From NCBI RefSeq assembly GCF_006542355.1, contig NZ_CP038141.1, positions 339,501 through 403,500 on the forward strand: 64,000 nucleotides of DNA. The letters run 5' to 3'. Every line of letters starts with the position of its first letter. The first letter of the stretch is position 1. Position numbers and translations under genes: made by a program. The stretch comes from Swingsia samuiensis (GTDB taxonomy: Bacteria > Pseudomonadota > Alphaproteobacteria > Acetobacterales > Acetobacteraceae). Below the pieces are notes generated by a model. That model was not told where the DNA came from and made no database searches. It saw only the letters and a list, made by a program, of their open reading frames with translations. Shown piece after piece: positions 1-64,000 of the stretch.

Positions 1-432
1 AATCACGCCACCTAAGCGTAAGCGTGCCATATCCCATATCAACGTCGCTTGCTGAGCTTTGCGCCCCTCACGCCATGCCAGTAAAACAGTCCCTGCAGCA
101 CATAGAACGATGATCACAAAAGCTGAATGAACATTCATGGCCATCAAGACACAGCCTGTTACCAAGAAAGGCAAAATATATCCCACTCGATCTTGCTGAA
201 CATTCGGTAAAAGCAAAGGCATGGCCGCTACAATACACGAACAGCAAGCTGCCAAAGCGTCAGACCGCGGGAGTAACCAAGCTGCAATGAACGTGATGAT
301 GGCGCCTGCAATTGCAAATGTTAAACTACTCGCTTTTTGGCGGCTTTGTGGTGTAATTAACAGCAATAATGCCGCAAGCAATGGCCAGACAGTTACAGCG
401 AACAATGTAATAATAGGAGCAAATGGATGCAT
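1..432 (-). CDS. HyfF-like proton-translocating membrane subunit, N-terminal part (runs off window)
   Basis: The frame is open from an ATG at 432 to the window edge, giving the first 144 residues. They form at least four hydrophobic segments, as in the antiporter-like subunits of hydrogenase-4, formate hydrogenlyase and complex I. A strong ribosome binding site (GGAGG) lies about 8 bases before the ATG, and the ATG directly follows the stop of the HyfE-like gene, so the two are co-translated. The HyfF call rests on gene order (B-C-E-F as in hyf operons) and on the membrane pattern; I cannot see the conserved Lys/Glu residues of the C-terminal part. It could equally be annotated as an NADH dehydrogenase ND2/ND4-like subunit. 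Confidence 0.6.
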   Translation of the reverse strand, partial: MHPFAPIITLFAVTVWPLLAALLLLITPQSRQKASSLTFAIAGAIITFIAAWLLPRSDALAACCSCIVAAMPLLLPNVQQDRVGYILPFLVTGCVLMAMNVHSAFVIIVLCAAGTVLLAWREGRKAQQATLIWDMARLRLGGVI

Positions 433-954
433 TTACATTTCCTCCACACGTCGCCACGCTAACCGCGGGAGAAGCGTTACTCCCAAGATTGCCAGCACAC
501 CCCATAAGACGACAGAGACTGTAAAAAGAGCCCAAGAATGTAAAACACAAGCCATAACAATTAGCCCATCAGCCGACATTAATAGGCTTGTAAACTGCAC
601 GAGGCTCGGCCCAAAAGCGGCACCACACAAACCAATTAACACAAGCCCCGAAGCCAGCACAGGTGCCAAGCCCAAGCTTGCTCCGGCCACACCAAGTGCA
701 AGCAATAACAACAGAGCTCCAATCACAGGAAGAGCAGCCCCTTTATCTGGTGCATGAGGAGCAAACCGTTTCAACCAAGCCCAAGCCGCAATATTAAAGC
801 TGATTAGTGCAAGCGATGTCACTAATGCAAATAAGCCATTGCATAATGTTGCTCCTGTAAAAGCAGCCATTACGCCATACAAAGGTAAGCCACGCCCATC
901 ACGCCCCAGACCGGCTAAAGCTAACAGCAATAATATCCCAAAGCCAACGATCAC
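433..954 (-). CDS. HyfE-like hydrogenase-4 membrane subunit
   Basis: A 173-residue protein made almost entirely of hydrophobic helices (about five to six), with short basic loops. This size and pattern fit HyfE of hydrogenase-4, which resembles NuoK plus extra helices. Its ATG overlaps the stop of the HyfC-like gene by four bases and its stop abuts the start of the HyfF-like gene, so it lies inside a tightly coupled operon. Role by family: part of the membrane arm that couples electron transfer by a peripheral [NiFe]-like module to ion movement. No catalytic residues are expected in this subunit. The assignment is by position and topology more than by a diagnostic motif. Confidence 0.6.
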   Translation of the reverse strand: MIVGFGILLLLALAGLGRDGRGLPLYGVMAAFTGATLCNGLFALVTSLALISFNIAAWAWLKRFAPHAPDKGAALPVIGALLLLLALGVAGASLGLAPVLASGLVLIGLCGAAFGPSLVQFTSLLMSADGLIVMACVLHSWALFTVSVVLWGVLAILGVTLLPRLAWRRVEEM

Positions 955-1811
955 GCCGCATACCTTCCGGCTAAAGCCAGCACGAGAGCAACACCTGAGA
1001 ACAAAGCTGTTAAACGCTCACTGCGCTCCTGCCCCGAAATCTTTAAAACCGTTACAAACATCAACATCAGAGCAACACGCCCTAAAAAGCCTGCGGCTCC
1101 TTCAAGCCACCCTCTCCAATCAGCACTTACCGTTCCAATTGAAATGGGTAACGCCAGATCGGATAAGAAAAAGATCCACGCACAATTTAACACATCAACA
1201 GTCGCGTATAGCATTCTTCGTTGATGACGAACGTTAATCTCAGACAACCGTTTCCTAAGGTCGTTCTCTCGCAGAGGAGGACAACAAATGCCCAAAGCCA
1301 ATGCACAGGCGCCTAATGCACCCTCCAGCCCTGGAGATGGCTCAATGTGCAGCACTTGACTTAAGCCCGCTAATCCATTGGCTTCAGGTGCAGCCAGTGC
1401 GATTAAAGCCTCAACTAAACACAATACCAAAATAGCAGGGATAGAACGCCGTATTTCCTCTGGCACATTTGTTCTTCCAAGAAGGAAACGAGCAGACAAG
1501 AGCAAGAGGCCAATTAATAACGGGTCTGCCAAATTGGCAAAATATACTGAAACAATAATACTCGGCAGCACTGCGATAACAACAAGAGCAATCGCTATAC
1601 AAAAAGCAGTCTGAGGTTCAATAGCCTCAGAATACAACGTCCGCCAGAAAGACTTCATGTCTTGAAAAGAAATGACCGCTCCAGAAACGGCCTCGCCATT
1701 CAACCATCGGGGGAAACGCGTCAGTATCCAAACCATAAAAGGGGTTATCAACAAGCAGAAAGCGATTTGAATGACTTCCTGCAGAAAGCCCCAAAGGAAG
1801 CCCAACATCAT
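951..1811 (-). CDS. HyfC-like (NuoH/ND1-related) membrane subunit
   Basis: I place the start at the first of two ATGs at 1811/1808, because it makes an ATGA overlap with the end of the upstream HyfB-like gene; the product is 286 residues. It is strongly hydrophobic with about eight membrane helices. The region around residue 170 (acidic residues near helices, with HIEPSPGLEGALGA) resembles the loops of NuoH/HycD/HyfC, which join the membrane arm to the peripheral hydrogenase-like module. NuoH-type subunits are usually about 300-320 residues, so this is near full length. It belongs to the same operon as HyfB, HyfE and HyfF. Whether the complex has hydrogenase activity cannot be decided, as the catalytic subunits lie outside the window. 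Confidence 0.65.
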   Translation of the reverse strand: MMLGFLWGFLQEVIQIAFCLLITPFMVWILTRFPRWLNGEAVSGAVISFQDMKSFWRTLYSEAIEPQTAFCIAIALVVIAVLPSIIVSVYFANLADPLLIGLLLLSARFLLGRTNVPEEIRRSIPAILVLCLVEALIALAAPEANGLAGLSQVLHIEPSPGLEGALGACALALGICCPPLRENDLRKRLSEINVRHQRRMLYATVDVLNCAWIFFLSDLALPISIGTVSADWRGWLEGAAGFLGRVALMLMFVTVLKISGQERSERLTALFSGVALVLALAGRYAA

Positions 1812-2989
1812 GATGCAAATCCAAGAACAGCCAATACGATGGCCAAAAGGAACAACCATATCCCAACGGCCATACGCCGCATATCAGGAAGTTCACCTTT
1901 CCATAATAAAGAAAGAGCGCTTAAACGCTTCCGATTTTCGACAATCAATCGCCTTATGAGCCATGGGAAATTCGGGATCTTCTCAAATATCACGTCATAA
2001 TATTGAAATTTATTTAGCGTCGGCAAAAACGATATCAGCGCTTTTTCCAACCCTTTTTCATAACGCCAAGTTTTTACTAAAAACAACCAAACGACAAACA
2101 GCACCAAAATTAATGCAGGTATTTTTAAATATGACCCGTCCCCTGCCTCCAAAGACCAAAACGGCCAAACCCAAGCCCCACCAATAAAATGGATGACAGG
2201 ACTGCATACTCCCCACACAACCATCGGCAGAAGCACAGTAGCACTTCCTACGGCCAGCACCTCCAATAAAGGCTTTTGCCGAGACACAACCTGGCTTTGA
2301 CGGAACCCCAGCTTCGCGATATCCAAGATAGAGAAAAGACCAAAAATCAGAGCTGACAAAACGCCTAATACGCTCCACTCGGACGCCCCAACTGCAAGCC
2401 CTAATGCGCTATGAATTCCAAGCCAAAGAACAATAAACCCCGGTAATGGAGGGAAAGGATAGCGCAAAATGAGCAATCCTTGAAAACGATTCATAGCTGG
2501 TACAGATATAATTAACAGCACCAGATCCAAAAGTAATGCCTCGATGGCTCCTCGTGCGCTTGAAATAATCCCTTCGTGCTCAGCCGCAATCATCAAGATG
2601 ATCAAGAACAAAGGCCTTATAACTCCAAAGTCTTTGGGAGGCGTTCTTTGCAAAAGATTTTTTCCAAGGACGAAAAAGACAAACCCCACCAGAATGCACG
2701 CACATAAAACCGGACTGATCACATTGGCGGCATGCCACATCATCGCGACAGATAAAATAACGGATAACGCCGGGAACAACGCACCCTGATTTTTTTGAAA
2801 CTCACTCCAAAAAAGAACAGGGAACAACCCGACCCAAAGCAATGGTGTATGCGGGAATAAGGCATAAAAAAGCAGCGTGGGTAACGTCCACCATAAGGGA
2901 CATATTGCGCGTTCTTGCGTTGCAAAAACACCCAATGCAACTGCACACACGGGCAAAGATGTTGATAAAACCACAACTAGGGCTGCCAA
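1808..2989 (-). CDS. HyfB-like antiporter subunit, N-terminus disturbed or non-canonical
   Basis: The usable start closest to the 5' end is a TTG at 2989, giving 393 residues with about ten hydrophobic helices. The stretch near residue 175 (FPPLPGFIVLWLG) is like the FPPLPGF-type helix of NuoL/NuoN/HyfB antiporter subunits. The same frame stays open upstream to a TAA at 3145-3143, and the added sequence contains FYLDPVSICL, which looks like the LDPLS motif of this family, but there is no ATG, GTG or TTG there. HyfB/NuoL-type proteins are usually 480-670 residues, so the protein is short. Either the start is unusual, a frameshift separates it from an ATG at 3126, or the gene has lost its 5' end next to the aldo/keto reductase gene. 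Confidence 0.55.
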   Translation of the reverse strand: MAALVVVLSTSLPVCAVALGVFATQERAICPLWWTLPTLLFYALFPHTPLLWVGLFPVLFWSEFQKNQGALFPALSVILSVAMMWHAANVISPVLCACILVGFVFFVLGKNLLQRTPPKDFGVIRPLFLIILMIAAEHEGIISSARGAIEALLLDLVLLIISVPAMNRFQGLLILRYPFPPLPGFIVLWLGIHSALGLAVGASEWSVLGVLSALIFGLFSILDIAKLGFRQSQVVSRQKPLLEVLAVGSATVLLPMVVWGVCSPVIHFIGGAWVWPFWSLEAGDGSYLKIPALILVLFVVWLFLVKTWRYEKGLEKALISFLPTLNKFQYYDVIFEKIPNFPWLIRRLIVENRKRLSALSLLWKGELPDMRRMAVGIWLFLLAIVLAVLGFAS

Positions 2990-3168
2990 TAATGCAACAG
3001 CACTATGACCAGCAGTATTACTTCTCTCTACTTTGAATGATGCCGGAATGGTTAACCCAGCCAGACATATCGAAACAGGATCTAAATAAAAGGAATGTGA
3101 GAGTATAAACAGAGTGCACGACCCATAATTAATTAAAGTTACTTATGGGCCGCAACACACTTCCCATA

Positions 3169-4014
3169 CTAGATAACGGCCAGTGATACTTTACTACTTG
3201 GCGGCGGAAAAGCATTATCCAGAATTTTAAGGTCTTCTTCTGTCAAAGAAATGGCCTGACTTGCCACATTCGCCAACAAATGATCCGGCGTTCCTGCTTT
3301 AGGAATAGCAAGCACATTCTCTTGACGCATCACCCATGCCAGAGCGATCTGTGCAGGCTGGGCAGGTCCTAGATCCGTCTCATAACGTTGAGCTATTTCT
3401 TTAAGCACAGGGTTCTGGAGTAAATCCCCTCCCTGCCCCAAAGGAGAATAAGCCATCGTTACGGCAGAAGCTTTTTGATTATACGCTAGCAAATCAAACT
3501 CAGTGCCACGATGTTCCAGACTATAAAGAATTTGATTGACTTGGCATTCATCTGAAGCCGCTTTCAACTCTTCCATATCCGATACGTCAAAGTTGGAAAC
3601 ACCCCATCCTCTGATCATGCCATCTGCTTCAAGAGTTTTGAAAGCCCGTATCGTCTCTTCAAGAGGTGTAGTCCCTCTCCAATGAAGAAGATACATATCA
3701 AGCCAATCCGTATCCAAACGCTTAAGCGTCCGTCTACAAGACCTTAAAACACTATCATAAGATGCATTGGATGGAAGAACTTTACTCACCAAAAAAACAT
3801 CATCCCGGATGTCAGAAATGGCTTCACCAACCAAACTTTCCGAGCGACCATCCCCGTACATTTCAGCAGTATCAATAACTCTTAAACCGACTTCTACCCC
3901 TAAGCGCAAGCTGTCTATTTCATCAGAACGACGAACAGAACTATCACCCATATTCCATGTTCCCATGCCGAGAGCTGGAACTGTTCTGCCGTTACGGAAT
4001 GTGACGGTTTTCAT
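3169..4014 (-). CDS. aldo/keto reductase (DkgA/YvgN-like)
   Basis: A 281-residue NADPH-dependent aldo/keto reductase with a TIM-barrel fold. The ATG at 4014 is preferred over an upstream one because AGGAGT lies about 9 bases before it and the N-terminus then reads MKTVTFRNGRTVPALGMGTW, typical of the family. The catalytic tetrad is visible: Asp and Tyr in IDTAEMYGDG, Lys in VSKVLPS and His in LLHWRG. The C-terminal IPKAGTPDHL matches the cofactor phosphate-binding segment. Members reduce aldehydes, methylglyoxal or keto sugars; the substrate here cannot be told. It lies downstream of holC on the same strand with a 66-base gap and may be read from the pepA-holC transcript. Confidence 0.88.
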   Translation of the reverse strand: MKTVTFRNGRTVPALGMGTWNMGDSSVRRSDEIDSLRLGVEVGLRVIDTAEMYGDGRSESLVGEAISDIRDDVFLVSKVLPSNASYDSVLRSCRRTLKRLDTDWLDMYLLHWRGTTPLEETIRAFKTLEADGMIRGWGVSNFDVSDMEELKAASDECQVNQILYSLEHRGTEFDLLAYNQKASAVTMAYSPLGQGGDLLQNPVLKEIAQRYETDLGPAQPAQIALAWVMRQENVLAIPKAGTPDHLLANVASQAISLTEEDLKILDNAFPPPSSKVSLAVI

Positions 4015-4080
4015 ATTATTTACTCCTGATTGGGAGAGACAAAGTAAAAGCACTCCCAAAACAATTTTTAGATCGTTTCA

Positions 4081-4524
4081 TTATCCAGCTTTTTTCCAGC
4101 CATGCGCCTGCTGCTGCCAATATACAAGTGTATGACCCATAGATTTCAATAACTTCCAACGTTCCCGTGCACGTTGCACGCTATTAGAATTACGTCCATC
4201 AAATAAATCAAAAACCCTTGTGAATAACGAAAATTCACTCTCACCTGCTCCGTCAATACGGAACAAAAACTTTGCACCATTAGGAGCATCATTGTTGGCT
4301 GTTAACCATATCGGTTGAAACGGCGCATGCCCCATTTTCTCTGTTCCATGGGGCAGCCAAACAGGATCACGCACGTTCCACAACGCCTCATCTAGCTGCG
4401 CAACAGATGCTTCGTCAGGACAGCGGACAAGAGCCCGCTCTCCTGCATCAAGCGTTTTGCCTAGTAAAGCTGGTAAAGCTTCATCCAAAGGCGTTCGAGT
4501 TAAATGATAAAATCCAACATCCAC
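4081..4524 (-). CDS. holC: DNA polymerase III chi subunit
   Basis: A 147-residue protein starting with GTG at 4524, two bases after the pepA stop; the longer open frame upstream lies inside pepA. The N-terminus VGFYHLTRTPLDEALPALL and the later DPVWLPHG and PIWLT segments are typical of HolC. By family knowledge, chi binds single-strand binding protein and the psi subunit and helps load the clamp at the replication fork. A GAGG about 11 bases upstream serves as ribosome binding site. The pepA-holC pair is common in proteobacteria. In alphaproteobacteria a clear psi (HolD) is usually not found, so chi probably acts through SSB and the clamp loader; this is inference. Confidence 0.88.
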   Translation of the reverse strand: MDVGFYHLTRTPLDEALPALLGKTLDAGERALVRCPDEASVAQLDEALWNVRDPVWLPHGTEKMGHAPFQPIWLTANNDAPNGAKFLFRIDGAGESEFSLFTRVFDLFDGRNSNSVQRARERWKLLKSMGHTLVYWQQQAHGWKKAG

Positions 4525-4526
4525 CC

Positions 4527-6014
4527 TTAGGATTTTACCTCGTAAGACTGAATAAAACAATCCAGCAATCGAACACCGAAACCACTTGCTCCTTTTGGGC
4601 CAAGTGAAGACGCTTTGCTTCTCCATGCCGTGCCAGCAATATCAAGATGAGCCCAGTCTGTATCTCCAACAAAGCGCTTCAGAAATTCAGCCGCCAAAAT
4701 GGCACCACCAGCACGGCCCCCAATATTTTTGACATCTGCAATGGGAGAATCAAGTTCACGATTATATGCCTCTCCCATTGGCATCCGCCAAACACCTTCA
4801 CCCACCTGTTGACCAGCCTGAGTTATAGCCAAAGCCAGATTATCGTTATTGCTGAACAAACCAGCGTTTTCTTCGCCAAGGCTCACCACAATTGCTCCGG
4901 TCAACGTAGCCAAGTCTACCATCAATTTAGGCGCAAAACGGTCTTTCGTATAAGATAAAATATCAGCAAGAACCAATCGGCCTTCAGCATCAGTATTCAA
5001 CACTTCGATCGTCTGACCACTATAGCTCTTTACAATATCTCCTGGACGCTGCGCACGGTCAGAAACCATGTTTTCAACCAAGCCGACCACTCCAATCGCA
5101 TTAACGGCAGCCTTTCTACGGGCCAGAGCACTCATCAAACCGATAACGGTTGCAGCTCCCCCCATGTCCATTTTCATTTCATCCATACCAGCTGCAGGCT
5201 TAATTGAGATACCGCCGCTATCAAACGTGACACCCTTGCCGATAAAGGCCAAAGGTGCCTCTTCACCTCCGCCATTGTGGCGGACAATGACCGTCCGTGG
5301 ACGATTAGCGCTCCCTTGAGCCACGCCCAACAAAGCGCCAAAACCAAGCTTGGTCATTTCCTCTTCGTCTAAAACCTCAACCTCTAGCCCCAGCTCTTTT
5401 AACGCTTCAATACGGGACGAAAAAGTTTCTGGGTTAAGAACGTTAGCAGGCTCACTCACCAAATCACGCGTTAGGAAAACACCGTGCGAAACCGCGTCCA
5501 GAGCCTTCCAACGATTCTGATGGTCATCGTTTTTTTGTAGGTTAGAAGCAACAATGACTGACTTAAGGCCTATTTCGGCTTCTTTTTTCTGAGTTTTATA
5601 AAGGTCAAAACTATAGCGCGCCAAACGAGCTCCCAAAGCAACTTCAGGCGCGAAAGAAGAAATATCTGCTGTTAATGCAATAAGACCTTCCTCAACGTGG
5701 TCAAAAGCTTTCGCGGCAATACCTCCTGCCTTCTCTAAAGCAACTGATGTTGCAGAAGCACTCCCTTTTTCGGCCGCCCCAACTAAAACTAACAAAGATA
5801 AAGAAGCATTCGGAGCAATCAGGGTAACTTTTTGCCCAGCTTCACCTTTGAAGTTTTTGAACTTTACGGCTCGGCCTAAAGCACCATCTGTCAGCTTATC
5901 CAACACGCTATAGGTCTCATCTTGCAAGAAAGATGACCCATGGCAGATTAATGCCACAGCCTGAAACTGCTCCTTCGAGAAATCAGGAAGTGCTTTAAAA
6001 GATATGTTAAGCAT
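4527..6014 (-). CDS. pepA: leucyl aminopeptidase (M17 cytosol aminopeptidase)
   Basis: A 495-residue M17 metallopeptidase of the usual length. The signature NTDAEGRL is present, as are the metal-ligand and catalytic stretch GKGVTFDSGG and the helix DEMKMDMGGAA. The N-terminal third is the variable macrodomain-like part, the C-terminal two thirds the di-metal catalytic domain. These hexameric enzymes remove N-terminal residues, preferably leucine, in the cytoplasm; E. coli PepA also binds DNA (at cer sites and the carAB promoter), which is of interest as carAB lies about 20 kb away, though no link can be shown here. It is the first gene of pepA-holC and has a 249-base upstream gap shared with divergent cysQ. 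Confidence 0.95.
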   Translation of the reverse strand: MLNISFKALPDFSKEQFQAVALICHGSSFLQDETYSVLDKLTDGALGRAVKFKNFKGEAGQKVTLIAPNASLSLLVLVGAAEKGSASATSVALEKAGGIAAKAFDHVEEGLIALTADISSFAPEVALGARLARYSFDLYKTQKKEAEIGLKSVIVASNLQKNDDHQNRWKALDAVSHGVFLTRDLVSEPANVLNPETFSSRIEALKELGLEVEVLDEEEMTKLGFGALLGVAQGSANRPRTVIVRHNGGGEEAPLAFIGKGVTFDSGGISIKPAAGMDEMKMDMGGAATVIGLMSALARRKAAVNAIGVVGLVENMVSDRAQRPGDIVKSYSGQTIEVLNTDAEGRLVLADILSYTKDRFAPKLMVDLATLTGAIVVSLGEENAGLFSNNDNLALAITQAGQQVGEGVWRMPMGEAYNRELDSPIADVKNIGGRAGGAILAAEFLKRFVGDTDWAHLDIAGTAWRSKASSLGPKGASGFGVRLLDCFIQSYEVKS

Positions 6015-6263
6015 TCTATGCCTTTATAATGAAATCAGAAATCCTTCCCCTTGTTATCGGCAAGCTTCACGTCTGATACAAGACACCATCCAGTCATTTT
6101 GAAATTTTCTGCTCAGGAAAACGCCTCAACCCAGAACGCAACCTTAACCCTTAATAATAATTTAGTTTGTAAAGTGTGCTCATTGAGTAAAATCTTCGTT
6201 GCATAGACGATTTTTCTTTATTTTAGGCATAGCCAAACTTTCTCAATTCAGTAAGTTTAACGC

Positions 6264-7058
6264 ATGATTTCTTCTGACTCTTCCCCCTCGACCGAAGACG
6301 ACAATAATCTCCTTGCCTTAGCTTTTCGCTTAGCTGAAGAAGCTTCCCATATTATCAACGGCATTCGTCTTCGAGGATTTCGAACCGAAATCAAAAAAGA
6401 TTTTTCGCCTGTAACAGAAGCCGATCGTGCTTCTGAAGCACATATTCTTTCTAATTTACGATTACACTACCCTTCTATTCCAGCTATTGGCGAGGAAGAG
6501 ATGTCCGCTGGTATAAACATCCCGGCAGACGACACCTATTGGCTGATTGACCCTCTAGATGGAACACGAGGTTTTGCCTCCGGTGGAGAGGATTTTACCG
6601 TCAATATTGGTCTCATCCGCGGGGGGGAGCCTGTTCTTGGAGTTGTCGCTCTACCAGCATATGGGCTCATTTACTCTGGAGGGGTAAACTTAGGCGCCCA
6701 TCGGTATGATGGAAAAGAGAATATCCCCATTCATACCGCCGTACCCTCTCCTGATGGCTTACGCGTACTCGCTTCGAGTCATCATAATAACAAAGAGCTT
6801 CTTGAACGCTGGTTATGTGGACGCAAGGTTCTCTCTGTTCAGCAAATTTCCTCTTCCGTAAAGTTTATGCGTGTTGCCGAAGGAGATGCTGATTTTTACC
6901 CTCGCTTCGGCCCAACCATGGAATGGGATACAGCTGCCCCACAAGCCATTTTAGAAGCGGCGGGCGGTGCTATTCTGGATCAACATGGAGAGCGTCTACG
7001 CTATGGCAAAGCAGATCGGTTAAACCCACCTTTTTACTGCACGGGCAGTAAATCATGA
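6264..7058 (+). CDS. cysQ: 3'(2'),5'-bisphosphate nucleotidase
   Basis: A 264-residue member of the inositol monophosphatase superfamily. The metal-binding motifs are intact: GEEE near residue 75, DPLDGTRGF near 97 and EWDTAAPQAI near 218. The spacing and the SSHHN segment near 170 fit CysQ, which hydrolyses adenosine 3',5'-bisphosphate formed during sulfate assimilation and by phosphopantetheinyl transfer. An inositol-phosphatase role cannot be excluded. It opens a plus-strand run through tag and overlaps the next gene by four bases (ATGA), so translation is coupled. The ribosome binding site is weak. Confidence 0.85.
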   Translation: MISSDSSPSTEDDNNLLALAFRLAEEASHIINGIRLRGFRTEIKKDFSPVTEADRASEAHILSNLRLHYPSIPAIGEEEMSAGINIPADDTYWLIDPLDGTRGFASGGEDFTVNIGLIRGGEPVLGVVALPAYGLIYSGGVNLGAHRYDGKENIPIHTAVPSPDGLRVLASSHHNNKELLERWLCGRKVLSVQQISSSVKFMRVAEGDADFYPRFGPTMEWDTAAPQAILEAAGGAILDQHGERLRYGKADRLNPPFYCTGSKS

Positions 7059-8053
7059 GGGTTACGGAGTATCTGACAGCCACTCCGGAAGGGATAGACA
7101 AAGCAGCCTTTCTCCTCAAAGAAGGCAAGCTTGTCTCTTTTGGAACAGAAACTGTTTATGGTTTAGGAGCACTCGCTTCATCTGACAAAGCCGTCGCTGG
7201 TATTTTTGCGGCTAAAGGGCGCCCACAATTCAACCCGCTCATTAGTCACTTCGCAACGGCAGAACAAGCACTTGTACATGCAAGCCTATCAGGAAAAATG
7301 AAAGAAACAGCATGGACATTAGCCGAAGCCTTCTGGCCGGGGCCTCTCACTCTTATTCTACCTCGTGCGGCTTGCTCTTCCATTTCAGACCTTGCTTCAG
7401 CCGGCCTCCCCACATTGGCACTGCGCGTTCCCAAAAGTGAGACCACTCTCACCCTTCTGCGCAAAGTAAACGCACCAATTGCCGCTCCTTCCGCTAACCG
7501 TTCTGGTGCTGTTAGCCCTTCCACTGCGGCACATGTCCTCGCCTCTTTAGATGGCCGCATTGATGCTGTGCTCGATTCTGGACCGTGTCTTGTGGGTGTA
7601 GAAAGCACTGTTCTTGACCTTACACAGGACATTCCAATTATTTTGCGCCCTGGTGGTATTACACTCGAAGCACTCACGTCTGTTTGCGGTATCGTACATC
7701 AAGCTCAAACTTTGCAAGAAGCACTTCCTTCCTCCCCTGGAATGCTGGCCTCTCACTATGCCCCCTCTTTGCCTGTACGGTTAAATGCGCATCACGTTGA
7801 AAAAGATGAAGCGCTCCTTGCATTTGGCCCCCCTGCTCCAAACGCCACTTTAGTCTGGAACCTCAGCGCAACAGAAAACCTCGAAGAAGCCGCATCCCGC
7901 TTATTTGCAGGCTTGCGTTTTTTAGATGCAGAAGGACAAAAATTAGGGCTAAAAAGAATCGCAGTTCAACCTATCCCTCCAAGAGGGCTAGGCGTCGCTA
8001 TTCGTGATCGTCTTCACCGCGCAGCTGAACCACGCCCGCCGAAAAGCGTCTAA
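7055..8053 (+). CDS. L-threonylcarbamoyladenylate synthase (Sua5 type)
   Basis: A 332-residue protein with an N-terminal YrdC/TsaC domain (about residues 8-200) and a C-terminal Sua5 domain. KLVSFGTETVYGLGA near residue 25, KGRPQFNPLI near 55, the PSANRSG segment and the linker region SSPGMLASHYAP are family hallmarks. It makes threonylcarbamoyl-AMP from threonine, bicarbonate and ATP for the t6A37 modification of ANN-decoding tRNAs, in the cytoplasm. The length fits Sua5 rather than the short TsaC. The ATG overlaps the cysQ stop (ATGA). An alternative in-frame start is not needed as the N-terminus aligns with the family pattern. Confidence 0.92.
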   Translation: MRVTEYLTATPEGIDKAAFLLKEGKLVSFGTETVYGLGALASSDKAVAGIFAAKGRPQFNPLISHFATAEQALVHASLSGKMKETAWTLAEAFWPGPLTLILPRAACSSISDLASAGLPTLALRVPKSETTLTLLRKVNAPIAAPSANRSGAVSPSTAAHVLASLDGRIDAVLDSGPCLVGVESTVLDLTQDIPIILRPGGITLEALTSVCGIVHQAQTLQEALPSSPGMLASHYAPSLPVRLNAHHVEKDEALLAFGPPAPNATLVWNLSATENLEEAASRLFAGLRFLDAEGQKLGLKRIAVQPIPPRGLGVAIRDRLHRAAEPRPPKSV

Positions 8054-8060
8054 GTTCATT

Positions 8061-8540
8061 ATGGCGAATAGTTTTGACCCAAAAGAACTCAAAATCCTAT
8101 CGGATATTCTCGCGCTCGTCATTGAAGAGCCAAAAGAATCTGCTTCCAATATACTCGACACCCTCCGTCTGCGTGCGAAGCGCAACAGCATTACGGGAGG
8201 CACCTTAAAAAATATATTCATTCAACTTGCGAATGACCAAACACGACAAGACTTTAAACGCCAAAATGCCCAGCTCATCAGCCGTATTCACAAACTTGAA
8301 CGGGAATTAGAGAGTAGTAAAAACACTCTGCGCTCTTTCCAGTCTGCTTTTCATCAATCGCAGCAGAAAAATTCCTCTTTGCAGAACGATCTTTTAGCCC
8401 AGCGCGTACAACGATCTTGGCGCTACGTAACCATCATTATTGGTTTTGCCGCCGGTCTGCTCATTGGTGTCGCATCCACAGAATTTTATCATACCCTTAC
8501 AGATAAATCTCCTGTCGACCGCTCGGTTTATTTCCGCTAA
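8061..8540 (+). CDS. unknown protein with coiled coil and one membrane helix
   Basis: I start it at the ATG at 8061 (MANSFDPKELKIL), because the upstream extension of the frame lies inside sua5; the product is 159 residues. It has a helical N-terminal part (residues 1-60), a heptad-like coiled coil (about 70-120) rich in Gln, Ser and Leu, one hydrophobic segment (about 122-142, with glycines) and a short polar tail. I do not recognise the family. The likely topology is N-terminus in the cytoplasm with a C-terminal anchor. It sits 7 bases after sua5 and 35 bases before lptF, in the same direction, so it is probably co-transcribed with the LPS export genes. The start has only a weak ribosome binding site. 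Confidence 0.7.
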   Translation: MANSFDPKELKILSDILALVIEEPKESASNILDTLRLRAKRNSITGGTLKNIFIQLANDQTRQDFKRQNAQLISRIHKLERELESSKNTLRSFQSAFHQSQQKNSSLQNDLLAQRVQRSWRYVTIIIGFAAGLLIGVASTEFYHTLTDKSPVDRSVYFR

Positions 8541-8575
8541 CACTCTGCCTTCATCCCGTCACAGGCTAAGGATAG

Positions 8576-9739
8576 ATGAAGGGCATGGCCTCTTCTTCCG
8601 ATAACACACGACGACATCGATTACCTTTACTCGATCGTTACGTTCTGCGGCAATTATTGATTGCCCTTCTGGCTCTAACGGGCGGTTCTGTCGCGTTAAT
8701 CTGGCTAACGCAATCTTTGCATTTTATATCCATGATCGTGCAGCACGGCCTATCCTTAGGGGTTTTTATTCAACTCACCTCTCTGATGCTGCCATCTTTC
8801 GTTGCTGTTATCCTCCCTATCACAACTTTTCTTGTGGTTCTTTTTACATACCAGCGTATGTCAGGAGATCGAGAGTTAACAGTAATGCGTGCCGCCGGGC
8901 GTTCCCCTTTTGAACTCGCGCGACCGGGAATTATTTGCGCTCTTTTTTCAAGCCTGCTCTGTTACAGCCTTACCCTTTGGTTAGCGCCGGTGTCTTACCA
9001 TGCCTTCCACCGTTACGAATTTCAGATTCGGAACCAAATGGCGGCTTTTCTTTTACAAGATGGAGTGTTCACAAAAACCTCCAGCAATATGACGATCTAT
9101 GTTCGTTCACGAGAGGCCAATGGCTTGCTTCATGGTATTCTTGTCGAAGATGATCGGGATCCTCAGGCCCATACAACGGTTCTTGCTGAAGACGGAACAC
9201 TTGTCGTCACATCGGATAATAAACCACGGGTTGTCTTATATAATGGTTCACGAGAACAGATTGACCGTCATACAGGCCGTTTAAACGTTTTAACGTTTGG
9301 TCGAAATACCATCGACCTATCATCATCAAGCCAAAATAATCATCAAGAGCGTGATGCTGCTGAAATGTCTTTAGGGGAACTCTTCAATCCCAATCCAAAT
9401 GAAGTTTCAGCACGAGACCGAGGCAAATTTGCTGTTGAAGGCTGGCACCGTCTTACTTCCCCTTTAACGGTTATTTCTTTTGCAATGATTGGTCTGATTG
9501 CGGTGTTGCGAGGTGCTTTCTCACGCCATGGTAATATCACCCGCCCCATGACCGCTATTTTAACGGTTGTTGGCCTTCAGGCTCTTTCTCTCATGCTTCA
9601 AAATCTGGCGGGGCGAAACTTAGCGTTAGTTCCCCTTATCTGGATTGAAGCTGTCCTTCCTGGTATTATCTGCCTCTTTCTTCTCTTTTCTGAGCAGACT
9701 GGCAAGAAAAAACGATCCACCATTGGAAATCGCTCATGA
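8576..9739 (+). CDS. lptF: LPS export permease LptF
   Basis: A 387-residue YjgP/YjgQ family permease with three N-terminal membrane helices, a periplasmic beta-jellyroll domain (about residues 145-270) and three C-terminal helices. The N-terminal DRYVLRQLL and the coupling-helix region RMSGDRELTVMRAAGRSP are family marks. With LptG and LptB it extracts lipopolysaccharide from the inner membrane and passes it to LptC/LptA. LptB, LptC and LptA are not in this window. A second ATG at 8585 would shorten it by three residues; an AAGGA before 8573 suits either start poorly. It overlaps lptG by four bases. Confidence 0.93.
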   Translation: MKGMASSSDNTRRHRLPLLDRYVLRQLLIALLALTGGSVALIWLTQSLHFISMIVQHGLSLGVFIQLTSLMLPSFVAVILPITTFLVVLFTYQRMSGDRELTVMRAAGRSPFELARPGIICALFSSLLCYSLTLWLAPVSYHAFHRYEFQIRNQMAAFLLQDGVFTKTSSNMTIYVRSREANGLLHGILVEDDRDPQAHTTVLAEDGTLVVTSDNKPRVVLYNGSREQIDRHTGRLNVLTFGRNTIDLSSSSQNNHQERDAAEMSLGELFNPNPNEVSARDRGKFAVEGWHRLTSPLTVISFAMIGLIAVLRGAFSRHGNITRPMTAILTVVGLQALSLMLQNLAGRNLALVPLIWIEAVLPGIICLFLLFSEQTGKKKRSTIGNRS

Positions 9740-10923
9740 AAAAATCTCCCAAACTCTATTGGAGCCAATTAAGAGCAATTCTCCATACTCTCCGCCCACA
9801 AGAAACAGAGGTGGGCTTTTCTACAACACTCGCCATTTATATTGCGCGTTATTTTACATTAAATAGCATCGCCATGATCCTTGCCCTCACTGGGCTTGTA
9901 TCATTATTTGACTTTATCGACCTGCTACGCCGTGCCGCCACCAAGCCAAACGTTCCAGCCAGTCTGGTATTGGAAATTGCAGGGCTGCATATCCCATATT
10001 ACATTATTTATGTTTTGCCTTTTGGTATCCTTCTGGGGGGAATTGTTTGTTTCTCTCGCCTCACGCGTTCTTCTGAACTCATCGTCGCACGCGCTGCTGG
10101 TATTTCGGCATGGCAGTTCCTCGCCAGCCCCCTCGCTTGCGCCATCTTTATCGGGCTGTTTACGACCACAGGCATTTCATATTTATCATCTAATATGTAC
10201 AGAGAAGCAGAACTTCTCGACCAGACATATCTACGCACAGGCGGAGGACCACTTACCTTACAAGGTGGCGAGTTATGGCTGCGACAAGCGGATGAAAGCC
10301 TCACCGATCACGGTGTCGCGATTCTACATGCACAAAATGTACGCCTAACCAAAAAAACACTCGAGCTTTCCGGCGTCACGATTTTCCGCCTCGATGAACA
10401 TGATCGTCTTATTTTACGAATCGAATCGCCTATCGGTGTTTTAGGAAAAAATCAGTGGATTTTTCAGAACTCTTCTCAACTTCGGCCTGATCATTTCCCT
10501 CAAAAAGTAGGCGATATTACACTTCCTTCAGACCTCACTGTCTCGCGTATTCAAGAAAGTTTTGCCTCTCCAGACACGCTTTCTGTATTTGCTTTACCTA
10601 GTTTTATTCATCTTTTAGAGCGATCTGGGTTTCCTTCTATTAGACATAGATTACATTTTCAGTCATTATTAGCTCTTCCCATTTTAGCTGGTACAATGGC
10701 ATTAGTATCAGCGGGGTTCTCGATGCGTCCTGCACGACGCGGCGGGGTGGCTCGAATGTTGGGATCAGGGATTGCAGCAGGTTTTGCGCTTTTCACCGTC
10801 TCAAAAGTGGCTGAACAATTTGGTGAATCAGGTGCTTTGCCACCGGTTCTTGCAGCATGGGCGCCAACCGGTGCGGGGCTTTGTCTTGCGGTTGCGCTTC
10901 TTTTGCACATGGAGGATGGTTAA
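9736..10923 (+). CDS. lptG: LPS export permease LptG
   Basis: A 395-residue partner of LptF with the same six-helix plus jellyroll build. It begins with an N-terminal extension of about 35 residues before the first membrane segment (IARYFTLNSIAMILALTG). The coupling stretch RLTRSSELIVARAAGIS matches the family. The C-terminal helices start near residue 305 (LLALPILAGTMALVSAGFSMRP). The ATG overlaps the lptF stop by four bases and the stop overlaps the lptD start by one base (TAATG), so the three products are made in a coupled way, as fits parts of one trans-envelope bridge. Confidence 0.93.
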   Translation: MKKSPKLYWSQLRAILHTLRPQETEVGFSTTLAIYIARYFTLNSIAMILALTGLVSLFDFIDLLRRAATKPNVPASLVLEIAGLHIPYYIIYVLPFGILLGGIVCFSRLTRSSELIVARAAGISAWQFLASPLACAIFIGLFTTTGISYLSSNMYREAELLDQTYLRTGGGPLTLQGGELWLRQADESLTDHGVAILHAQNVRLTKKTLELSGVTIFRLDEHDRLILRIESPIGVLGKNQWIFQNSSQLRPDHFPQKVGDITLPSDLTVSRIQESFASPDTLSVFALPSFIHLLERSGFPSIRHRLHFQSLLALPILAGTMALVSAGFSMRPARRGGVARMLGSGIAAGFALFTVSKVAEQFGESGALPPVLAAWAPTGAGLCLAVALLLHMEDG

Positions 10924-13247
10924 TGTTGGTGCCCCGGTGGCTTCCTAAGCACACGCGTGGAAAAGGTTTTTCTCTCGCGGGTGTTGTTCTTGGAGGAACA
11001 GCTCTTGTTGCTCCAAACAATGCGTTTACGGCATCAATGCATCGGGATAATACCCATGTTATCGTTGTGGGGCGCCCAACATCGGAACGGGACCCGTTAA
11101 CCTATCTGTCAGACACTGAAAGCTATGCCAAAAATGGTCTGATTACATGGTCAGGGAATGTCCGTGTTTGGCAAGGCGACCATGCGATCCGGGCGGATCA
11201 AATTACGTACGACCGTAATACCGGCATTCTTTCCGCCGATGGACACGTTGCCATCATAGAGCCTGATGGCAGCACGACCTATGCCAATCACATGGAATTT
11301 AGCCATGGAATGCGAGATGGAATAGGTAGCGCCATCTTTATGCGCATGGAAGATAATGCAAAGCTTGCCGGCACAGGAATACGCCGCACCAATGGTCTGA
11401 TCAATGACCTATCACATGCTGTTTATACAGCGTGCCAAATTTGTGAACGCAACCCAGACGCGCCTCCATTCTGGCAGTTCCAAGCTTACAACGCCACACA
11501 AGACGTAGAGCACAAACGCGTTGAGTTTGATCATGCATGGTTGAAAATGATGGGAATTCCCGTCTTTTACTTCCCCTTCTTCTCCATGCCAGACCCCTCA
11601 ATCAAACGCCAAAGTGGTTTCTTGATGCCTGGCATTGGCCCTCATGACCGTTACTTAGGCACATATGTTACAATCCCCTATTTCTGGGCTATCGATAAAA
11701 CTCAAGATCTGACGGTCCGCGCCTTAATCGCAACGAAAACCGCTCCTGAACTTACTGCGGAATATCGTAAACGCTTTAATTTTGGCCAAGTAGATGTCAC
11801 AGGCGGCGTTGCGTATGACACTCTCCATGAGAAAAGTACGGACACAAACGCTTTTGGTCTCCCGCAGTCGAATAAGGGAGAGCATGGTCTACAAGGCTTC
11901 CTGTTTGCCAAAAGTGATTTTGCACTCAATGAAAACTGGCATACAGGAACAAATATTAACGTTGCGTCCTCAGCCAACTACATGCGTGATTACCGTATCT
12001 CCGGTTATGGTCAAGAAACGCTCCAATCCAATATCTTCCTAGAAGGTTATGGCGTTGGTTCTTATGCTCGTTTTGATGCTGATGCATATCAGGGGCTCAA
12101 CCAAGGCACGATCAAAAACTCTGATCTTCCTTGGGCTCTGCCACGCTTTACCTACACGTTCCAAGGTCAGCCTGATGCTCTGGGAGGTCGCTTTAGCCTA
12201 CAGACGACAGACTTTAACCTCTACCGCCCCAACGGCGTGTCAGATCAGCGCGGTCAGGTACAGATGCAATGGGATCGCCCCTTTAGCAACAAGCTTGGGC
12301 AGCAATGGTTGTTAACGGCTCGTCTCAATTCTAATATTTACAACGCATCTTCTCTTGAATCTCAGCCTACATATTATACGGTTCATAGACGCTTTACGGG
12401 GCAGGTATTGCCAACTATTGCTTTGAAAATGAACTGGCCGTTCCTACGAAGTTTTGCAAAAGGGCACGGAACACAAATCTTTGAACCGATCGTTCAAGCG
12501 ATTGCAGCGCCTAACACCGGTAATTCTGTCAATCGTTACATGCCAAATGAAGATAGCTTTGCCTACGAGTTTAGCGATTCCACACTCTTTGCCTTAAATC
12601 GTTACATGGGAACTGACCGTCTGGATGGCGGAGTTCGTGGGAACATTGGTATCCATCAAAACTGGAGTTGGAATGGCCATTCCATTGACATGCTCTTTGG
12701 TGAAAGCATCCAACAACATATTACACATAACCGTATCCCATTCTCTGGCCTAGATCATCATTTATCAGACCCAATTGGGCGTATTCGCTTTAACCCTAAT
12801 CGCTACCTCGATGTCACCGCTCGCGGGCGTTATAACCCTTGGAGGAAGCGTTTTGACTATGGTGAAGGTGTGATTGGAGCGGGTGTCCCCCTCTTCCATG
12901 TCACCGGCGGATATATATATGAGCCTGTAACACCCTATTACTATTATTCTGGAAACTATCGTCCAAACATCCCATCTTGGAATCCTTACTGGAAAGAAAT
13001 TAGTGAGCTAACAGCTGGTTTCTCAACACAATGGCGTAACTATCACGCGTCTGCCTTTATTCGTCGTAGCCTGTCACGCAAAGAACAAGTCGCTACAGGT
13101 GGAACCATTGGTTATTCAAACGATTGCTTCGGGCTTGACCTCATCGTGATTGACCAAAACACACGTATTGGTGGCCAACGTCGTTACTCCACCGTTCTGA
13201 TGAACTTTACGTTTAAAACAATTGGTACATTCGGTATTAACCTATGA
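10923..13247 (+). CDS. lptD: LPS-assembly outer membrane protein LptD
   Basis: A 774-residue protein starting at the ATG in TAATG at 10923; the longer frame upstream lies inside lptG. A basic N-terminus and hydrophobic stretch form a signal peptide (about residues 1-36). The N-terminal jellyroll (about 45-190, with ADQITYDRNTGILSADGHV) is OstA/LptA-like and accepts LPS from the periplasmic bridge; the rest is the beta-barrel that inserts LPS into the outer leaflet with LptE. Cysteines occur at CQICERN after the jellyroll and at DCFGLD near the C-terminus, as in the conserved disulfide arrangement of LptD. Its neighbours lptF-lptG and surA, a chaperone for LptD folding in E. coli, fit the role. 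Confidence 0.95.
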   Translation: MLVPRWLPKHTRGKGFSLAGVVLGGTALVAPNNAFTASMHRDNTHVIVVGRPTSERDPLTYLSDTESYAKNGLITWSGNVRVWQGDHAIRADQITYDRNTGILSADGHVAIIEPDGSTTYANHMEFSHGMRDGIGSAIFMRMEDNAKLAGTGIRRTNGLINDLSHAVYTACQICERNPDAPPFWQFQAYNATQDVEHKRVEFDHAWLKMMGIPVFYFPFFSMPDPSIKRQSGFLMPGIGPHDRYLGTYVTIPYFWAIDKTQDLTVRALIATKTAPELTAEYRKRFNFGQVDVTGGVAYDTLHEKSTDTNAFGLPQSNKGEHGLQGFLFAKSDFALNENWHTGTNINVASSANYMRDYRISGYGQETLQSNIFLEGYGVGSYARFDADAYQGLNQGTIKNSDLPWALPRFTYTFQGQPDALGGRFSLQTTDFNLYRPNGVSDQRGQVQMQWDRPFSNKLGQQWLLTARLNSNIYNASSLESQPTYYTVHRRFTGQVLPTIALKMNWPFLRSFAKGHGTQIFEPIVQAIAAPNTGNSVNRYMPNEDSFAYEFSDSTLFALNRYMGTDRLDGGVRGNIGIHQNWSWNGHSIDMLFGESIQQHITHNRIPFSGLDHHLSDPIGRIRFNPNRYLDVTARGRYNPWRKRFDYGEGVIGAGVPLFHVTGGYIYEPVTPYYYYSGNYRPNIPSWNPYWKEISELTAGFSTQWRNYHASAFIRRSLSRKEQVATGGTIGYSNDCFGLDLIVIDQNTRIGGQRRYSTVLMNFTFKTIGTFGINL

Positions 13248-14608
13248 GCAACATGTTCAAAGCTACACGCATCGCTTCTACTGCTCTTGCTGCGGTACTT
13301 TGTGTACTATCGGCAGGAACAAGTTTTGCGGCACACCATCATGGCGTTCATAAAAAAGCTCCAGAACATGCGGCGAACACGAAACCCGTTCCGGATGATC
13401 AAATTCTGGCTGTCATCAACGGGCAGGTTCTGACGCAACGTGATGTTGATAACCGTGCAAAGTTATTTGTGCTTTCTACAGGGCTACCCATTAGCCCTGA
13501 AGTTATGCAACGCATGCGCGGACAGATTATTCATCAATTAATTGATGAGCGCCTTAAAACGCAGGAAATGCTTAAACGGCATATTAATATTGCACCGGAG
13601 CAAATTGCTGCTGCCATCAGTAATATTGAACAACGCAACGGCATGCCCCACAACGCCCTGCGTGATCATCTTGCGTCTGACGGAGTTTCCCTCACAACAC
13701 TTATTGATCAGATCCGAGTTCAAATTGGCTGGATGCAAGTTTTAAGAGAACAGCTTGGAGAAAGTGGTCGCGTAACAGCCACGCAGATTTCACAACGTGA
13801 AGAAGCTCTGCAAAATGAGCAAGGCCGTCCACAATACTTAATTAGCGAGATTTTTGTTCCTGTTGCGGATCCACGCCATGATCAAAATGAACTCGCTTTC
13901 ACCCGCACTATTATCTCTCAGCTCCGTGCTGGTGCTCCGTTCCCCATTGTGGCTGCTCAATTCTCCCAAGCACAATCAGCGCTTGATGGGGGGGCTATGG
14001 GCTGGGTGCAGGAGGATAACCTTGATCCACAAGTGGTAAGCGTTGTACGCCAAATGCCCGTAGGCGCTATTTCAAACCCAATTCAGGTTGCGGGTGGCTT
14101 TATTATTGCAACGGTTCAAGCCAAGCGCGTTGTCGGCAAACAAATGGGAACTCTGATTTCCATACGTCAAGCGTTCTTCCCGTTTGAAACACCTCTGAAC
14201 CCTCAACAACCCACCGCTCAGCAGCAAGCCTCTCTACAAAAGGCAATGCACGCTTCGGCAAGCATCCATAGTTGTGATGAGATGGAAGCGTTGAATAAAT
14301 CCTTGGGAGAAAAACACCCCAGCGATCCTGGTACGCAGGTTCTAGAGCGCCTGGCACCTCAAATGAAATCTATTCTAGAGCCTCTTCCCGTTGGCAAAGC
14401 CAGTAAACCACTTGTTTCTGTAGATGGCATTGCGCTTCTGATGGTCTGTAAACGCCAACAGAAAAACCTTGCCCAGCAATCTCCGGGAGAAATTGCGGAC
14501 CAATTAATGAACGAGCGTGTCGAACAGGCATCCCGTCAGCTTCAACGCGATCTGGAGCGTCGTTCTATTATTGATATTCGTCCAGAAGCAAAACCGGCTT
14601 TAAACTAA
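13244..14608 (+). CDS. surA: periplasmic peptidyl-prolyl isomerase and chaperone SurA
   Basis: A 454-residue protein with a signal peptide ending near the AAHHHG segment (about residue 30), a SurA N-terminal chaperone domain (about 50-165), one clear parvulin domain (about 195-300, with GGAMGWVQEDNLDP) and a C-terminal domain with a degenerate second parvulin-like part and the final helix. SurA keeps outer membrane proteins foldable in the periplasm. The His-rich start of the mature part (AHHHGVHKK) is a small oddity. Its ATG overlaps the lptD stop by four bases, so chaperone and major client are made together. Confidence 0.9.
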   Translation: MSNMFKATRIASTALAAVLCVLSAGTSFAAHHHGVHKKAPEHAANTKPVPDDQILAVINGQVLTQRDVDNRAKLFVLSTGLPISPEVMQRMRGQIIHQLIDERLKTQEMLKRHINIAPEQIAAAISNIEQRNGMPHNALRDHLASDGVSLTTLIDQIRVQIGWMQVLREQLGESGRVTATQISQREEALQNEQGRPQYLISEIFVPVADPRHDQNELAFTRTIISQLRAGAPFPIVAAQFSQAQSALDGGAMGWVQEDNLDPQVVSVVRQMPVGAISNPIQVAGGFIIATVQAKRVVGKQMGTLISIRQAFFPFETPLNPQQPTAQQQASLQKAMHASASIHSCDEMEALNKSLGEKHPSDPGTQVLERLAPQMKSILEPLPVGKASKPLVSVDGIALLMVCKRQQKNLAQQSPGEIADQLMNERVEQASRQLQRDLERRSIIDIRPEAKPALN

Positions 14609-14609
14609 A

Positions 14610-15437
14610 GTGTCTCTCCCCTCCTTAAAAGATACCATTCGCGCTTTTGGGCTTGATGCCAAAAAGTCTCTCGGGCAGCACTTTCTTCTTGATCCCAACA
14701 TCTGCGAGCGCATCGTATCTTTAGGAGGGGACCTCAAAGGACGACACGTTGTTGAAGTAGGCCCTGGCCCCGGGGGATTAACCCGCGCCTTACTCAATAG
14801 CCCGGCCGACCGTATTGATGCCGTAGAAATTGATGAGCGGGCGTGGCCTCTCTTAGAAGAATTAGCGACGTTCTATCCCAATCGTCTTAACATCATTCGT
14901 GAAGATGCTCTTAAACTCGATGCAGCGTCTCTTGCGCCTGCTCCTCGGCAAATCATCGCTAATTTACCTTACAATGTTGCAACACCCCTTCTCATTCAGT
15001 GGTTACGGCAAGCCGCCAGCTGGGAACGGCTTTCCTTAATGTTTCAGCTTGAAGTCGCTGAACGGATTTGTGCAGAACCCGATACATCGGCCTATGGCCG
15101 CTTGGCGGTCTTATCTCAATGGTGCGCCTCTTGCTCCATTGCGCTACGCATTCCACCCGGCGCCTTCTCTCCACCGCCTAAAGTACATTCTGCTGTGGCT
15201 GTTATCATCCCACATGCACAACAGCCTTCTGAAAAGCTTTTCAAAGCGATGGAGCGTGTCACCGCAGCGGCTTTCGGGCAACGCAGAAAAATGCTTCGTT
15301 CTTCTCTTAAAGCCATCGGGGGAGAAAAGCTTCTAGATGCAACAGGTATTACCCCAACGCGTAGAGCTGAAACGCTCACAGTTGCTGAATTTGCGTCCTT
15401 AGCTGAACACCACCTTAACTTCTCACAAACGCTCTAA
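14610..15437 (+). CDS. rsmA: 16S rRNA dimethyladenosine transferase (KsgA)
   Basis: A 275-residue methyltransferase starting with GTG at 14610, one base after the surA stop. Motifs seen: KSLGQHFLLD at the N-terminus, EVGPGPGGLT (SAM-binding motif I), VEIDERAWPLL, and NLPYNVATPLL (motif IV, with the NLPY catalytic stretch). It dimethylates two adjacent adenosines near the 3' end of 16S rRNA (A1518/A1519 in E. coli) late in 30S assembly. In many proteobacteria pdxA lies between surA and rsmA; here it does not. The stop is followed after two bases by tag. Confidence 0.95.
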   Translation: MSLPSLKDTIRAFGLDAKKSLGQHFLLDPNICERIVSLGGDLKGRHVVEVGPGPGGLTRALLNSPADRIDAVEIDERAWPLLEELATFYPNRLNIIREDALKLDAASLAPAPRQIIANLPYNVATPLLIQWLRQAASWERLSLMFQLEVAERICAEPDTSAYGRLAVLSQWCASCSIALRIPPGAFSPPPKVHSAVAVIIPHAQQPSEKLFKAMERVTAAAFGQRRKMLRSSLKAIGGEKLLDATGITPTRRAETLTVAEFASLAEHHLNFSQTL

Positions 15438-15439
15438 CC

Positions 15440-15997
15440 ATGAATGATGCCTTACAACGCTGTAAATGGGCATCAACTAATCCCCTCTTACAGCAGTATC
15501 ATGACCATGAATGGGGTGTTCCCGTTACAGATGGGCGCTCTTTATGGGAAGCACTCATTCTTGAGACATTTCAAGCGGGGCTTTCATGGCTGGTCGTCCT
15601 CAAACGACGAGAGCATTTAAGACAAGCCTTTTGTCACTTTGACCCACACAAAATTGCTCAGTTCAACGAAGCAGACATTCAGAGACTTCTTTCCGACCCT
15701 CATATTATCCGTTCGAGAGCCAAGATTGAAGCTACGATATTAAACGCACAAGCTTACTTAAAAATGTCGGAAAAGGGAGAAGACCTTAATACCTTTCTCA
15801 CCCATTATATTCCTGAACCACCCATATTAAACACATCGGATGAAATGCTTTCTCAATCCCCTCTTTCTATCACCATTTCAAAAGAGCTGAAGAAAAAAGG
15901 GTTTCGTTTTGTTGGACCTGTCGTCGTTTACTCATGGTTACAAGCAGTTGGGCAGATCCACGATCATGATCCTTTGTGTTTTCGCTCAAACATATAG
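15440..15997 (+). CDS. tag: DNA-3-methyladenine glycosylase I
   Basis: A 185-residue HhH-type glycosylase. The N-terminal RCKWA Cys, the YHDHEWGVP segment and the C-terminal IHDHDPLC (His and Cys) correspond to the zinc-binding residues of Tag, and LWEALILETFQAGLSW is the family core. It removes 3-methyladenine from alkylated DNA to start base excision repair. It is the last gene of the plus-strand run that begins with cysQ, and its 3' end overlaps the convergent cfa gene by 34 bases; no terminator is seen between them. Confidence 0.93.
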   Translation: MNDALQRCKWASTNPLLQQYHDHEWGVPVTDGRSLWEALILETFQAGLSWLVVLKRREHLRQAFCHFDPHKIAQFNEADIQRLLSDPHIIRSRAKIEATILNAQAYLKMSEKGEDLNTFLTHYIPEPPILNTSDEMLSQSPLSITISKELKKKGFRFVGPVVVYSWLQAVGQIHDHDPLCFRSNI

Positions 15998-17178
15998 TTT
16001 CGTGTGATCGGCAAAGTATCAACTGCACGTGTCAGTTGAATCTGAAAATTCATGTGGCCTTGTACACGGAAGGCTAATTCACTTCCAATCAAATACAGCT
16101 CAAACATACGCACAAAGCGTTCATCATATAAATCTGTGATAGCTGCTTTATTGGCATCAAAACGCTTTCTCCACTCAGCAATCGTCATGGCATAATGCAA
16201 ACGCAAGATCTCACAGTCCGTGACCCAAAGACCGGATTTTTCAACCGCAGCAAATGTTTCACTCAAAGAAGGTGAATACCCACCCGGGAAAATATATTTC
16301 TGTAACCATGGGTTAGTTGTTCCTGGCCCATCCATACGACCGATAGAATGAATAACAGCCACACCATCTGGCTTTAGACAATCATGAACCCCTTGGAAAT
16401 AACGCTGAAACTGCGCACCACCAACGTGCTCAAACATTCCAACAGACACCACCCGATCAAACTGATGCCGGACATTCCGATAGTCCATTAGTTCAAAACG
16501 AACCTGTCCTTCCAAACCTTCCTCTTTAACGCGCTGTCGAGACGTTTCCCATTGCTCACGAGAAAGCGTAATACCAACGACACGAGCCCCATATTCCTTT
16601 GCCAACGTAATGGCTAAGCCCCCCCAACCAGAACCAATATCCAGAACTTCTAGACCGGGCCTATCTAATTTTAGCTTCGCTGCGATATGATGTTTTTTGG
16701 CAAGTTGTGCTTCTTCCAGTGTCATGTCATCACGCTGAAAATACGCACAAGAATATTGCCGATCTTTATCAAGAAATAAATCGTACAATCGGCCATTCAA
16801 ATCATAATGGTGCGCAACATTCCGGCGAGATTTCTTTAAAGAATTCAAACTTTTTAATGGCCGTGTAATGTAACGTAAGCGATCTTCTATTTCTTCAAAA
16901 ACATGCCCTTGCTTAACGATATTCGTCATTAATACACGCATTAATGTCTCTAAATCACATCCTTGAGGAGCCAACTCCCCAGACATGTATTTTTCGCCGA
17001 AAGCAAGGCCAGAGTTAAGGACTAACGCTTTTTCTGCCTGAGATGTCTTTAAGATAAGCCCAGCTTCTGGGCCCTTTTCCCCCCCACGATATACGCATTG
17101 AGAGCCATCGCTAAACGTAACATGCAGTGTTCCAGCTTGAATAAATTTTCTTAAAACAAAATCTAAAAGCTTTCTCAC
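15964..17178 (-). CDS. cfa: cyclopropane-fatty-acyl-phospholipid synthase
   Basis: A 404-residue SAM-dependent enzyme with the usual N-terminal lipid-binding part and a C-terminal methyltransferase domain (motif I LDIGSGWGG near residue 170). Other family marks are AHHYDLNGRLYDLFLD, YSCAYF, and FEHVGGAQFQRYF. It adds a methylene bridge to unsaturated acyl chains of membrane phospholipids, generally at entry to stationary phase or under acid stress, which would suit an acid-producing bacterium. The gene is separate from the ribosomal operon upstream, as a terminator lies between them. Its 3' end overlaps tag. Confidence 0.93.
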   Translation of the reverse strand: MRKLLDFVLRKFIQAGTLHVTFSDGSQCVYRGGEKGPEAGLILKTSQAEKALVLNSGLAFGEKYMSGELAPQGCDLETLMRVLMTNIVKQGHVFEEIEDRLRYITRPLKSLNSLKKSRRNVAHHYDLNGRLYDLFLDKDRQYSCAYFQRDDMTLEEAQLAKKHHIAAKLKLDRPGLEVLDIGSGWGGLAITLAKEYGARVVGITLSREQWETSRQRVKEEGLEGQVRFELMDYRNVRHQFDRVVSVGMFEHVGGAQFQRYFQGVHDCLKPDGVAVIHSIGRMDGPGTTNPWLQKYIFPGGYSPSLSETFAAVEKSGLWVTDCEILRLHYAMTIAEWRKRFDANKAAITDLYDERFVRMFELYLIGSELAFRVQGHMNFQIQLTRAVDTLPITRNYMFERKHKGS

Positions 17179-17244
17179 AGCCCCCTCCCAGTTCCCTACC
17201 GATAATATAGTTCTTCTTCACTTTCCTAAAGCAAAAACCAACCA

Positions 17245-17277
17245 TAAAAAAACCCAGTATGATCATACATACTGGGT
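17245..17277 (-). terminator. intrinsic terminator of the rpsF-rpsR-rplI operon
   Basis: A 10-base-pair stem (ACCCAGTATG with CATACTGGGT) and a six-base loop, followed on the minus strand by a run of seven T. It lies 27 bases after the rplI stop, so it ends the ribosomal operon before cfa. Confidence 0.85.
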
Positions 17278-17303
17278 CAAATTTACGGCAACTGAGAAAA
17301 ATA

Positions 17304-17903
17304 TTATTTCTTATCTTCTTCAGTTGTCGCAGCAGCTTCTGCTTCTGCCGCTTCTTCAGCAGCATTTTCAGCTTGTAGATCACCAAGGATGTTATCATCC
17401 TTTTCTTCTACGCCAACCACTTCACCGCGTGCCTGACGCTCTGCCTCTTCTTCAGAACGTGCAACGTTCACGATCAAAGGAATAGAAACTTCAGGGTGAA
17501 GAACAATGCGTGCTTCTGTCAAACCAAGAGACTTGATCGGATGAGCAAGAACAACTTGATGACGAGCGATGGTTAAACCTGCGCTTGTTGCTGCAACCGC
17601 GATATCACGCGTTGTAACAGAACCATATAAGCTGCCACTGTCACTCGCTTGACGAATAACAATAACAGACAGATCGTCCATACGTTCTGCCAAACGCTCT
17701 GCTTCTTCGCGTTTTTTCAGGTTCTGTGCTTCGAGCTGAGCACGCTCAGTTTCGAAACGTTTTTTATTTGCTTCTGTTGCACGAAGCGCCTTGCCTTGTG
17801 GAAGCAGGAAGTTACGAGCGTAACCAGGCTTCACGTGGACAAGATCACCCATCTGACCAAGGTGCTCAACGCGCTGAAGCAAAATCAATGCTGTTTGGGA
17901 CAT
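17304..17903 (-). CDS. rplI: 50S ribosomal protein L9
   Basis: A 199-residue L9, longer than the usual about 150 residues. The N-terminal RNA-binding domain ([20 protein letters not shown]) and the long connecting helix (about 40-75) are clear, and the C-terminal domain ends near residue 150. The remaining about 45 residues form an extra acidic tail rich in Glu and Ala that ends in EEDKK; such tails occur in L9 of several alphaproteobacteria. L9 sits near the L1 stalk and supports reading-frame fidelity. It is the third gene of rpsF-rpsR-rplI, 13 bases after rpsR. Confidence 0.95.
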
Positions 17904-17916
17904 TACAATGCTCTCC

Positions 17917-18198
17917 TTAGCTTACGACGTAAGGGAGCAGAGCAAGGAAGCGGGCACGCTTAATCGCCTGCGCCAACTCACGCTGCTTCTTAGCCGAAAC
18001 AGCTGTGATACGGCTCGGTACAATTTTACCACGCTCAGACAAGAAACGGCTGAGCAAACGTACGTCCTTATAGTCAATCTTTGGTGCGTTAGGACCAGAG
18101 AAAGGGCAGGACTTACGACGACGATAGAATGGACGACGAGCGCCAACAGCTGTACGACGTGTCGCTGGGTTTACTTCTGGGGCAGTTGTATCGGACAT
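17917..18198 (-). CDS. rpsR: 30S ribosomal protein S18
   Basis: A 93-residue S18 with the usual core ([47 protein letters not shown]-type segment). It carries a short extra N-terminal part of about 20 residues. S18 pairs with S6 on the 30S platform, and its gene lies five bases after rpsF, as is usual. One Cys remains, so the zinc-binding form of S18 is unlikely. Confidence 0.96.
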
Positions 18199-18203
18199 GT
18201 TTC

Positions 18204-18689
18204 TTACTCCGCTCCAGCTTCTTCACGAACATCATCATGTTCGCTACGTGCACGATATTCTTCACGGTCATCACCGCCACCGCGACGACCACCACGACCG
18301 CTCTCAAAACGACCAGAAGGCTTAGAACCACCACGGCCGCCACTGCTGCGCTCACCACGATCATCATTCTTACGAGAAAGAATCGGTGAAGGTGTTTCGT
18401 CAATTTCATCAACGCGCAAAGTTAAAACGCGTAGAACGTCTTCATTCAGACCAAGCTGACGTTCCATTTCACGAAGCGTATCAGGTGTGCAATCAATTCC
18501 GAGAAGAACATAATGTCCTTTACGGTTTTTCTTGATGCGATACGCCAAAGAACGTAGACCCCAGAATTCACGCTTCTGGATGGATCCACCGTTTTCTGTC
18601 AGCAAAGTGTTGATGGTCTCAACCAAAGCTTCAACCTGAGCTTGGGATACATCATTACGTGCAATCAGCACGCTTTCATAAAGTGGCAT
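18204..18689 (-). CDS. rpsF: 30S ribosomal protein S6 with long glycine/arginine-rich tail
   Basis: A 161-residue S6. The first about 100 residues are the ordinary ferredoxin-like fold ([49 protein letters not shown]). The rest is a low-complexity tail with repeated RGG/GGR units alternating with Asp and Glu. S6 C-terminal tails are known to vary (E. coli adds glutamates), but an RGG-like tail of some 50 residues is notable. It is the first gene of rpsF-rpsR-rplI. In many bacteria the S6:S18 pair represses its own mRNA; a CCG lies in the short hairpin just before the ribosome binding site, but I cannot confirm that motif. Confidence 0.95.
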
Positions 18690-18838
18690 GTAAACTCCCT
18701 TCGGATAAGGTCAACCCAATCTATCTGCAACCCATGCTGCACATAGCGCCCTTTTGAAAAGGCATTAGGTATAGCTGGCACGACGCCACATCGCCCCAGC
18801 AGGGAAAGGCTTGGATTAATCATGCATAGAAGAGGAAA

Positions 18839-19429
18839 TCAAGTGGAAATTATTTTCTGACGCAATTCCTCTGTAATATACTCATCCGACACATTCCAAA
18901 CTTCCGGGATTACAGCTGTCTGGACAAAACCAGCTCGTCGATAATTCCTCAGAGCATGAGGATGATCCAAGGTAGAAGTATTAACCCTCAATCTCCAATT
19001 AGCATCCTCAAAAGTCTCTCTAATCGCGTGATTCAGTAAGGCCTTTCCGAGCCCTTGGCCAATCGCTTCTGGAACAAGGCCAAAATATGCTAAGTGTGCA
19101 TCTGCATGTTTACGCATGTCCAATTCATAGAAACCGATTTCTTTCCCTTCAGGATTTTTTAACACCATAAAAAAAACAGAGGGGTCACTCAAAATATCTT
19201 TTAAAAGACGGTCCGGCATAGGCCGGCGCATCCACCAGCCATAATTCTCTCCAATCTTTTCATAAAGAGAACGATAAAGCGGTAAAGCACACGAAAAAAA
19301 ACGTGTAACTGAATAGCCTTCTGGCAACCAGACCGGTTCAACCAATGCATCTCGCGTCATCTCGAGAAAGGTCACATTCACCTTAATCTCTGTGAATGAG
19401 CCTTTTGGTATTAACCAATCTGGAAGCAT
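18839..19429 (-). CDS. GNAT family N-acetyltransferase
   Basis: A 196-residue protein with a GNAT fold. The acetyl-CoA-binding stretch VPEAIGQGLGKALLNHAI (Q/RxxGxG/A type) lies near residue 130, preceded by the core strand HLAYFGLV and followed by NTSTLDHPHALRNYRRAGF, typical of this group. The substrate is unknown. The gene follows rpoD after nine bases, on the same strand, and is probably read through from it. Confidence 0.85.
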   Translation of the reverse strand: MLPDWLIPKGSFTEIKVNVTFLEMTRDALVEPVWLPEGYSVTRFFSCALPLYRSLYEKIGENYGWWMRRPMPDRLLKDILSDPSVFFMVLKNPEGKEIGFYELDMRKHADAHLAYFGLVPEAIGQGLGKALLNHAIRETFEDANWRLRVNTSTLDHPHALRNYRRAGFVQTAVIPEVWNVSDEYITEELRQKIIST

Positions 19430-19438
19430 AATCAGATA

Positions 19439-21391
19439 TTAATTATCATCCAAGAATGAACGGAGCTTACGACTACGGCTTGGATGCTTCAACTTACGCA
19501 ACGCTTTTGCTTCAATTTGTCTAATACGCTCACGGGTCACGTTAAACTGCTGCCCAACTTCTTCCAAAGTATGATCTGTATTCATACCAATACCAAAACG
19601 CATACGAAGCACACGCTCTTCACGCGGCGTCAGCGAGGCAAGAACACGTGTTGTCGCCTCACGCAAATTGGTCTGAATAGCAGCATCAAGCGGGATAATT
19701 GCCGTTTTATCCTCAATGAAATCACCTAAGTGACTATCTTCTTCATCACCAATTGGCGTTTCAAGAGAGACTGGCTCTTTTGCAATCTTAAGAACTTTAC
19801 GAACCTTCTCCAAAGGCATGCCCAATTTCTCGGCCAATTCTTCGGGTGCAGGTTCACGTCCAATTTCATGCAACATCTGACGAGATGTACGAACCAATTT
19901 GTTAATTGTTTCAATCATATGAACTGGAATACGAATAGTCTTCGCTTGATCAGCAATAGAGCGTGTAATCGCCTGCCTGATCCACCATGTTGCATAGGTT
20001 GAGAACTTATAACCACGGCGATATTCAAACTTATCAACCGCTTTCATCAGGCCAATATTACCTTCTTGAATCAAATCCAAGAACTGTAATCCACGATTGG
20101 TATATTTCTTTGCAATCGAAATAACCAAACGTAGGTTCGCCTCAATCATCTCTTTTTTGGCACGCGTAGAATCACGCTCACCACGCGAAATTGTCGTATA
20201 AACACGACGGAATTCGCCCACTGGCAAACCTGTCTCATGCGAAAGAACCGCTAATTCAGAACGGAGCTTACGGAGATTATCAAGATACTTTGTAGTAAGC
20301 GTCTTCCAACCTTTACCGGGCAACTTAACAATATAGTCAATCCAGTTAGGGTCCATTTCATGACCGCGATACTTCATCAAGAAGTCATCACGGGAAATTT
20401 TGCACCCTTCTGCCAGACGCAACATACGCCCTTCAATGGCATTCAACCGCTGCACATGGATCTTAATTTGAGCGACAAGCTCTTCAATTCGATTATTATG
20501 AAGATGAACCTGCTCAACAAGGCTAACGAGTTCACCCCGGAGTTCTTCATATACACGTTCAGACGTATTGGTTGCTTCTTTACCTGCTGCCAGAGCTTCA
20601 AGCCTTTTAACCTGTAGATCACGCAATTTATGGTAAAGTGGTTCAATCGCTTCAAAACGTGCTAAAATTTCTGGTTTTAGCTTCTCTTCCAAAGCAGACA
20701 AAGAGAGACCACTTCCTTCTTGTGGTTCCCCATCGCCATCTGCATCTTCTGCCTCATCGTCAGAATCATCATCAGAGTCGAGGTCTGCTTCCGCCTCCTC
20801 ACCTTCTGGGCCGGGTTCATCTCCTTGGCTTGCTTCAAGGTCTACAATATCCCGCAAAAGCATCTCACCATCTTTGAGACGCTCATACCAAGAAATAATA
20901 GCACGAATTGTAAATGGGCTCTCACAAAGCCCACCAATCATTTCATTTCGACCGGCCTCAATACGTTTGGCAATCGCAATTTCACCTTCACGGGAAAGAA
21001 GCTCAACAGCCCCCATTTCCCGCAGATACATACGAACAGGATCATCCGTGCGGCTTGCGGCCTCGGCATCCACATTTCCGCCTTGAGGCTCATCACTCTC
21101 TTCGTCGGAGTTCTCTTTATTGTTCTGAGCAGTCTCACCGTCGTCCTGATCTTCATTATCCAAAACCTGGATACCCATCTCAGACAGAACGGCCATAACA
21201 TCTTCAATCTGTTCAGAAGACATCTGGTCTTGTGGGAGAACCGCATTCAGCTCGTCAAACGTAATATGCCCACGTTCACGGCCTTTAGCGATCAGCCGCT
21301 TAACGGCAGCGGATTGCGTATCGAGAGAGGCGACATCTCCTTCTTGTTCCTGCGCGTTCCGTTCCGTACCAGAAGCTGTTTTCGTCGCCAT
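19439..21391 (-). CDS. rpoD: primary RNA polymerase sigma factor (sigma-70)
   Basis: A 650-residue group 1 sigma factor. I start at 21391 (MATKTASG), with GGAGAG seven bases upstream, rather than at an in-frame ATG 69 bases earlier. Region 1.1 lies in about residues 20-90, region 1.2 at [11 protein letters not shown], an acidic non-conserved segment (Asp/Glu run, about 190-225) as in alphaproteobacterial RpoD, region 2 with the -10 recognition and melting helices at [18 protein letters not shown], and region 4 with the -35 helix at [20 protein letters not shown]. It directs most housekeeping transcription. It follows dnaG by 140 bases, in which a possible structured leader lies. Confidence 0.97.
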
Positions 21392-21427
21392 TCGTCTCTC
21401 CGTCAACTCAGCCGAAAGCAAGCAACT

Positions 21428-21480
21428 CGGCAGCGTTGCAGGTGGTCGATCCTGCTTCAAAAGTCAAGACTTTGCTGCCG
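21428..21480 (-). promoter_or_regulatory. possible structured RNA leader of rpoD (three-way junction)
   Basis: Read on the minus strand, a 7-base-pair stem (CGGCAGC at 21480-21474 with GCTGCCG at 21434-21428) encloses two hairpins: AAAGTC/GACTTT (21473-21468 with 21465-21460) and GCAGG/CCTGC (21455-21451 with 21442-21438). The first hairpin abuts the outer stem, with linkers of 0, 4 and 3 bases. It ends 36 bases before the rpoD ATG. A further hairpin (CGAAG/CTTCG, 21495-21479) lies just 5'. All pairings are read from the sequence; that it folds or regulates is inference. It does not carry hammerhead core bases. Confidence 0.4.
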
Positions 21481-21531
21481 AAGAATACTACTTCGTAAAA
21501 AAATAATTCATTCCTAATCCGGGAAGTGCCC

Positions 21532-23352
21532 TTATATGGACTCTCCACGCCGCAAAGCTTCCAACACGCGCATCCGCGCTAACAAGCTTTCCGGAAAGGA
21601 GGATTCTACCCCATGATCTTCCGTGTACGCCTTCATGATTGCCGATTGTATATCGTTGGTCACTTCCTGCTCAAAATTACGAAAATTTACAAGCCCATAA
21701 AAATGCCACCAACTCTCTGAAACCTCAACGCTTAATACATCATCTCGGTTCTCGCTTTTCTCAATATCTCTCGGTAAAAATTTTTCGACCAGTGCTTGAG
21801 CCTCTGCGTATACTCCTTGTTTTTCCAACCATTCCCTACAATTTTCATGCGTTAAAGACTGGTTTTGATAAACCCAATCCAAAAACACTCCCCGAAGATG
21901 GTCCAAATCTTTAGGCAGATTTAAAGCCGTATAAGCCTGCTCAACATCAGGAAAAATATTAGGGTGTTGCAAAAGCAGCGCAGTAAGAATTCTCAGCCTT
22001 TTGTCAGCCCCTGCTTCAATATGCAAAGTTTTAGGAGCATCTAGGCCACTATATGAGCGTGACATTTGAGGAGAGCCATTCTTTGCTTTCCATTTTTTTC
22101 GATACCGCTCAAAAAACATATCCAGCAAAGAGCTACGATATTCCCCAGCCAATGAACGGTCAGGGACCATCTTAGATAATGAGATCAATTTATCCCGTAG
22201 AGCCGCCCTTTGTTCTGGAGTTGGATCAATCATTCCCGCCGTAACAAGCGCAAACAACTCTGAAACCAATGTTGTCGAATGAGCCAGCGCATCACGCATC
22301 GCCTCAACACCCCGTGTCCTAATCAGACTGTCAGGATCGTCTTTGGGATCTAAGCGGCAAAATCTTAACGTTCGCCCCGAAGACAACAATGGAAGTGCAA
22401 CCTCGCATGTCCGCAAGGCAGCTCTTGCACCGGCGGCATCTCCATCCAGACACATGATGGGTGATGGGGACATACGCCACATCAGTTCTAGCTGTTCACT
22501 CCCCAGCGCCGTCCCTAAAGGTGCAACTCCGCCCTTAATCCCAGCCTGATCAAGAGCAATAACATCCATATACCCTTCAACAACAACGAGTTCAGCCCCA
22601 TTATGAACGGCTTCACGCGCTAAATCGAGGTTGAACAACGTCCTGCGTTTGGAGAATAGAAGCGTTTCTGGGCCATTAAGGTATTTAGGTTGCCCACCCC
22701 ATAAAGTACGAGCGCCAAAAGAAATCAACCGCCCTCGACGGTCTCTAATCGGGAAGGTAACCCGATTAAAAAAGAGCTCTCCCTTAGGGTTTCCATTTTC
22801 ATCAACACGCATCAAACCTGCACGCACCAACATCTCAGGCGTGACATTATGCGTTCGCATTTCTTCTACTAAGGAGCGGCCATCTCCTGACCATCCCAAC
22901 CCAAAACGTTCAATCGTTTCGTCCGTTAGCCCTCGCCGACGCAAATACGCCAATCCATCTTGCCCTTCATTTCTAAAAAGGCGCCGGCGATAACTGGCCT
23001 GCACCAACATAAGGACATCGGTTAACGATTTTACTTCGTTCGCTTTTTCTGCACTTTTAGGATCTTGCTTAGGAACCTCAAGCCCGGCCTCTCCAGCCAA
23101 ACTCTCAACAGCCTCCAAAAAACTCCGACCTTCACTTTGCATCACATAGGAAATCGCATCCCCATGCGCCCCACATCCAAAGCAATGGAAATGATCATCA
23201 TAGATATAAAATGAAGGAGTTTTTTCCCCATGAAAGGGGCAGCATATTTTCCAATTACGCCCAGACCGAACCAGCTTATTACGCCGCCCAATCAAAGACG
23301 TTAATGGCGTCCGATTACGAAGTTCATCCAAAAATGCAGAATCAAACGCCAT
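21532..23352 (-). CDS. dnaG: DNA primase
   Basis: A 606-residue bacterial primase. The N-terminal CHC2 zinc finger uses Cys38-x2-His41 and Cys57-x2-Cys60. The TOPRIM catalytic core holds VVVEGYMDVIAL and CLDGDAAGARAA, and the C-terminal about 150 residues form the DnaB-interacting part. It makes RNA primers at the replication fork. The gene lies between a DUF805 gene and rpoD, the alphaproteobacterial form of the macromolecular synthesis locus, without rpsU. Confidence 0.97.
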   Translation of the reverse strand: MAFDSAFLDELRNRTPLTSLIGRRNKLVRSGRNWKICCPFHGEKTPSFYIYDDHFHCFGCGAHGDAISYVMQSEGRSFLEAVESLAGEAGLEVPKQDPKSAEKANEVKSLTDVLMLVQASYRRRLFRNEGQDGLAYLRRRGLTDETIERFGLGWSGDGRSLVEEMRTHNVTPEMLVRAGLMRVDENGNPKGELFFNRVTFPIRDRRGRLISFGARTLWGGQPKYLNGPETLLFSKRRTLFNLDLAREAVHNGAELVVVEGYMDVIALDQAGIKGGVAPLGTALGSEQLELMWRMSPSPIMCLDGDAAGARAALRTCEVALPLLSSGRTLRFCRLDPKDDPDSLIRTRGVEAMRDALAHSTTLVSELFALVTAGMIDPTPEQRAALRDKLISLSKMVPDRSLAGEYRSSLLDMFFERYRKKWKAKNGSPQMSRSYSGLDAPKTLHIEAGADKRLRILTALLLQHPNIFPDVEQAYTALNLPKDLDHLRGVFLDWVYQNQSLTHENCREWLEKQGVYAEAQALVEKFLPRDIEKSENRDDVLSVEVSESWWHFYGLVNFRNFEQEVTNDIQSAIMKAYTEDHGVESSFPESLLARMRVLEALRRGESI

Positions 23353-23429
23353 AGAAATTATATAATCTTATCCAACAAAGGTCATCTGTTCGTATAGATA
23401 ATACCTTACCTGTTAAGATAAAGCCTACA

Positions 23430-23969
23430 TTATTTTATGTTATTTAACTGATTGGCTGGTGAACCCCATTTATTATCACGCGGCTCTGATTTTCGAGCCA
23501 TTATCAAAGCCCATACAACTCCTGCAACATACATTAGAAGCTCACCTACCAATTGGATTACTACCGCAGACAAAGAGCCATCTAATTGTTCGTGCGTACC
23601 GTGCGCCGCAAGAACAACTCCCACAACCATTGCCAAGAAAGTTATAAAATTAACAAACATAAACGCCAGTAACCACCAGCCTGAGAAGCCGCAATCATGT
23701 AATCGCTTAATCGTCAAAGCAAAAGAAGGGAAACCTATAAGTATAGCACAAACCAATACTACCACCCCACCAATTAAAGGAATAGCATAGGAAGAGTTAG
23801 GTGCATCATGTAAAGAAGATAGAAGAAAAAAAAACCCTCCTATCATAGCCAACGGTAATATCAAGATATATTGATATAGAGCAAAAAGCCAGAATTCTGC
23901 GCGACTAGCTCGCCCTTTAAATTTAAAGGCATTTTTATACCCACTTTTCACAGCCTCTATAAAACCCAT
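23430..23969 (-). CDS. DUF805 family membrane protein
   Basis: A 179-residue protein from the ATG at 23969, which has GGAG eight bases upstream. The N-terminus FIEAVKSGYKNAFKFKGRASRAEFW is the DUF805 signature (a short soluble stretch with the RASRAEFW motif), followed by four hydrophobic helices and the KRLHDCGFSGWW motif between helices. The function of the family is not known; members sit in the inner membrane. It stands between yqeY and dnaG, separated from yqeY by a strong terminator, so it likely has its own promoter. Confidence 0.85.
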   Translation of the reverse strand: MGFIEAVKSGYKNAFKFKGRASRAEFWLFALYQYILILPLAMIGGFFFLLSSLHDAPNSSYAIPLIGGVVVLVCAILIGFPSFALTIKRLHDCGFSGWWLLAFMFVNFITFLAMVVGVVLAAHGTHEQLDGSLSAVVIQLVGELLMYVAGVVWALIMARKSEPRDNKWGSPANQLNNIK

Positions 23970-23991
23970 TTTACGCACTCCATTTAGCATC

Positions 23992-24028
23992 AAAAAAAAT
24001 CGCCCTTCTCTAAAAAGAACGGGCGATT
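23992..24028 (-). terminator. intrinsic terminator after yqeY
   Basis: On the minus strand AATCGCCC pairs with GGGCGATT, extended by TTCT-type pairs, and is followed by eight T (23999-23992). It lies 36 bases past the yqeY stop and 22 bases before the DUF805 start. Confidence 0.85.
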
Positions 24029-24064
24029 ATTTACCATGCGAAATAGTATATAAATATTCCTAAA

Positions 24065-24517
24065 TCAAGCAAGTTTAGCCTTAACCAAACTACTTGCCTT
24101 AGCTGGATCTAAATCTGTACCAAAGCGTTCTTTTAACTCCGCCATTATTTTACCCATGTCTTTCATACTTTCAGCCCCGACTTTGATAACAGCTTCATCT
24201 ATAGCGGACTTCAAAGTATTCTCATCCAACTCGGGCGGCAGATAGGACTGAATAGTCGCAATCTCCCCCTCTTCTTTTTCCGCTAACTCAGGGCGATCAC
24301 CTTTCCGATACAACTCTGCGGATTCTTTACGTGACTTAATCATTGAGCGAAGCGTTGAGATAATGTCCGCCTCACTCACTTCCCCTGTCTTTGCACGAGC
24401 TGCAACTTCAAGGTCTTTAAGCTTTGCCGTTATCCCACGGATCTGAGCTACTTTCTCAGATTGACCCGCCTTCATTGCAATTTTTAAATCATCCATAATC
24501 TTTGTACGAAGTGACAT
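24065..24517 (-). CDS. yqeY: GatB/YqeY domain protein
   Basis: A 150-residue YqeY-like protein starting at the ATG at 24517 (MSLRTKIMDDLKIAMKAG), nine bases after a GGAG. Family marks are KAGQSEKVAQIRGI, RKESAELYRKGDRPELAEKEEGEIA and the C-terminal helical domain with MGKIMAELKERF, similar to the tail of GatB that binds tRNA. Its exact role is not known; it is often found next to dnaG-rpoD in alphaproteobacteria, where rpsU stands in gammaproteobacteria. It is divergent from carA across a 224-base region that holds two palindromes. Confidence 0.9.
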   Translation of the reverse strand: MSLRTKIMDDLKIAMKAGQSEKVAQIRGITAKLKDLEVAARAKTGEVSEADIISTLRSMIKSRKESAELYRKGDRPELAEKEEGEIATIQSYLPPELDENTLKSAIDEAVIKVGAESMKDMGKIMAELKERFGTDLDPAKASSLVKAKLA

Positions 24518-24616
24518 TTTTCTCGCTCCCATTCTTTTCGTCAGAGGTATAGTATGTATCTCTTTGCGCTACTTAACCAAACTGAATCATGCTTATTATA
24601 GATTACTTACCTAAAT

Positions 24617-24633
24617 TGGGAAAATTTTTCCCA
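24617..24633. promoter_or_regulatory. palindrome upstream of carA, copy 1
   Basis: TGGGAAAATTTTTCCCA is a 17-base palindrome with one central base. It lies 125 bases before the first carA ATG, in the region shared with divergent yqeY. A related copy lies 48 bases further on (13 of 17 bases identical). The pair looks like operator sites; the binding protein is unknown, with the HTH domain of the CarA fusion an obvious candidate. Confidence 0.5.
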
Positions 24634-24664
24634 CCTCAAAACAGGTCGTTGATCAAAATATTTT

Positions 24665-24681
24665 TCGGAAAAAACTTCCCA
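24665..24681. promoter_or_regulatory. palindrome upstream of carA, copy 2
   Basis: TCGGAAAAAACTTCCCA keeps the outer GGAA and TTCC arms of copy 1 at the same spacing, in the same orientation. It ends nine bases before a putative -35 box, so a bound protein could contact RNA polymerase or block it. Confidence 0.45.
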
Positions 24682-24689
24682 ATCCATCC

Positions 24690-24718
24690 TTGATCGCCTA
24701 CATTAAGCACCATACTGA
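24690..24718 (+). promoter_or_regulatory. putative carA promoter
   Basis: TTGATC (24690-24695), a 17-base spacer and TACTGA (24713-24718). The -35 box is good and the -10 box weak, as suits a promoter that needs an activator. Transcription would start about 17 bases before the ATG at 24742, whose ribosome binding site AAGGA is at 24728-24732. Confidence 0.35.
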
Positions 24719-24741
24719 ACATTGGCCAAGGACCGGCAATT

Positions 24742-26103
24742 ATGGATATTGACGGAATTATTGAAAAAGCCGGAGGAGCTGAAGAAATTGCAGCTCTAAC
24801 CGGGGTGGGCTTAGAAGCCGTCCGAAAATGGCGACAATCCAAAGCGATTCCCACAAAACACTGGCCAGCTCTTCTCCATGTTCCCGGTATCACTGTTCAA
24901 GATCTTACTGATATTGAAACCTTGCAAGAAAGAGAGACAAATATGTCCACCCCTTGCCCTTCAGGCGCAACAGCTGCCCTTATTCTTGCAGATGGCACAG
25001 TCCTTTGGGGGCGAGGCTTTGGCGCCCATACAGAAGCAGCCATCGGGGAACTCTGTTTCTCTACAGGCATGACCGGATATCAGGAAACCCTTACAGACCC
25101 ATCTTTCGCAGGCCAAATCGTAACGTTCACATTTCCCCATATTGGAAATGTAGGCACCAATGCAGATGATAATGAAGCCCCTCAGATGGCTGCATTAGGA
25201 GCCGTTGTTAAAGAAGATATTACAACCCCAGCCAACTGGCGCTCTCACGAGGCATTTAATACGTGGCTTGAACGCCATAACCGCACTGGTATTTGTGGTG
25301 TTGACACCCGCGCAATTACACGTTCACTCCGAGATAAAGGCCCACAAACAGGCCTTCTTACCTACCCTAAAAATGGCCAAATCGATATTGAGCCCCTTCT
25401 AAACCGTTGCCGTCAGTGGCCGGGTCTAGAAGGAATGGACCTCGCCAAAGAGGTTACGCGCCCCAAAAGAACATGGACCGAAGGCATTTGGCAAAACCCG
25501 CGCCCAGAACGCACCGAAAATCGCCGCCGTGTTGTCGCACTCGACTATGGCGCGAAAGATAATATTTTGCGCTGCCTTGTATCCGCCGGTTGTGATGTAG
25601 AGGTTCTTCCCGCCACATCTACAGGCGAAGAAATCCTTGCTCTCAAACCTGAAGGCGTCTTTCTCTCTAATGGCCCGGGCGACCCTGCAGCAACGGCTGT
25701 CTATGCTGTACCTGCAATCCAAAAAGTTCTTGATGCGAACGTTCCTGTTTTTGGAATATGCCTTGGACACCAGCTTCTTGCCCAAGCTCTTGGTGGCAAA
25801 ACCTATAAGCTTGAAAAAGGTCATCGTGGAGCGAACCAGCCCGTAAAAGACCTGACCACAGGCCGAGTTGAAATCACAAGCCAAAACCACGGCTTTGCCG
25901 TTGACGAGAAATCTTTACCCTCAGATGTAAAAGTTACGCATATCAGCCTTTTTGATGGGTCCAACGAAGGAATTGCTTCCACCACGAAAGAAGCTTTCTC
26001 TGTTCAATATCACCCAGAGGCCAGCCCCGGCCCTTCAGATAGCTTTTATCTTTTTGAACGCTTTGTCGCGATCATGGATCGCCGCGCTAACGCAGGAGCT
26101 TGA
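24742..26103 (+). CDS. carA: carbamoyl-phosphate synthase small subunit with N-terminal helix-turn-helix domain
   Basis: A 453-residue open frame. Residues 68-453 are a complete CarA: the N-terminal swivelling domain and a class I glutamine amidotransferase with the nucleophile in PVFGICLGHQLLA and the His-Glu pair in QYHPEASPGP. It supplies ammonia from glutamine to CarB for arginine and pyrimidine synthesis. Residues 1-67 form a Cro/YdaS-like helix-turn-helix (GGAEEIAALTGVGLEAVRKW, then IPTKHW), in frame with no stop. An ATG at 24943 (MSTPCPSG) with a modest AGAGAG could start a CarA-only form, so both forms may be made. The first ATG has the better ribosome binding site (AAGGA). I recall a named domain (carph-isopro) for such N-terminal extensions but could not check it. 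Confidence 0.9.
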   Translation: MDIDGIIEKAGGAEEIAALTGVGLEAVRKWRQSKAIPTKHWPALLHVPGITVQDLTDIETLQERETNMSTPCPSGATAALILADGTVLWGRGFGAHTEAAIGELCFSTGMTGYQETLTDPSFAGQIVTFTFPHIGNVGTNADDNEAPQMAALGAVVKEDITTPANWRSHEAFNTWLERHNRTGICGVDTRAITRSLRDKGPQTGLLTYPKNGQIDIEPLLNRCRQWPGLEGMDLAKEVTRPKRTWTEGIWQNPRPERTENRRRVVALDYGAKDNILRCLVSAGCDVEVLPATSTGEEILALKPEGVFLSNGPGDPAATAVYAVPAIQKVLDANVPVFGICLGHQLLAQALGGKTYKLEKGHRGANQPVKDLTTGRVEITSQNHGFAVDEKSLPSDVKVTHISLFDGSNEGIASTTKEAFSVQYHPEASPGPSDSFYLFERFVAIMDRRANAGA

Positions 26104-26106
26104 ACC

Positions 26107-29100
26107 ATGCCAAAACGGACAGATATCAAATCTATTCTGATTATTGGGGCCGGCCCCATCGTCATTGGTCAAGCCAGTGAGTTTGACTACTCTGGCGCTC
26201 AAGCCTGTAAAGCCCTAAAAGAAGAGGGCTACCGCGTCATCCTGATCAACTCCAACCCCGCCACGATCATGACAGATCCGGGGTTAGCCGATGCTACCTA
26301 CATTGAGCCTATTACCCCTGAATTTGTTGAACACATCATCCTACGTGAAAAACCAGATGCCGTTCTCCCAACAATGGGTGGTCAAACAGCTCTTAATGCC
26401 GCTATGGCATTGGATAAGTCAGGCTTTCTCAAAAAGCACAATGTAGAGCTGATCGGTGCAGATGCCGAAGTCATTGATCGCGCTGAAGATCGCCAGAAGT
26501 TCCGGGAAGCGATGGATGAAATTGGAATTGAAAGCCCCAAAAGCACCATTGCCCATACTTTAGAAGAAGCCCGCGCCGCACTTGAGGACGTCGGCCTTCC
26601 TGCAATTATCCGCCCCTCCTTCACCATGGGCGGTGCAGGTGGTGGTATCGCCTATAACCGAGAAGAATTCGATCAAATCGTTGCAGGCGGTCTAGATGCC
26701 TCCCCAACAACAGAAGTTCTCATCGAAGAATCTGTTCTCGGCTGGAAAGAGTACGAGATGGAAGTTGTCCGCGATAAGGCGGATAACTGCATCATCATCT
26801 GCTCTATTGAAAATATTGATCCAATGGGCGTGCATACAGGGGACTCAATCACTGTAGCTCCCGCCCTTACGTTGACGGATAAAGAATATCAACGCATGCG
26901 TGATGCCTCCATCGCATGCCTACGAAAGATTGGTGTTGAAACAGGCGGATCAAACGTTCAGTTCGGTGTAAATCCAGAAAACGGCCGTATGGTCGTGATC
27001 GAAATGAATCCACGCGTTTCGCGCTCTTCAGCTTTAGCTTCCAAAGCGACAGGTTTCCCGATTGCCAAAATCGCTGCGAAACTCGCTGTTGGCTATACGC
27101 TGGATGAGTTGAAAAACGATATTACGCGTACAACTCCAGCAAGCTTTGAACCAACCATCGACTATGTCGTAGCCAAAATCCCACGCTTTACGTTCGAAAA
27201 GTTCCCCGGTTCTCCTGCCCTTCTCTCAACATCCATGAAGTCTGTTGGAGAAGCGATGTCCGTTGGGCGCTCTTTTGCCGAAGCGATCCAAAAAGGCCTA
27301 CGCTCCATGGAAACGGGCCTAACAGGACTAGACCCTGTTGAAGCCCCAGGCGATGGCTCAAAAGACGCCTATCTGGCCGCGTTAGCTGAACCACGCCCCG
27401 AGCGTATCCTTATGGCTGCTCAAGCTCTCCGTGCAGGTTTAAGCGTGGAAGAGATCCATGAAGCCTGCAAATTTGAGCCTTGGTTCCTCCGACAACTCGA
27501 AGATATCATTGCCTCCGAGCGTGAAATTGAGAAAAACGGCCTTCCACAAGACGCTTACAACCTGCGCCGCCTGAAAGCTCAAGGCTTTTCAGATGCACAA
27601 TTAGCGCGTCTATCGGGACAAACCATCAAAGACGTTGTTAAACTCAGAGAAAAATTAGAAGTTTTCCCTGCTTATCGCCGCATTGATACATGTGCTGCTG
27701 AGTTCGCATCTGATACTCCTTATCTGTACTCTTCTTATGAAGGTGGTTTTGGAATACCTGAATGCGAAAGCCGGCCTACAAATAAAGATAAAATTGTTAT
27801 TTTAGGAGGTGGGCCTAATCGTATCGGTCAAGGCATTGAGTTTGACTATTGCTGTGTTCACGCAGCTTATGCACTGCGTGAAGCTGGGTTTGAAACGATT
27901 ATGGTCAACTGTAACCCAGAAACTGTTTCAACGGATTACGATACGTCCGATCGTCTTTATTTCGAGCCTTTAACGGCTGAAGACGTTATTGCACTTATCA
28001 AAACCGAAGCAGAAAGCGGAAAGGTTCTGGGGTGCATCGTCCAATATGGTGGACAAACCCCTCTTAAACTCTCTCGCGCTTTAGAAGAAGCGGGCATCCC
28101 TCTTCTAGGCACTCCGGCTGATGCGATTGATCGTGCAGAAGACCGTGAACGCTTCCAAGCCATGTTGCGTAAGCTAGGGTTAAGGCAGCCTAAAAATGGT
28201 ATCGCACGCAATGCTGCTGAGGCTGAAAAAATTGCTGAAGAAGTCGGCTATCCTGTGGTCGCACGCCCATCCTACGTTTTGGGTGGCCGCGCTATGGAAA
28301 TCGTTTACGACACGGCCGGCTTAAAGCGCTACCTTAATGAAGTGTTGCATGCCGCTGGACCGGAAGTATCAACTGGCCCTGTTCTGCTAGATCATTATTT
28401 GAATGATGCTATCGAAGCCGATGTCGACTGCATCTCGGATGGCAAAAACGTCTATGTTGCAGGCGTTATGGAACATATTGAAGAAGCAGGTATCCACTCT
28501 GGAGATTCTGCGTGTTCTCTGCCACCTTATACCCTTTCCCCAGCATTAGTGACAGAGCTACGCTCCCAAACTGAAGCCATGGCGCGTGAGTTGGGTATTC
28601 GTGGTTTAATGAACGTTCAATATGCAATCAAGAATGACGAAGTTTTTGTTCTTGAAGTTAATCCACGCGCATCGAGAACAGTCCCTTTTGTTGCTAAAGC
28701 AACAGGCATTCCGGTTGCAAAGATTGGCGCTCGTATCATGGCGGGGGCTTTATTATCCGACTGCCAGCTTGATGGAGAAGCCGTAGCACCACACGTCGCG
28801 GTTAAAGAGGCAGTATTCCCGTTCCACCGCTTCGCTAATGCAGATACAATCTTGGGGCCAGAAATGCGCTCCACTGGTGAGGTGATGGGACTAGACGCCG
28901 ACTTTGAGCGTGCTTTTGCCAAATCTCAACTTGCTGCGGGCGTAAAGCTTCCTCTTGAAGGAACTGTTTTCTTATCCGTAAGAGACAGCGACAAAAAGCA
29001 CGTTCAGCAAATTGCCCGTAAGCTGGTTTCCATGGGCTTTACCATTCTCGCTACAAACGGTACTGCCGCACGCCTTGAGGAAGCTAATATTCCAGTCAAA

Positions 29101-29361
29101 CGTGTGAACAAGGTGATGCAAGGCCGACCCAATTGCGTCGATGCTATCCGCTCAGGCGATGTCCAGATGGTCATCAATACGTCTCAAGGAGGACAAGCCG
29201 CCCGTGACAGTTACGATATTCGTCGTAGCGCATTAACGATGGGGATCCCTCACTACACGACCATTGCAGGCGCTCGAGCTGCTACATATGCAATCGCTGT
29301 CTTGAAGGAAGACAACTTAGGAGTTGCCCCACTACAATCTTACTTCAAAGGCACTTTCTAA
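26107..29361 (+). CDS. carB: carbamoyl-phosphate synthase large subunit
   Basis: A 1084-residue protein of full length. Two homologous ATP-grasp halves are seen, each starting with a nucleotide/bicarbonate segment ([21 protein letters not shown] and [18 protein letters not shown]-type), with the oligomerisation domain between (about 405-550) and the C-terminal methylglyoxal-synthase-like allosteric domain (about 940-1075, with [16 protein letters not shown]). It makes carbamoyl phosphate from bicarbonate, ammonia and two ATP. It starts three bases after carA. Confidence 0.97.
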
Positions 29362-29377
29362 AAGTAAGCCCTTACTT

Positions 29378-29412
29378 ATTCTCTGCCGATTTCAAATCAA
29401 TCGGTAGAGAAT
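29378..29412. terminator. hairpin between carB and the convergent HTH gene
   Basis: ATTCTCTGCCGAT pairs with ATCGGTAGAGAAT (13 base pairs with one G-U) around a nine-base loop. It lies between two convergent genes and could end transcription from both sides, though the T-runs are poor in both directions. Confidence 0.55.
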
Positions 29413-29418
29413 AAACAA

Positions 29419-29625
29419 TTATTCATCAGAAAAATAAAGTATATCTCCCGGTTGGCAGTTTAAAACACGGCATAAAGCCTCTAATGTTGAAAACCGGATT
29501 GCTTTAGCTTTTCCAGTCTTCAATATGGAAAGATTAGACAGAGTTAAACCAACCTGATCGGAAAGCTCTGTCAAAGACAGTCCTTTTTCTTTCAGAACTG
29601 CATCTAGCATAACCTTGATTGGCAC
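29419..29625 (-). CDS. small Cro/CI-type helix-turn-helix protein
   Basis: A 68-residue protein from a GTG at 29625 that is nearly all HTH (LTELSDQVGLTLSNLSILKTGKAKAIRFSTLEALCRVLNCQPGDIL). This matches the XRE family of short stand-alone regulators (YozG-like). The target is unknown. It lies alone between carB and greA, convergent to carB and divergent from greA, so the 208-base region before greA may contain its own promoter and operators. A shorter start at an internal ATG (MLDAVLK) is possible. Confidence 0.8.
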   Translation of the reverse strand: MPIKVMLDAVLKEKGLSLTELSDQVGLTLSNLSILKTGKAKAIRFSTLEALCRVLNCQPGDILYFSDE

Positions 29626-29783
29626 CAGATACTTACCCCTTACGACTATACTTTAATCTTCAGCCTTGAGAGTCTTACCATCATTCTGTAAATGAAACCT
29701 TACTCGATTAAATCACTTTTGTATTTGCTGAATTACAATAAAAATTCGTCTAAACCTTGCAGAATTTTTACAAAAACCGTATA

Positions 29784-29813
29784 TTGACTACACTGATTAT
29801 CAGATTTTATTAT
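29784..29813 (+). promoter_or_regulatory. putative greA promoter
   Basis: TTGACT (29784-29789), an 18-base spacer and TATTAT (29808-29813), close to the sigma-70 consensus. The spacer contains the short palindrome CTGATTATCAG (29793-29803). The GTG start of greA lies 21 bases after the -10 box. Confidence 0.5.
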
Positions 29814-29833
29814 GCTTTTTCGAGGATTTCAAA

Positions 29834-30307
29834 GTGCAGAAGATCCCCATGACCGCCAAGGGGCAACAGCGTCTTGAAGACGAATTACGCCGCCTCAAGA
29901 GCGAAGATCGTCCCGCTGTTATTCGTGCAATAGCAGAAGCTCGTGCTCACGGGGACTTGTCTGAAAATGCTGAATACCATGCTGCTCGTGATCGTCAGTC
30001 TTTCATTGAAGGCCGCGTTCTTGAACTTGAAAGCATCATTTCAAGCGCTGAAGTTATTGACCCTTCAACACTTTCAGGCACAAGCGTTAAGTTTGGCGCT
30101 CATGTTGAGCTCGTTGACGAAGAAACTGAAAAAGAAAACACGTATCAAATTGTTGGGGTCCATGAAGCGGATATCAAGCTTGGCCTGATTTCCATTTCTT
30201 CCCCATTAGCGAAAGCTCTTATTGGAAAAAATGTAGGAGATACGGTCTCTGTTCCTGCTCCAGGTGGAGATCGATCTTACGAAATTCTTAAAGTCACTTA
30301 TCGCTAA
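29834..30307 (+). CDS. greA: transcription elongation factor GreA
   Basis: A 157-residue GreA starting with GTG at 29834 (GAGG 12 bases earlier). The N-terminal coiled coil carries the conserved tip residues in HGDLSENAEYHAARDRQ, and the C-terminal FKBP-like domain ends with the SPLAKALIGKNVGD segment. It restarts backtracked RNA polymerase by stimulating transcript cleavage. Its stop overlaps the ilvA start (TAATG). Its place just downstream of carB is common in alphaproteobacteria. Confidence 0.96.
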   Translation: MQKIPMTAKGQQRLEDELRRLKSEDRPAVIRAIAEARAHGDLSENAEYHAARDRQSFIEGRVLELESIISSAEVIDPSTLSGTSVKFGAHVELVDEETEKENTYQIVGVHEADIKLGLISISSPLAKALIGKNVGDTVSVPAPGGDRSYEILKVTYR

Positions 30308-31536
30308 TGTCTGCTAAGCTGCCCCACTCGACACCGGTCGTTACTCTGGAAGAAATCAAAACGGCACATGCACGTATTTCTTCATCCGTAGTACGAACAC
30401 CCACGATAGCCAGCTCTGCTCTTTCCCGCATAGCTGGAGCAGATATTGTTCTGAAACTTGAAAACCTTCAAGCAATTGGATCCTTCAAGGAGCGTGGGGC
30501 AGCAAACAAAATTGCCCTTCTTACAGCAGAAGAACGTGCAAGAGGCGTCATTACCGTTTCAGCGGGAAATCACGCGCAAGGTGTTGCCCGGCAAGCGAGC
30601 TTACTTGGCATTAATGCAAAAATTGTTATGCCAAGCTTTACTCCGGCTACGAAAGTTGCCGCAACTGAAGCGTGGGGAGCCACCGTTGTTTTAGCTGGAG
30701 AAGATTTTGCTTCAGCGGCTGCACGCGCCTCTGAGATTCAGGCCGAAGAAGGTCGTATCCTAGTTCACCCTTTTGATGACCCTGCGGTCATTGCAGGCCA
30801 AGGAACAGCTGCGTTAGAACTGCTTGAAGATGCTCCAGATATTGACACGATCGTTATCCCCATCGGAGGCGGCGGTTTATTAAGTGGTTTTGCGACGGTT
30901 CTCTCTGAACTTCGACCCGATATTGAAATCATTGGTGTTCAGATTGAATCTTATGCGTCTTTAGCCAATTTTCCGAACAAAAATGACACCCCAACCTTAG
31001 GTGGCTCGACCATTGCGGAAGGGATTGCAGTTCCGAGAGTTGGTTCTCACTGCTTTACAGCATTTAAAGATCATCTTTCTAAAGTTCTCGTCGTTAATGA
31101 ACTTCAAGTTGAAAGTGCCATTACCACCTTGGCGGAGAAAGCAAAGCAAGTCTGTGAAGGAGCAGGCGCCACAGGCCTAGCCGCGGTTCTTGCATACCCT
31201 GAGCTTTTTAAAGGAAAGAAAGTCGCCCTGCCCATTTCAGGCGGCAACATTAATGCTCGTATTCTAGCCAATACGATTTTACGATCATTACTCAGAGATG
31301 GACGTATCTTACGTCTTATCTTTCAAATTCCAGACCGTCCTGGAACACTTGCAGATATTTCCACTCGCATTGGTCATTACGGTGGAAATATTATTGAAGT
31401 CTACCACCACCGCCTATTTGCGGCTCCTTCTGTTCAAACCGCAGAACTTGTTGTCATGATCGAAGCGCGTGACACACAACATGCCAAAAAAATTGAAACA
31501 GACTTGGCCCGTCATTATATCGTTCGAAGGGATTGA
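30307..31536 (+). CDS. ilvA: threonine ammonia-lyase
   Basis: A 409-residue PLP enzyme. The PLP lysine is Lys61 in GSFKERGAANK, the phosphate-binding glycine loop is IGGGGLLSG, and the C-terminal about 75 residues form an ACT regulatory domain (FQIPDRPGTLADISTRIG). It converts threonine to 2-oxobutanoate. The single short ACT domain resembles the catabolic/short type rather than the two-ACT E. coli IlvA, so both a biosynthetic role toward isoleucine and a catabolic one are possible. The ATG overlaps the greA stop by one base, an unusual coupling to an elongation factor. Confidence 0.9.
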   Translation: MSAKLPHSTPVVTLEEIKTAHARISSSVVRTPTIASSALSRIAGADIVLKLENLQAIGSFKERGAANKIALLTAEERARGVITVSAGNHAQGVARQASLLGINAKIVMPSFTPATKVAATEAWGATVVLAGEDFASAAARASEIQAEEGRILVHPFDDPAVIAGQGTAALELLEDAPDIDTIVIPIGGGGLLSGFATVLSELRPDIEIIGVQIESYASLANFPNKNDTPTLGGSTIAEGIAVPRVGSHCFTAFKDHLSKVLVVNELQVESAITTLAEKAKQVCEGAGATGLAAVLAYPELFKGKKVALPISGGNINARILANTILRSLLRDGRILRLIFQIPDRPGTLADISTRIGHYGGNIIEVYHHRLFAAPSVQTAELVVMIEARDTQHAKKIETDLARHYIVRRD

Positions 31537-31546
31537 GCGTAAACGC

Positions 31547-31834
31547 TCATACCCCCTCGACAAGAACAACATCAAAAGAAGCAGCCTTCCAACGGTGTTT
31601 TACGACGTTCTGATAGGCAGAACCATGGTACCATGCCCGTGCATCATCCATTGTTGGAAATTCAAGAACGACAACACCTTCCGTTTCTTTCCCTTCCAAA
31701 TTCTCGTGCTTTCCATATAGGGAAAGAACCTTTGCAGACGTGCCCTGTAAAGTTTGAGCAACGTTATCAGTATAATGTTTAAACTCAACCGGATCTGTTA
31801 CTTCATTCTGCCTAAATATAATATAAGCTGACAT
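31547..31834 (-). CDS. DUF1330 domain protein
   Basis: A 95-residue ferredoxin-like alpha/beta protein with DUF1330 marks (YIIFRQNEVTDPVEFKHYT at the start, LEFPTMDDARAWYHGSAYQ near the end). Members form small dimeric barrels related to the Dabb/EthD superfamily; no reaction is established. It lies 11 bases after upp and ends 10 bases from the convergent ilvA. Confidence 0.85.
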   Translation of the reverse strand: MSAYIIFRQNEVTDPVEFKHYTDNVAQTLQGTSAKVLSLYGKHENLEGKETEGVVVLEFPTMDDARAWYHGSAYQNVVKHRWKAASFDVVLVEGV

Positions 31835-31845
31835 AGCTTCTTCCT

Positions 31846-32484
31846 TTATCGAGTACCAAATAAACGATCGCCTGCGTCGCCCAAACCTGGGACGATATAG
31901 CCATGAGCATCCAATTTTTGATCAATGCTACATGTTACAATCTGAACATCAGGATGATGTTTCTGTAAATATGCTATCCCCTCTGGGACCGATAATAAAC
32001 ATGCAAATATAGGCTTATGTGCCCCCGCCTCCTTTATTCTTGTTATTGCTGCGGAAGCAGAGTGACCTGTCGCTAACATAGGGTCCAAAACAATGCATGT
32101 TCGCCCTGGGACATCTCTTGGCATATTAAAGTAGTATTCACTCACCTCTAACGTCTCATGGTCTCGTCGTAGCCCAATATGCCCGACGCGCGCAGAAGGG
32201 ATAAGATCCAGCATCCCATCCAACAGACCATTGCCCGCCCTTAGGATAGAAACAAAACACAACTTTTTGCCATCAAGTTGCTCCCCCTGATATGCACCAC
32301 TGGGTGTTTCAATCTTATAAGGAACCAAAGACAACGTACGCGTTGCCTCATATGCAAGCAAAAGACTCAGCTCTCGTGTCAGACGACGAAAATCTGCTGT
32401 TGAGGTATTCCGATCTCGCAAATAGGTCAGTTTATGTCTTACTAAAGGATGATCCAGCACAATCGGCGAAATCGTCTGTGTCAT
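31846..32484 (-). CDS. upp: uracil phosphoribosyltransferase
   Basis: A 212-residue enzyme of typical length. The PRPP-binding loop [15 protein letters not shown] and the C-terminal uracil-binding segment [13 protein letters not shown] are present. It salvages uracil to UMP with PRPP. It is the middle gene of msrB-upp-DUF1330, seven bases after msrB. Confidence 0.95.
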
Positions 32485-32491
32485 AATATTT

Positions 32492-32872
32492 TTAACCCTC
32501 TTTGGCCGGTTTAAAATTCAGAGCCAAACCATTCATGCAATACCGCAAACCTGTTGGCGGCGGCCCATCAGGAAAAACATGGCCTAAATGCCCATGACAT
32601 TGGGCGCAATGCACTTCTGTACGAACCATCCCAAACCGAGAATCTTCCGTTGTTTCAACAGAGTGATCTAAAATATCAAAAAAAGAGGGCCAGCCACTTC
32701 CGCTTTCATATTTGGTTTCCGACGAAAATAAATCCCGCCCGCATGCCGCACAGGCATATATTCCTGCACGCTTTTCATCATTAAGAGGGCTTGATCCCGG
32801 TCTTTCTGTCCCATGCTCAAGTAAAATCTGCTTTTGTTCAGGCGTTAAATGAGCACCACACCCGCCAGACAT
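32492..32872 (-). CDS. msrB: peptide-methionine (R)-S-oxide reductase
   Basis: A 126-residue MsrB. The structural zinc is bound by Cys41-x2-Cys44 and Cys89-x2-Cys92, and the catalytic Cys112 is in RYCMN. GSGWPSF and GHVFPDGP are family motifs. It repairs methionine-R-sulfoxide in proteins using thioredoxin. No signal peptide, so it is cytoplasmic. It starts the msrB-upp-DUF1330 run and faces the EnvC-like gene across a 242-base gap in which I see only AT-rich sequence. Confidence 0.95.
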
Positions 32873-33114
32873 GATGTATCCTCCACACTTTCATCTTTTC
32901 TGCTCCTCACTACATGGGAACTCTGAGCAATTTTGTCAGGTCAGTATGACGTCTTTCACCCTAGTTCATCCTATAAAATTGTTCTTTTTTTTAATAAATT
33001 GAATTTACAATAAAACCTGAAAAGACATTCCCTGTTTTGAGATTACATCTTTTATGAGACTTGATTTGAGCCCCCGTTCCTCTCAACACCTGCTTTGATA
33101 GGCGTTTTCTGACC

Positions 33115-34395
33115 TTGAAGACCACCTTCTCCTTGCCCGTATATGTGATACTTTCGCTATTAACGCCTATACATGCATTGGCTCAGTCATCTCACAAACA
33201 CCATCACCGCCATTCACAATCAGGGTCTTCACTCAGTGAAGGTCAAAAGGCACTGGCGCAAGCACAAGCAGCACGAAAAGCATTACAAGCAAAACAGGCT
33301 CAAGCAGCACGAGATCTTCTTTTACAACAAGCGGCTGCACAAGCCGCCCAACGCGAAGCACAAAAAGATAAAATCCGCCAGAATGTGCTGACCCATCAAT
33401 CCAATTCAGCTGAAAATGCCGTCATTTCCACCCGCGCTCATATTGCTCATCTATCAAACGAAATTCATTCCCTTCTCTATAAAAAAACGCTTGTTGAAAA
33501 AAATATTACTCAACAAAATGCAGCAATTCAGCCTCTTTTACCCATCGCTGTTCGGCTTTCCATCGCCCCGAATGCTGCTTTATTAGCAACGCCTGGAAAC
33601 ATTAAAAATAATGTGACAGCACTTTCTGTTCTCGCCGGATTTTCACGTCTAACCCGACAGAAAATTAATCAACTTCAAGATAATGAAACTGAATTACAAT
33701 CCATTGGGAATTCGCTTGATGCTCGCCAAAAAGAGCTGGATACGCTTTTAAAAACCCAGTCACATAAACGCGACGTCATTACTGCGAAAGCTCAGATTGC
33801 TACTCAAACAGAAAATAAGGCTCGCCAAACAGCACTGCAAGCGCAACACTCCGTAGCCCTCGCTATGAAAGCATCCGCTGATCTTTCAAATGAAATTGAT
33901 GCACTCGCACGGCAAGAAGCTCAAGCGAAAGCTGCATTAGAGGCTGAAGCACGCACCCTCGCCAAACGCCACCAGATGGAACAAGCCCATAAAGCGCAGG
34001 CACAAGCACAAGCACTCTCTGCCGGTAATGGTGTTTCTTCAGGAAATGGTCATGCCCCTGTTGCAGGTAGAATCGCAGTTCGATGGGGGGAGAACACAGA
34101 AGCGGGCCCATCCACCGGCATCACATACGCCACATCCTCTGCAATGCTCGTGCAAGCGCCATGTAGCGGACGAATCGTCTTCTCTGGCCCCTTTCGTTCA
34201 TTTGGGGAAATGTTGATTCTCGACTGCGGTCAAAACTATCGTTTTGTTTTATCCGGATTAGGGAGTTTAAATGTTTCTATAGGCCAAAACGTTAAGAAAG
34301 CCGCCTCTCTTGGCTCTATGCCTGCAACAGACGGACTGCTTTTTGTACAATTACGACATGGCACAAAAATAGTTAGCCCAGCTCCCTTTTTGTGA
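33115..34395 (+). CDS. EnvC-like murein hydrolase activator
   Basis: A 426-residue secreted protein starting with TTG at 33115. Residues 1-23 are a signal peptide, followed by a His/Ser-rich stretch, a long Ala/Gln-rich coiled coil (about 45-305) and a C-terminal LytM/M23-like domain (about 315-426). The LytM domain lacks the zinc-ligand HxGxD and HxH patterns, as in EnvC, so it should activate amidases at the septum and not cut peptidoglycan itself. The genes downstream (ctpA, polysaccharide deacetylase, rppH) match the usual alphaproteobacterial order after envC. The start codon choice rests on the signal peptide. Confidence 0.82.
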   Translation: MKTTFSLPVYVILSLLTPIHALAQSSHKHHHRHSQSGSSLSEGQKALAQAQAARKALQAKQAQAARDLLLQQAAAQAAQREAQKDKIRQNVLTHQSNSAENAVISTRAHIAHLSNEIHSLLYKKTLVEKNITQQNAAIQPLLPIAVRLSIAPNAALLATPGNIKNNVTALSVLAGFSRLTRQKINQLQDNETELQSIGNSLDARQKELDTLLKTQSHKRDVITAKAQIATQTENKARQTALQAQHSVALAMKASADLSNEIDALARQEAQAKAALEAEARTLAKRHQMEQAHKAQAQAQALSAGNGVSSGNGHAPVAGRIAVRWGENTEAGPSTGITYATSSAMLVQAPCSGRIVFSGPFRSFGEMLILDCGQNYRFVLSGLGSLNVSIGQNVKKAASLGSMPATDGLLFVQLRHGTKIVSPAPFL

Positions 34396-34455
34396 AGCTA
34401 TTTTCTGATGCTATAGGACATAGTAGAAGAATTTGATTAACCTTTCAGCAACCTG

Positions 34456-34475
34456 TTTTGTGCTTAATCACAAAA
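34456..34475. repeat. inverted repeat before ctpA
   Basis: TTTTGTG and CACAAAA form perfect 7-base arms around six bases, in the 131-base gap between the EnvC-like gene and ctpA. No T-run follows, so a terminator is unlikely; it may be an operator or mRNA hairpin. Confidence 0.35.
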
Positions 34476-34526
34476 TGTGAGACGCTGATATTTTGCATAT
34501 GCCCCGTTCCCAAGGATGGAGATCAC

Positions 34527-35987
34527 ATGAAGTTCCGTACTGGCTTATTGCTAGGCACTGCCTTTCTTGCTGGATTAGCTGTTGGACCGGGCGCTTTGCG
34601 TCTCGTTGGGTCTCTTCCTAGCTTCCCCAGTGAAGCTCTCGCTCGTGATGTCTCTCACGATAACAGCGCCGAAACCGTTCGTCTTCTGACCTTACTGGGT
34701 ACAGTGATGGACGTTGTAAAAGCAGAATATGTCCACCCAGTTTCTGATAAAGAGCTTATTAATAACGCTCTGGATGGTATGGTCGGAAACCTTGATCCAC
34801 ATTCATCCTATATGACAGCCGAACAATTTAAGGACATGCAAACCGAAATTTCTGGGAAATTTGGTGGGTTAGGCCTTCAGGTTCAGGGTGAGTCTGGGCA
34901 CGTTCGTGTTGTATCCCCTATCGATGGCACACCAGCAGCACGCGCAGGCATTCAACCTGGTGATTTCATCACAATGGTTGATCACAAAAGTATTGATGGT
35001 CTGTCCCTTGACCAAGCCGTCAAGAAAATGCGTGGAGACCCAGGAACAAAAATCAGCCTCACAGTTATTCGCCCGAAGACAGGTAAAACACTTACTTTCG
35101 ACATGAAACGTGAAATTATTCATGTTCAAATCGTCAAATCTGCTCTTTATGGTAGTACGGCTTATATTCGTCTGACAGAATTTGATGACGATCTGGAAAG
35201 CACAATGCGTACAGCTTTTGAAAAGCTCAAAGCAGAAGCGGCTCATAGTCCAGCGCATAAACTCACAGGCCTTATTCTTGATTTACGCTCCAATCCCGGT
35301 GGTAAACTTGACCAAGCAATTTCTATCTCTGATGACTTTATAAAAGACGGAGAAATTGTTTCTATCCGAGGACGTCACCCAGAAAATAACCAACGATGGG
35401 ATGCACGCGGAACAGATATCACCAACGGCCTCCCTATCGTCGTCTTAACAAATGGTGGGTCAGCCTCTGCAAGTGAAATTGTTTCTGGCGCATTGAAAGA
35501 TCATCACCGGGCTATAATCCTTGGAGAAAAAACCTTTGGGAAAGGATCTGTTCAAACACTTATTCCTATTGGAGACCAAGGAGCCGTTCGCTTAACAACA
35601 GCACGTTACTATACACCATCTGGCCGTTCTATTCAGGGTTTAGGCATTACACCTGATATCCCCGTATCAGAAACAAAGGATGACGATACATTTGGCTTCC
35701 GTGAAGCTGATCTTTCTCATATCCTAACCAATATTGGCGGAAACCGTACAGTAGAAAAGCCTCGTACTGATCTACCTCCTATCGCTCAAAGTATTCCAAA
35801 AGCACCTCCGGCGGATTGGCCTAAGTTTGACCCAACCAAACCATCAACAGACTTCCAGCTTCAACAAGCTATGAAAGTTGTGAATGCAATGGCAGGCATC
35901 TCCAACCCTCCAGCTGCAACAACTCAAGCAACAGAAGTCAAAAAAACATCTACAAATAGCAAAAACCCTGTTCCGCACACTCATTAA
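34527..35987 (+). CDS. ctpA: C-terminal processing protease (S41)
   Basis: A 486-residue protease, started at the ATG at 34527 with GGAG seven bases upstream. An N-terminal hydrophobic signal or anchor (about residues 5-25) directs it to the periplasm. A PDZ domain spans about 95-180 (FGGLGLQVQ, AARAGIQPGDFI) and the S41 catalytic domain follows, with the nucleophile in GGSASASEIVSGAL and the Lys in GEKTFGKGSVQ (Ser/Lys dyad). The C-terminal about 90 residues are low-complexity, rich in Pro, Lys and Thr. It trims C-termini of exported proteins, and homologues control cell-wall hydrolases. Confidence 0.94.
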   Translation: MKFRTGLLLGTAFLAGLAVGPGALRLVGSLPSFPSEALARDVSHDNSAETVRLLTLLGTVMDVVKAEYVHPVSDKELINNALDGMVGNLDPHSSYMTAEQFKDMQTEISGKFGGLGLQVQGESGHVRVVSPIDGTPAARAGIQPGDFITMVDHKSIDGLSLDQAVKKMRGDPGTKISLTVIRPKTGKTLTFDMKREIIHVQIVKSALYGSTAYIRLTEFDDDLESTMRTAFEKLKAEAAHSPAHKLTGLILDLRSNPGGKLDQAISISDDFIKDGEIVSIRGRHPENNQRWDARGTDITNGLPIVVLTNGGSASASEIVSGALKDHHRAIILGEKTFGKGSVQTLIPIGDQGAVRLTTARYYTPSGRSIQGLGITPDIPVSETKDDDTFGFREADLSHILTNIGGNRTVEKPRTDLPPIAQSIPKAPPADWPKFDPTKPSTDFQLQQAMKVVNAMAGISNPPAATTQATEVKKTSTNSKNPVPHTH

Positions 35988-36012
35988 ACGAACATCAAAG
36001 GCTTCCCAGACC

Positions 36013-36939
36013 ATGGTGAAAAAACTTGTTTTTAAACCTGCTTGTATGGTCTGGGAGCACCTTCCTTTTCCAGGGCGAGCCCTTCTAATATTCTGGGCCT
36101 GTGCTCTTGTGGGCTTAAGCCTCTTATTCGCCACAAGCCCCCATATACCCACACATCGCAATAATTTAATTACGACGATTAAACATCAACCTTCTCTTCT
36201 GTCTCAAATTCCACATAAAGAGATAATAAAGCCTCCTTCTTCTCCTACGCTCGCTGAAATTCAAAAATCCAACAAAACCCCTCTTGCAATCGTGTTGGAA
36301 GGCTTTGGTTTTTCTGAAGCATTAAGCCAAGACGTTCTCTCAGAAGTGCCTACTCCTGTTGCGGTAAACGTTTCACCTTATATCGATAATATTCACGATG
36401 TTATCGCTCAAGCACAAGCAGCGAATAGGGAAATATATATCACGCTGCCTCTTCAAAATTCTTCTCCAGAATACGACAACAAACAGCCGCATATGCTTGG
36501 GTATGGCAACACCCCGAAAGATGATCTGCATGAGTTAGCTTGGTGCTTATCCCAAGCACGGGGCGCATCTGGCCTAACGGATGCTTACGGTACAAAAGAT
36601 GAGCAATCTCGCGGCGGGTATGCAACCACACCTGATTTTTTACCTATCGCAAAAATAATAGAAGAACATAAGCTTCTCTATTTGAGTAGTTCACCCAATA
36701 CAATCAGCCACATTAAAGGAATGACTGTTTCACAATGGATGGACGGGGACACAGACCCAGCAACGCTTGATCAAGATTTTTCCCAGCTCAGTTCTTTGTC
36801 CACCCCAACCCCATATAAGCTGCTTATGATTAGCCCCCTAACTCCATTAGCATTAGAAAAACTCAAAATCTGGCTAAATAGCCCAGAAGCAAAAAAATTT
36901 ACTCTCGTGCCACCATCCACTCTTGCAGAAATCAAGTAA
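36013..36939 (+). CDS. divergent polysaccharide deacetylase family protein
   Basis: A 308-residue protein from the ATG at 36013; earlier in-frame starts lie inside ctpA. One membrane helix (about residues 18-38, LLIFWACALVGLSLLFA) anchors it, followed by a periplasmic domain of the DUF610/divergent polysaccharide deacetylase type (LAIVLEGFGFSEAL, PVAVNVSPYI, IYITLPLQ). Family members usually have an Asp pair at the first motif (IDDLG-like); here it reads LEGFG, so the metal site looks altered. The role is unknown; it is found after ctpA in many alphaproteobacteria. Confidence 0.8.
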   Translation: MVKKLVFKPACMVWEHLPFPGRALLIFWACALVGLSLLFATSPHIPTHRNNLITTIKHQPSLLSQIPHKEIIKPPSSPTLAEIQKSNKTPLAIVLEGFGFSEALSQDVLSEVPTPVAVNVSPYIDNIHDVIAQAQAANREIYITLPLQNSSPEYDNKQPHMLGYGNTPKDDLHELAWCLSQARGASGLTDAYGTKDEQSRGGYATTPDFLPIAKIIEEHKLLYLSSSPNTISHIKGMTVSQWMDGDTDPATLDQDFSQLSSLSTPTPYKLLMISPLTPLALEKLKIWLNSPEAKKFTLVPPSTLAEIK

Positions 36940-36968
36940 TATATACTCTCTAATTATTGAGGATATTT

Positions 36969-37481
36969 ATGAATAATCCACAAAGCCTTCCTTACCGCCC
37001 CAATGTCGGAATTGCTCTTTTCAACCCTCAGGGTTTACTCTTTGTCGCTCAAAGGGCAGATCTTCCCGGGGAGATTTGGCAATGCCCCCAAGGTGGAATA
37101 GATGAACAAGAAGATCCATTAAAAGCAGCTCAAAGAGAGCTCTATGAAGAGACAGGCTGTAAACAAGCCACTCTTCTTGGTGAGAAAAAAGACTGGGTTT
37201 CTTATGATCTGCCCCCTGCATTGATTGGTCGCGCTTTAGGTGGGAAATACCGAGGTCAAACCCAAAAATGGTATGTTTTCGGATTTGACGGTCATGATCA
37301 TGATATTCGTTTAGACTTACACACACCCCCTGAATTTAGCGCGTGGGAATGGGTTCCCCCTCAGGAGCTTTTACAACGCAATCTTGGTTTTAAAAGAGAG
37401 CTCTATGAAAAGCTCCTTCCAGAATTAGAACATATTTATCAAGCAGCCTCTAAGGATTGGATCCGTACCAAACGCGCATAA
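36969..37481 (+). CDS. rppH: RNA pyrophosphohydrolase (Nudix)
   Basis: A 170-residue Nudix protein from the ATG at 36969 (GAGG eight bases before). YRPNVGIALFN opens the fold, and the Nudix box is complete (GGIDEQEDPLKAAQRELYEETG, starting at residue 42). The internal segment WYVFGFDG fits RppH. It removes pyrophosphate from the 5' end of mRNAs, opening them to RNase E decay; some homologues act on dinucleoside polyphosphates. The last 43 bases overlap the convergent ABC transporter gene. Confidence 0.93.
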   Translation: MNNPQSLPYRPNVGIALFNPQGLLFVAQRADLPGEIWQCPQGGIDEQEDPLKAAQRELYEETGCKQATLLGEKKDWVSYDLPPALIGRALGGKYRGQTQKWYVFGFDGHDHDIRLDLHTPPEFSAWEWVPPQELLQRNLGFKRELYEKLLPELEHIYQAASKDWIRTKRA

Positions 37482-39238
37482 AGCCCATCTTTACGTATCA
37501 ATTCTGCATGGGGGCCTATTTCAACAATACGCCCCTCTTCCATAACAGCTATAATATCCGCTGTTTGAACTGTCGCTAAGCGATGGGCAACGATAATAGT
37601 CGTGCGTCCTGCTCTTAAAGTTGTAAGAGCTTTCTGCACAGTTGCTTCACTTTGTGAATCAAGAGCACTTGTTGCTTCGTCTAAAAGCAATACACGCGGA
37701 TCTCGCAATAATGCTCGTGCGAGGGCAACACGTTGTCTCTGCCCGCCAGATAGACGCCGACCACCTGGACCAACTCTCGTTTCTAATCCATTCGGTAGAT
37801 TATCAATAAAGTCTACCGCAGCCATGCGGCATGCCTCTTCAACTTCCTCTCGGCTTGCTGCCGGCCGCCCAATCCAAACATTCTCTATCAAAGAAAGATC
37901 AAAAAGCGTCGTATCCTGACTGACGTAAGCAATCGCATCTCTTAAAGAAGATAATCGCGCATCTCGAATATCCATTCCTTCTAACAAGATACGTCCATTA
38001 CTAACGTCATGTAGGCGTGGAATAAGAGACAATGCTGTTGATTTTCCTGCACCGCTAGGCCCTACTAATGCAACCGTTTGTCCCGGTTGAACATCCAGAG
38101 TTAAGTTTGCAAGCCCTACTCTGCCATCTTCATACCGATATGCAACATCCTCAAAAACAAGGTGGCCTTTTCCAGAAGGAAGTTCTGTGGCTTTATCACG
38201 TTCAAGAACAGCCGGGGGCTCATCAATCACAGCAAACACACGTGCTAAGCCTGCCAAACCTTCTTGCATCGCTGTATTTAAGGATCCTAAAGCACGGATA
38301 GGCCGTGCAGCAGTTAATAGCGCTGTGATAAAAGCGGTGAAGTCCCCCAATGTCGCACCGCCCATCGCCGCACGCCATCCAGCAAATCCTAAAACAGCCG
38401 CGACAGCCGTCCCCCCCAGCACTTCAAGAACAGGGTCGACACGCGCTCTCCCCTTTGCAATCCGCAAAAAGGCAGCATGTAAAAGGCTGAGAGAATGATC
38501 AACGCGTTGGTTTTCGCGGTCTTCCATCCGATAAATACGAACTTGGCGCGCAAGAGCAAAACTCTCATTTAATAACGCAGATGTTTCTCCTATCTGCTCT
38601 TGCATACCACCTGACGCACGCCGAACTTTTTTGCCCAACTTCTGGATAGGGACCGCGGCAACAGGATACAATACAAGAGCAATCAGGCTTAGCTCCCAAT
38701 CGGCCCAAAACATAGCAGCAACAAGTCCTACAACCGTCACCACATCGCCCAGCGCATTCACGACCCTAATCATGGCTTCACGTATGGAAATGGCATCCGT
38801 TGTAAACCGAGCAGCCCACTGAGCAGGTGCCTCGCGCTCAATGCAAGACACATCCGTTTGCAGTGCATGCTGAAACATTTTTGATTGCAAACCACGAATA
38901 ACCGTCAAAACCAAATTCTGAACGGCAATCGTTTGCCCATATTGGGACGCAGCCTTTAAGCTCGTGACGATAACAACGAGAATTGGCACTTGGTATAAGA
39001 TACGTGGATCTTGAGCTGAGAACATATCAACAGCCCTTTTAATCACGACTGGGTATAAGGCTGTTAGCCCTGCCATCACTATTGTAAGAGCAATAACCAG
39101 AAGAATTTGGCTCACATGCTTGCGCATTTCCTCGTGCCAAATCCGTCGCACTAAAACCTTACTATCAATATCAAGGGCTATTTTTTTTTTCATACAGACG
39201 GGTGTAGCAGGCATTGCCCCCAGCACGAAATGATCCAT
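37439..39238 (-). CDS. MsbA-like ABC exporter (fused membrane and ATPase domains)
   Basis: A 599-residue half-transporter: six membrane helices in about residues 40-330 and a nucleotide-binding domain in about 360-595. The Walker A GPSGAGKST, signature LSGGQRQR, Walker B VLLLDEATSAL and H-loop IVAHR are intact. It is probably a lipid A core flippase (MsbA) or a related lipid/drug exporter; the window also holds lptFGD, but the two loci are 27 kb apart. Start uncertain: the ATG at 39238 has a G-run too close, and ATGs at 39214 and 39193 follow in frame. A run of ten A directly after the ATG at 39193 could slip. Confidence 0.85.
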   Translation of the reverse strand: MDHFVLGAMPATPVCMKKKIALDIDSKVLVRRIWHEEMRKHVSQILLVIALTIVMAGLTALYPVVIKRAVDMFSAQDPRILYQVPILVVIVTSLKAASQYGQTIAVQNLVLTVIRGLQSKMFQHALQTDVSCIEREAPAQWAARFTTDAISIREAMIRVVNALGDVVTVVGLVAAMFWADWELSLIALVLYPVAAVPIQKLGKKVRRASGGMQEQIGETSALLNESFALARQVRIYRMEDRENQRVDHSLSLLHAAFLRIAKGRARVDPVLEVLGGTAVAAVLGFAGWRAAMGGATLGDFTAFITALLTAARPIRALGSLNTAMQEGLAGLARVFAVIDEPPAVLERDKATELPSGKGHLVFEDVAYRYEDGRVGLANLTLDVQPGQTVALVGPSGAGKSTALSLIPRLHDVSNGRILLEGMDIRDARLSSLRDAIAYVSQDTTLFDLSLIENVWIGRPAASREEVEEACRMAAVDFIDNLPNGLETRVGPGGRRLSGGQRQRVALARALLRDPRVLLLDEATSALDSQSEATVQKALTTLRAGRTTIIVAHRLATVQTADIIAVMEEGRIVEIGPHAELIRKDGLYARLVRIQSLEAA

Positions 39239-39254
39239 CCCCCTTTTTTACAAA

Positions 39255-40451
39255 TTAATTTTGTAGAGGATGGTTTTTTAAATACGTTAAACACTCGTCT
39301 TTATTCGGAACACACCCCTGTGCCATCCACCATTCCTGCCCTTTTTGTAACCACATACCGATGAAACGCCCTGCAGGAATACCAGCATCTTGTGCATCTT
39401 TTCCACTTAATGGAAAAACAGGTTGCTCCAGACCAGACAGAGCTTCACGAAAAACAGACCATTGCTGATCTGGATGGCCCTGCCGTTGCGCCTGCGTTAA
39501 CCAACTTTTATCTAAGATAGATTGTAAAGCGAATTTAAAGCGTAAACGTCTCATCTCATGATCAGACATATTCAGCTCTAACACAGGGTCCTCCCCGCGC
39601 ATCATCGTAAGGCGTTTTTTATCAGCATTCGACAACTTTAACTGCACGCCCACATCTAAATTATCAGGGTAAAGCGCCGCCAGTCGCAAAATAGAATCTA
39701 CAGGGGCATCACAGTTAAGCAAACGCTCCAACGAAACAAGATCAGGCCTTTTTAAAAGATGCGGCAATAAACCGCACTTGTCCATTGGCCGTAATGTTTC
39801 CATAACTCTTGGCCCAGCGAGGATTTTTAAAAGTTCAGACGCAATACGCTCTGCCGAAAGACCATCCATCCAATTTAAATGATCCTGAATGGCCTGATAC
39901 GCCTCCCGATCGGGTGCTCCTTCTCCATAGCGCGCATAAAAGCGAAAAAACCGTAAAGCACGCAGAGCGTCTTCCTCAATCCGCTTTTCTGCTGTTCCGA
40001 CAAAGCGAACATGCCCTGCTTCCAGATCTTCCTGGCCATGAAAATAATCATATAAAACCCCGTTCTGATCTAAAGACATGGCATTGATGGTAAAATCTCT
40101 TCGCGCCGCGTCCTCTTTCCAGTCCGAGGTCCATGCAACAACAGCATGACGACCATCGGTTTCTTCATCACGCCGCAATGTCGTTATTTCATATGGCTCA
40201 CGATTAATGATTGCGGTAATCGTCCCATGGGAAATACCGGTTGGAATATTCGTAATCCCAGCAGCCTCTAAAAGCTCCTGAACACGCTCCGGTGGTTCTG
40301 GTGTAGCTAAATCGAGATCATTAATTTTTCGGCCGCACAACAAGTCCCGAACGGACCCTCCCACGAGGCGAGCCGTAGGCAAGACCGTCCATAAACGAGC
40401 CAACCCTTCTGATTTTTCGATATTTTTTAAAAGAGTATTTTGTAGAATCAT
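39255..40451 (-). CDS. CCA tRNA nucleotidyltransferase
   Basis: A 398-residue class II nucleotidyltransferase. The catalytic head shows VGGSVRDLLCGRKINDLDLATP (GGxVRD and DxD), followed by GTITAIINREPYEITTLR, RRDFTINAMSL, and the EEDALRALRFFRFYARYG segment that reads ATP/CTP. No HD domain is seen at the C-terminus. It adds or repairs the 3' CCA of tRNAs. It overlaps the DUF1285 gene upstream by four bases, a pair conserved in alphaproteobacteria. Confidence 0.93.
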   Translation of the reverse strand: MILQNTLLKNIEKSEGLARLWTVLPTARLVGGSVRDLLCGRKINDLDLATPEPPERVQELLEAAGITNIPTGISHGTITAIINREPYEITTLRRDEETDGRHAVVAWTSDWKEDAARRDFTINAMSLDQNGVLYDYFHGQEDLEAGHVRFVGTAEKRIEEDALRALRFFRFYARYGEGAPDREAYQAIQDHLNWMDGLSAERIASELLKILAGPRVMETLRPMDKCGLLPHLLKRPDLVSLERLLNCDAPVDSILRLAALYPDNLDVGVQLKLSNADKKRLTMMRGEDPVLELNMSDHEMRRLRFKFALQSILDKSWLTQAQRQGHPDQQWSVFREALSGLEQPVFPLSGKDAQDAGIPAGRFIGMWLQKGQEWWMAQGCVPNKDECLTYLKNHPLQN

Positions 40452-41059
40452 GTTTGCCTAGATAAGGGAAAGAAACGATCTTGGCTCCATACACCCAGAC
40501 AAGGCACACCATTGACGTGTCCAGAAACAGCCAATGCCGCGAGCTCAAAAAGCACAGATCGGCTTATTCGTGCGTAAATTGGGAAGTTACCATCCCCGTT
40601 CCGTAAATGGACATAGGGGATAGCCCCATGCCCTTCAGTGGGTTTGTCCCAATCACATACAATCGGGTGCTGAGGGCCAACGCAAATAATCTCATCCATA
40701 TTTGTACGGAAACATAGAGCTTGATTACGGCCGCAAGTTCCTTTGAATGAAAGTTCCACCGCGATGAACGGAACATCTTCTACTTGTATCTTTCCGTACT
40801 CCGTTGGTGTTTTTAACCAATATTCCCCATCACAATCACGTGTAAGCATGGATGAGAAAAAACAAAGCATTGCTTTACGCTTTATGGGTGAGCCACGATA
40901 AAGCCATGTTCCATCCCTACGGATCAAAAAAGGAAACTGAGGAGACTGAGAAACTGATGTCACATCAGGATTGGCGCGTTCTGCCGTCGAGAAAACATCT
41001 GGTTGGGTAATCTCCCTACAGTCTTGGATGTTCAATTTTCCCTCCGGCTTTAATGACAA
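40448..41059 (-). CDS. DUF1285 domain protein
   Basis: A 203-residue protein with the DUF1285 build: FPFLIRRDGTWLYRGSPIKRKAMLCFFSSML, then the YWLKTPTEYGKIQVEDVPF strand region and GVWSQDRFFPL at the end. The structure of a family member is known as two similar beta-rich parts, but no function is established. It lies directly before cca (ATGA overlap) and divergent from moxR, which is its common place in alphaproteobacteria. Confidence 0.88.
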   Translation of the reverse strand: MSLKPEGKLNIQDCREITQPDVFSTAERANPDVTSVSQSPQFPFLIRRDGTWLYRGSPIKRKAMLCFFSSMLTRDCDGEYWLKTPTEYGKIQVEDVPFIAVELSFKGTCGRNQALCFRTNMDEIICVGPQHPIVCDWDKPTEGHGAIPYVHLRNGDGNFPIYARISRSVLFELAALAVSGHVNGVPCLGVWSQDRFFPLSRQT

Positions 41060-41072
41060 ATTTCTCTTCTCC

Positions 41073-41086
41073 TACCCAATTGGGTA
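41073..41086. promoter_or_regulatory. perfect palindrome between DUF1285 and moxR
   Basis: TACCCAATTGGGTA is a perfect 14-base palindrome in the 71-base gap between two divergent starts (41059 minus, 41131 plus). Its place suits an operator acting on either or both genes; the regulator is unknown. Confidence 0.4.
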
Positions 41087-41130
41087 CAAACAAGCTTTGA
41101 TAAAAGCCCCACTTCTGTCAGATTGTTGAT

Positions 41131-42159
41131 ATGAGCGAACAGTATTACTCCCCCGATATCTCCCATAACACTCAAAACGAAGCCACAGATGTCGCTGCGG
41201 CTGATCGTTTAACCTCACTTCTTCAACAAGTCCGAGGTGCGATTGGTAACATCGTTTTGGGGCAAGAGCATGTCATTGATCATGTTCTAGTAACTATTTT
41301 ATCAGGAGGGCACGCTCTCCTTCTTGGCGCACCGGGGCTTGGAAAAACCCTTCTGGTCAATACGACATCCCATGTTATGGGGCTCGCCTCTACACGGATT
41401 CAGTTTACACCAGACCTCATGCCATCCGATATTACTGGAGCCGAAATTCTGGATCAGGATGAAAGTGGAAGACGCGCTTTTCGTTTTCTTCCCGGCCCGA
41501 TCTTTGGCCAGCTTGTCCTTGCAGATGAAATTAACCGCGCCAGTCCAAGAACTCAATCTGCTCTCCTCCAAGCAATGGCCGAGCATCATGTTACGCAGGG
41601 AGGGAAAAATTATGCTCTTCCCTCTCCTTTCCATGTGCTCGCGACACAAAACCCCATTGAGCAAGAAGGAACTTATCCTCTTCCTGAAGCACAGCTCGAC
41701 CGTTTTATGCTGCGCATTCCATTGGATTTTCCTCCAAAAGATGCAGAACGCCAAATGTTGCTTCAAACCACAGGCGCTACACTTATCCAGCCTCCTGTTC
41801 TCATGAGCCCAGAAACAATCATAGAAGCTCAGCAGCTTGTCCGGCGCCTTCCGATAGGAGAGCAAGTTGTGACAGCCATTCTAGATCTTACACGCGCCTT
41901 ACGCCCAGAAGATCCAACAGCTTCTCAAGAAGTGCGCGACGCTGTTACGTATGGCCCTGGCCCACGTGCTGCACAAGCCTTCATGATTGCTACCCGGGCA
42001 CGCGCCCTTCTTACAGGGCGTCTTGCTCCAAGTTTGGATGATGTCATCGCTTTAGCGGAACCCATTTTAGCTCACCGCATTGGGTTGGGCTTTGGGGCTC
42101 GGACATCAGGCCTCAGAAGTGAGGCTTTAATTCGCAAACAGGCTCAAACCATCCTTTAG
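41131..42159 (+). CDS. MoxR family AAA ATPase
   Basis: A 342-residue AAA+ protein with Walker A GAPGLGKT (near residue 70), Walker B LADEINRA, and the sensor and arginine-finger region of the MoxR class (ATQNPIEQEGTYPLPEAQLDRF). Such ATPases act as chaperones for metal-centre or VWA-protein maturation. It heads a five-gene operon with DUF58, BatA/DUF4159 and VWA-like membrane proteins, so it likely remodels those partners. The ribosome binding site is weak. Confidence 0.93.
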   Translation: MSEQYYSPDISHNTQNEATDVAAADRLTSLLQQVRGAIGNIVLGQEHVIDHVLVTILSGGHALLLGAPGLGKTLLVNTTSHVMGLASTRIQFTPDLMPSDITGAEILDQDESGRRAFRFLPGPIFGQLVLADEINRASPRTQSALLQAMAEHHVTQGGKNYALPSPFHVLATQNPIEQEGTYPLPEAQLDRFMLRIPLDFPPKDAERQMLLQTTGATLIQPPVLMSPETIIEAQQLVRRLPIGEQVVTAILDLTRALRPEDPTASQEVRDAVTYGPGPRAAQAFMIATRARALLTGRLAPSLDDVIALAEPILAHRIGLGFGARTSGLRSEALIRKQAQTIL

Positions 42160-42169
42160 ATTAAAAACT

Positions 42170-43096
42170 GTGAAAAACCCTTCTAGAACGTTTCGTAATC
42201 TCTTCTCTCGCAAGAGTACTGCCGTGCCACATTCTATCGCGGCTGAGGCTGAAAGCATTGGTCTGCCGACCTTACTGCTGCAGGCCGAAAGACTGGCTGC
42301 AAATATACAAGATGGTCGGCATGGACGCAGGCGTTCTGGAAGTGGAGAAGATTTCTGGCAGTTCCGTCCCTACCGCTCAGATGAACCCATCACAGCGATT
42401 GACTGGAAACAATCAGCTCGCTCTGCGCAAGAAGGAGCTTTGTGGGTTCGTGATAGAGAGCAAGAATCAACCCAAAATCTTCTGATCTGGTGTGATCCAT
42501 CCGCATCCATGAACTGGCGCTCTTCAGAAAATTTTCCTCCCAAAAAAGAACGTGCTCAACTCTGTGCTTTGGCTCTCACCGCAGCTGCTTTGCGTGGCCA
42601 TGAGCGCGTCGGTCTTTTAAACGGGCCAGAAGCAGGCCGAACATTTTCAGGTAAGCATAATCTGGAACAAATTGGGGAAGCACTCCTCTACCCCTCTTCT
42701 TCAGATGCAGACTTTCCTGATCTTGCAAGAATACCACCTCGCTCAGATATCGTCATAATCAGTGATTTTCTATGGGAAGACAATAAACTCCATACTTTCT
42801 TAAAACAAAGTTCCAATTTGCCGGCTAGGATTCATCTCTTGTGTGTTCTTGACCCAGAAGAAAGATCTTTACATCAGTCTGGACGTGTCCGTTTTTCTGG
42901 TTTGGAAGGAGGGGCTTTAGTGCTTCCTGCGATGGAAACCCTTACCGCAGAATACGAAAAAGCCATGAATGCTCATTTGGAAATACTCCAAACCCATGCG
43001 TCTCAATTTAATACACAGATGATTTTACACGAAACATCTCATAACCCCCTGCCTGCTTTGCTCGCTCTTTACGCTACATTGGGATCTGGCCAATGA
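42170..43096 (+). CDS. DUF58 domain protein
   Basis: A 308-residue protein starting with GTG at 42170, ten bases after moxR. The signature is clear: RRSGSGEDFWQFRPYRSDEP followed by AIDWKQSAR. The C-terminal part is VWA-like (LLIWCDPSASMNW, with a DxSxS metal-site pattern DPSAS). It has no membrane helix. DUF58 proteins nearly always pair with MoxR ATPases. It overlaps the next gene by four bases. Confidence 0.9.
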   Translation: MKNPSRTFRNLFSRKSTAVPHSIAAEAESIGLPTLLLQAERLAANIQDGRHGRRRSGSGEDFWQFRPYRSDEPITAIDWKQSARSAQEGALWVRDREQESTQNLLIWCDPSASMNWRSSENFPPKKERAQLCALALTAAALRGHERVGLLNGPEAGRTFSGKHNLEQIGEALLYPSSSDADFPDLARIPPRSDIVIISDFLWEDNKLHTFLKQSSNLPARIHLLCVLDPEERSLHQSGRVRFSGLEGGALVLPAMETLTAEYEKAMNAHLEILQTHASQFNTQMILHETSHNPLPALLALYATLGSGQ

Positions 43097-45837
43097 TTTT
43101 GCTTTCTCCCTTTGTTCTGTTGGGGCTCATTGCTCTACCCGCTATATGGTGGCTGATCCGCGCTACGCCCCCGGCTCCTCGCGAGACTACTTTTCCCTCT
43201 TTAATACTCTTAGAGCGACTAAAACTCACCCGAGAGGATGCAACGCACGCTCCCTTATGGTTATTGCTTCTACGTATACTCGCCGTTGCTCTCATTATCT
43301 TTGGGCTTGCCCGACCTATTTTACTACCGACACAAGCTTATACCCATCGTCATTCTTTAACTTTAATCATTGATAATGGCTGGGCTTCCATCCCGCATTG
43401 GAATGATCGTGTGGCTGCAGCGCAAGTTCTTGGCCAAGCATCCTTACGCCATGGCCATCCCGTCACAATTCTGCTTGCCGCTCGAACAGCTGATGGTAGT
43501 TTGCCAGAGCCTTTTACTACTCAAGATGATCGCGCCTTTTCAAACTATCTCTCTCATATCCAACCTGAACCATGGCCGGTAGATCGTAGCGCTGTTACTA
43601 AAGTAGTAACACAATACAATCTTGCTTCTCAGGATATTATCATTTTGTCTGATGGCGTTGCTTCTTCTTCGGATGAACAACTCCAGAATGCTTTGAAGAA
43701 AAGCTCCTCTGTAGAAGATATGCGATGGAAAGGATGCGGCCCTTTTGTTCTGCATATTACTCCTGACAAAGATGGAGCTTTCACCGCAAAAACAGAAACT
43801 CTTTCCCCTTGTGCCGACACTTCTTTTTCCCTTCGCGCCATGACTTCCGAAGGGAATACTCTTGCCTCTTTTCCTCTTAAGATAGGGAAAAGCTTTTCTG
43901 TTTCGTTGCCTGTATTAGCGCGTAATCAGCTGGATCATTTCTCTCTGGAAGGGATGAAAGGACCTGCCACAACCTTCCTCTTAGGGGATGCCAATCATCG
44001 TAAACCCGTTGGAGTTTTACAAACACCCGGAGATACAACACCTCTTTTAGGGTCTGCTTTTTACCTCAAACAAGCATTAGACACGCAAGCTGAACTACGC
44101 ACAGGAGACGCCAATACTCTCCTTTCGTCCCCTCTTTCTGTCATCATCGCAACGGATGGGGCTCTTTCAGGGGATCAAACTAAAAGCAAAATCCTTGCTT
44201 GGGTTCGTCATGGTGGCATGCTTATTCGTTTTGCTGGACCAGACCTTGCCGCGCCATCGGAAAATCAAAATCAGACTGGAGGCACATCTCAATCCGACCC
44301 GCTCATTCCTGTTCCTTTAATGAATGGCATGCGTCAATTAGGAGGGCCTATGTCTTGGGGGAAGCCTCAAGCTCTGGCTTCTTTCCCTGCATCATCTCCT
44401 TTTGCAGAACTGACTATTCCAGCTGAAGTCAACATTTCCCGTCAGGTTTTAGCTAAACCCGACAATGACTTAAGCCAGCACGTCTGGGCGTCTCTCCAAG
44501 ATGGCACCCCCCTTGTGACAGCTCGGGCAGAAGGCAATGGGGAAATCGTCTTATTCCATGTTACCTCTGCACCCGATTGGTCTAATCTGCCTCTCTCAGG
44601 CTTGTTCCCAGATATGTTGGAGCGTCTCATCAACCGCTCTGCTGGTATTAATGGAAAAACCCCTTCTTCTTTAATGCCTTGGCGGATTTTAAGTGTGGAC
44701 GGAGAGCTTACTCCGCCGTCACCAGCCGCAACGTCGATACACGCAAAGGATTTTAAAACAACCGACATCAATGTGTTTCATCCTGTCGGGCTTTATGGCC
44801 CAGCGCGTGCAACTCATGCCCTTAACCTTGCAGATCATATTCCAACTTTACACACAGAGCCTTTACTCGGCACAGCTATCTCTCCCGATGGAGCGCAGCC
44901 CGAACGTCCTTTAGGGCCTTCCCTCATCTTTGCTGGTTTAATATTATTGCTCGTGGACCTTACTCTTTCTCTTAAACGTCGTGGCATCGTACCTTTTGCC
45001 ATAATGCTCTTAATATGCGGCTTCCCTTATCAAGCTTACGCACAAAGCAACGCACCTTCAGCAAGCTTAGACACTCAGATTCCTCAAGCCGCACTTGAAA
45101 CACGCCTTGCTTATATTATCACGGGTCATGATGATATTGATGCAGCGTCTCGTGCAGGGCTTGAAGGACTATCAAACTATACCAGCGCACGCAGCTCTGC
45201 TTCCTTAGGCCATCCAGACGGGGTCATTCCGGGAAAAGATGACCTAGCTTTCTACCCTTTATTATACTGGCCGATTACAGCAGATGCACAGCCTGATCCT
45301 GCTCGCATAAAAGCCCTCAACGCCTTTATGGAGCACGGAGGTATTCTACTCATTGACGAGCAAGGAGCGGGAACAGAAGTCAACCCAAGTTCTATGACCG
45401 CAATCCGTACTGCTTTACAACGTGTAACAGATGGTTTGACCATTCCCCCATTAACCACGTTAAACGACAAAAACGTTCTGAGTCATACTTTCTATCTGCT
45501 GCATAATAACTTCTCAGGCCGTATCAGTGGAGAGCCTGTTTACATCGCCCGTGAAGGCGATGAAGCTAATGATGACGTCAGCCCTGTTATCATTGGAAAT
45601 GCTGATTGGGCGCATGCTTGGGCAACAGATACGTCTGGGAATCACCCTTATGCCGTTATTCCCGGAGGGGAAGATCAACGCACATTAGCCTATCGTTTTG
45701 GAATGAACGTTGTGCTCTATGCCTTAACGGGAAATTACAAGGCAGATCAGGCGCACTACCCAGAAATGCTCCACCGTTTAGGGCAGAATAGTCCCAATGA
45801 TCCATCTTCCCAAGGCGCGGAGGGAAATGCACCATGA
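43093..45837 (+). CDS. BatA-type membrane protein with C-terminal DUF4159
   Basis: A 914-residue protein. Residues 1-80 are the BatA N-terminal domain with two membrane helices (ILLSPFVLLGLIALPAIWW and LLLLRILAVALIIFGLARP); a VWA-like domain follows (LTLIIDNGWAS, a degenerate metal site), then a long periplasmic part. Two more helices lie near 610-655 and DUF4159 near 670-890 (TRLAYIITG, FYPLLYWPI, GGILLIDEQGAG). The function is unknown; related Bat proteins were linked to aerotolerance and envelope stress. ATGA overlaps tie it to both neighbours. Confidence 0.88.
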   Translation: MILLSPFVLLGLIALPAIWWLIRATPPAPRETTFPSLILLERLKLTREDATHAPLWLLLLRILAVALIIFGLARPILLPTQAYTHRHSLTLIIDNGWASIPHWNDRVAAAQVLGQASLRHGHPVTILLAARTADGSLPEPFTTQDDRAFSNYLSHIQPEPWPVDRSAVTKVVTQYNLASQDIIILSDGVASSSDEQLQNALKKSSSVEDMRWKGCGPFVLHITPDKDGAFTAKTETLSPCADTSFSLRAMTSEGNTLASFPLKIGKSFSVSLPVLARNQLDHFSLEGMKGPATTFLLGDANHRKPVGVLQTPGDTTPLLGSAFYLKQALDTQAELRTGDANTLLSSPLSVIIATDGALSGDQTKSKILAWVRHGGMLIRFAGPDLAAPSENQNQTGGTSQSDPLIPVPLMNGMRQLGGPMSWGKPQALASFPASSPFAELTIPAEVNISRQVLAKPDNDLSQHVWASLQDGTPLVTARAEGNGEIVLFHVTSAPDWSNLPLSGLFPDMLERLINRSAGINGKTPSSLMPWRILSVDGELTPPSPAATSIHAKDFKTTDINVFHPVGLYGPARATHALNLADHIPTLHTEPLLGTAISPDGAQPERPLGPSLIFAGLILLLVDLTLSLKRRGIVPFAIMLLICGFPYQAYAQSNAPSASLDTQIPQAALETRLAYIITGHDDIDAASRAGLEGLSNYTSARSSASLGHPDGVIPGKDDLAFYPLLYWPITADAQPDPARIKALNAFMEHGGILLIDEQGAGTEVNPSSMTAIRTALQRVTDGLTIPPLTTLNDKNVLSHTFYLLHNNFSGRISGEPVYIAREGDEANDDVSPVIIGNADWAHAWATDTSGNHPYAVIPGGEDQRTLAYRFGMNVVLYALTGNYKADQAHYPEMLHRLGQNSPNDPSSQGAEGNAP

Positions 45838-47885
45838 TGTTTGACTTTGCCCCCGCTCTTCCTTTTTGGCTTCTAGGAAGTGTCGCGACTATTATTATAG
45901 GAGCCACCCTTTATGGCACCATTAAAGGAGCAAAAGGCCTCATATGGCGTGCTCTTGCTGTTTTTGTTCTGTTAATCTGGATCGCTGGGCCGCGCTCTGT
46001 TCATCCGGTTTATAAAGCAGTTCCACAAGACGCTTTGCTTATCGTTGATCAAACCCCTTCAATGCAGGAGAAAAATCGAAATACACTTGCCGATAAAGCT
46101 GCTGCACAACTCACAAAAGAAGCAACCCAACTTCCCGGCCTCACCCTTCACCGCATTAATGTTTCTGGCGGAGATAACCACGGAACGCGTTTGTTCCATG
46201 CTCTCACCCAAGCCGATATTCCGCGTAGTCATTTTGCTGGCGCCATTGTTATCACAGATGGGATGGATCATGATGTTCCCCATCATCTTCCGTCTTTATT
46301 TCAGCGCAAAAATGGCTCCCCTCTTCCGCTCCATCTTCTACTTACGGGCCAAGGGGAAGAAACTGACCGCCGTTTACGCATTCTCAACACTCCTCCTTTT
46401 GCGATTGTCGGCCAGAAAGCGACAATCCGTGTGCAGGTGGATGACCTTGGTGCACCAGAGGGAAAGACAGCAACTCTTTCTGTTCGCACGGGAGATGCAG
46501 CACCGACCACTCGGCTCATTACAGTCGGTCAGCCTCAAGATATTACCATCCCCATTCAAAAACCTGGAGAAACGCTTATTAACTTATCCGTTTCTCCTCT
46601 GGATGGTGAGGTCTCAAACTTAAACAACAGTGATGTTCTCCATATTCGTGGGGTACGTGATCGACTAAAAGTCTTGCTGGTGTCTGGTATCCCCAATCAA
46701 AGCGAACGTGTCTGGAGACGCCTCTTAAAAGCCGATCCTTCTGTTGATCTGGTGCATTTTACGATTTTACGTTCTCCTTCTGCGGATGATGACACCCCGC
46801 TGTCTGATCTCGCTCTTATTCCCTTCCCCGTTGAAGAACTTTTTCAAAATAAGATTAGCAGCTTTGACCTCATCATTTTAGATGGCTTTCGCAACACTAA
46901 TATTTTGCCCGAAGAATATATTACCAATATCGCAAACTATGTTCGCAATGGAGGAGGACTACTTATCACAGCAGGCCCTGAATTTACTCAGGATGGCTCG
47001 TTACAAAACACAAGCTTAGCTCAAGTTTTGCCGGCTCATATTGCTAATAATGGCATTATCACACAATCTTTCCGCCCAGCGTTAACTGAACTTGGTGAGG
47101 TTCATCCTGTCACAGCCGGACTAGGCAACAGTCATAATTGGGGGCCATGGTACCGCGCGGCCAAAGTGGATGATTTCCACGGAGAAAACATCATGAGCGG
47201 GCCCGATCATACCCCGCTACTGCTTCTCGACCACGTCGATAAAGGACGTGTCGCTATGCTCTTATCTGATCAACTCTGGCTGTGGGCTCGTGGAGAAGGA
47301 GGCGGAGGACCACAGGCTGAACTTTTACGTCGTCTCTCTCATTGGCTCATGAAAGAACCCGATCTCGAAGAAAACCGCCTGACAGCACAAATCAGTAATA
47401 ACCAGCTGATTGTTGAGCGACATATGCTCAGCAAAGGGAATGTCACTCCTGAAGCAGTCGTGATCCTTCCCAATGGCCAAAAATCATTATTGCATCTTGC
47501 CGAAGATAAAAAGGGCCTTTGGCATGGAAAAATGCCGATCCATGGATCCGGTATTTGGACGGTTCGGCAAGATGGGTTGGTTGCTTTTGCCAGCCCATCA
47601 GAACAAGACCCTCTTGAACGACAAGACCTACGCGCTACCGCCACACTTATGGGACCTCTGTCACAACACTCTGAGGGCAGTATCTCATGGATTGGCCAGA
47701 AAATGCCTGCCCTTCGCCAAGTGCAGGCTGGTCAACCTCTTTCTGGCAATGGCTGGATCGGCCTTCCCGTTTCACAAGCTGCTGTGGCAGGAGAAACGCG
47801 AACGCATAATCTTTTATCAGGATGGGTTGCCATGCTACTCTCCCTTATGTTCTTAGGAGTTGGTTGGTGGAGAGAGGGAAGATAA
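45834..47885 (+). CDS. membrane protein with VWA-like and amidotransferase-like domains
   Basis: A 683-residue protein with two N-terminal membrane helices (about residues 10-55), a VWA-like domain whose metal motif is altered (LLIVDQTPSM), a beta-rich middle part and a class I glutamine-amidotransferase-like domain (about 270-480; FDLIILDGF, GGGLLITAGPEF) that lacks the usual nucleophile Cys. One helix near the C-terminus (SGWVAMLLSLMFLGVGWW) gives a large periplasmic loop. Similar proteins follow DUF4159 genes in many alphaproteobacteria. The role is unknown. Confidence 0.85.
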   Translation: MMFDFAPALPFWLLGSVATIIIGATLYGTIKGAKGLIWRALAVFVLLIWIAGPRSVHPVYKAVPQDALLIVDQTPSMQEKNRNTLADKAAAQLTKEATQLPGLTLHRINVSGGDNHGTRLFHALTQADIPRSHFAGAIVITDGMDHDVPHHLPSLFQRKNGSPLPLHLLLTGQGEETDRRLRILNTPPFAIVGQKATIRVQVDDLGAPEGKTATLSVRTGDAAPTTRLITVGQPQDITIPIQKPGETLINLSVSPLDGEVSNLNNSDVLHIRGVRDRLKVLLVSGIPNQSERVWRRLLKADPSVDLVHFTILRSPSADDDTPLSDLALIPFPVEELFQNKISSFDLIILDGFRNTNILPEEYITNIANYVRNGGGLLITAGPEFTQDGSLQNTSLAQVLPAHIANNGIITQSFRPALTELGEVHPVTAGLGNSHNWGPWYRAAKVDDFHGENIMSGPDHTPLLLLDHVDKGRVAMLLSDQLWLWARGEGGGGPQAELLRRLSHWLMKEPDLEENRLTAQISNNQLIVERHMLSKGNVTPEAVVILPNGQKSLLHLAEDKKGLWHGKMPIHGSGIWTVRQDGLVAFASPSEQDPLERQDLRATATLMGPLSQHSEGSISWIGQKMPALRQVQAGQPLSGNGWIGLPVSQAAVAGETRTHNLLSGWVAMLLSLMFLGVGWWREGR

Positions 47886-47946
47886 TTTGTATCAGATTAC
47901 ACGTTCAGGACTCGCGCGAAATAAAAAATCCCATTATAATGGATTC

Positions 47947-48564
47947 ATGAGACTGCCTCTGAACTTCCCCCGCCTTTTGCTTATAGCAGCCCTTAGCACA
48001 ACACCAACCATCTTGGTGCCTTGGCATTCAGCACATGCCCAAGATGCGGATGACGCAGAAGCTGAGCAAGAAGCGGAAGATGCAGCCAAGAAGCAAGAAG
48101 CTCGTAAGGCTGCAAAACGTGCTGCTCCTCCCTCTGCTCTTCCTGGGGCAGAAGCATCAGACGATGATGGAGGTGGGCACGCACGTACAGACGTAAACCC
48201 AACCAATGCCCTTTTTGATGCTATTAATAATGGCTCACTCAACGCTGCAAAAGAAGCATTGAACCGTGGTGCAGATACAGGCGCACACAACGTTATCGAT
48301 CAAACACCACTTGATATGGCGATTGACTTAAATCGACGTGATATCATGTTTCTGCTTCTCTCTATGCGCGCCTATAACCCTGATGGGCACATCGAATCTA
48401 ATATTTCAGACGATGGTATTGTTATGAAAGATGGGAACGGCCATCTCTCTATTGGCGGGACGACAGCAAAGAAAATGGCTCCTCGCCCAGTTGCACCACG
48501 CTTTGATCAGAAAGGATCACACTCTGATCCGGCCTCTGGATTCTTAGGTTTCGCAGGAAGATAA
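47947..48564 (+). CDS. exported ankyrin-repeat protein
   Basis: A 205-residue protein from the ATG at 47947; the longer frame starts inside the upstream gene. A signal peptide (about residues 1-30, ending SAHAQD) is followed by a highly charged Glu/Ala/Lys segment (about 32-62), a linker, and about two ankyrin repeats (NALFDAINNGSLNAAKEALNRGAD and DQTPLDMAIDLNRRDIMFLLL). The C-terminal 60 residues are not recognised. Ankyrin repeats bind proteins; here the partner is likely in the periplasm. It closes the moxR operon and is followed by a strong terminator. Confidence 0.82.
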   Translation: MRLPLNFPRLLLIAALSTTPTILVPWHSAHAQDADDAEAEQEAEDAAKKQEARKAAKRAAPPSALPGAEASDDDGGGHARTDVNPTNALFDAINNGSLNAAKEALNRGADTGAHNVIDQTPLDMAIDLNRRDIMFLLLSMRAYNPDGHIESNISDDGIVMKDGNGHLSIGGTTAKKMAPRPVAPRFDQKGSHSDPASGFLGFAGR

Positions 48565-48568
48565 AAAC

Positions 48569-48602
48569 AAAAAAGCCGGGCGTTCTTTCCCGGCTTTTTT
48601 AT
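48569..48602. terminator. bidirectional terminator after the moxR operon
   Basis: AAAAGCCGGG pairs with CCCGGCTTTT around an eight-base loop and is flanked by A-runs and T-runs on both sides. It lies between the ankyrin gene and convergent ccrM and can end transcription from both directions. Confidence 0.9.
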
Positions 48603-48624
48603 ATCTTTTCAAAGCAATTACACC

Positions 48625-49710
48625 TTATCCAACATTGCGCAACGCAACACTCTCCTGACGTAATACGTCAATTTGAACAAACTGCTTCTCACGTTCAAAA
48701 TACCAAAACGTCCAGCCATTGCAGGATGGCGCACCCGTCAACATTGCTCCCAATTTATGGATTGAGCCACGCTGATTACCTGAGACCAAAGTGCCATCGG
48801 GCGTTACGGTTGCTTGTAATCGCTTCTGACGATCATATAATTTTGTGCCTGCTGGAAGCTGCCCTGTCTCTACAAAACTCCCAAACGGAATACGAGGCTG
48901 CTCTCTTTTTGCAGGAGTAACGGCTAACTGTTCAGACGAAAGGCATTCTTCACGCGCCACACGCTCACGGGCAGCAGCCACGTAATCAGGGTGGCGTTCG
49001 ATTCCAACAAAGTGTCGTCCAAGCCGCTTGGCAACAGCCGGCGTAGTTCCTGTTCCACAAAAAGGATCCAGCACAATATCATTTGCATTCGTTGATGCGA
49101 CTAAAACACGGTGCAGCAAACTTTCTGGTTTCTGCGTAGGGTGTAATTTTAACCCATGCTCGTTCTTTAAACGCTCATTGCCCGTGCATAACGGCAAGTA
49201 CCAGTCCGAGCGCATTTGCAAATCATCATTCAGAGCCTTCATGGCCTGATAATTAAATCGATATCGACTTTGAGAACTTCTCGCTGCCCAAATTAATGTC
49301 TCATGCGCATTCGTAAAACGACGCCCTCTAAAATTCGGCATCGGGTTGGATTTACGCCAAATAATATCGTTTAAAATCCAAAAACCCAGATCTTGTAATA
49401 ATGTCCCTAACCGAAACACATTATGATAAGAGCCGATAACCCAAATAGAGCCATCCTTATGCAAAATTCGGCGTGCTTCTGTTAGCCATTCCCGTGTGAA
49501 ATGATCATACGTGGCATAATCATCAAACTTATCCCACTCGTCATCAACACCATCAACAATGGTTTCATCTGGACGGCGCAGCTCTCCACGCAATTGCAAA
49601 TTATAAGGTGGATCAGCAAAAATACAGTCAACGCTTCCAGAAGGCAGCATTCTCATTGTTTCAATGCATTCGCCTCTAAGTATTTGGTCTAAGGGGAACT
49701 CACTACTCAT
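48625..49710 (-). CDS. ccrM: CcrM-type DNA adenine methyltransferase
   Basis: A 361-residue beta-class methyltransferase. The catalytic motif IV DPPYNLQL (residues 33-40) precedes the SAM-binding motif I DPFCGTGTT (215-223), the order of the beta class. The C-terminal about 85 residues (GTKLYDRQKRLQATVTPDGTLV) form the extra domain found in CcrM. CcrM methylates the adenine of GANTC after replication and times cell-cycle genes in alphaproteobacteria. No restriction partner is nearby, which fits a solitary regulator. Its ATG overlaps the rnhB stop by four bases. Confidence 0.95.
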   Translation of the reverse strand: MSSEFPLDQILRGECIETMRMLPSGSVDCIFADPPYNLQLRGELRRPDETIVDGVDDEWDKFDDYATYDHFTREWLTEARRILHKDGSIWVIGSYHNVFRLGTLLQDLGFWILNDIIWRKSNPMPNFRGRRFTNAHETLIWAARSSQSRYRFNYQAMKALNDDLQMRSDWYLPLCTGNERLKNEHGLKLHPTQKPESLLHRVLVASTNANDIVLDPFCGTGTTPAVAKRLGRHFVGIERHPDYVAAARERVAREECLSSEQLAVTPAKREQPRIPFGSFVETGQLPAGTKLYDRQKRLQATVTPDGTLVSGNQRGSIHKLGAMLTGAPSCNGWTFWYFEREKQFVQIDVLRQESVALRNVG

Positions 49711-50332
49711 ACTGCATCTGCCTTTGCGTCAATAATACTACGAATTGGCGCAAATCCGCGCCTGTGATGAGGAGTTACCCCTCTCATCTTCAAGCCGCTC
49801 AAATGAGCAGCCGTCCCATACCCCGCGTTTCTTTCCCATCCATATCCATCATACCGCCGGGCTAAACGCTCCATCAGACGGTCTCGGGTAACTTTAGCAA
49901 CGATAGAAGCTGCTGCGATGGAGAGGCTGATATGATCCCCTCCGATCACCATTTTTATAGGGCATGGCATGTTTTTGGGGGCGTGTTTCCCATCAATCAA
50001 TGCCAGATCAGGTATATGACCAAGGTTCAATAGAGCACGTTTCATGGCTAAATGCGTAGCCTGTCCAATATTGATCTCTTCAATCTCTTCAACGGAAGCC
50101 GCTCCTATTCCTATGTAATAATCGGGAGCAGCCTTCAGTGCTTGATAGGCCATCATCCGTTTTTAGAGGAAAGCTTTTTGGAATCATCCAAGAGTAAAAG
50201 CATGTCCCCTTCTGGAGGAGAGGTAAAAGCCACTGCTGCAGCTACAACAGGCCCTGCCAAAGGACCACGCCCCACTTCGTCAATACCGACGACTAAACCA
50301 CCATGGGCTGCTTCAAGGGCGTAATCAGGCAT
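49707..50332 (-). pseudogene. rnhB: ribonuclease HII, split by a one-base frameshift
   Basis: The gene starts at the ATG at 50332 ([27 protein letters not shown]) and reads to [11 protein letters not shown], then meets TGA at 50155-50153. The rest continues in another frame from ATG 50156 ([30 protein letters not shown]) to the C-terminus. Adding one A to the run of five A at 50164-50160 restores SSKKRMMAYQ and a 208-residue RNase HII of normal length. The carboxylates are split: Asp18 and Glu19 lie in the first piece, the later Asp of LIDGKHAP and GGDH in the second, so neither piece alone should be active. It may be a true mutation, a sequencing error in the homopolymer, or slippage-rescued. 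The enzyme removes RNA from RNA/DNA hybrids. Confidence 0.9.
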
Positions 50333-50469
50333 ATTAGGGCTGTTTCTCCAGCAATCCAGTTCTACCGAATCGGTTATGAATCATAGCGACTCGGCTGGGA
50401 AGCCCTAAATTTAAAAAAATTCAAAAATATAACTTAAATGTGTCTTAAAGGACTCTCTTCAACGCTTCG

Positions 50470-51105
50470 TTACAACTCTGCATGATCGTCTGATTGAGGT
50501 TCATTAGAAGAATGTGACGCTCCCTCAGAGTTTTGATTGTGAATTTGGCGGATCTGTTGCTGAATCTGCGGCCATTCCTGCAAAACCTTTATCGTATTAA
50601 CTCCGTACAAAACGACACTGACAGCAAAAATAAGCCGTCCCTTTTTTAAAATTTTCAGCCTTTTCCAAAAATAACCCGGTGAAAATATCCACCACCAAAA
50701 ACTAGGCGGTTTTTTATTGGTTTGACGTATTAAGCTCCGATCCATTGTTAAGGCTAAAAAATAAAGAACAAATATAATAAATGAAATGACAGATGCTGCT
50801 TGCTGAGCCTGCTCAGAAGCAACATGCCGCCACTGAAAAATATAAAATGTTAACCGATCAATTGCCCATGGGCCAACCAACATAATCCATGCCCAGTATT
50901 CGGGTATCTTCCCCGAACGCAAGCGCGTTAACCCAGATAATGGCAATATTAATCCAGATTTTGCGACAGGCTTCCACTCATCTCCAAAAGAAGACGTCCA
51001 TACTAACGTTTCTAACCCAATCCTCCGCTGAACAATCAGCTGCAAAATCTCATCTCGAGAGACAGGTCCTATTTGTTGCCCATTATTTTCATAGAACCAT
51101 TCCAT
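50470..51105 (-). CDS. GYF_2 (DUF4339) domain membrane protein
   Basis: A 211-residue protein. Residues 1-52 form a GYF_2 domain (WFYENNGQQIGPVSRDEI, then TLVWTSSFGDEWKPV), usually a protein-binding module. Three to four hydrophobic helices follow (about 68-90, 103-122, 150-170), and a polar tail rich in Gln, Asn, Ser and His ends it. The function is unknown. Its ribosome binding site lies inside the terminator that follows the CsbD-like gene, see that entry. Confidence 0.82.
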   Translation of the reverse strand: MEWFYENNGQQIGPVSRDEILQLIVQRRIGLETLVWTSSFGDEWKPVAKSGLILPLSGLTRLRSGKIPEYWAWIMLVGPWAIDRLTFYIFQWRHVASEQAQQAASVISFIIFVLYFLALTMDRSLIRQTNKKPPSFWWWIFSPGYFWKRLKILKKGRLIFAVSVVLYGVNTIKVLQEWPQIQQQIRQIHNQNSEGASHSSNEPQSDDHAEL

Positions 51106-51138
51106 TAAAAAAGCCTCCTGGATAAACCCAAGAGGCTT
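51106..51138 (-). terminator. terminator of the CsbD-like gene that contains the next ribosome binding site
   Basis: On the minus strand AAGCCTC (51138-51132) pairs with GAGGCTT (51117-51111), followed by six T. The 3' arm includes GGAGG (51118-51114), eight bases before the ATG of the GYF_2 gene at 51105. Folding of this hairpin would hide that ribosome binding site. Confidence 0.75.
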
Positions 51139-51165
51139 CTAGCACATTTTTCTCGTATAAGAGAA

Positions 51166-51456
51166 TTAGCTGCTTTTACGACCAAACAGCAATCCACCAA
51201 CGATAATGCCAACAACAGTCGCAATGACAACAGAAATCAATGGACGGTCTTGAACGAAAGCTGTTGCAGCTTCGAGCTTTGTTTCGCCTTCATCGTAAAG
51301 ATCAGCAAATTCCTGCTGAGCCATACCAGAAAGTTGGTCAAATTTACCATCAGCCTGCATTCCTAGATCACCAGAAAGACCGCCAACGCCATCTTTAACG
51401 CGGCCTTTTGCTTCATCAAGAAGACCTTCTGCCTTTGTTTTTAGTGTATCAACCAC
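51166..51456 (-). CDS. small CsbD/YqjD-like membrane-anchored protein
   Basis: A 96-residue protein starting with GTG at 51456, with AGGAG eight bases upstream. The N-terminal part (KAEGLLDEAKGRVKDGVGGLSGD) resembles CsbD stress proteins; the C-terminus has one glycine-rich membrane helix ending in basic residues (RPLISVVIATVVGIIVGGLLFGRK), as in the ElaB/YqjD/DUF883 ribosome-associated anchors. The role is probably in stress or stationary phase, by analogy only. It is divergent from the RND efflux operon. Confidence 0.82.
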   Translation of the reverse strand: MVDTLKTKAEGLLDEAKGRVKDGVGGLSGDLGMQADGKFDQLSGMAQQEFADLYDEGETKLEAATAFVQDRPLISVVIATVVGIIVGGLLFGRKSS

Positions 51457-51764
51457 GTTCTATCTCCTCAAAACCGTGTTTCATATCTGCTTAACGAAAC
51501 ATGAACCACATGGATGCATTAAGATTAAGCAACGAACGCTCCAAGAGACAAGAGGTCATCACATATTGATTATCACATTGTTGAAATCTGCTTAGAGAGA
51601 TCTATTGAACCCCAAATTCATTGCAAAAACTTAACATTTATTTAGCTTCCTGTCCTTCGCTATATTCAGTATCTTCTTTATCAATATGCTAAAATAGGTA
51701 AGGTCGTTTCTTCCTGTTATTATAGAATCAATCTCATATTGCTGAATACGAAAGACTAACGACT
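51457..51764. other. 308-base intergenic region before the RND operon
   Basis: No open frame or RNA gene is seen. The region is AT-rich and serves two divergent units (CsbD-like on minus, efflux operon on plus). It contains a spaced inverted repeat GTTTC-N13-GAAAC (51478-51500) and one GANTC site (GAATC near 51725). I could not fix a convincing -35/-10 pair, nor see a TetR- or MerR-type palindrome. Confidence 0.5.
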
Positions 51765-52967
51765 ATGGATCAGCCGACGGCCGACACCACCAGCGACCGC
51801 CATCACGATAGCCATGCTCATCATGCAAAAAAAGCTTCTCGCAAACGCTGGCTGATTTGGCTTATCCTTATCGTTATTATTCTCCTAATCGGGTTTGCTT
51901 TTTTTCATCCCACAAAGCACTCCCATAAAACAAATAACCTTGCTGGCAACGTTCAGCCAGTCGCAGTAACCACCGCACATATTGATGACATGCCCGTCGT
52001 CTTACAGCTACTTGGTACTGTTGTTCCCATTACAAATGTAACCATCACACCGCGTGTCAATGGCCATATTCTGGATGTGTATTATCAAGAAGGGCAATAC
52101 GTTCATAAAGGCGATTTACTTGAGCTCATTGACCCCCGCCCTTACGAAGCAACGCTAGCCCAATATCGAGGCACATTAGCTGCTGACCGCGCTCAACTCG
52201 AAAAAGCAAGAGTGGATAACGCACGTTACCAACGCCTCATCCGCCAGAACTCCACGTCTGCCATGACCGCCCGGGATCAGGAATTTACCGTTCAGCAACT
52301 GGAAGGTACGGTTCAATTCGATGAAGCGAATGTCCGTAATGCCGAACTCAATGTAATGTATTGCCACATCTTAGCCCCCGTTGATGGACGCGTCGGTATT
52401 CGCGCCCTCGATAAAGGCAACTATGTCACCGCGGGGCAATCAGGCGGATTAGCCATTCTGACCCAAATGCAACCCATCTCTGTTATCTTTACATTACCCC
52501 AAAACCAAATTGGAACTGTTGCAGACCAACTCCGGGAAGCTGGTGCTCTAACAGTAGATGCTTGGAATAGTGACAACACACAAAAAATTGCCTCTGGCAC
52601 TGTTAAAGCTTTAGATAGTCAGATTGACACAGCGACGGGAACTGTTCGCTTACGTGGTATTTTCTCTAATGAAGACCTCCACCTCTTCCCTAATGAATTT
52701 GTTAATGCTCACCTCCTCGTAAAAACACTTCATAATGTTCTCATTCTCCCCGGGGAAGCATTACAAACTGGCCCAGAAGGCCCATTCGTCTACCGTGTTG
52801 AGCCGGATATGACGGTTAAAGATATTGCCGTAAAAGTTGGAAACACAGACACTCAGAATGCTGTCATCCTTTCAGGAATAAAAGCGGGAGACCGTGTGGT
52901 TACAGATGGAGTGAGCCATTTACGACCCGGGCAAAAAGTTTCCATCCCAAACGACAAACATTCATAA
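51765..52967 (+). CDS. RND efflux periplasmic adaptor (MdtA-like)
   Basis: A 400-residue membrane fusion protein. A His-rich cytoplasmic N-terminus (HHDSHAHHAKK) precedes one membrane helix (about residues 30-49). Then follow the lipoyl half-motifs (PRVNGHILDVYYQEGQYVHKGDLLELIDP and MYCHILAPVDGRVG), a helical hairpin (about 135-195), and the beta-barrel and membrane-proximal domains. It bridges the inner membrane pumps to the outer membrane channel. It heads a four-gene operon with two RND permeases, the MdtABC arrangement. Confidence 0.93.
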   Translation: MDQPTADTTSDRHHDSHAHHAKKASRKRWLIWLILIVIILLIGFAFFHPTKHSHKTNNLAGNVQPVAVTTAHIDDMPVVLQLLGTVVPITNVTITPRVNGHILDVYYQEGQYVHKGDLLELIDPRPYEATLAQYRGTLAADRAQLEKARVDNARYQRLIRQNSTSAMTARDQEFTVQQLEGTVQFDEANVRNAELNVMYCHILAPVDGRVGIRALDKGNYVTAGQSGGLAILTQMQPISVIFTLPQNQIGTVADQLREAGALTVDAWNSDNTQKIASGTVKALDSQIDTATGTVRLRGIFSNEDLHLFPNEFVNAHLLVKTLHNVLILPGEALQTGPEGPFVYRVEPDMTVKDIAVKVGNTDTQNAVILSGIKAGDRVVTDGVSHLRPGQKVSIPNDKHS

Positions 52968-52991
52968 TTTCTTTTAAGGAACAGCAAGACC

Positions 52992-55900
52992 GTGAACCCG
53001 TCCCGCTTGTTCATCGAACGTCCCGTTGCCACCAGCCTCCTAATGTTCGCTATTTTGCTAAGTGGTTTGCTTGGCTATCATTTCCTTGCTGTTTCTGCGC
53101 TACCACAAGTTGAATACCCCACCATAACCGTATCAACCTTCTACCCGGGCGCTGGGCCTGATGTGATGAGCACGTCCATCACTGCCCCTTTAGAAACAGA
53201 ACTTGGCCAGATGCCGGGGCTTGATCAGATGACATCCCAATCATCAGGTGGGGCATCTGTCGTTACACTGCGCTTTGATCTTGATATGTCTATGGATGTT
53301 GCCGAGCAAGAAGTTCAGGCAGCAATCAATAATGCCAACTCTCTCCTACCTTCCGACCTGCCGGCTCCCCCCATTTATGCCAAGGTCAACCCAGCAGACA
53401 CGCCCGTTCTCACTCTAGGGATCACATCCAAAACCTTACCGCTTCCTGAGGTCGAGGATTACGTCAACACAAGACTTGAACAAAAGATCAGTCAAATTTC
53501 GGGGGTTGGGCTTGTCTCCCTGTCTGGTGGGAACCGCAAAGCCTATCGTATTCAGGTTAATATACCCAAACTCACCTCTTACGGTATCGCCATTGATACC
53601 CTACGCACCATCATTACAACCGTAAACGTCAACTCCCCGACAGGAACGTTTGACGGGCCGAAAAAAGCAACATCCCTTCGCATTGATGGGCAGATCCAAT
53701 CTGTGGATCAGTTAATGAATCAGGTTATTGCCTATCAAAATAACGGCCCCATTCGTGTAAGAGATATTGCTACGGTTGTTGAAGGCGCAGAAAATTCTCA
53801 GCTCGCGGCGTGGAGCAATAGAACGCCTGCGCTCATTCTCAATGTCCAGCGCCAGCCCGGCGCTAATGTGATTGGTGTAGTCGACAACGTTTTATCTATC
53901 CTTCCTCAACTGAAGAAAGATCTTCCTCCTGGGATCGATATCACTCCCCTAACGGACCGCACCACGACAATCCGTGCATCTGTAAAAGATGTGGAATATG
54001 AACTCACTCTTGCCATGGTTCTGGTCGTGGGAGTGATTTTCGTTTTTCTACGCAATATCCCTGCCACCATCATTCCCAGCCTTTCTGTTCCATTATCTCT
54101 AATTGGGACGATGGCCGCCATGTATCTGCTTGGCTTCTCCCTCGATAATCTGTCTCTTATGTCACTCACCATTGCGACGGGATTTGTCGTTGATGATGCG
54201 ATTGTCGTCATTGAAAATATCGCACGCTACGTCGAGGCTGGTGAAGATCGTTATACAGCAGCCCTTAAAGGCTCTCAGGAAATTGGCTTCACCATCATTT
54301 CACTCACCGTCTCTCTTATTGCGGTGCTCATTCCATTACTTTTCATGAAAGACGTTGTCGGGCGGCTCTTCCATGAGTTTGCCATGACGCTCGCCGTAAC
54401 GATCGTTATTTCCGCCATTGTCTCCATAACCCTCGTCCCAATGATGTGCGCCCGAATGCTAACGGACACGCATGCGCACTCTCAAAGCAATAGCCTCTGG
54501 GCCCGGTTTTCGAATAAAACAGAAGATATTATTCACGCGATCATTGCCACATATGGCCGGTGGCTGGATGTGGTTTTACACTTCAGAACCACAACATTAA
54601 TTGTCACTGTTGGAACGATCATTCTCACCGGCGTTCTCGCTTACACCATTCCAAAAGGATTTTTCCCCACACAGGATACAGGCGTTATTCAAGGCATTTC
54701 CGTTATGCCTCAAGCCATCTCCTTCGATGGTATGCAAGAAAAACAAGCGGCTTTAGGAAATGAAATCCTCAAAGATCCTGATGTTGCCAGCCTCTCCTCT
54801 TTTGTTGGGATTGATGGTCAGAACATGACCCTTAATGTGGGTCGTTTTTTAATTAACCTAAAGCCACAAGAACAGCGCACTTCAGACCTTCCAACGCTGT
54901 TAAACCGTTTAAGCCAAATCAGCCATAACGTTGTCGGGGCAGAGTTTTATGTTCAGCCTATTCAAGACCTATCTCTTGATTCCTCTGTTTCTGCCACACA
55001 ATACCAATTCATCTTAGAGAACCCAGATTATAACACTTTCACAACATGGGTTCCCAAATTTATTTCAGCCCTTCAGCATGAACCATCTTTATCTGGTGTA
55101 ACCTCTGATCTGCAGGCAGAAGGGTTAATCGCGCAAATCTATCTGGATCGGGCGACGGGAGCACGTTACTCCATCACACCACAAACCATTGATAATCTCC
55201 TATACGACAGTTATGGCCAGCGCCAAATTTCAACGATTTATACTCAAGCCAACCAATATCGCGTCATCTTAGAGGCTATGCCCACCCTTCAGCATGACCT
55301 AACCTCTCTTGACCACCTCTACCTTCCGGGAATTTCCTCTCAAGCAGGCGGAAGCACTACTGGCCCAGCACGTCAACCCACTTCTGGTCTTGTGCCACTT
55401 AATCAGGTCACGACCATTACTCACAGCACTGCTCCACTGCTCATCAGCCACTATGGGCAATTCCCTGCTACGACCATCTCTTTTAATGTGACCAAAGGAT
55501 ATTCGCTGGGGCAAGCGACAAATGCTATCGAACGTGTTGAAAAACAAATCAACCTTCCCCCAGCCTTTCAAACCTCCTTCCAAGGAACCGCTGCGGCTTT
55601 CCGTTCCTCATTGTCAAATGAAGTTTGGTTAGTTCTTGCTGCCATTATCGCTGTTTATATTGTGCTCGGCGTTCTCTATGAAAGTTTGATCCATCCCATC
55701 ACCATTTTGTCCACTCTGCCATCAGCCACCATCGGTGCCTTAATTGGGCTTTACCTCTGCGGGATGGATCTTGATATTATGGGTATTATTGGAATTGTAC
55801 TCCTGATCGGGATCGTGAAGAAAAACGCTATTATGATGATTGATTTTGCTTTGGAAGCTGAACGGCTTGAAAAGCAATCTCCTCTTAACGCTATCCGGCA

Positions 55901-56177
55901 AGCAGCTATCTTGCGCTTTCGCCCTATCCTTATGACCACGCTTGCAGCTCTGTTCGGGGCCCTTCCTCTCATGCTTGGCCATGGCGTTGGCTCAGAACTA
56001 CGGCGCCCACTTGGTGTTGCTATCGTCTGCGGACTTATTCTTTCTCAAATCCTCACTTTATTCACAACACCTGTTATTTATCTTTTCATGGATCAACTGG
56101 GCAAAAAAACGAAGTCCCTCTTTAAACGCAATTCACCAACACGTCCGCCTCACCATAACCCCAATAATGCTTCATGA
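52992..56177 (+). CDS. RND efflux permease (MdtB-like)
   Basis: A 1061-residue RND transporter starting with GTG at 52992. Twelve membrane helices with two large periplasmic loops are expected; SRLFIERPVATSLLMFAI starts helix 1, the proton-relay Asp pair is in VVDDAIVVIENIARY, and GIVKKNAIMMIDFALEAER marks the second half with the relay Lys-type region. RND pumps of the MdtB/MdtC kind work as B2C heterotrimers for bile salts and other amphiphiles; the substrate here is unknown. The stop overlaps the next permease gene by four bases. Confidence 0.94.
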   Translation: MNPSRLFIERPVATSLLMFAILLSGLLGYHFLAVSALPQVEYPTITVSTFYPGAGPDVMSTSITAPLETELGQMPGLDQMTSQSSGGASVVTLRFDLDMSMDVAEQEVQAAINNANSLLPSDLPAPPIYAKVNPADTPVLTLGITSKTLPLPEVEDYVNTRLEQKISQISGVGLVSLSGGNRKAYRIQVNIPKLTSYGIAIDTLRTIITTVNVNSPTGTFDGPKKATSLRIDGQIQSVDQLMNQVIAYQNNGPIRVRDIATVVEGAENSQLAAWSNRTPALILNVQRQPGANVIGVVDNVLSILPQLKKDLPPGIDITPLTDRTTTIRASVKDVEYELTLAMVLVVGVIFVFLRNIPATIIPSLSVPLSLIGTMAAMYLLGFSLDNLSLMSLTIATGFVVDDAIVVIENIARYVEAGEDRYTAALKGSQEIGFTIISLTVSLIAVLIPLLFMKDVVGRLFHEFAMTLAVTIVISAIVSITLVPMMCARMLTDTHAHSQSNSLWARFSNKTEDIIHAIIATYGRWLDVVLHFRTTTLIVTVGTIILTGVLAYTIPKGFFPTQDTGVIQGISVMPQAISFDGMQEKQAALGNEILKDPDVASLSSFVGIDGQNMTLNVGRFLINLKPQEQRTSDLPTLLNRLSQISHNVVGAEFYVQPIQDLSLDSSVSATQYQFILENPDYNTFTTWVPKFISALQHEPSLSGVTSDLQAEGLIAQIYLDRATGARYSITPQTIDNLLYDSYGQRQISTIYTQANQYRVILEAMPTLQHDLTSLDHLYLPGISSQAGGSTTGPARQPTSGLVPLNQVTTITHSTAPLLISHYGQFPATTISFNVTKGYSLGQATNAIERVEKQINLPPAFQTSFQGTAAAFRSSLSNEVWLVLAAIIAVYIVLGVLYESLIHPITILSTLPSATIGALIGLYLCGMDLDIMGIIGIVLLIGIVKKNAIMMIDFALEAERLEKQSPLNAIRQAAILRFRPILMTTLAALFGALPLMLGHGVGSELRRPLGVAIVCGLILSQILTLFTTPVIYLFMDQLGKKTKSLFKRNSPTRPPHHNPNNAS

Positions 56178-59100
56178 AACTCATACGCCTTTTCGTCATG
56201 AGGCCTGTGGGCACGTCTCTCATGGCCTTGGCGCTTCTGCTTGGAGGATTAATCGGATATTTACATCTCCCTGTTGCTGATCTTCCTAATGTTGATTTTC
56301 CTGTCATCATGGTCACCGCCAACCAACCAGGCGGTGCTCCATCAGAAATTGCAAGTACGGTTGCAGCCCCCCTAGAGCGCCATTTAGGGGCTATTTCCGG
56401 CGTGACGGAAATGACCTCAGAATCAACCGTCAATCAAACACGGATTACTCTCCAATTTGATCTTTCAAGGGATATAAACGGCGCTGCCCGAGACGTAGAG
56501 TCTGCTCTACAAGATGCCCGTCAAGACTTACCTTCTTCCCTCAGAGCAAACCCGACCTACCGAAAAGCCAATTCCAATGGGCCACCCGTCATGGCCTTCA
56601 CGCTTAGTTCCACTACACATACCCCACAAGAACTTTATGACTTTGCGACCAATGTTTTGGTTCAGCAACTCAGCCAAATTCAAGGAGTTGGGGAAGTTGA
56701 TATTCATGGAGGTGCCCTCCCTGCCGTTCGGGTTGAATTAAACCCTCTCAAATTATTTCGTTATGGAATTGGCTTTGAAGATGTTCGTGCTGCTTTAGCA
56801 TCAGCTAATGCTCATACTCCCAAAGGTTTTATTGACGCACACGGCACACGCCTCACCCTTACGACCAATGATCAAGCAACGAATGCCAAAGATTACCATG
56901 ATCTTGTTATTGCGTATCGCAATGGGCAGCCTGTTCAACTCACAGATGTCGCAGACATTCAAAATGGTCTTGAAGATATTCGCCAAGCAGGTTTTTTCAA
57001 TGGGAACCGAGCTGTTATTGGAGTTATCTTCACACAGGGCGGTGCAAATATTATCCAAACAATTGATGGCATCCGCAGCCGCTTACCTTTCCTAAAAACG
57101 GCCCTTCCCGGCAATACATCTCTGCATATTATGATTGATCGCTCTCAAACTATTCGAGCGTCATTACAAGATACCAAGCAAACCCTTATCATCGCTGTTG
57201 CTCTTGTCATTATTGTCGTCCTGCTTTTTCTCAGAAGTGTATCAGCCATTCTGATCCCAGCTCTTGTTGTCCCTGTTTCTATTATTGGAACATTCGGGTT
57301 TATGGCTCTGGTTGGGTATCAACTCGATAATATGTCTCTCATGGCTCTCACGATTGCGACCGGCTTTGTCGTCGATGATGCCATCGTCGTTTTAGAAAAT
57401 ATCACACGCTATAAAGAGATGGGATATTCACGTGAAGATGCTGCAATCTATGGCGCAAACGAAGTTGCCTTCACTGTTTTTTCTATCACGATCTCCCTGA
57501 TCGTAGTCTTCGCTCCAATTATGTTCATGGGAGGTATAGCAGGTCGGCTTTTCCATGAATTCTCTATGGTAATGGTAATAACATTATCTATTTCCATGAT
57601 ACTCTCCCTCTCCCTAACTCCTATGATCAGCGCTCAAATTCTGAGCCACAATCCTTCGTCAAAACACCCTTTCTGGACCAAAATTAATTCTATTCTTGAA
57701 TATACGATTAACCACATTGCACTGGGTTACGAACACTCACTCATATGGAGCCTACGCCACCGCCTGCTTATTGTTTTATCTCTTCCAGCCACGCTTATCC
57801 TTGCCGGCTTTCTCTTTGTAAAAATGCCAAAAGGCTTTTTCCCTTCCGAAGATACCGGCCAACTCATGGGGCGTGTTGTCGCAGATCAATCTATTTCCTT
57901 TCAAGCACTCCGAACTACCGTAGCTAAGACCATGAAACTGATTGCCGCAGACCGTGATGTCGCAGGCGTTATGGGAGGGGCTGGCGGGCACGCAGCAAAT
58001 TCTGCCAATATTTTTATCAGTTTAAAGCCCAAAGAGCAGCGCAATGATCAGCTCGCTACCACCATCCAAAGGCTTAACCATACATTCCAAAAACACGTTG
58101 TTGGGGCACAACTCCGCCTCCTTGCCCCCGGCTCTGTCCGCATAGGCGCCCGGGGAGGAGACGGAGCTTATCAATACGCCCTTGAAGGTTCTTCTGCGGA
58201 GGAATTGTTTGAATGGACACCTAAAATTGTATCCGCCCTCTCTAAAATCCCCCTTCTTATGGATGTCTCTTCCAATGTAGAAGAAGGCGGTCAAGCAATC
58301 GCTCTTGGTATTAACCGTGATACAAGCTTTCGATATGCTATCACTCCTCAACTCATGGCCAACACGCTCTATGATGCTTTTGGTCAACGTTCTGCATCGA
58401 TCATTTATAAAGAACTCAACCAGTATCGTGTCATTATGGAAGTGGCACCCGAGTTTTGGCAAAACCCTGCAACGCTTCAGCAAATATGGGTAAGTGCATC
58501 GGCTGGAACCGCAGCAGGTGGCACGGCTTCTAACAATTTACGTGTTAGAGCCACAGAAACGACCAACACACTCTCGCAAAGCGAACTTTCCTACATGAAC
58601 TCCATGGCGAACTCCCTCGCCGGCGGCAAATCAGCATCAAGTGGTGCAGCCGTTACAACCAATGCTGAAAAGATGGTGCCTCTTTCTGTATTAAGTCACC
58701 AACGTTATACAAATACTGCCCTTGCTGTAAGCCATCAGGGACAATCTGTTGCCACCACCATTTCCTTTAATCTGGCACCTAATGTTTCTCTAGGCCCTGC
58801 GGTTCAAGCCATTGAATCGACCATGGTCAAACTTCATGTCCCTTCCACTATCCATGGTGGATTTGCAGGGAATGCCGCCGCTTTCCAAAAATCTGTCAAT
58901 GATGAGCCTTTACTCATCCTTGCCGCCATCGCTGCGGTCTATATTATTCTTGGTGTGCTTTATGAAAGCCTTATCCATCCTTTAACCATTCTCTCCACCC
59001 TTCCCTCAGCCGGTGTTGGTGCTCTTTTTGCCTTACAGCTCTTTGGTGAAGAATTTTCTTTAATGGCGATGATCGGCGTTATCCTTTTAATTGGAATTGT

Positions 59101-59455
59101 AAAGAAAAATGCCATCATGCTGATTGACTTTGCCATTAAAGAACAACGAAATGGAGTTCCAGCTTTTGACGCCATTCAAAAGGCCAGTATCCTACGTTTT
59201 CGTCCCATCCTTATGACCTCACTTGCTGCTGCTTTTGGTGCTGTTCCTCTCATCATAGGAAGCGGCTATGGCAGTGAATTGCGTCATCCTTTGGGGATTG
59301 CTATTCTTGGAGGCTTGATCTTCAGTCAGCTTTTAACGCTTTATAGTACGCCTGTTGTTTTTCTTTATCTTGATCGTTTTGGTACCATACTTGGCAGCAT
59401 CCCTAAGTTCCTGCTTGTCCACCTACGCATTTCATCACGGAAAACAAAACCCTAA
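56174..59455 (+). CDS. RND efflux permease (MdtC-like)
   Basis: A 1093-residue RND transporter, related to but clearly different from the permease before it. Marks include LIRLFVMRPVGTSLMALALLLGG at the start, the Asp pair in VVDDAIVVLENITRY and GIVKKNAIMLIDFAIKEQ. A Gly/Ala/Thr/Ser-rich insert (about residues 775-840) in the second periplasmic loop is longer than in the neighbour. It should form mixed trimers with the MdtB-like pump. It overlaps both neighbours (ATGA before, TAATG after). Confidence 0.94.
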   Translation: MKLIRLFVMRPVGTSLMALALLLGGLIGYLHLPVADLPNVDFPVIMVTANQPGGAPSEIASTVAAPLERHLGAISGVTEMTSESTVNQTRITLQFDLSRDINGAARDVESALQDARQDLPSSLRANPTYRKANSNGPPVMAFTLSSTTHTPQELYDFATNVLVQQLSQIQGVGEVDIHGGALPAVRVELNPLKLFRYGIGFEDVRAALASANAHTPKGFIDAHGTRLTLTTNDQATNAKDYHDLVIAYRNGQPVQLTDVADIQNGLEDIRQAGFFNGNRAVIGVIFTQGGANIIQTIDGIRSRLPFLKTALPGNTSLHIMIDRSQTIRASLQDTKQTLIIAVALVIIVVLLFLRSVSAILIPALVVPVSIIGTFGFMALVGYQLDNMSLMALTIATGFVVDDAIVVLENITRYKEMGYSREDAAIYGANEVAFTVFSITISLIVVFAPIMFMGGIAGRLFHEFSMVMVITLSISMILSLSLTPMISAQILSHNPSSKHPFWTKINSILEYTINHIALGYEHSLIWSLRHRLLIVLSLPATLILAGFLFVKMPKGFFPSEDTGQLMGRVVADQSISFQALRTTVAKTMKLIAADRDVAGVMGGAGGHAANSANIFISLKPKEQRNDQLATTIQRLNHTFQKHVVGAQLRLLAPGSVRIGARGGDGAYQYALEGSSAEELFEWTPKIVSALSKIPLLMDVSSNVEEGGQAIALGINRDTSFRYAITPQLMANTLYDAFGQRSASIIYKELNQYRVIMEVAPEFWQNPATLQQIWVSASAGTAAGGTASNNLRVRATETTNTLSQSELSYMNSMANSLAGGKSASSGAAVTTNAEKMVPLSVLSHQRYTNTALAVSHQGQSVATTISFNLAPNVSLGPAVQAIESTMVKLHVPSTIHGGFAGNAAAFQKSVNDEPLLILAAIAAVYIILGVLYESLIHPLTILSTLPSAGVGALFALQLFGEEFSLMAMIGVILLIGIVKKNAIMLIDFAIKEQRNGVPAFDAIQKASILRFRPILMTSLAAAFGAVPLIIGSGYGSELRHPLGIAILGGLIFSQLLTLYSTPVVFLYLDRFGTILGSIPKFLLVHLRISSRKTKP

Positions 59456-61014
59456 TGCCTATATTTCCCCGCCCCCAAGCATCCGTGCCTTTACATCCAT
59501 TACATTTCGCACCTCTTGCTCTTCCCTTATTATTAGCCCCTTTACTCAGTGGGTGTATCCTTGTCGGGCCCAACTATCATAAACCAAAAGCCATTATTTC
59601 TTCCAAATTTAAGGAAGCCCCGCCTCCTCCTGGATGGAATAAAGCACAGCCAGATCTAGCTACATTTCCTAAAGGCAACTGGTGGATTATTTTCAATGAT
59701 CCAACCCTTAATGAGCTTGAAGAGCGGGTAGCCACATCCAATCAAAGTCTCAAACAATATGAGGCACAATATCGTAAAGCTGCGGCAACGATCGACTCAA
59801 TCCGCGCTCAGCTCTTCCCGACCCTAAACGGAACATTCAGCTATAACCGTGCAGCAAAAGGCGGAAGCTCCGTTAGCCTTGGGAATAATCAATTCCAAAA
59901 TACCGGGACCACCACCAACACGTGGCAAACAGGACCATCGGCAAGCTGGACCATTGATGTATGGGGCAAAATCCGACGCCAAATTCAGGAACAAGTAACG
60001 GCTACACAAGCAAATGCCGCACTCGTTGCCAATATGAAGCTCTCTTACGAATTACAATTAGCACAAGACTATTTCAGCTTACGCTATCAAGATAGCTTAG
60101 TCGATCTGTTCACACGGAATGTTGGCCTTTACAAACATAACCTACAAATTCTGCAAAACCAGCTTGATGCCGGCGTTGCTAATCCAACAAGTGTTTTCCA
60201 AGCGAAATACCAGCTTCAATCCACCCAAGCGAGCCTTGCAAATGCTCATATCGCTCGTGCTCAATATGAGCATGCTATCGCTGTTCTAACGGGCCGCCCG
60301 CCTGAAGAACTTACTATTCCCCCAATGCCATTGCCTGATAACCTTCCACCAGCGCCATTATCTACCCCATCCATGCTCCTTGAAAGGCGCCCGGATGTAG
60401 CACAAGCAGAGCGCAACATGGAATCAGCCAATGCAGAAATTGGCTACGCTATTGGCGCATTCTATCCTGATATCACTTTATCAGCATCCTACGGCTATAG
60501 TGGAAATCCGCTTCAGCATCTTATCCAAATTGCCAATCGAACATGGGGATTAGGGGCAGCTGCCTCTGAAACCATATTCCAAGGAGGGGCACGAACAGCC
60601 GCCGTTCGTCAGGCAGAGGCGGATTATGACAATGCGGTTGCTAATTATCGACAAACCGTTCTTTCTGCTATGCAGGACACAGAAGATCAGATGTCAAACC
60701 TGCACTATCTTGCTGATCAATTAAACTTACAAAACCAAGCCATTGCCAGCGCTCAATCCGCAGTAACGGTTTCCATGAATGCCTATCTTGCTGGGACAGA
60801 AATTTACACGACAGTTATTGATGCCCAACAAGCAGCGCTGCAATATGAACAAAACCAATTGAATATTCGTCAGCAGCAATTCCTTTCTGAAATCAGGCTC
60901 CTGACAGATCTTGGCGGCGGGTGGAATATCAATCAATTACCGACTAAATCTTCCCTGCAACAAGATAACCCTTTCCTGCCATCTTTCATTCAGAAAGATA
61001 AAAACGGCCGTTAA
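59455..61014 (+). CDS. NodT-family outer membrane efflux lipoprotein
   Basis: A 519-residue TolC-like channel. The N-terminal hydrophobic stretch ends in the lipobox LLSGC, with Cys34 as the likely acylated residue, then VGPNYHKPK, typical of NodT/OprM. Two repeats of the outer membrane efflux protein domain follow, with RPDVAQAERNMESANAEIGYAIGAFYPDITL as the family hallmark. It completes the tripartite pump. The N-terminus is somewhat long (34 residues before Cys); a later start is possible but no ATG lies closer. Confidence 0.93.
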   Translation: MPIFPRPQASVPLHPLHFAPLALPLLLAPLLSGCILVGPNYHKPKAIISSKFKEAPPPPGWNKAQPDLATFPKGNWWIIFNDPTLNELEERVATSNQSLKQYEAQYRKAAATIDSIRAQLFPTLNGTFSYNRAAKGGSSVSLGNNQFQNTGTTTNTWQTGPSASWTIDVWGKIRRQIQEQVTATQANAALVANMKLSYELQLAQDYFSLRYQDSLVDLFTRNVGLYKHNLQILQNQLDAGVANPTSVFQAKYQLQSTQASLANAHIARAQYEHAIAVLTGRPPEELTIPPMPLPDNLPPAPLSTPSMLLERRPDVAQAERNMESANAEIGYAIGAFYPDITLSASYGYSGNPLQHLIQIANRTWGLGAAASETIFQGGARTAAVRQAEADYDNAVANYRQTVLSAMQDTEDQMSNLHYLADQLNLQNQAIASAQSAVTVSMNAYLAGTEIYTTVIDAQQAALQYEQNQLNIRQQQFLSEIRLLTDLGGGWNINQLPTKSSLQQDNPFLPSFIQKDKNGR

Positions 61015-61018
61015 CAAA

Positions 61019-61043
61019 AAAGCGACCTACTAAGGGTCGCTTT
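61019..61043. terminator. terminator between the RND operon and convergent genes
   Basis: AAAGCGACC pairs with GGTCGCTTT around a seven-base loop. The T-run is better on the minus strand (six T), where it would end the gene at 61072; on the plus strand it also follows the efflux operon by five bases. Confidence 0.8.
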
Positions 61044-61071
61044 GTTGCCGCACTCTAACACACATTAACTA

Positions 61072-61299
61072 TTACTTCTTGGCACTCCATAAACGTGCCA
61101 ACAGCACCCCACTCACAAATGCAGAGAGCACAACAAACCAAGGTTGATCTAGCGTCAAATCCTGAACTAACGATTGGCTCTCCTTTGCAGCAGAGCAAAG
61201 TGTTTTCCGTACCTTCTTACAATCGAATAGCTTATCTGCTCCCTCTTGAAGAGGACGAACACTTTCATCCAAATAAGCTTCTAAATCTGCATCCATCAT
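61072..61299 (-). CDS. small YqjD/DUF883-like membrane-anchored protein
   Basis: A protein of 75 residues from ATG 61299, or 74 from ATG 61296; AGGAG lies four or seven bases before, so 61296 fits better. A longer open frame upstream overlaps the MFS gene and is not believed. It has an acidic helical part (DADLEAYLDESVRPLQEGADKLF), two Cys residues and one C-terminal helix (QPWFVVLSAFVSGVLLARLW) ending in AKK, the layout of ElaB/YqjD proteins. The function is unknown; it sits 103 bases after the transporter gene. Confidence 0.7.
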   Translation of the reverse strand: MMDADLEAYLDESVRPLQEGADKLFDCKKVRKTLCSAAKESQSLVQDLTLDQPWFVVLSAFVSGVLLARLWSAKK

Positions 61300-61402
61300 A
61301 AAGCTCCTCTTTTCACTCAATAACTTCGCAATAATATACCATAAAAAAAGGAAGCCCATACATATGAGCTCCCTTTCTAAAATTACAGTACGGAATCTGT
61401 AT

Positions 61403-62713
61403 TTAGTGTCCAACTGCTGTCGTCTGCTCCCCACGAGCAGCAACTTCTTCATTATAACGGCGCGCTTCTGGCGAAATCGTCAACACTAACGTCATCCCGG
61501 CAGAGGCAAGATAAATCACCGCAAATGTCCAGATCACATATTGCATTCCAGGGCCGAAAACAGCAGAGCACAATGCTACAATGGCAGGACCAACCCACGT
61601 AGATGCTCCAGCCCCCAATCCTAGAATAGACAAAGCTGCTGCTTTTTCACGCGGAACAATCTGCGGCATTAACCCTGAAAGAGGAACGAAGGCAGCCACT
61701 GTAGCGCCGTAAAAAATACCTGCAGCCGCAACTGCCCAGAAATTTCCTGTAAACCACAGCGGAACATAATAGAATAATGGAATTGCTATAAAACCACCAA
61801 TTCCACCAAACACAGATACAACCAAACGGTGCCCCAATGTATCTGCGACCATGCCTGAAACAAGGTTAAACAGGATGTTACTTAAAAAAATCAGTGAGAG
61901 AAGATTCAACCATTGCTCAAGCGAGAAATGAAGTTCATCGACAAAAAAAGCCGGCATAATTGCCAAAAATGCATATTCTGAAGACGTATCAATAATACGA
62001 ACAATACCTGCGACCAAAGTCTTTGGTTCACGCCACATAATACTTAACGAACCAAAGAAAATATCCTTAGTCGGCACACTTTCTGGTAATAGCCTTTTCT
62101 TTCCGGTAGGCTCATGCGTGAAAAGAAGAGCTATCAAGCCTCCAATAATGACCAGCACCAATGAGCACCAAAAGGTTTTCACCTCGCCGAGGTAAGGAAT
62201 GGTATAACGTGCAAATTGAGAGCCTAGCGTTGGCAAACCGGCAGAAAACGAGAACCAAAACCACCCCGCAGCAGACCCTAGCATGGATGTCGGTGTTGCC
62301 GCTGCAATCCACACAAGAAAGCCATATGCAAAAAGTGGATAAGCGAAACCACGTAATGTATAAAATAAAAGGATCATTGAGCCATTATTGGGCCCTAGTC
62401 CTAACGATAAAAACCCAACTTCGAACAGAGCCCATAAGAAAAGGCCGATCCACATAACCTTTTTCGGCCCCATCAAATCAGACAGCGGACCAGAAAACCA
62501 AGCCGCTATCATGACTGTAACACCATAAAAGGTGAATAATTCGTTTACAAAGCCCTGATTATGACCGTGATGAAGCATAAAGGTATCAAGATACCCCGCC
62601 TCTACACCGTCTCCAACCATGAATAAAAGTAAGCCAACAAAAGCCCAGAAAAGAGATCGTGGAATACCGAGGATTTCGGCTAATCCTCGCTTGGATGATG
62701 TTGCTTCGGTCAT
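61403..62713 (-). CDS. MFS transporter, RbtT/DalT/CsbX (polyol) type
   Basis: A 436-residue transporter with twelve expected membrane helices. The segments LFWAFVGLLLFMVGDGVEAGYLD, FTFYGVTVMIAAWFSGPLSDLMGPKKVMW and LRGFAYPLFAYGFLVWIAAATP, with GSAAGWFWFSFSAGLPTLGS, match the polyol permease group (ribitol, arabitol and related). Substrate within the group is not known from sequence. Acetic acid bacteria live on sugars and polyols, so the role fits the likely host. A palindrome matching the CRP consensus lies upstream (62930-62947). Confidence 0.87.
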   Translation of the reverse strand: MTEATSSKRGLAEILGIPRSLFWAFVGLLLFMVGDGVEAGYLDTFMLHHGHNQGFVNELFTFYGVTVMIAAWFSGPLSDLMGPKKVMWIGLFLWALFEVGFLSLGLGPNNGSMILLFYTLRGFAYPLFAYGFLVWIAAATPTSMLGSAAGWFWFSFSAGLPTLGSQFARYTIPYLGEVKTFWCSLVLVIIGGLIALLFTHEPTGKKRLLPESVPTKDIFFGSLSIMWREPKTLVAGIVRIIDTSSEYAFLAIMPAFFVDELHFSLEQWLNLLSLIFLSNILFNLVSGMVADTLGHRLVVSVFGGIGGFIAIPLFYYVPLWFTGNFWAVAAAGIFYGATVAAFVPLSGLMPQIVPREKAAALSILGLGAGASTWVGPAIVALCSAVFGPGMQYVIWTFAVIYLASAGMTLVLTISPEARRYNEEVAARGEQTTAVGH

Positions 62714-62929
62714 TAGAGATGCTCTCCAAATCTAAGGACGCATCATAGATTGTTTCGATCTCATTACCAAAACAATATGAATCCGTCGTTGTAGCCCCTA
62801 CGAGAGTGCTCGGGGTCAATTCAGACGTGACAGAACAGAAGACGATAAAACTTTTTATGAAAGAACCACACAAGTGGATCTTACCTGTCCTGATTCACTT
62901 TTTCTGAGCGTAACATAATTATGACGCAA
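62714..62929. other. leader region of the polyol-type transporter gene
   Basis: About 216 bases without a convincing gene, following the CRP-like palindrome on the minus strand. A possible promoter is TGTGAA (inside the palindrome), a 17-base gap and CATAAT. That would leave a long 5' untranslated region of roughly 190 bases before the ATG at 62713. I see no clear riboswitch fold in it. Confidence 0.35.
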
Positions 62930-62947
62930 ATGTGAACCGATTCACAT
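62930..62947. promoter_or_regulatory. CRP-consensus palindrome upstream of the transporter gene
   Basis: ATGTGAACCGATTCACAT has perfect 7-base arms. It matches the CRP/FNR-family form TGTGA-N6-TCACA and is flanked by AAA before and AAA after. The inner TGAACCGATTCA also fits the LacI-family form TGAANCGNTTCA, so the regulator cannot be named from sequence alone. It abuts the rplQ terminator. Confidence 0.55.
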
Positions 62948-62980
62948 AAAAAAAGCCGATGCTTTTATCGCATCGGCTTT
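62947..62980 (-). terminator. intrinsic terminator after rplQ
   Basis: AAAGCCGATGC pairs with GCATCGGCTTT (11 base pairs, seven-base loop), followed on the minus strand by a T-run. It lies 24 bases after the rplQ stop and closes the large ribosomal protein operon. Confidence 0.9.
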
Positions 62981-63004
62981 CCTACTCAACTCAATTCAGT
63001 CGAA

Positions 63005-63424
63005 TTAAGCTGCAGCTTGCTCTTCAGCAACTGGTTTAGGACCACTGTCTTGGCCTTTTGCCGCAACATCCCGATCCACCAATTCAATCACAGCCATATC
63101 TGCATTATCACCATAACGCATACCAGCTTTAAGCACGCGGGAATATCCGCCTGCACGTGATTTATAACGCTCTGCTACTGTCGAAAAAAGCTTCGATACA
63201 ATTGCGTCATCACGCAATTGAGCAAAAGCTTGACGACGAGCATGCAGATCACCACGCTTACCAAGCGTAATCAACTTCTCAACGACAGGACGAAGTTCTT
63301 TCGCCTTTGGAAGAGTTGTTGTGATCTGCTCATGCTTAATAAGTGCAACTGCCATGTTACGGAACATAGCAGCGCGGTGAGAAGATGTGACGTTTAATTT
63401 ACGTCCGCTCACACCATGACGCAT
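63005..63424 (-). CDS. rplQ: 50S ribosomal protein L17
   Basis: A 139-residue L17 with the standard start [24 protein letters not shown] and the [17 protein letters not shown] segment. The last about 20 residues ([19 protein letters not shown]) are a low-complexity tail. L17 lies near the peptide exit tunnel. It follows rpoA by 17 bases and is the last gene of the operon. Confidence 0.96.
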
Positions 63425-63441
63425 TGTTAATTTCCTTAATC

Positions 63442-64000
63442 TTAGAAGTTCTCATCAAGACGCTTGGCGAGATCTTCAATGTTCTCAGGTGGCCAAGCAG
63501 GGACATTCATGCCAAGCGACAAGCCCATACCGGTGAGAACTTCCTTGATCTCATTAAGCGATTTACGCCCAAAGTTTGGCGTACGGAGCATTTCCTGTTC
63601 GGATTTCTGCACCAAATCACCAATATAGACGATGTTATCGTTCTTGAGGCAGTTTGCGCTACGCACAGAAAGCTCAAGCTCATCAACCTTACGCAGAAGA
63701 TTACGATTGAACGGTAGATCATCTTGTGGCTCTTCCTGCTCAACAGGACGAGGCTCATCAAAGTTGATGAAGAGCTGCAATTGATCCTGAAGAATACGGG
63801 CTGCAAGAGCCAAACTATCTTCAGGTGTTACAGCGCCGTTTGTCTCAACCGTTAACAGCAGCTTGTCATAGTCAGTAACCTGACCAACACGCGTCTGCTC
63901 AACTTTGTAAGAAACGCGGCGTACAGGAGAATAAATCGCGTCAATCGGAATCATGCCAATAGGCGCATCCTCTGGGCGGTTTGCTGCTGCTGCAACATAT
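63442..64000 (-). CDS. rpoA: RNA polymerase alpha subunit, C-terminal part (runs off window)
   Basis: The frame is open to the window edge; about 185 residues are seen, the 3' half of the gene. The end of the N-terminal dimerisation domain is visible ([40 protein letters not shown]), then the linker and the C-terminal domain that binds UP elements and activators ([16 protein letters not shown], the helix-hairpin-helix [16 protein letters not shown]). The internal ATG at 63954 is not the start, as conserved sequence continues upstream. Confidence 0.96.

Follow-up and report, generated by a model that had tools for sequence, protein, structure and literature searches.

A one-base frameshift divides the RNase HII gene of Swingsia samuiensis and may be a recent null mutation

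RESULTS

Organization of the rnhB locus

The window, i.e., the whole stretch of 64,000 nucleotides of Swingsia samuiensis DNA analyzed here, carries the RNase HII gene rnhB on its minus strand (50332 to 49707) in the form of two open reading frames (ORFs) of 59 and 149 amino acids, with one base missing between them. The first ORF starts with the ATG at 50332 and terminates with the TGA at 50155 to 50153, and the second one extends from the ATG at 50156 to 50154 to a stop codon ending at 49707. The locus comprises the following features:

50153 to 50332, minus strand: 5' piece of rnhB, 59 aa, carrying GIDEVGRG (the 10 letters of its C-terminal end are not shown)
50160 to 50164, minus strand: run of five A on the coding strand (five T on the plus strand), the point of the frame change
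50153 to 50156, minus strand: ATGA, stop of the 5' piece overlapping the start of the 3' piece
49707 to 50156, minus strand: 3' piece of rnhB, 149 aa, carrying LIDG and TRD
49707 to 49710, minus strand: ATGA, stop of rnhB overlapping the start of ccrM
48625 to 49710, minus strand: ccrM-like adenine methyltransferase, 361 aa, downstream of rnhB (NF050803, 628.6 bits, below the model cut-off of 830)

From the first start to the last stop, rnhB measures 626 bases, and with one base added it would comprise 208 codons and a stop, in agreement with the 208 residues of the original prediction; the products encoded in the reference stretches of nine relatives begin at the same MPD and have 207 or 215 aa. 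Upstream of rnhB, positions 50470 to 51105 encode a protein of 211 aa in which a GYF_2 domain was recognized (E 1.3e-11) and for which NCBIfam gave no match at E 0.001.

Both pieces were identified as RNase HII. The Pfam profile RNase_HII matched the 5' piece over profile positions 1 to 45 (E 8.1e-12, 45.9 bits) and the 3' piece over positions 69 to 197 (E 9.9e-26, 91.3 bits), in each case above the cut-off of 25.8 bits. The NCBIfam models for ribonuclease HII match both pieces with scores under their cut-offs (best piece, 158 bits versus 167 for NF000595), which is expected of fragments when an equivalog model is applied to a single piece. All seven solved sequences matched by the 3' piece are RNase HII (e.g., 7uwe_C and 3o3g_A). 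We take GIDEVGRG, the Asp-Glu motif, together with LIDG and TRD to be the active-site carboxylate motifs of RNase HII; they do not lie in one chain, and their distribution, the first on the 5' piece and the other two on the 3' piece, is the one that had been predicted. The frame switch at window position 50162 was found against all nine reference stretches (G011, G021, G007, G025, L110 to L113, and L115). Under a stricter gene list it was seen with eight of the nine, G007 being missing, and we infer that a longer antisense frame was probably chosen there.

Distribution of the break among relatives

The closest named loci are those of Gluconobacter morbifer (74%) and Gluconobacter wancherniae (73%); a second genome of the species did not turn up in the searches, from which very close records may be missing. 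Among the 26 genomes of the genus that were searched, rnhB is unbroken in all 25 others, each of which has a single match spanning profile positions 1 to 197 without an internal stop, and this continuity in 25/25 congeners argues that the break of S. samuiensis is not a chance result. The original prediction of a one-base frameshift in rnhB at five A (50160 to 50164) was hence confirmed by the RNase HII matches of both pieces and the unbroken genes of the relatives. The observation that would have spoken against it, an in-frame gene in relatives with the same five A, was looked for and found in none, since 0/25 congeners carry the run; examples of their codons at this site are GCC CGG CGC CGG ATG and GCG AAG CGG CGC ATG.

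In the family Acetobacteraceae, a profile search detected RNase HII in 290 of 297 genomes. Each of the seven genomes that lacked a match is a draft assembly in at least 90 contigs, and with a looser limit two of them gave sub-threshold hits alone (E 0.48 and 0.55). Two matches in one genome were found in only 3/297 cases, namely S. samuiensis (G000), G031, where both are full length, and G188, a one-contig genome of another genus in which rnhB occupies two frames that meet near a run of seven G (L170, G188:C1:2122651-2123198). A partial match in G249 lies at a contig end, and G076 has a single full-length frame with a lower score; coverage per match was seen for the matches listed. Judged from these sequences, S. 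samuiensis is not the only member of the family with a broken rnhB, but such genes are rare, as the survey of 297 genomes with the likewise split gene of G188 indicates.

Frame breaks and homopolymers in the surrounding 264 kb

A break that sits in a homopolymer, that is absent from 25/25 congeners, and that has a counterpart at another homopolymer in G188 would fit a base-calling or assembly error, in which case the cell would have an unbroken rnhB and the consensus would have lost an A from a short homopolymer. The original prediction had added that such an error would warn of other homopolymer indels in the assembly. We scanned 264 kb of S. samuiensis (the window plus 200 kb) against the rnhB-surrounding stretches of nine relatives (four long ones of 160 to 300 kb and five of 20 kb) for breaks supported by two references; the scan required 40% identity and at least about 15 aa on the far side of the break, so that it may overlook breaks near the ends of genes. 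Homologues were present in one or more references for 143 of the 236 called frames and in two or more for 121.

Only two candidates were supported by two or more references, namely rnhB and a frame at C1 about 427920 (joined 188420; three references). The latter was dropped because it runs antisense to what, from the translation, is presumably rplL (L7/L12) together with the beginning of rpoB. Three further signals outside the two-reference list were rejected as shadow frames, i.e., two weak hits near 7.9 to 8.2 kb of the window (one with G011 and one with G007) and a hit of G007 that runs antisense across rnhB/ccrM. Besides rnhB, the scan against the nine relatives' stretches thus found no real break in the 264 kb. 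The same scan of the long control stretches gave two candidates in G011, one in G021, one in G007, and three in G025. G021 seems to have a frame-broken gene of some 915 aa when compared with nine references (joined stretch about 164400, C1 about 330400); its counterpart in the window is a single frame at 43093 to 45837.

An orthologue covering 70% both ways was present for 137 frames, including the 3' piece of rnhB, and in the window for 52 of 54 called frames, the same piece counted in. The other 136 orthologue-supported genes contain 177 runs of six or more identical bases (152 of A/T), and the lack of a second real break despite these runs indicates that the consensus is good at such runs. 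Homopolymer indels are thus not a general problem of the assembly, and the predicted warning found no support. This result weighs against an error at rnhB, although one slip among some 136 genes is compatible with a sequencing or assembly error.

Conservation of the two pieces

The 5' piece has no changes at 36 columns that are invariant in the other 25 genomes (any congener, at most 2 of 38), whereas in the 3' piece 7 of 92 invariant columns are changed (any congener, at most 3 of 88); the counts of the congeners are lowered because most of them have close kin in the set. The branch leading to S. samuiensis exceeds those of the relatives 1.56-fold for the 5' piece, 1.45-fold for the 3' piece, and 1.47-fold for both. 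The median ratio is 1.19 for a set of 37 genes that have orthologues in four reference genomes, and ccrM has the same value; eight of the 37 genes lie above 1.47. These alignments suggest at most a mild relaxation of constraint on a long branch, and the changes of the 3' piece could reflect either such a relaxation or the long branch alone. The scarcity of decay beyond the break itself disfavors an old loss, so that a mutation, if real, must be young. This in turn makes an error, which would leave the remainder of rnhB roughly normally constrained, nearly as likely as a real mutation; the conservation data would suit either a loss of very recent date or a slip in the assembly.

Back-up functions

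A search of the S. samuiensis genome with the RNase HII profile, which also covers RNase HIII, returned the two rnhB pieces and nothing else; accordingly, no RNase HIII was seen. Another RNase H, as proposed in the original prediction, is present in the form of rnhA (RNase HI; open frame of 158 codons, E 2.0e-43), and uvrA was detected with 1423.8 bits. rnhA is kept in all ten family genomes that were queried (G000, G188, G249, and the seven without an RNase HII match). The presence of RNase HI and UvrA argues that a loss of RNase HII can be survived and is probably tolerable.

DISCUSSION

We assign a probability of roughly one half to the reading that a real and recent single-base deletion, a null mutation, put rnhB of S. 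samuiensis out of frame. The five A observed today would most likely be what a slip left of six A in this AT-shifted genome; codons that are GC-rich in the congeners appear here as an A run, a natural slip site. The G+C content of the 264 kb is 44.6%, compared with 54 to 63% in the stretches of the nine relatives, and the genome measures 2.19 Mb versus 2.4 to 3.6 Mb in the congeners. A small and AT-shifted genome, as in gene-losing lineages, is suggestive of a host-associated and shrinking lineage. The main text of two papers on genome reduction in Asaia mentions neither rnhB nor RNase H or ribonuclease H.

The immediate consequence of the deletion would be a premature end of the first ORF at TGA. 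Two adjacent Met codons stand in the rnhB frame at the break, the first of which is present in 18/25 congeners and the second in none, and it is because of these codons that the TGA is reached at once after the loss of a base and that the two pieces overlap in ATGA. Re-initiation at the overlapping ATG may still yield the second piece and would keep translation running into ccrM. ATGA is found at the end of rnhB in 25/25 congeners, and the codons behind it resemble the ccrM start of the window in 21 of them (not in G003, G019, G021, and G023). The enzyme itself, divided through its active site, is most likely dead, and the cell would remain viable, with RNase HI and nucleotide excision repair taking over a sufficient share of its task.

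The same overlap can be read in the opposite direction, i.e., as a sign that both ORFs are translated in an ATGA-coupled manner and that the pieces combine into a functional split enzyme or, failing that, feed ribosomes into ccrM. The ATGA of the pieces resembles that between rnhB and ccrM in the same operon, the second Met is absent from all 25 congeners, both pieces are under roughly normal constraint, and translational coupling has been described as a cause of apparent frame transitions (PMC3711429). However, 18 of the 25 congeners share the first Met as an ordinary codon, so that the overlap may simply have arisen along with the base loss, and the break occurs in just 1/26 genomes of the genus and separates the active-site carboxylates. 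We consider this reading highly improbable, and more improbable still its full form, a natural two-chain RNase HII whose 59-aa and 149-aa pieces are made from one mRNA by ATGA-coupled re-initiation and combine to give an active enzyme, with ribosomes also being passed on from the second piece to ccrM.

The original prediction had also considered that the cell depends on slippage. Five A exactly at the point of the frame change and the conservation of rnhB otherwise would suit a programmed or transcriptional slippage that restores full-length RNase HII, but the A run is conserved in none of the 25 congeners, and in the 83 nt downstream of the break no stimulatory structure for a programmed frameshift was found, the fold being no better than that of shuffled sequences (z = -0.02). 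Five A are, moreover, short for polymerase slippage. This rescue did not find support and is the least credible of all readings; overall, it is very unlikely that anything functional arises from the broken rnhB.

The serious competitor of a recent deletion is a dropped base in the consensus, to which we give somewhat less than even odds. For BLASTp-validated, unclustered frame transitions, the authors of a survey of complete genomes favor sequencing error over real indels (PMC3711429). If the break is an error, it is a single slip and not the mark of an unreliable assembly. If it is true, S. samuiensis adds one more natural loss of RNase HII alongside RNase HI and UvrA, and thereby a natural case for the importance of ribonucleotide excision repair. 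RNase HII starts this pathway and nucleotide excision repair serves as a back-up in Escherichia coli (PMC3820734). A real break may raise the ribonucleotide load of the DNA, as stated in the original prediction; the published effects of rnhB deletions differ among species, i.e., no altered phenotype was noted in M. smegmatis (PMC4300193) and hybrids accumulate in B. subtilis (PMC10371020).

Three known cases resemble the rnhB break of S. samuiensis. In Xanthomonas campestris pv. vesicatoria 85-10, the consulted portion of the report describes an rnhB frameshift of one strain with intact genes in other strains of the species, albeit in a different organism and with no position given for the break (PMC1950709). 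G188 shares the RNase HII profile over two frames in a one-contig genome, but its break lies later in the gene and at seven G. The singleton frame transitions of complete genomes are likewise homology-validated breaks of one genome alone, unlike the present case in that the survey is statistical (PMC3711429). The rnhB break of S. samuiensis is accordingly an ordinary one, and a frameshift of this gene in a single strain is already in print.
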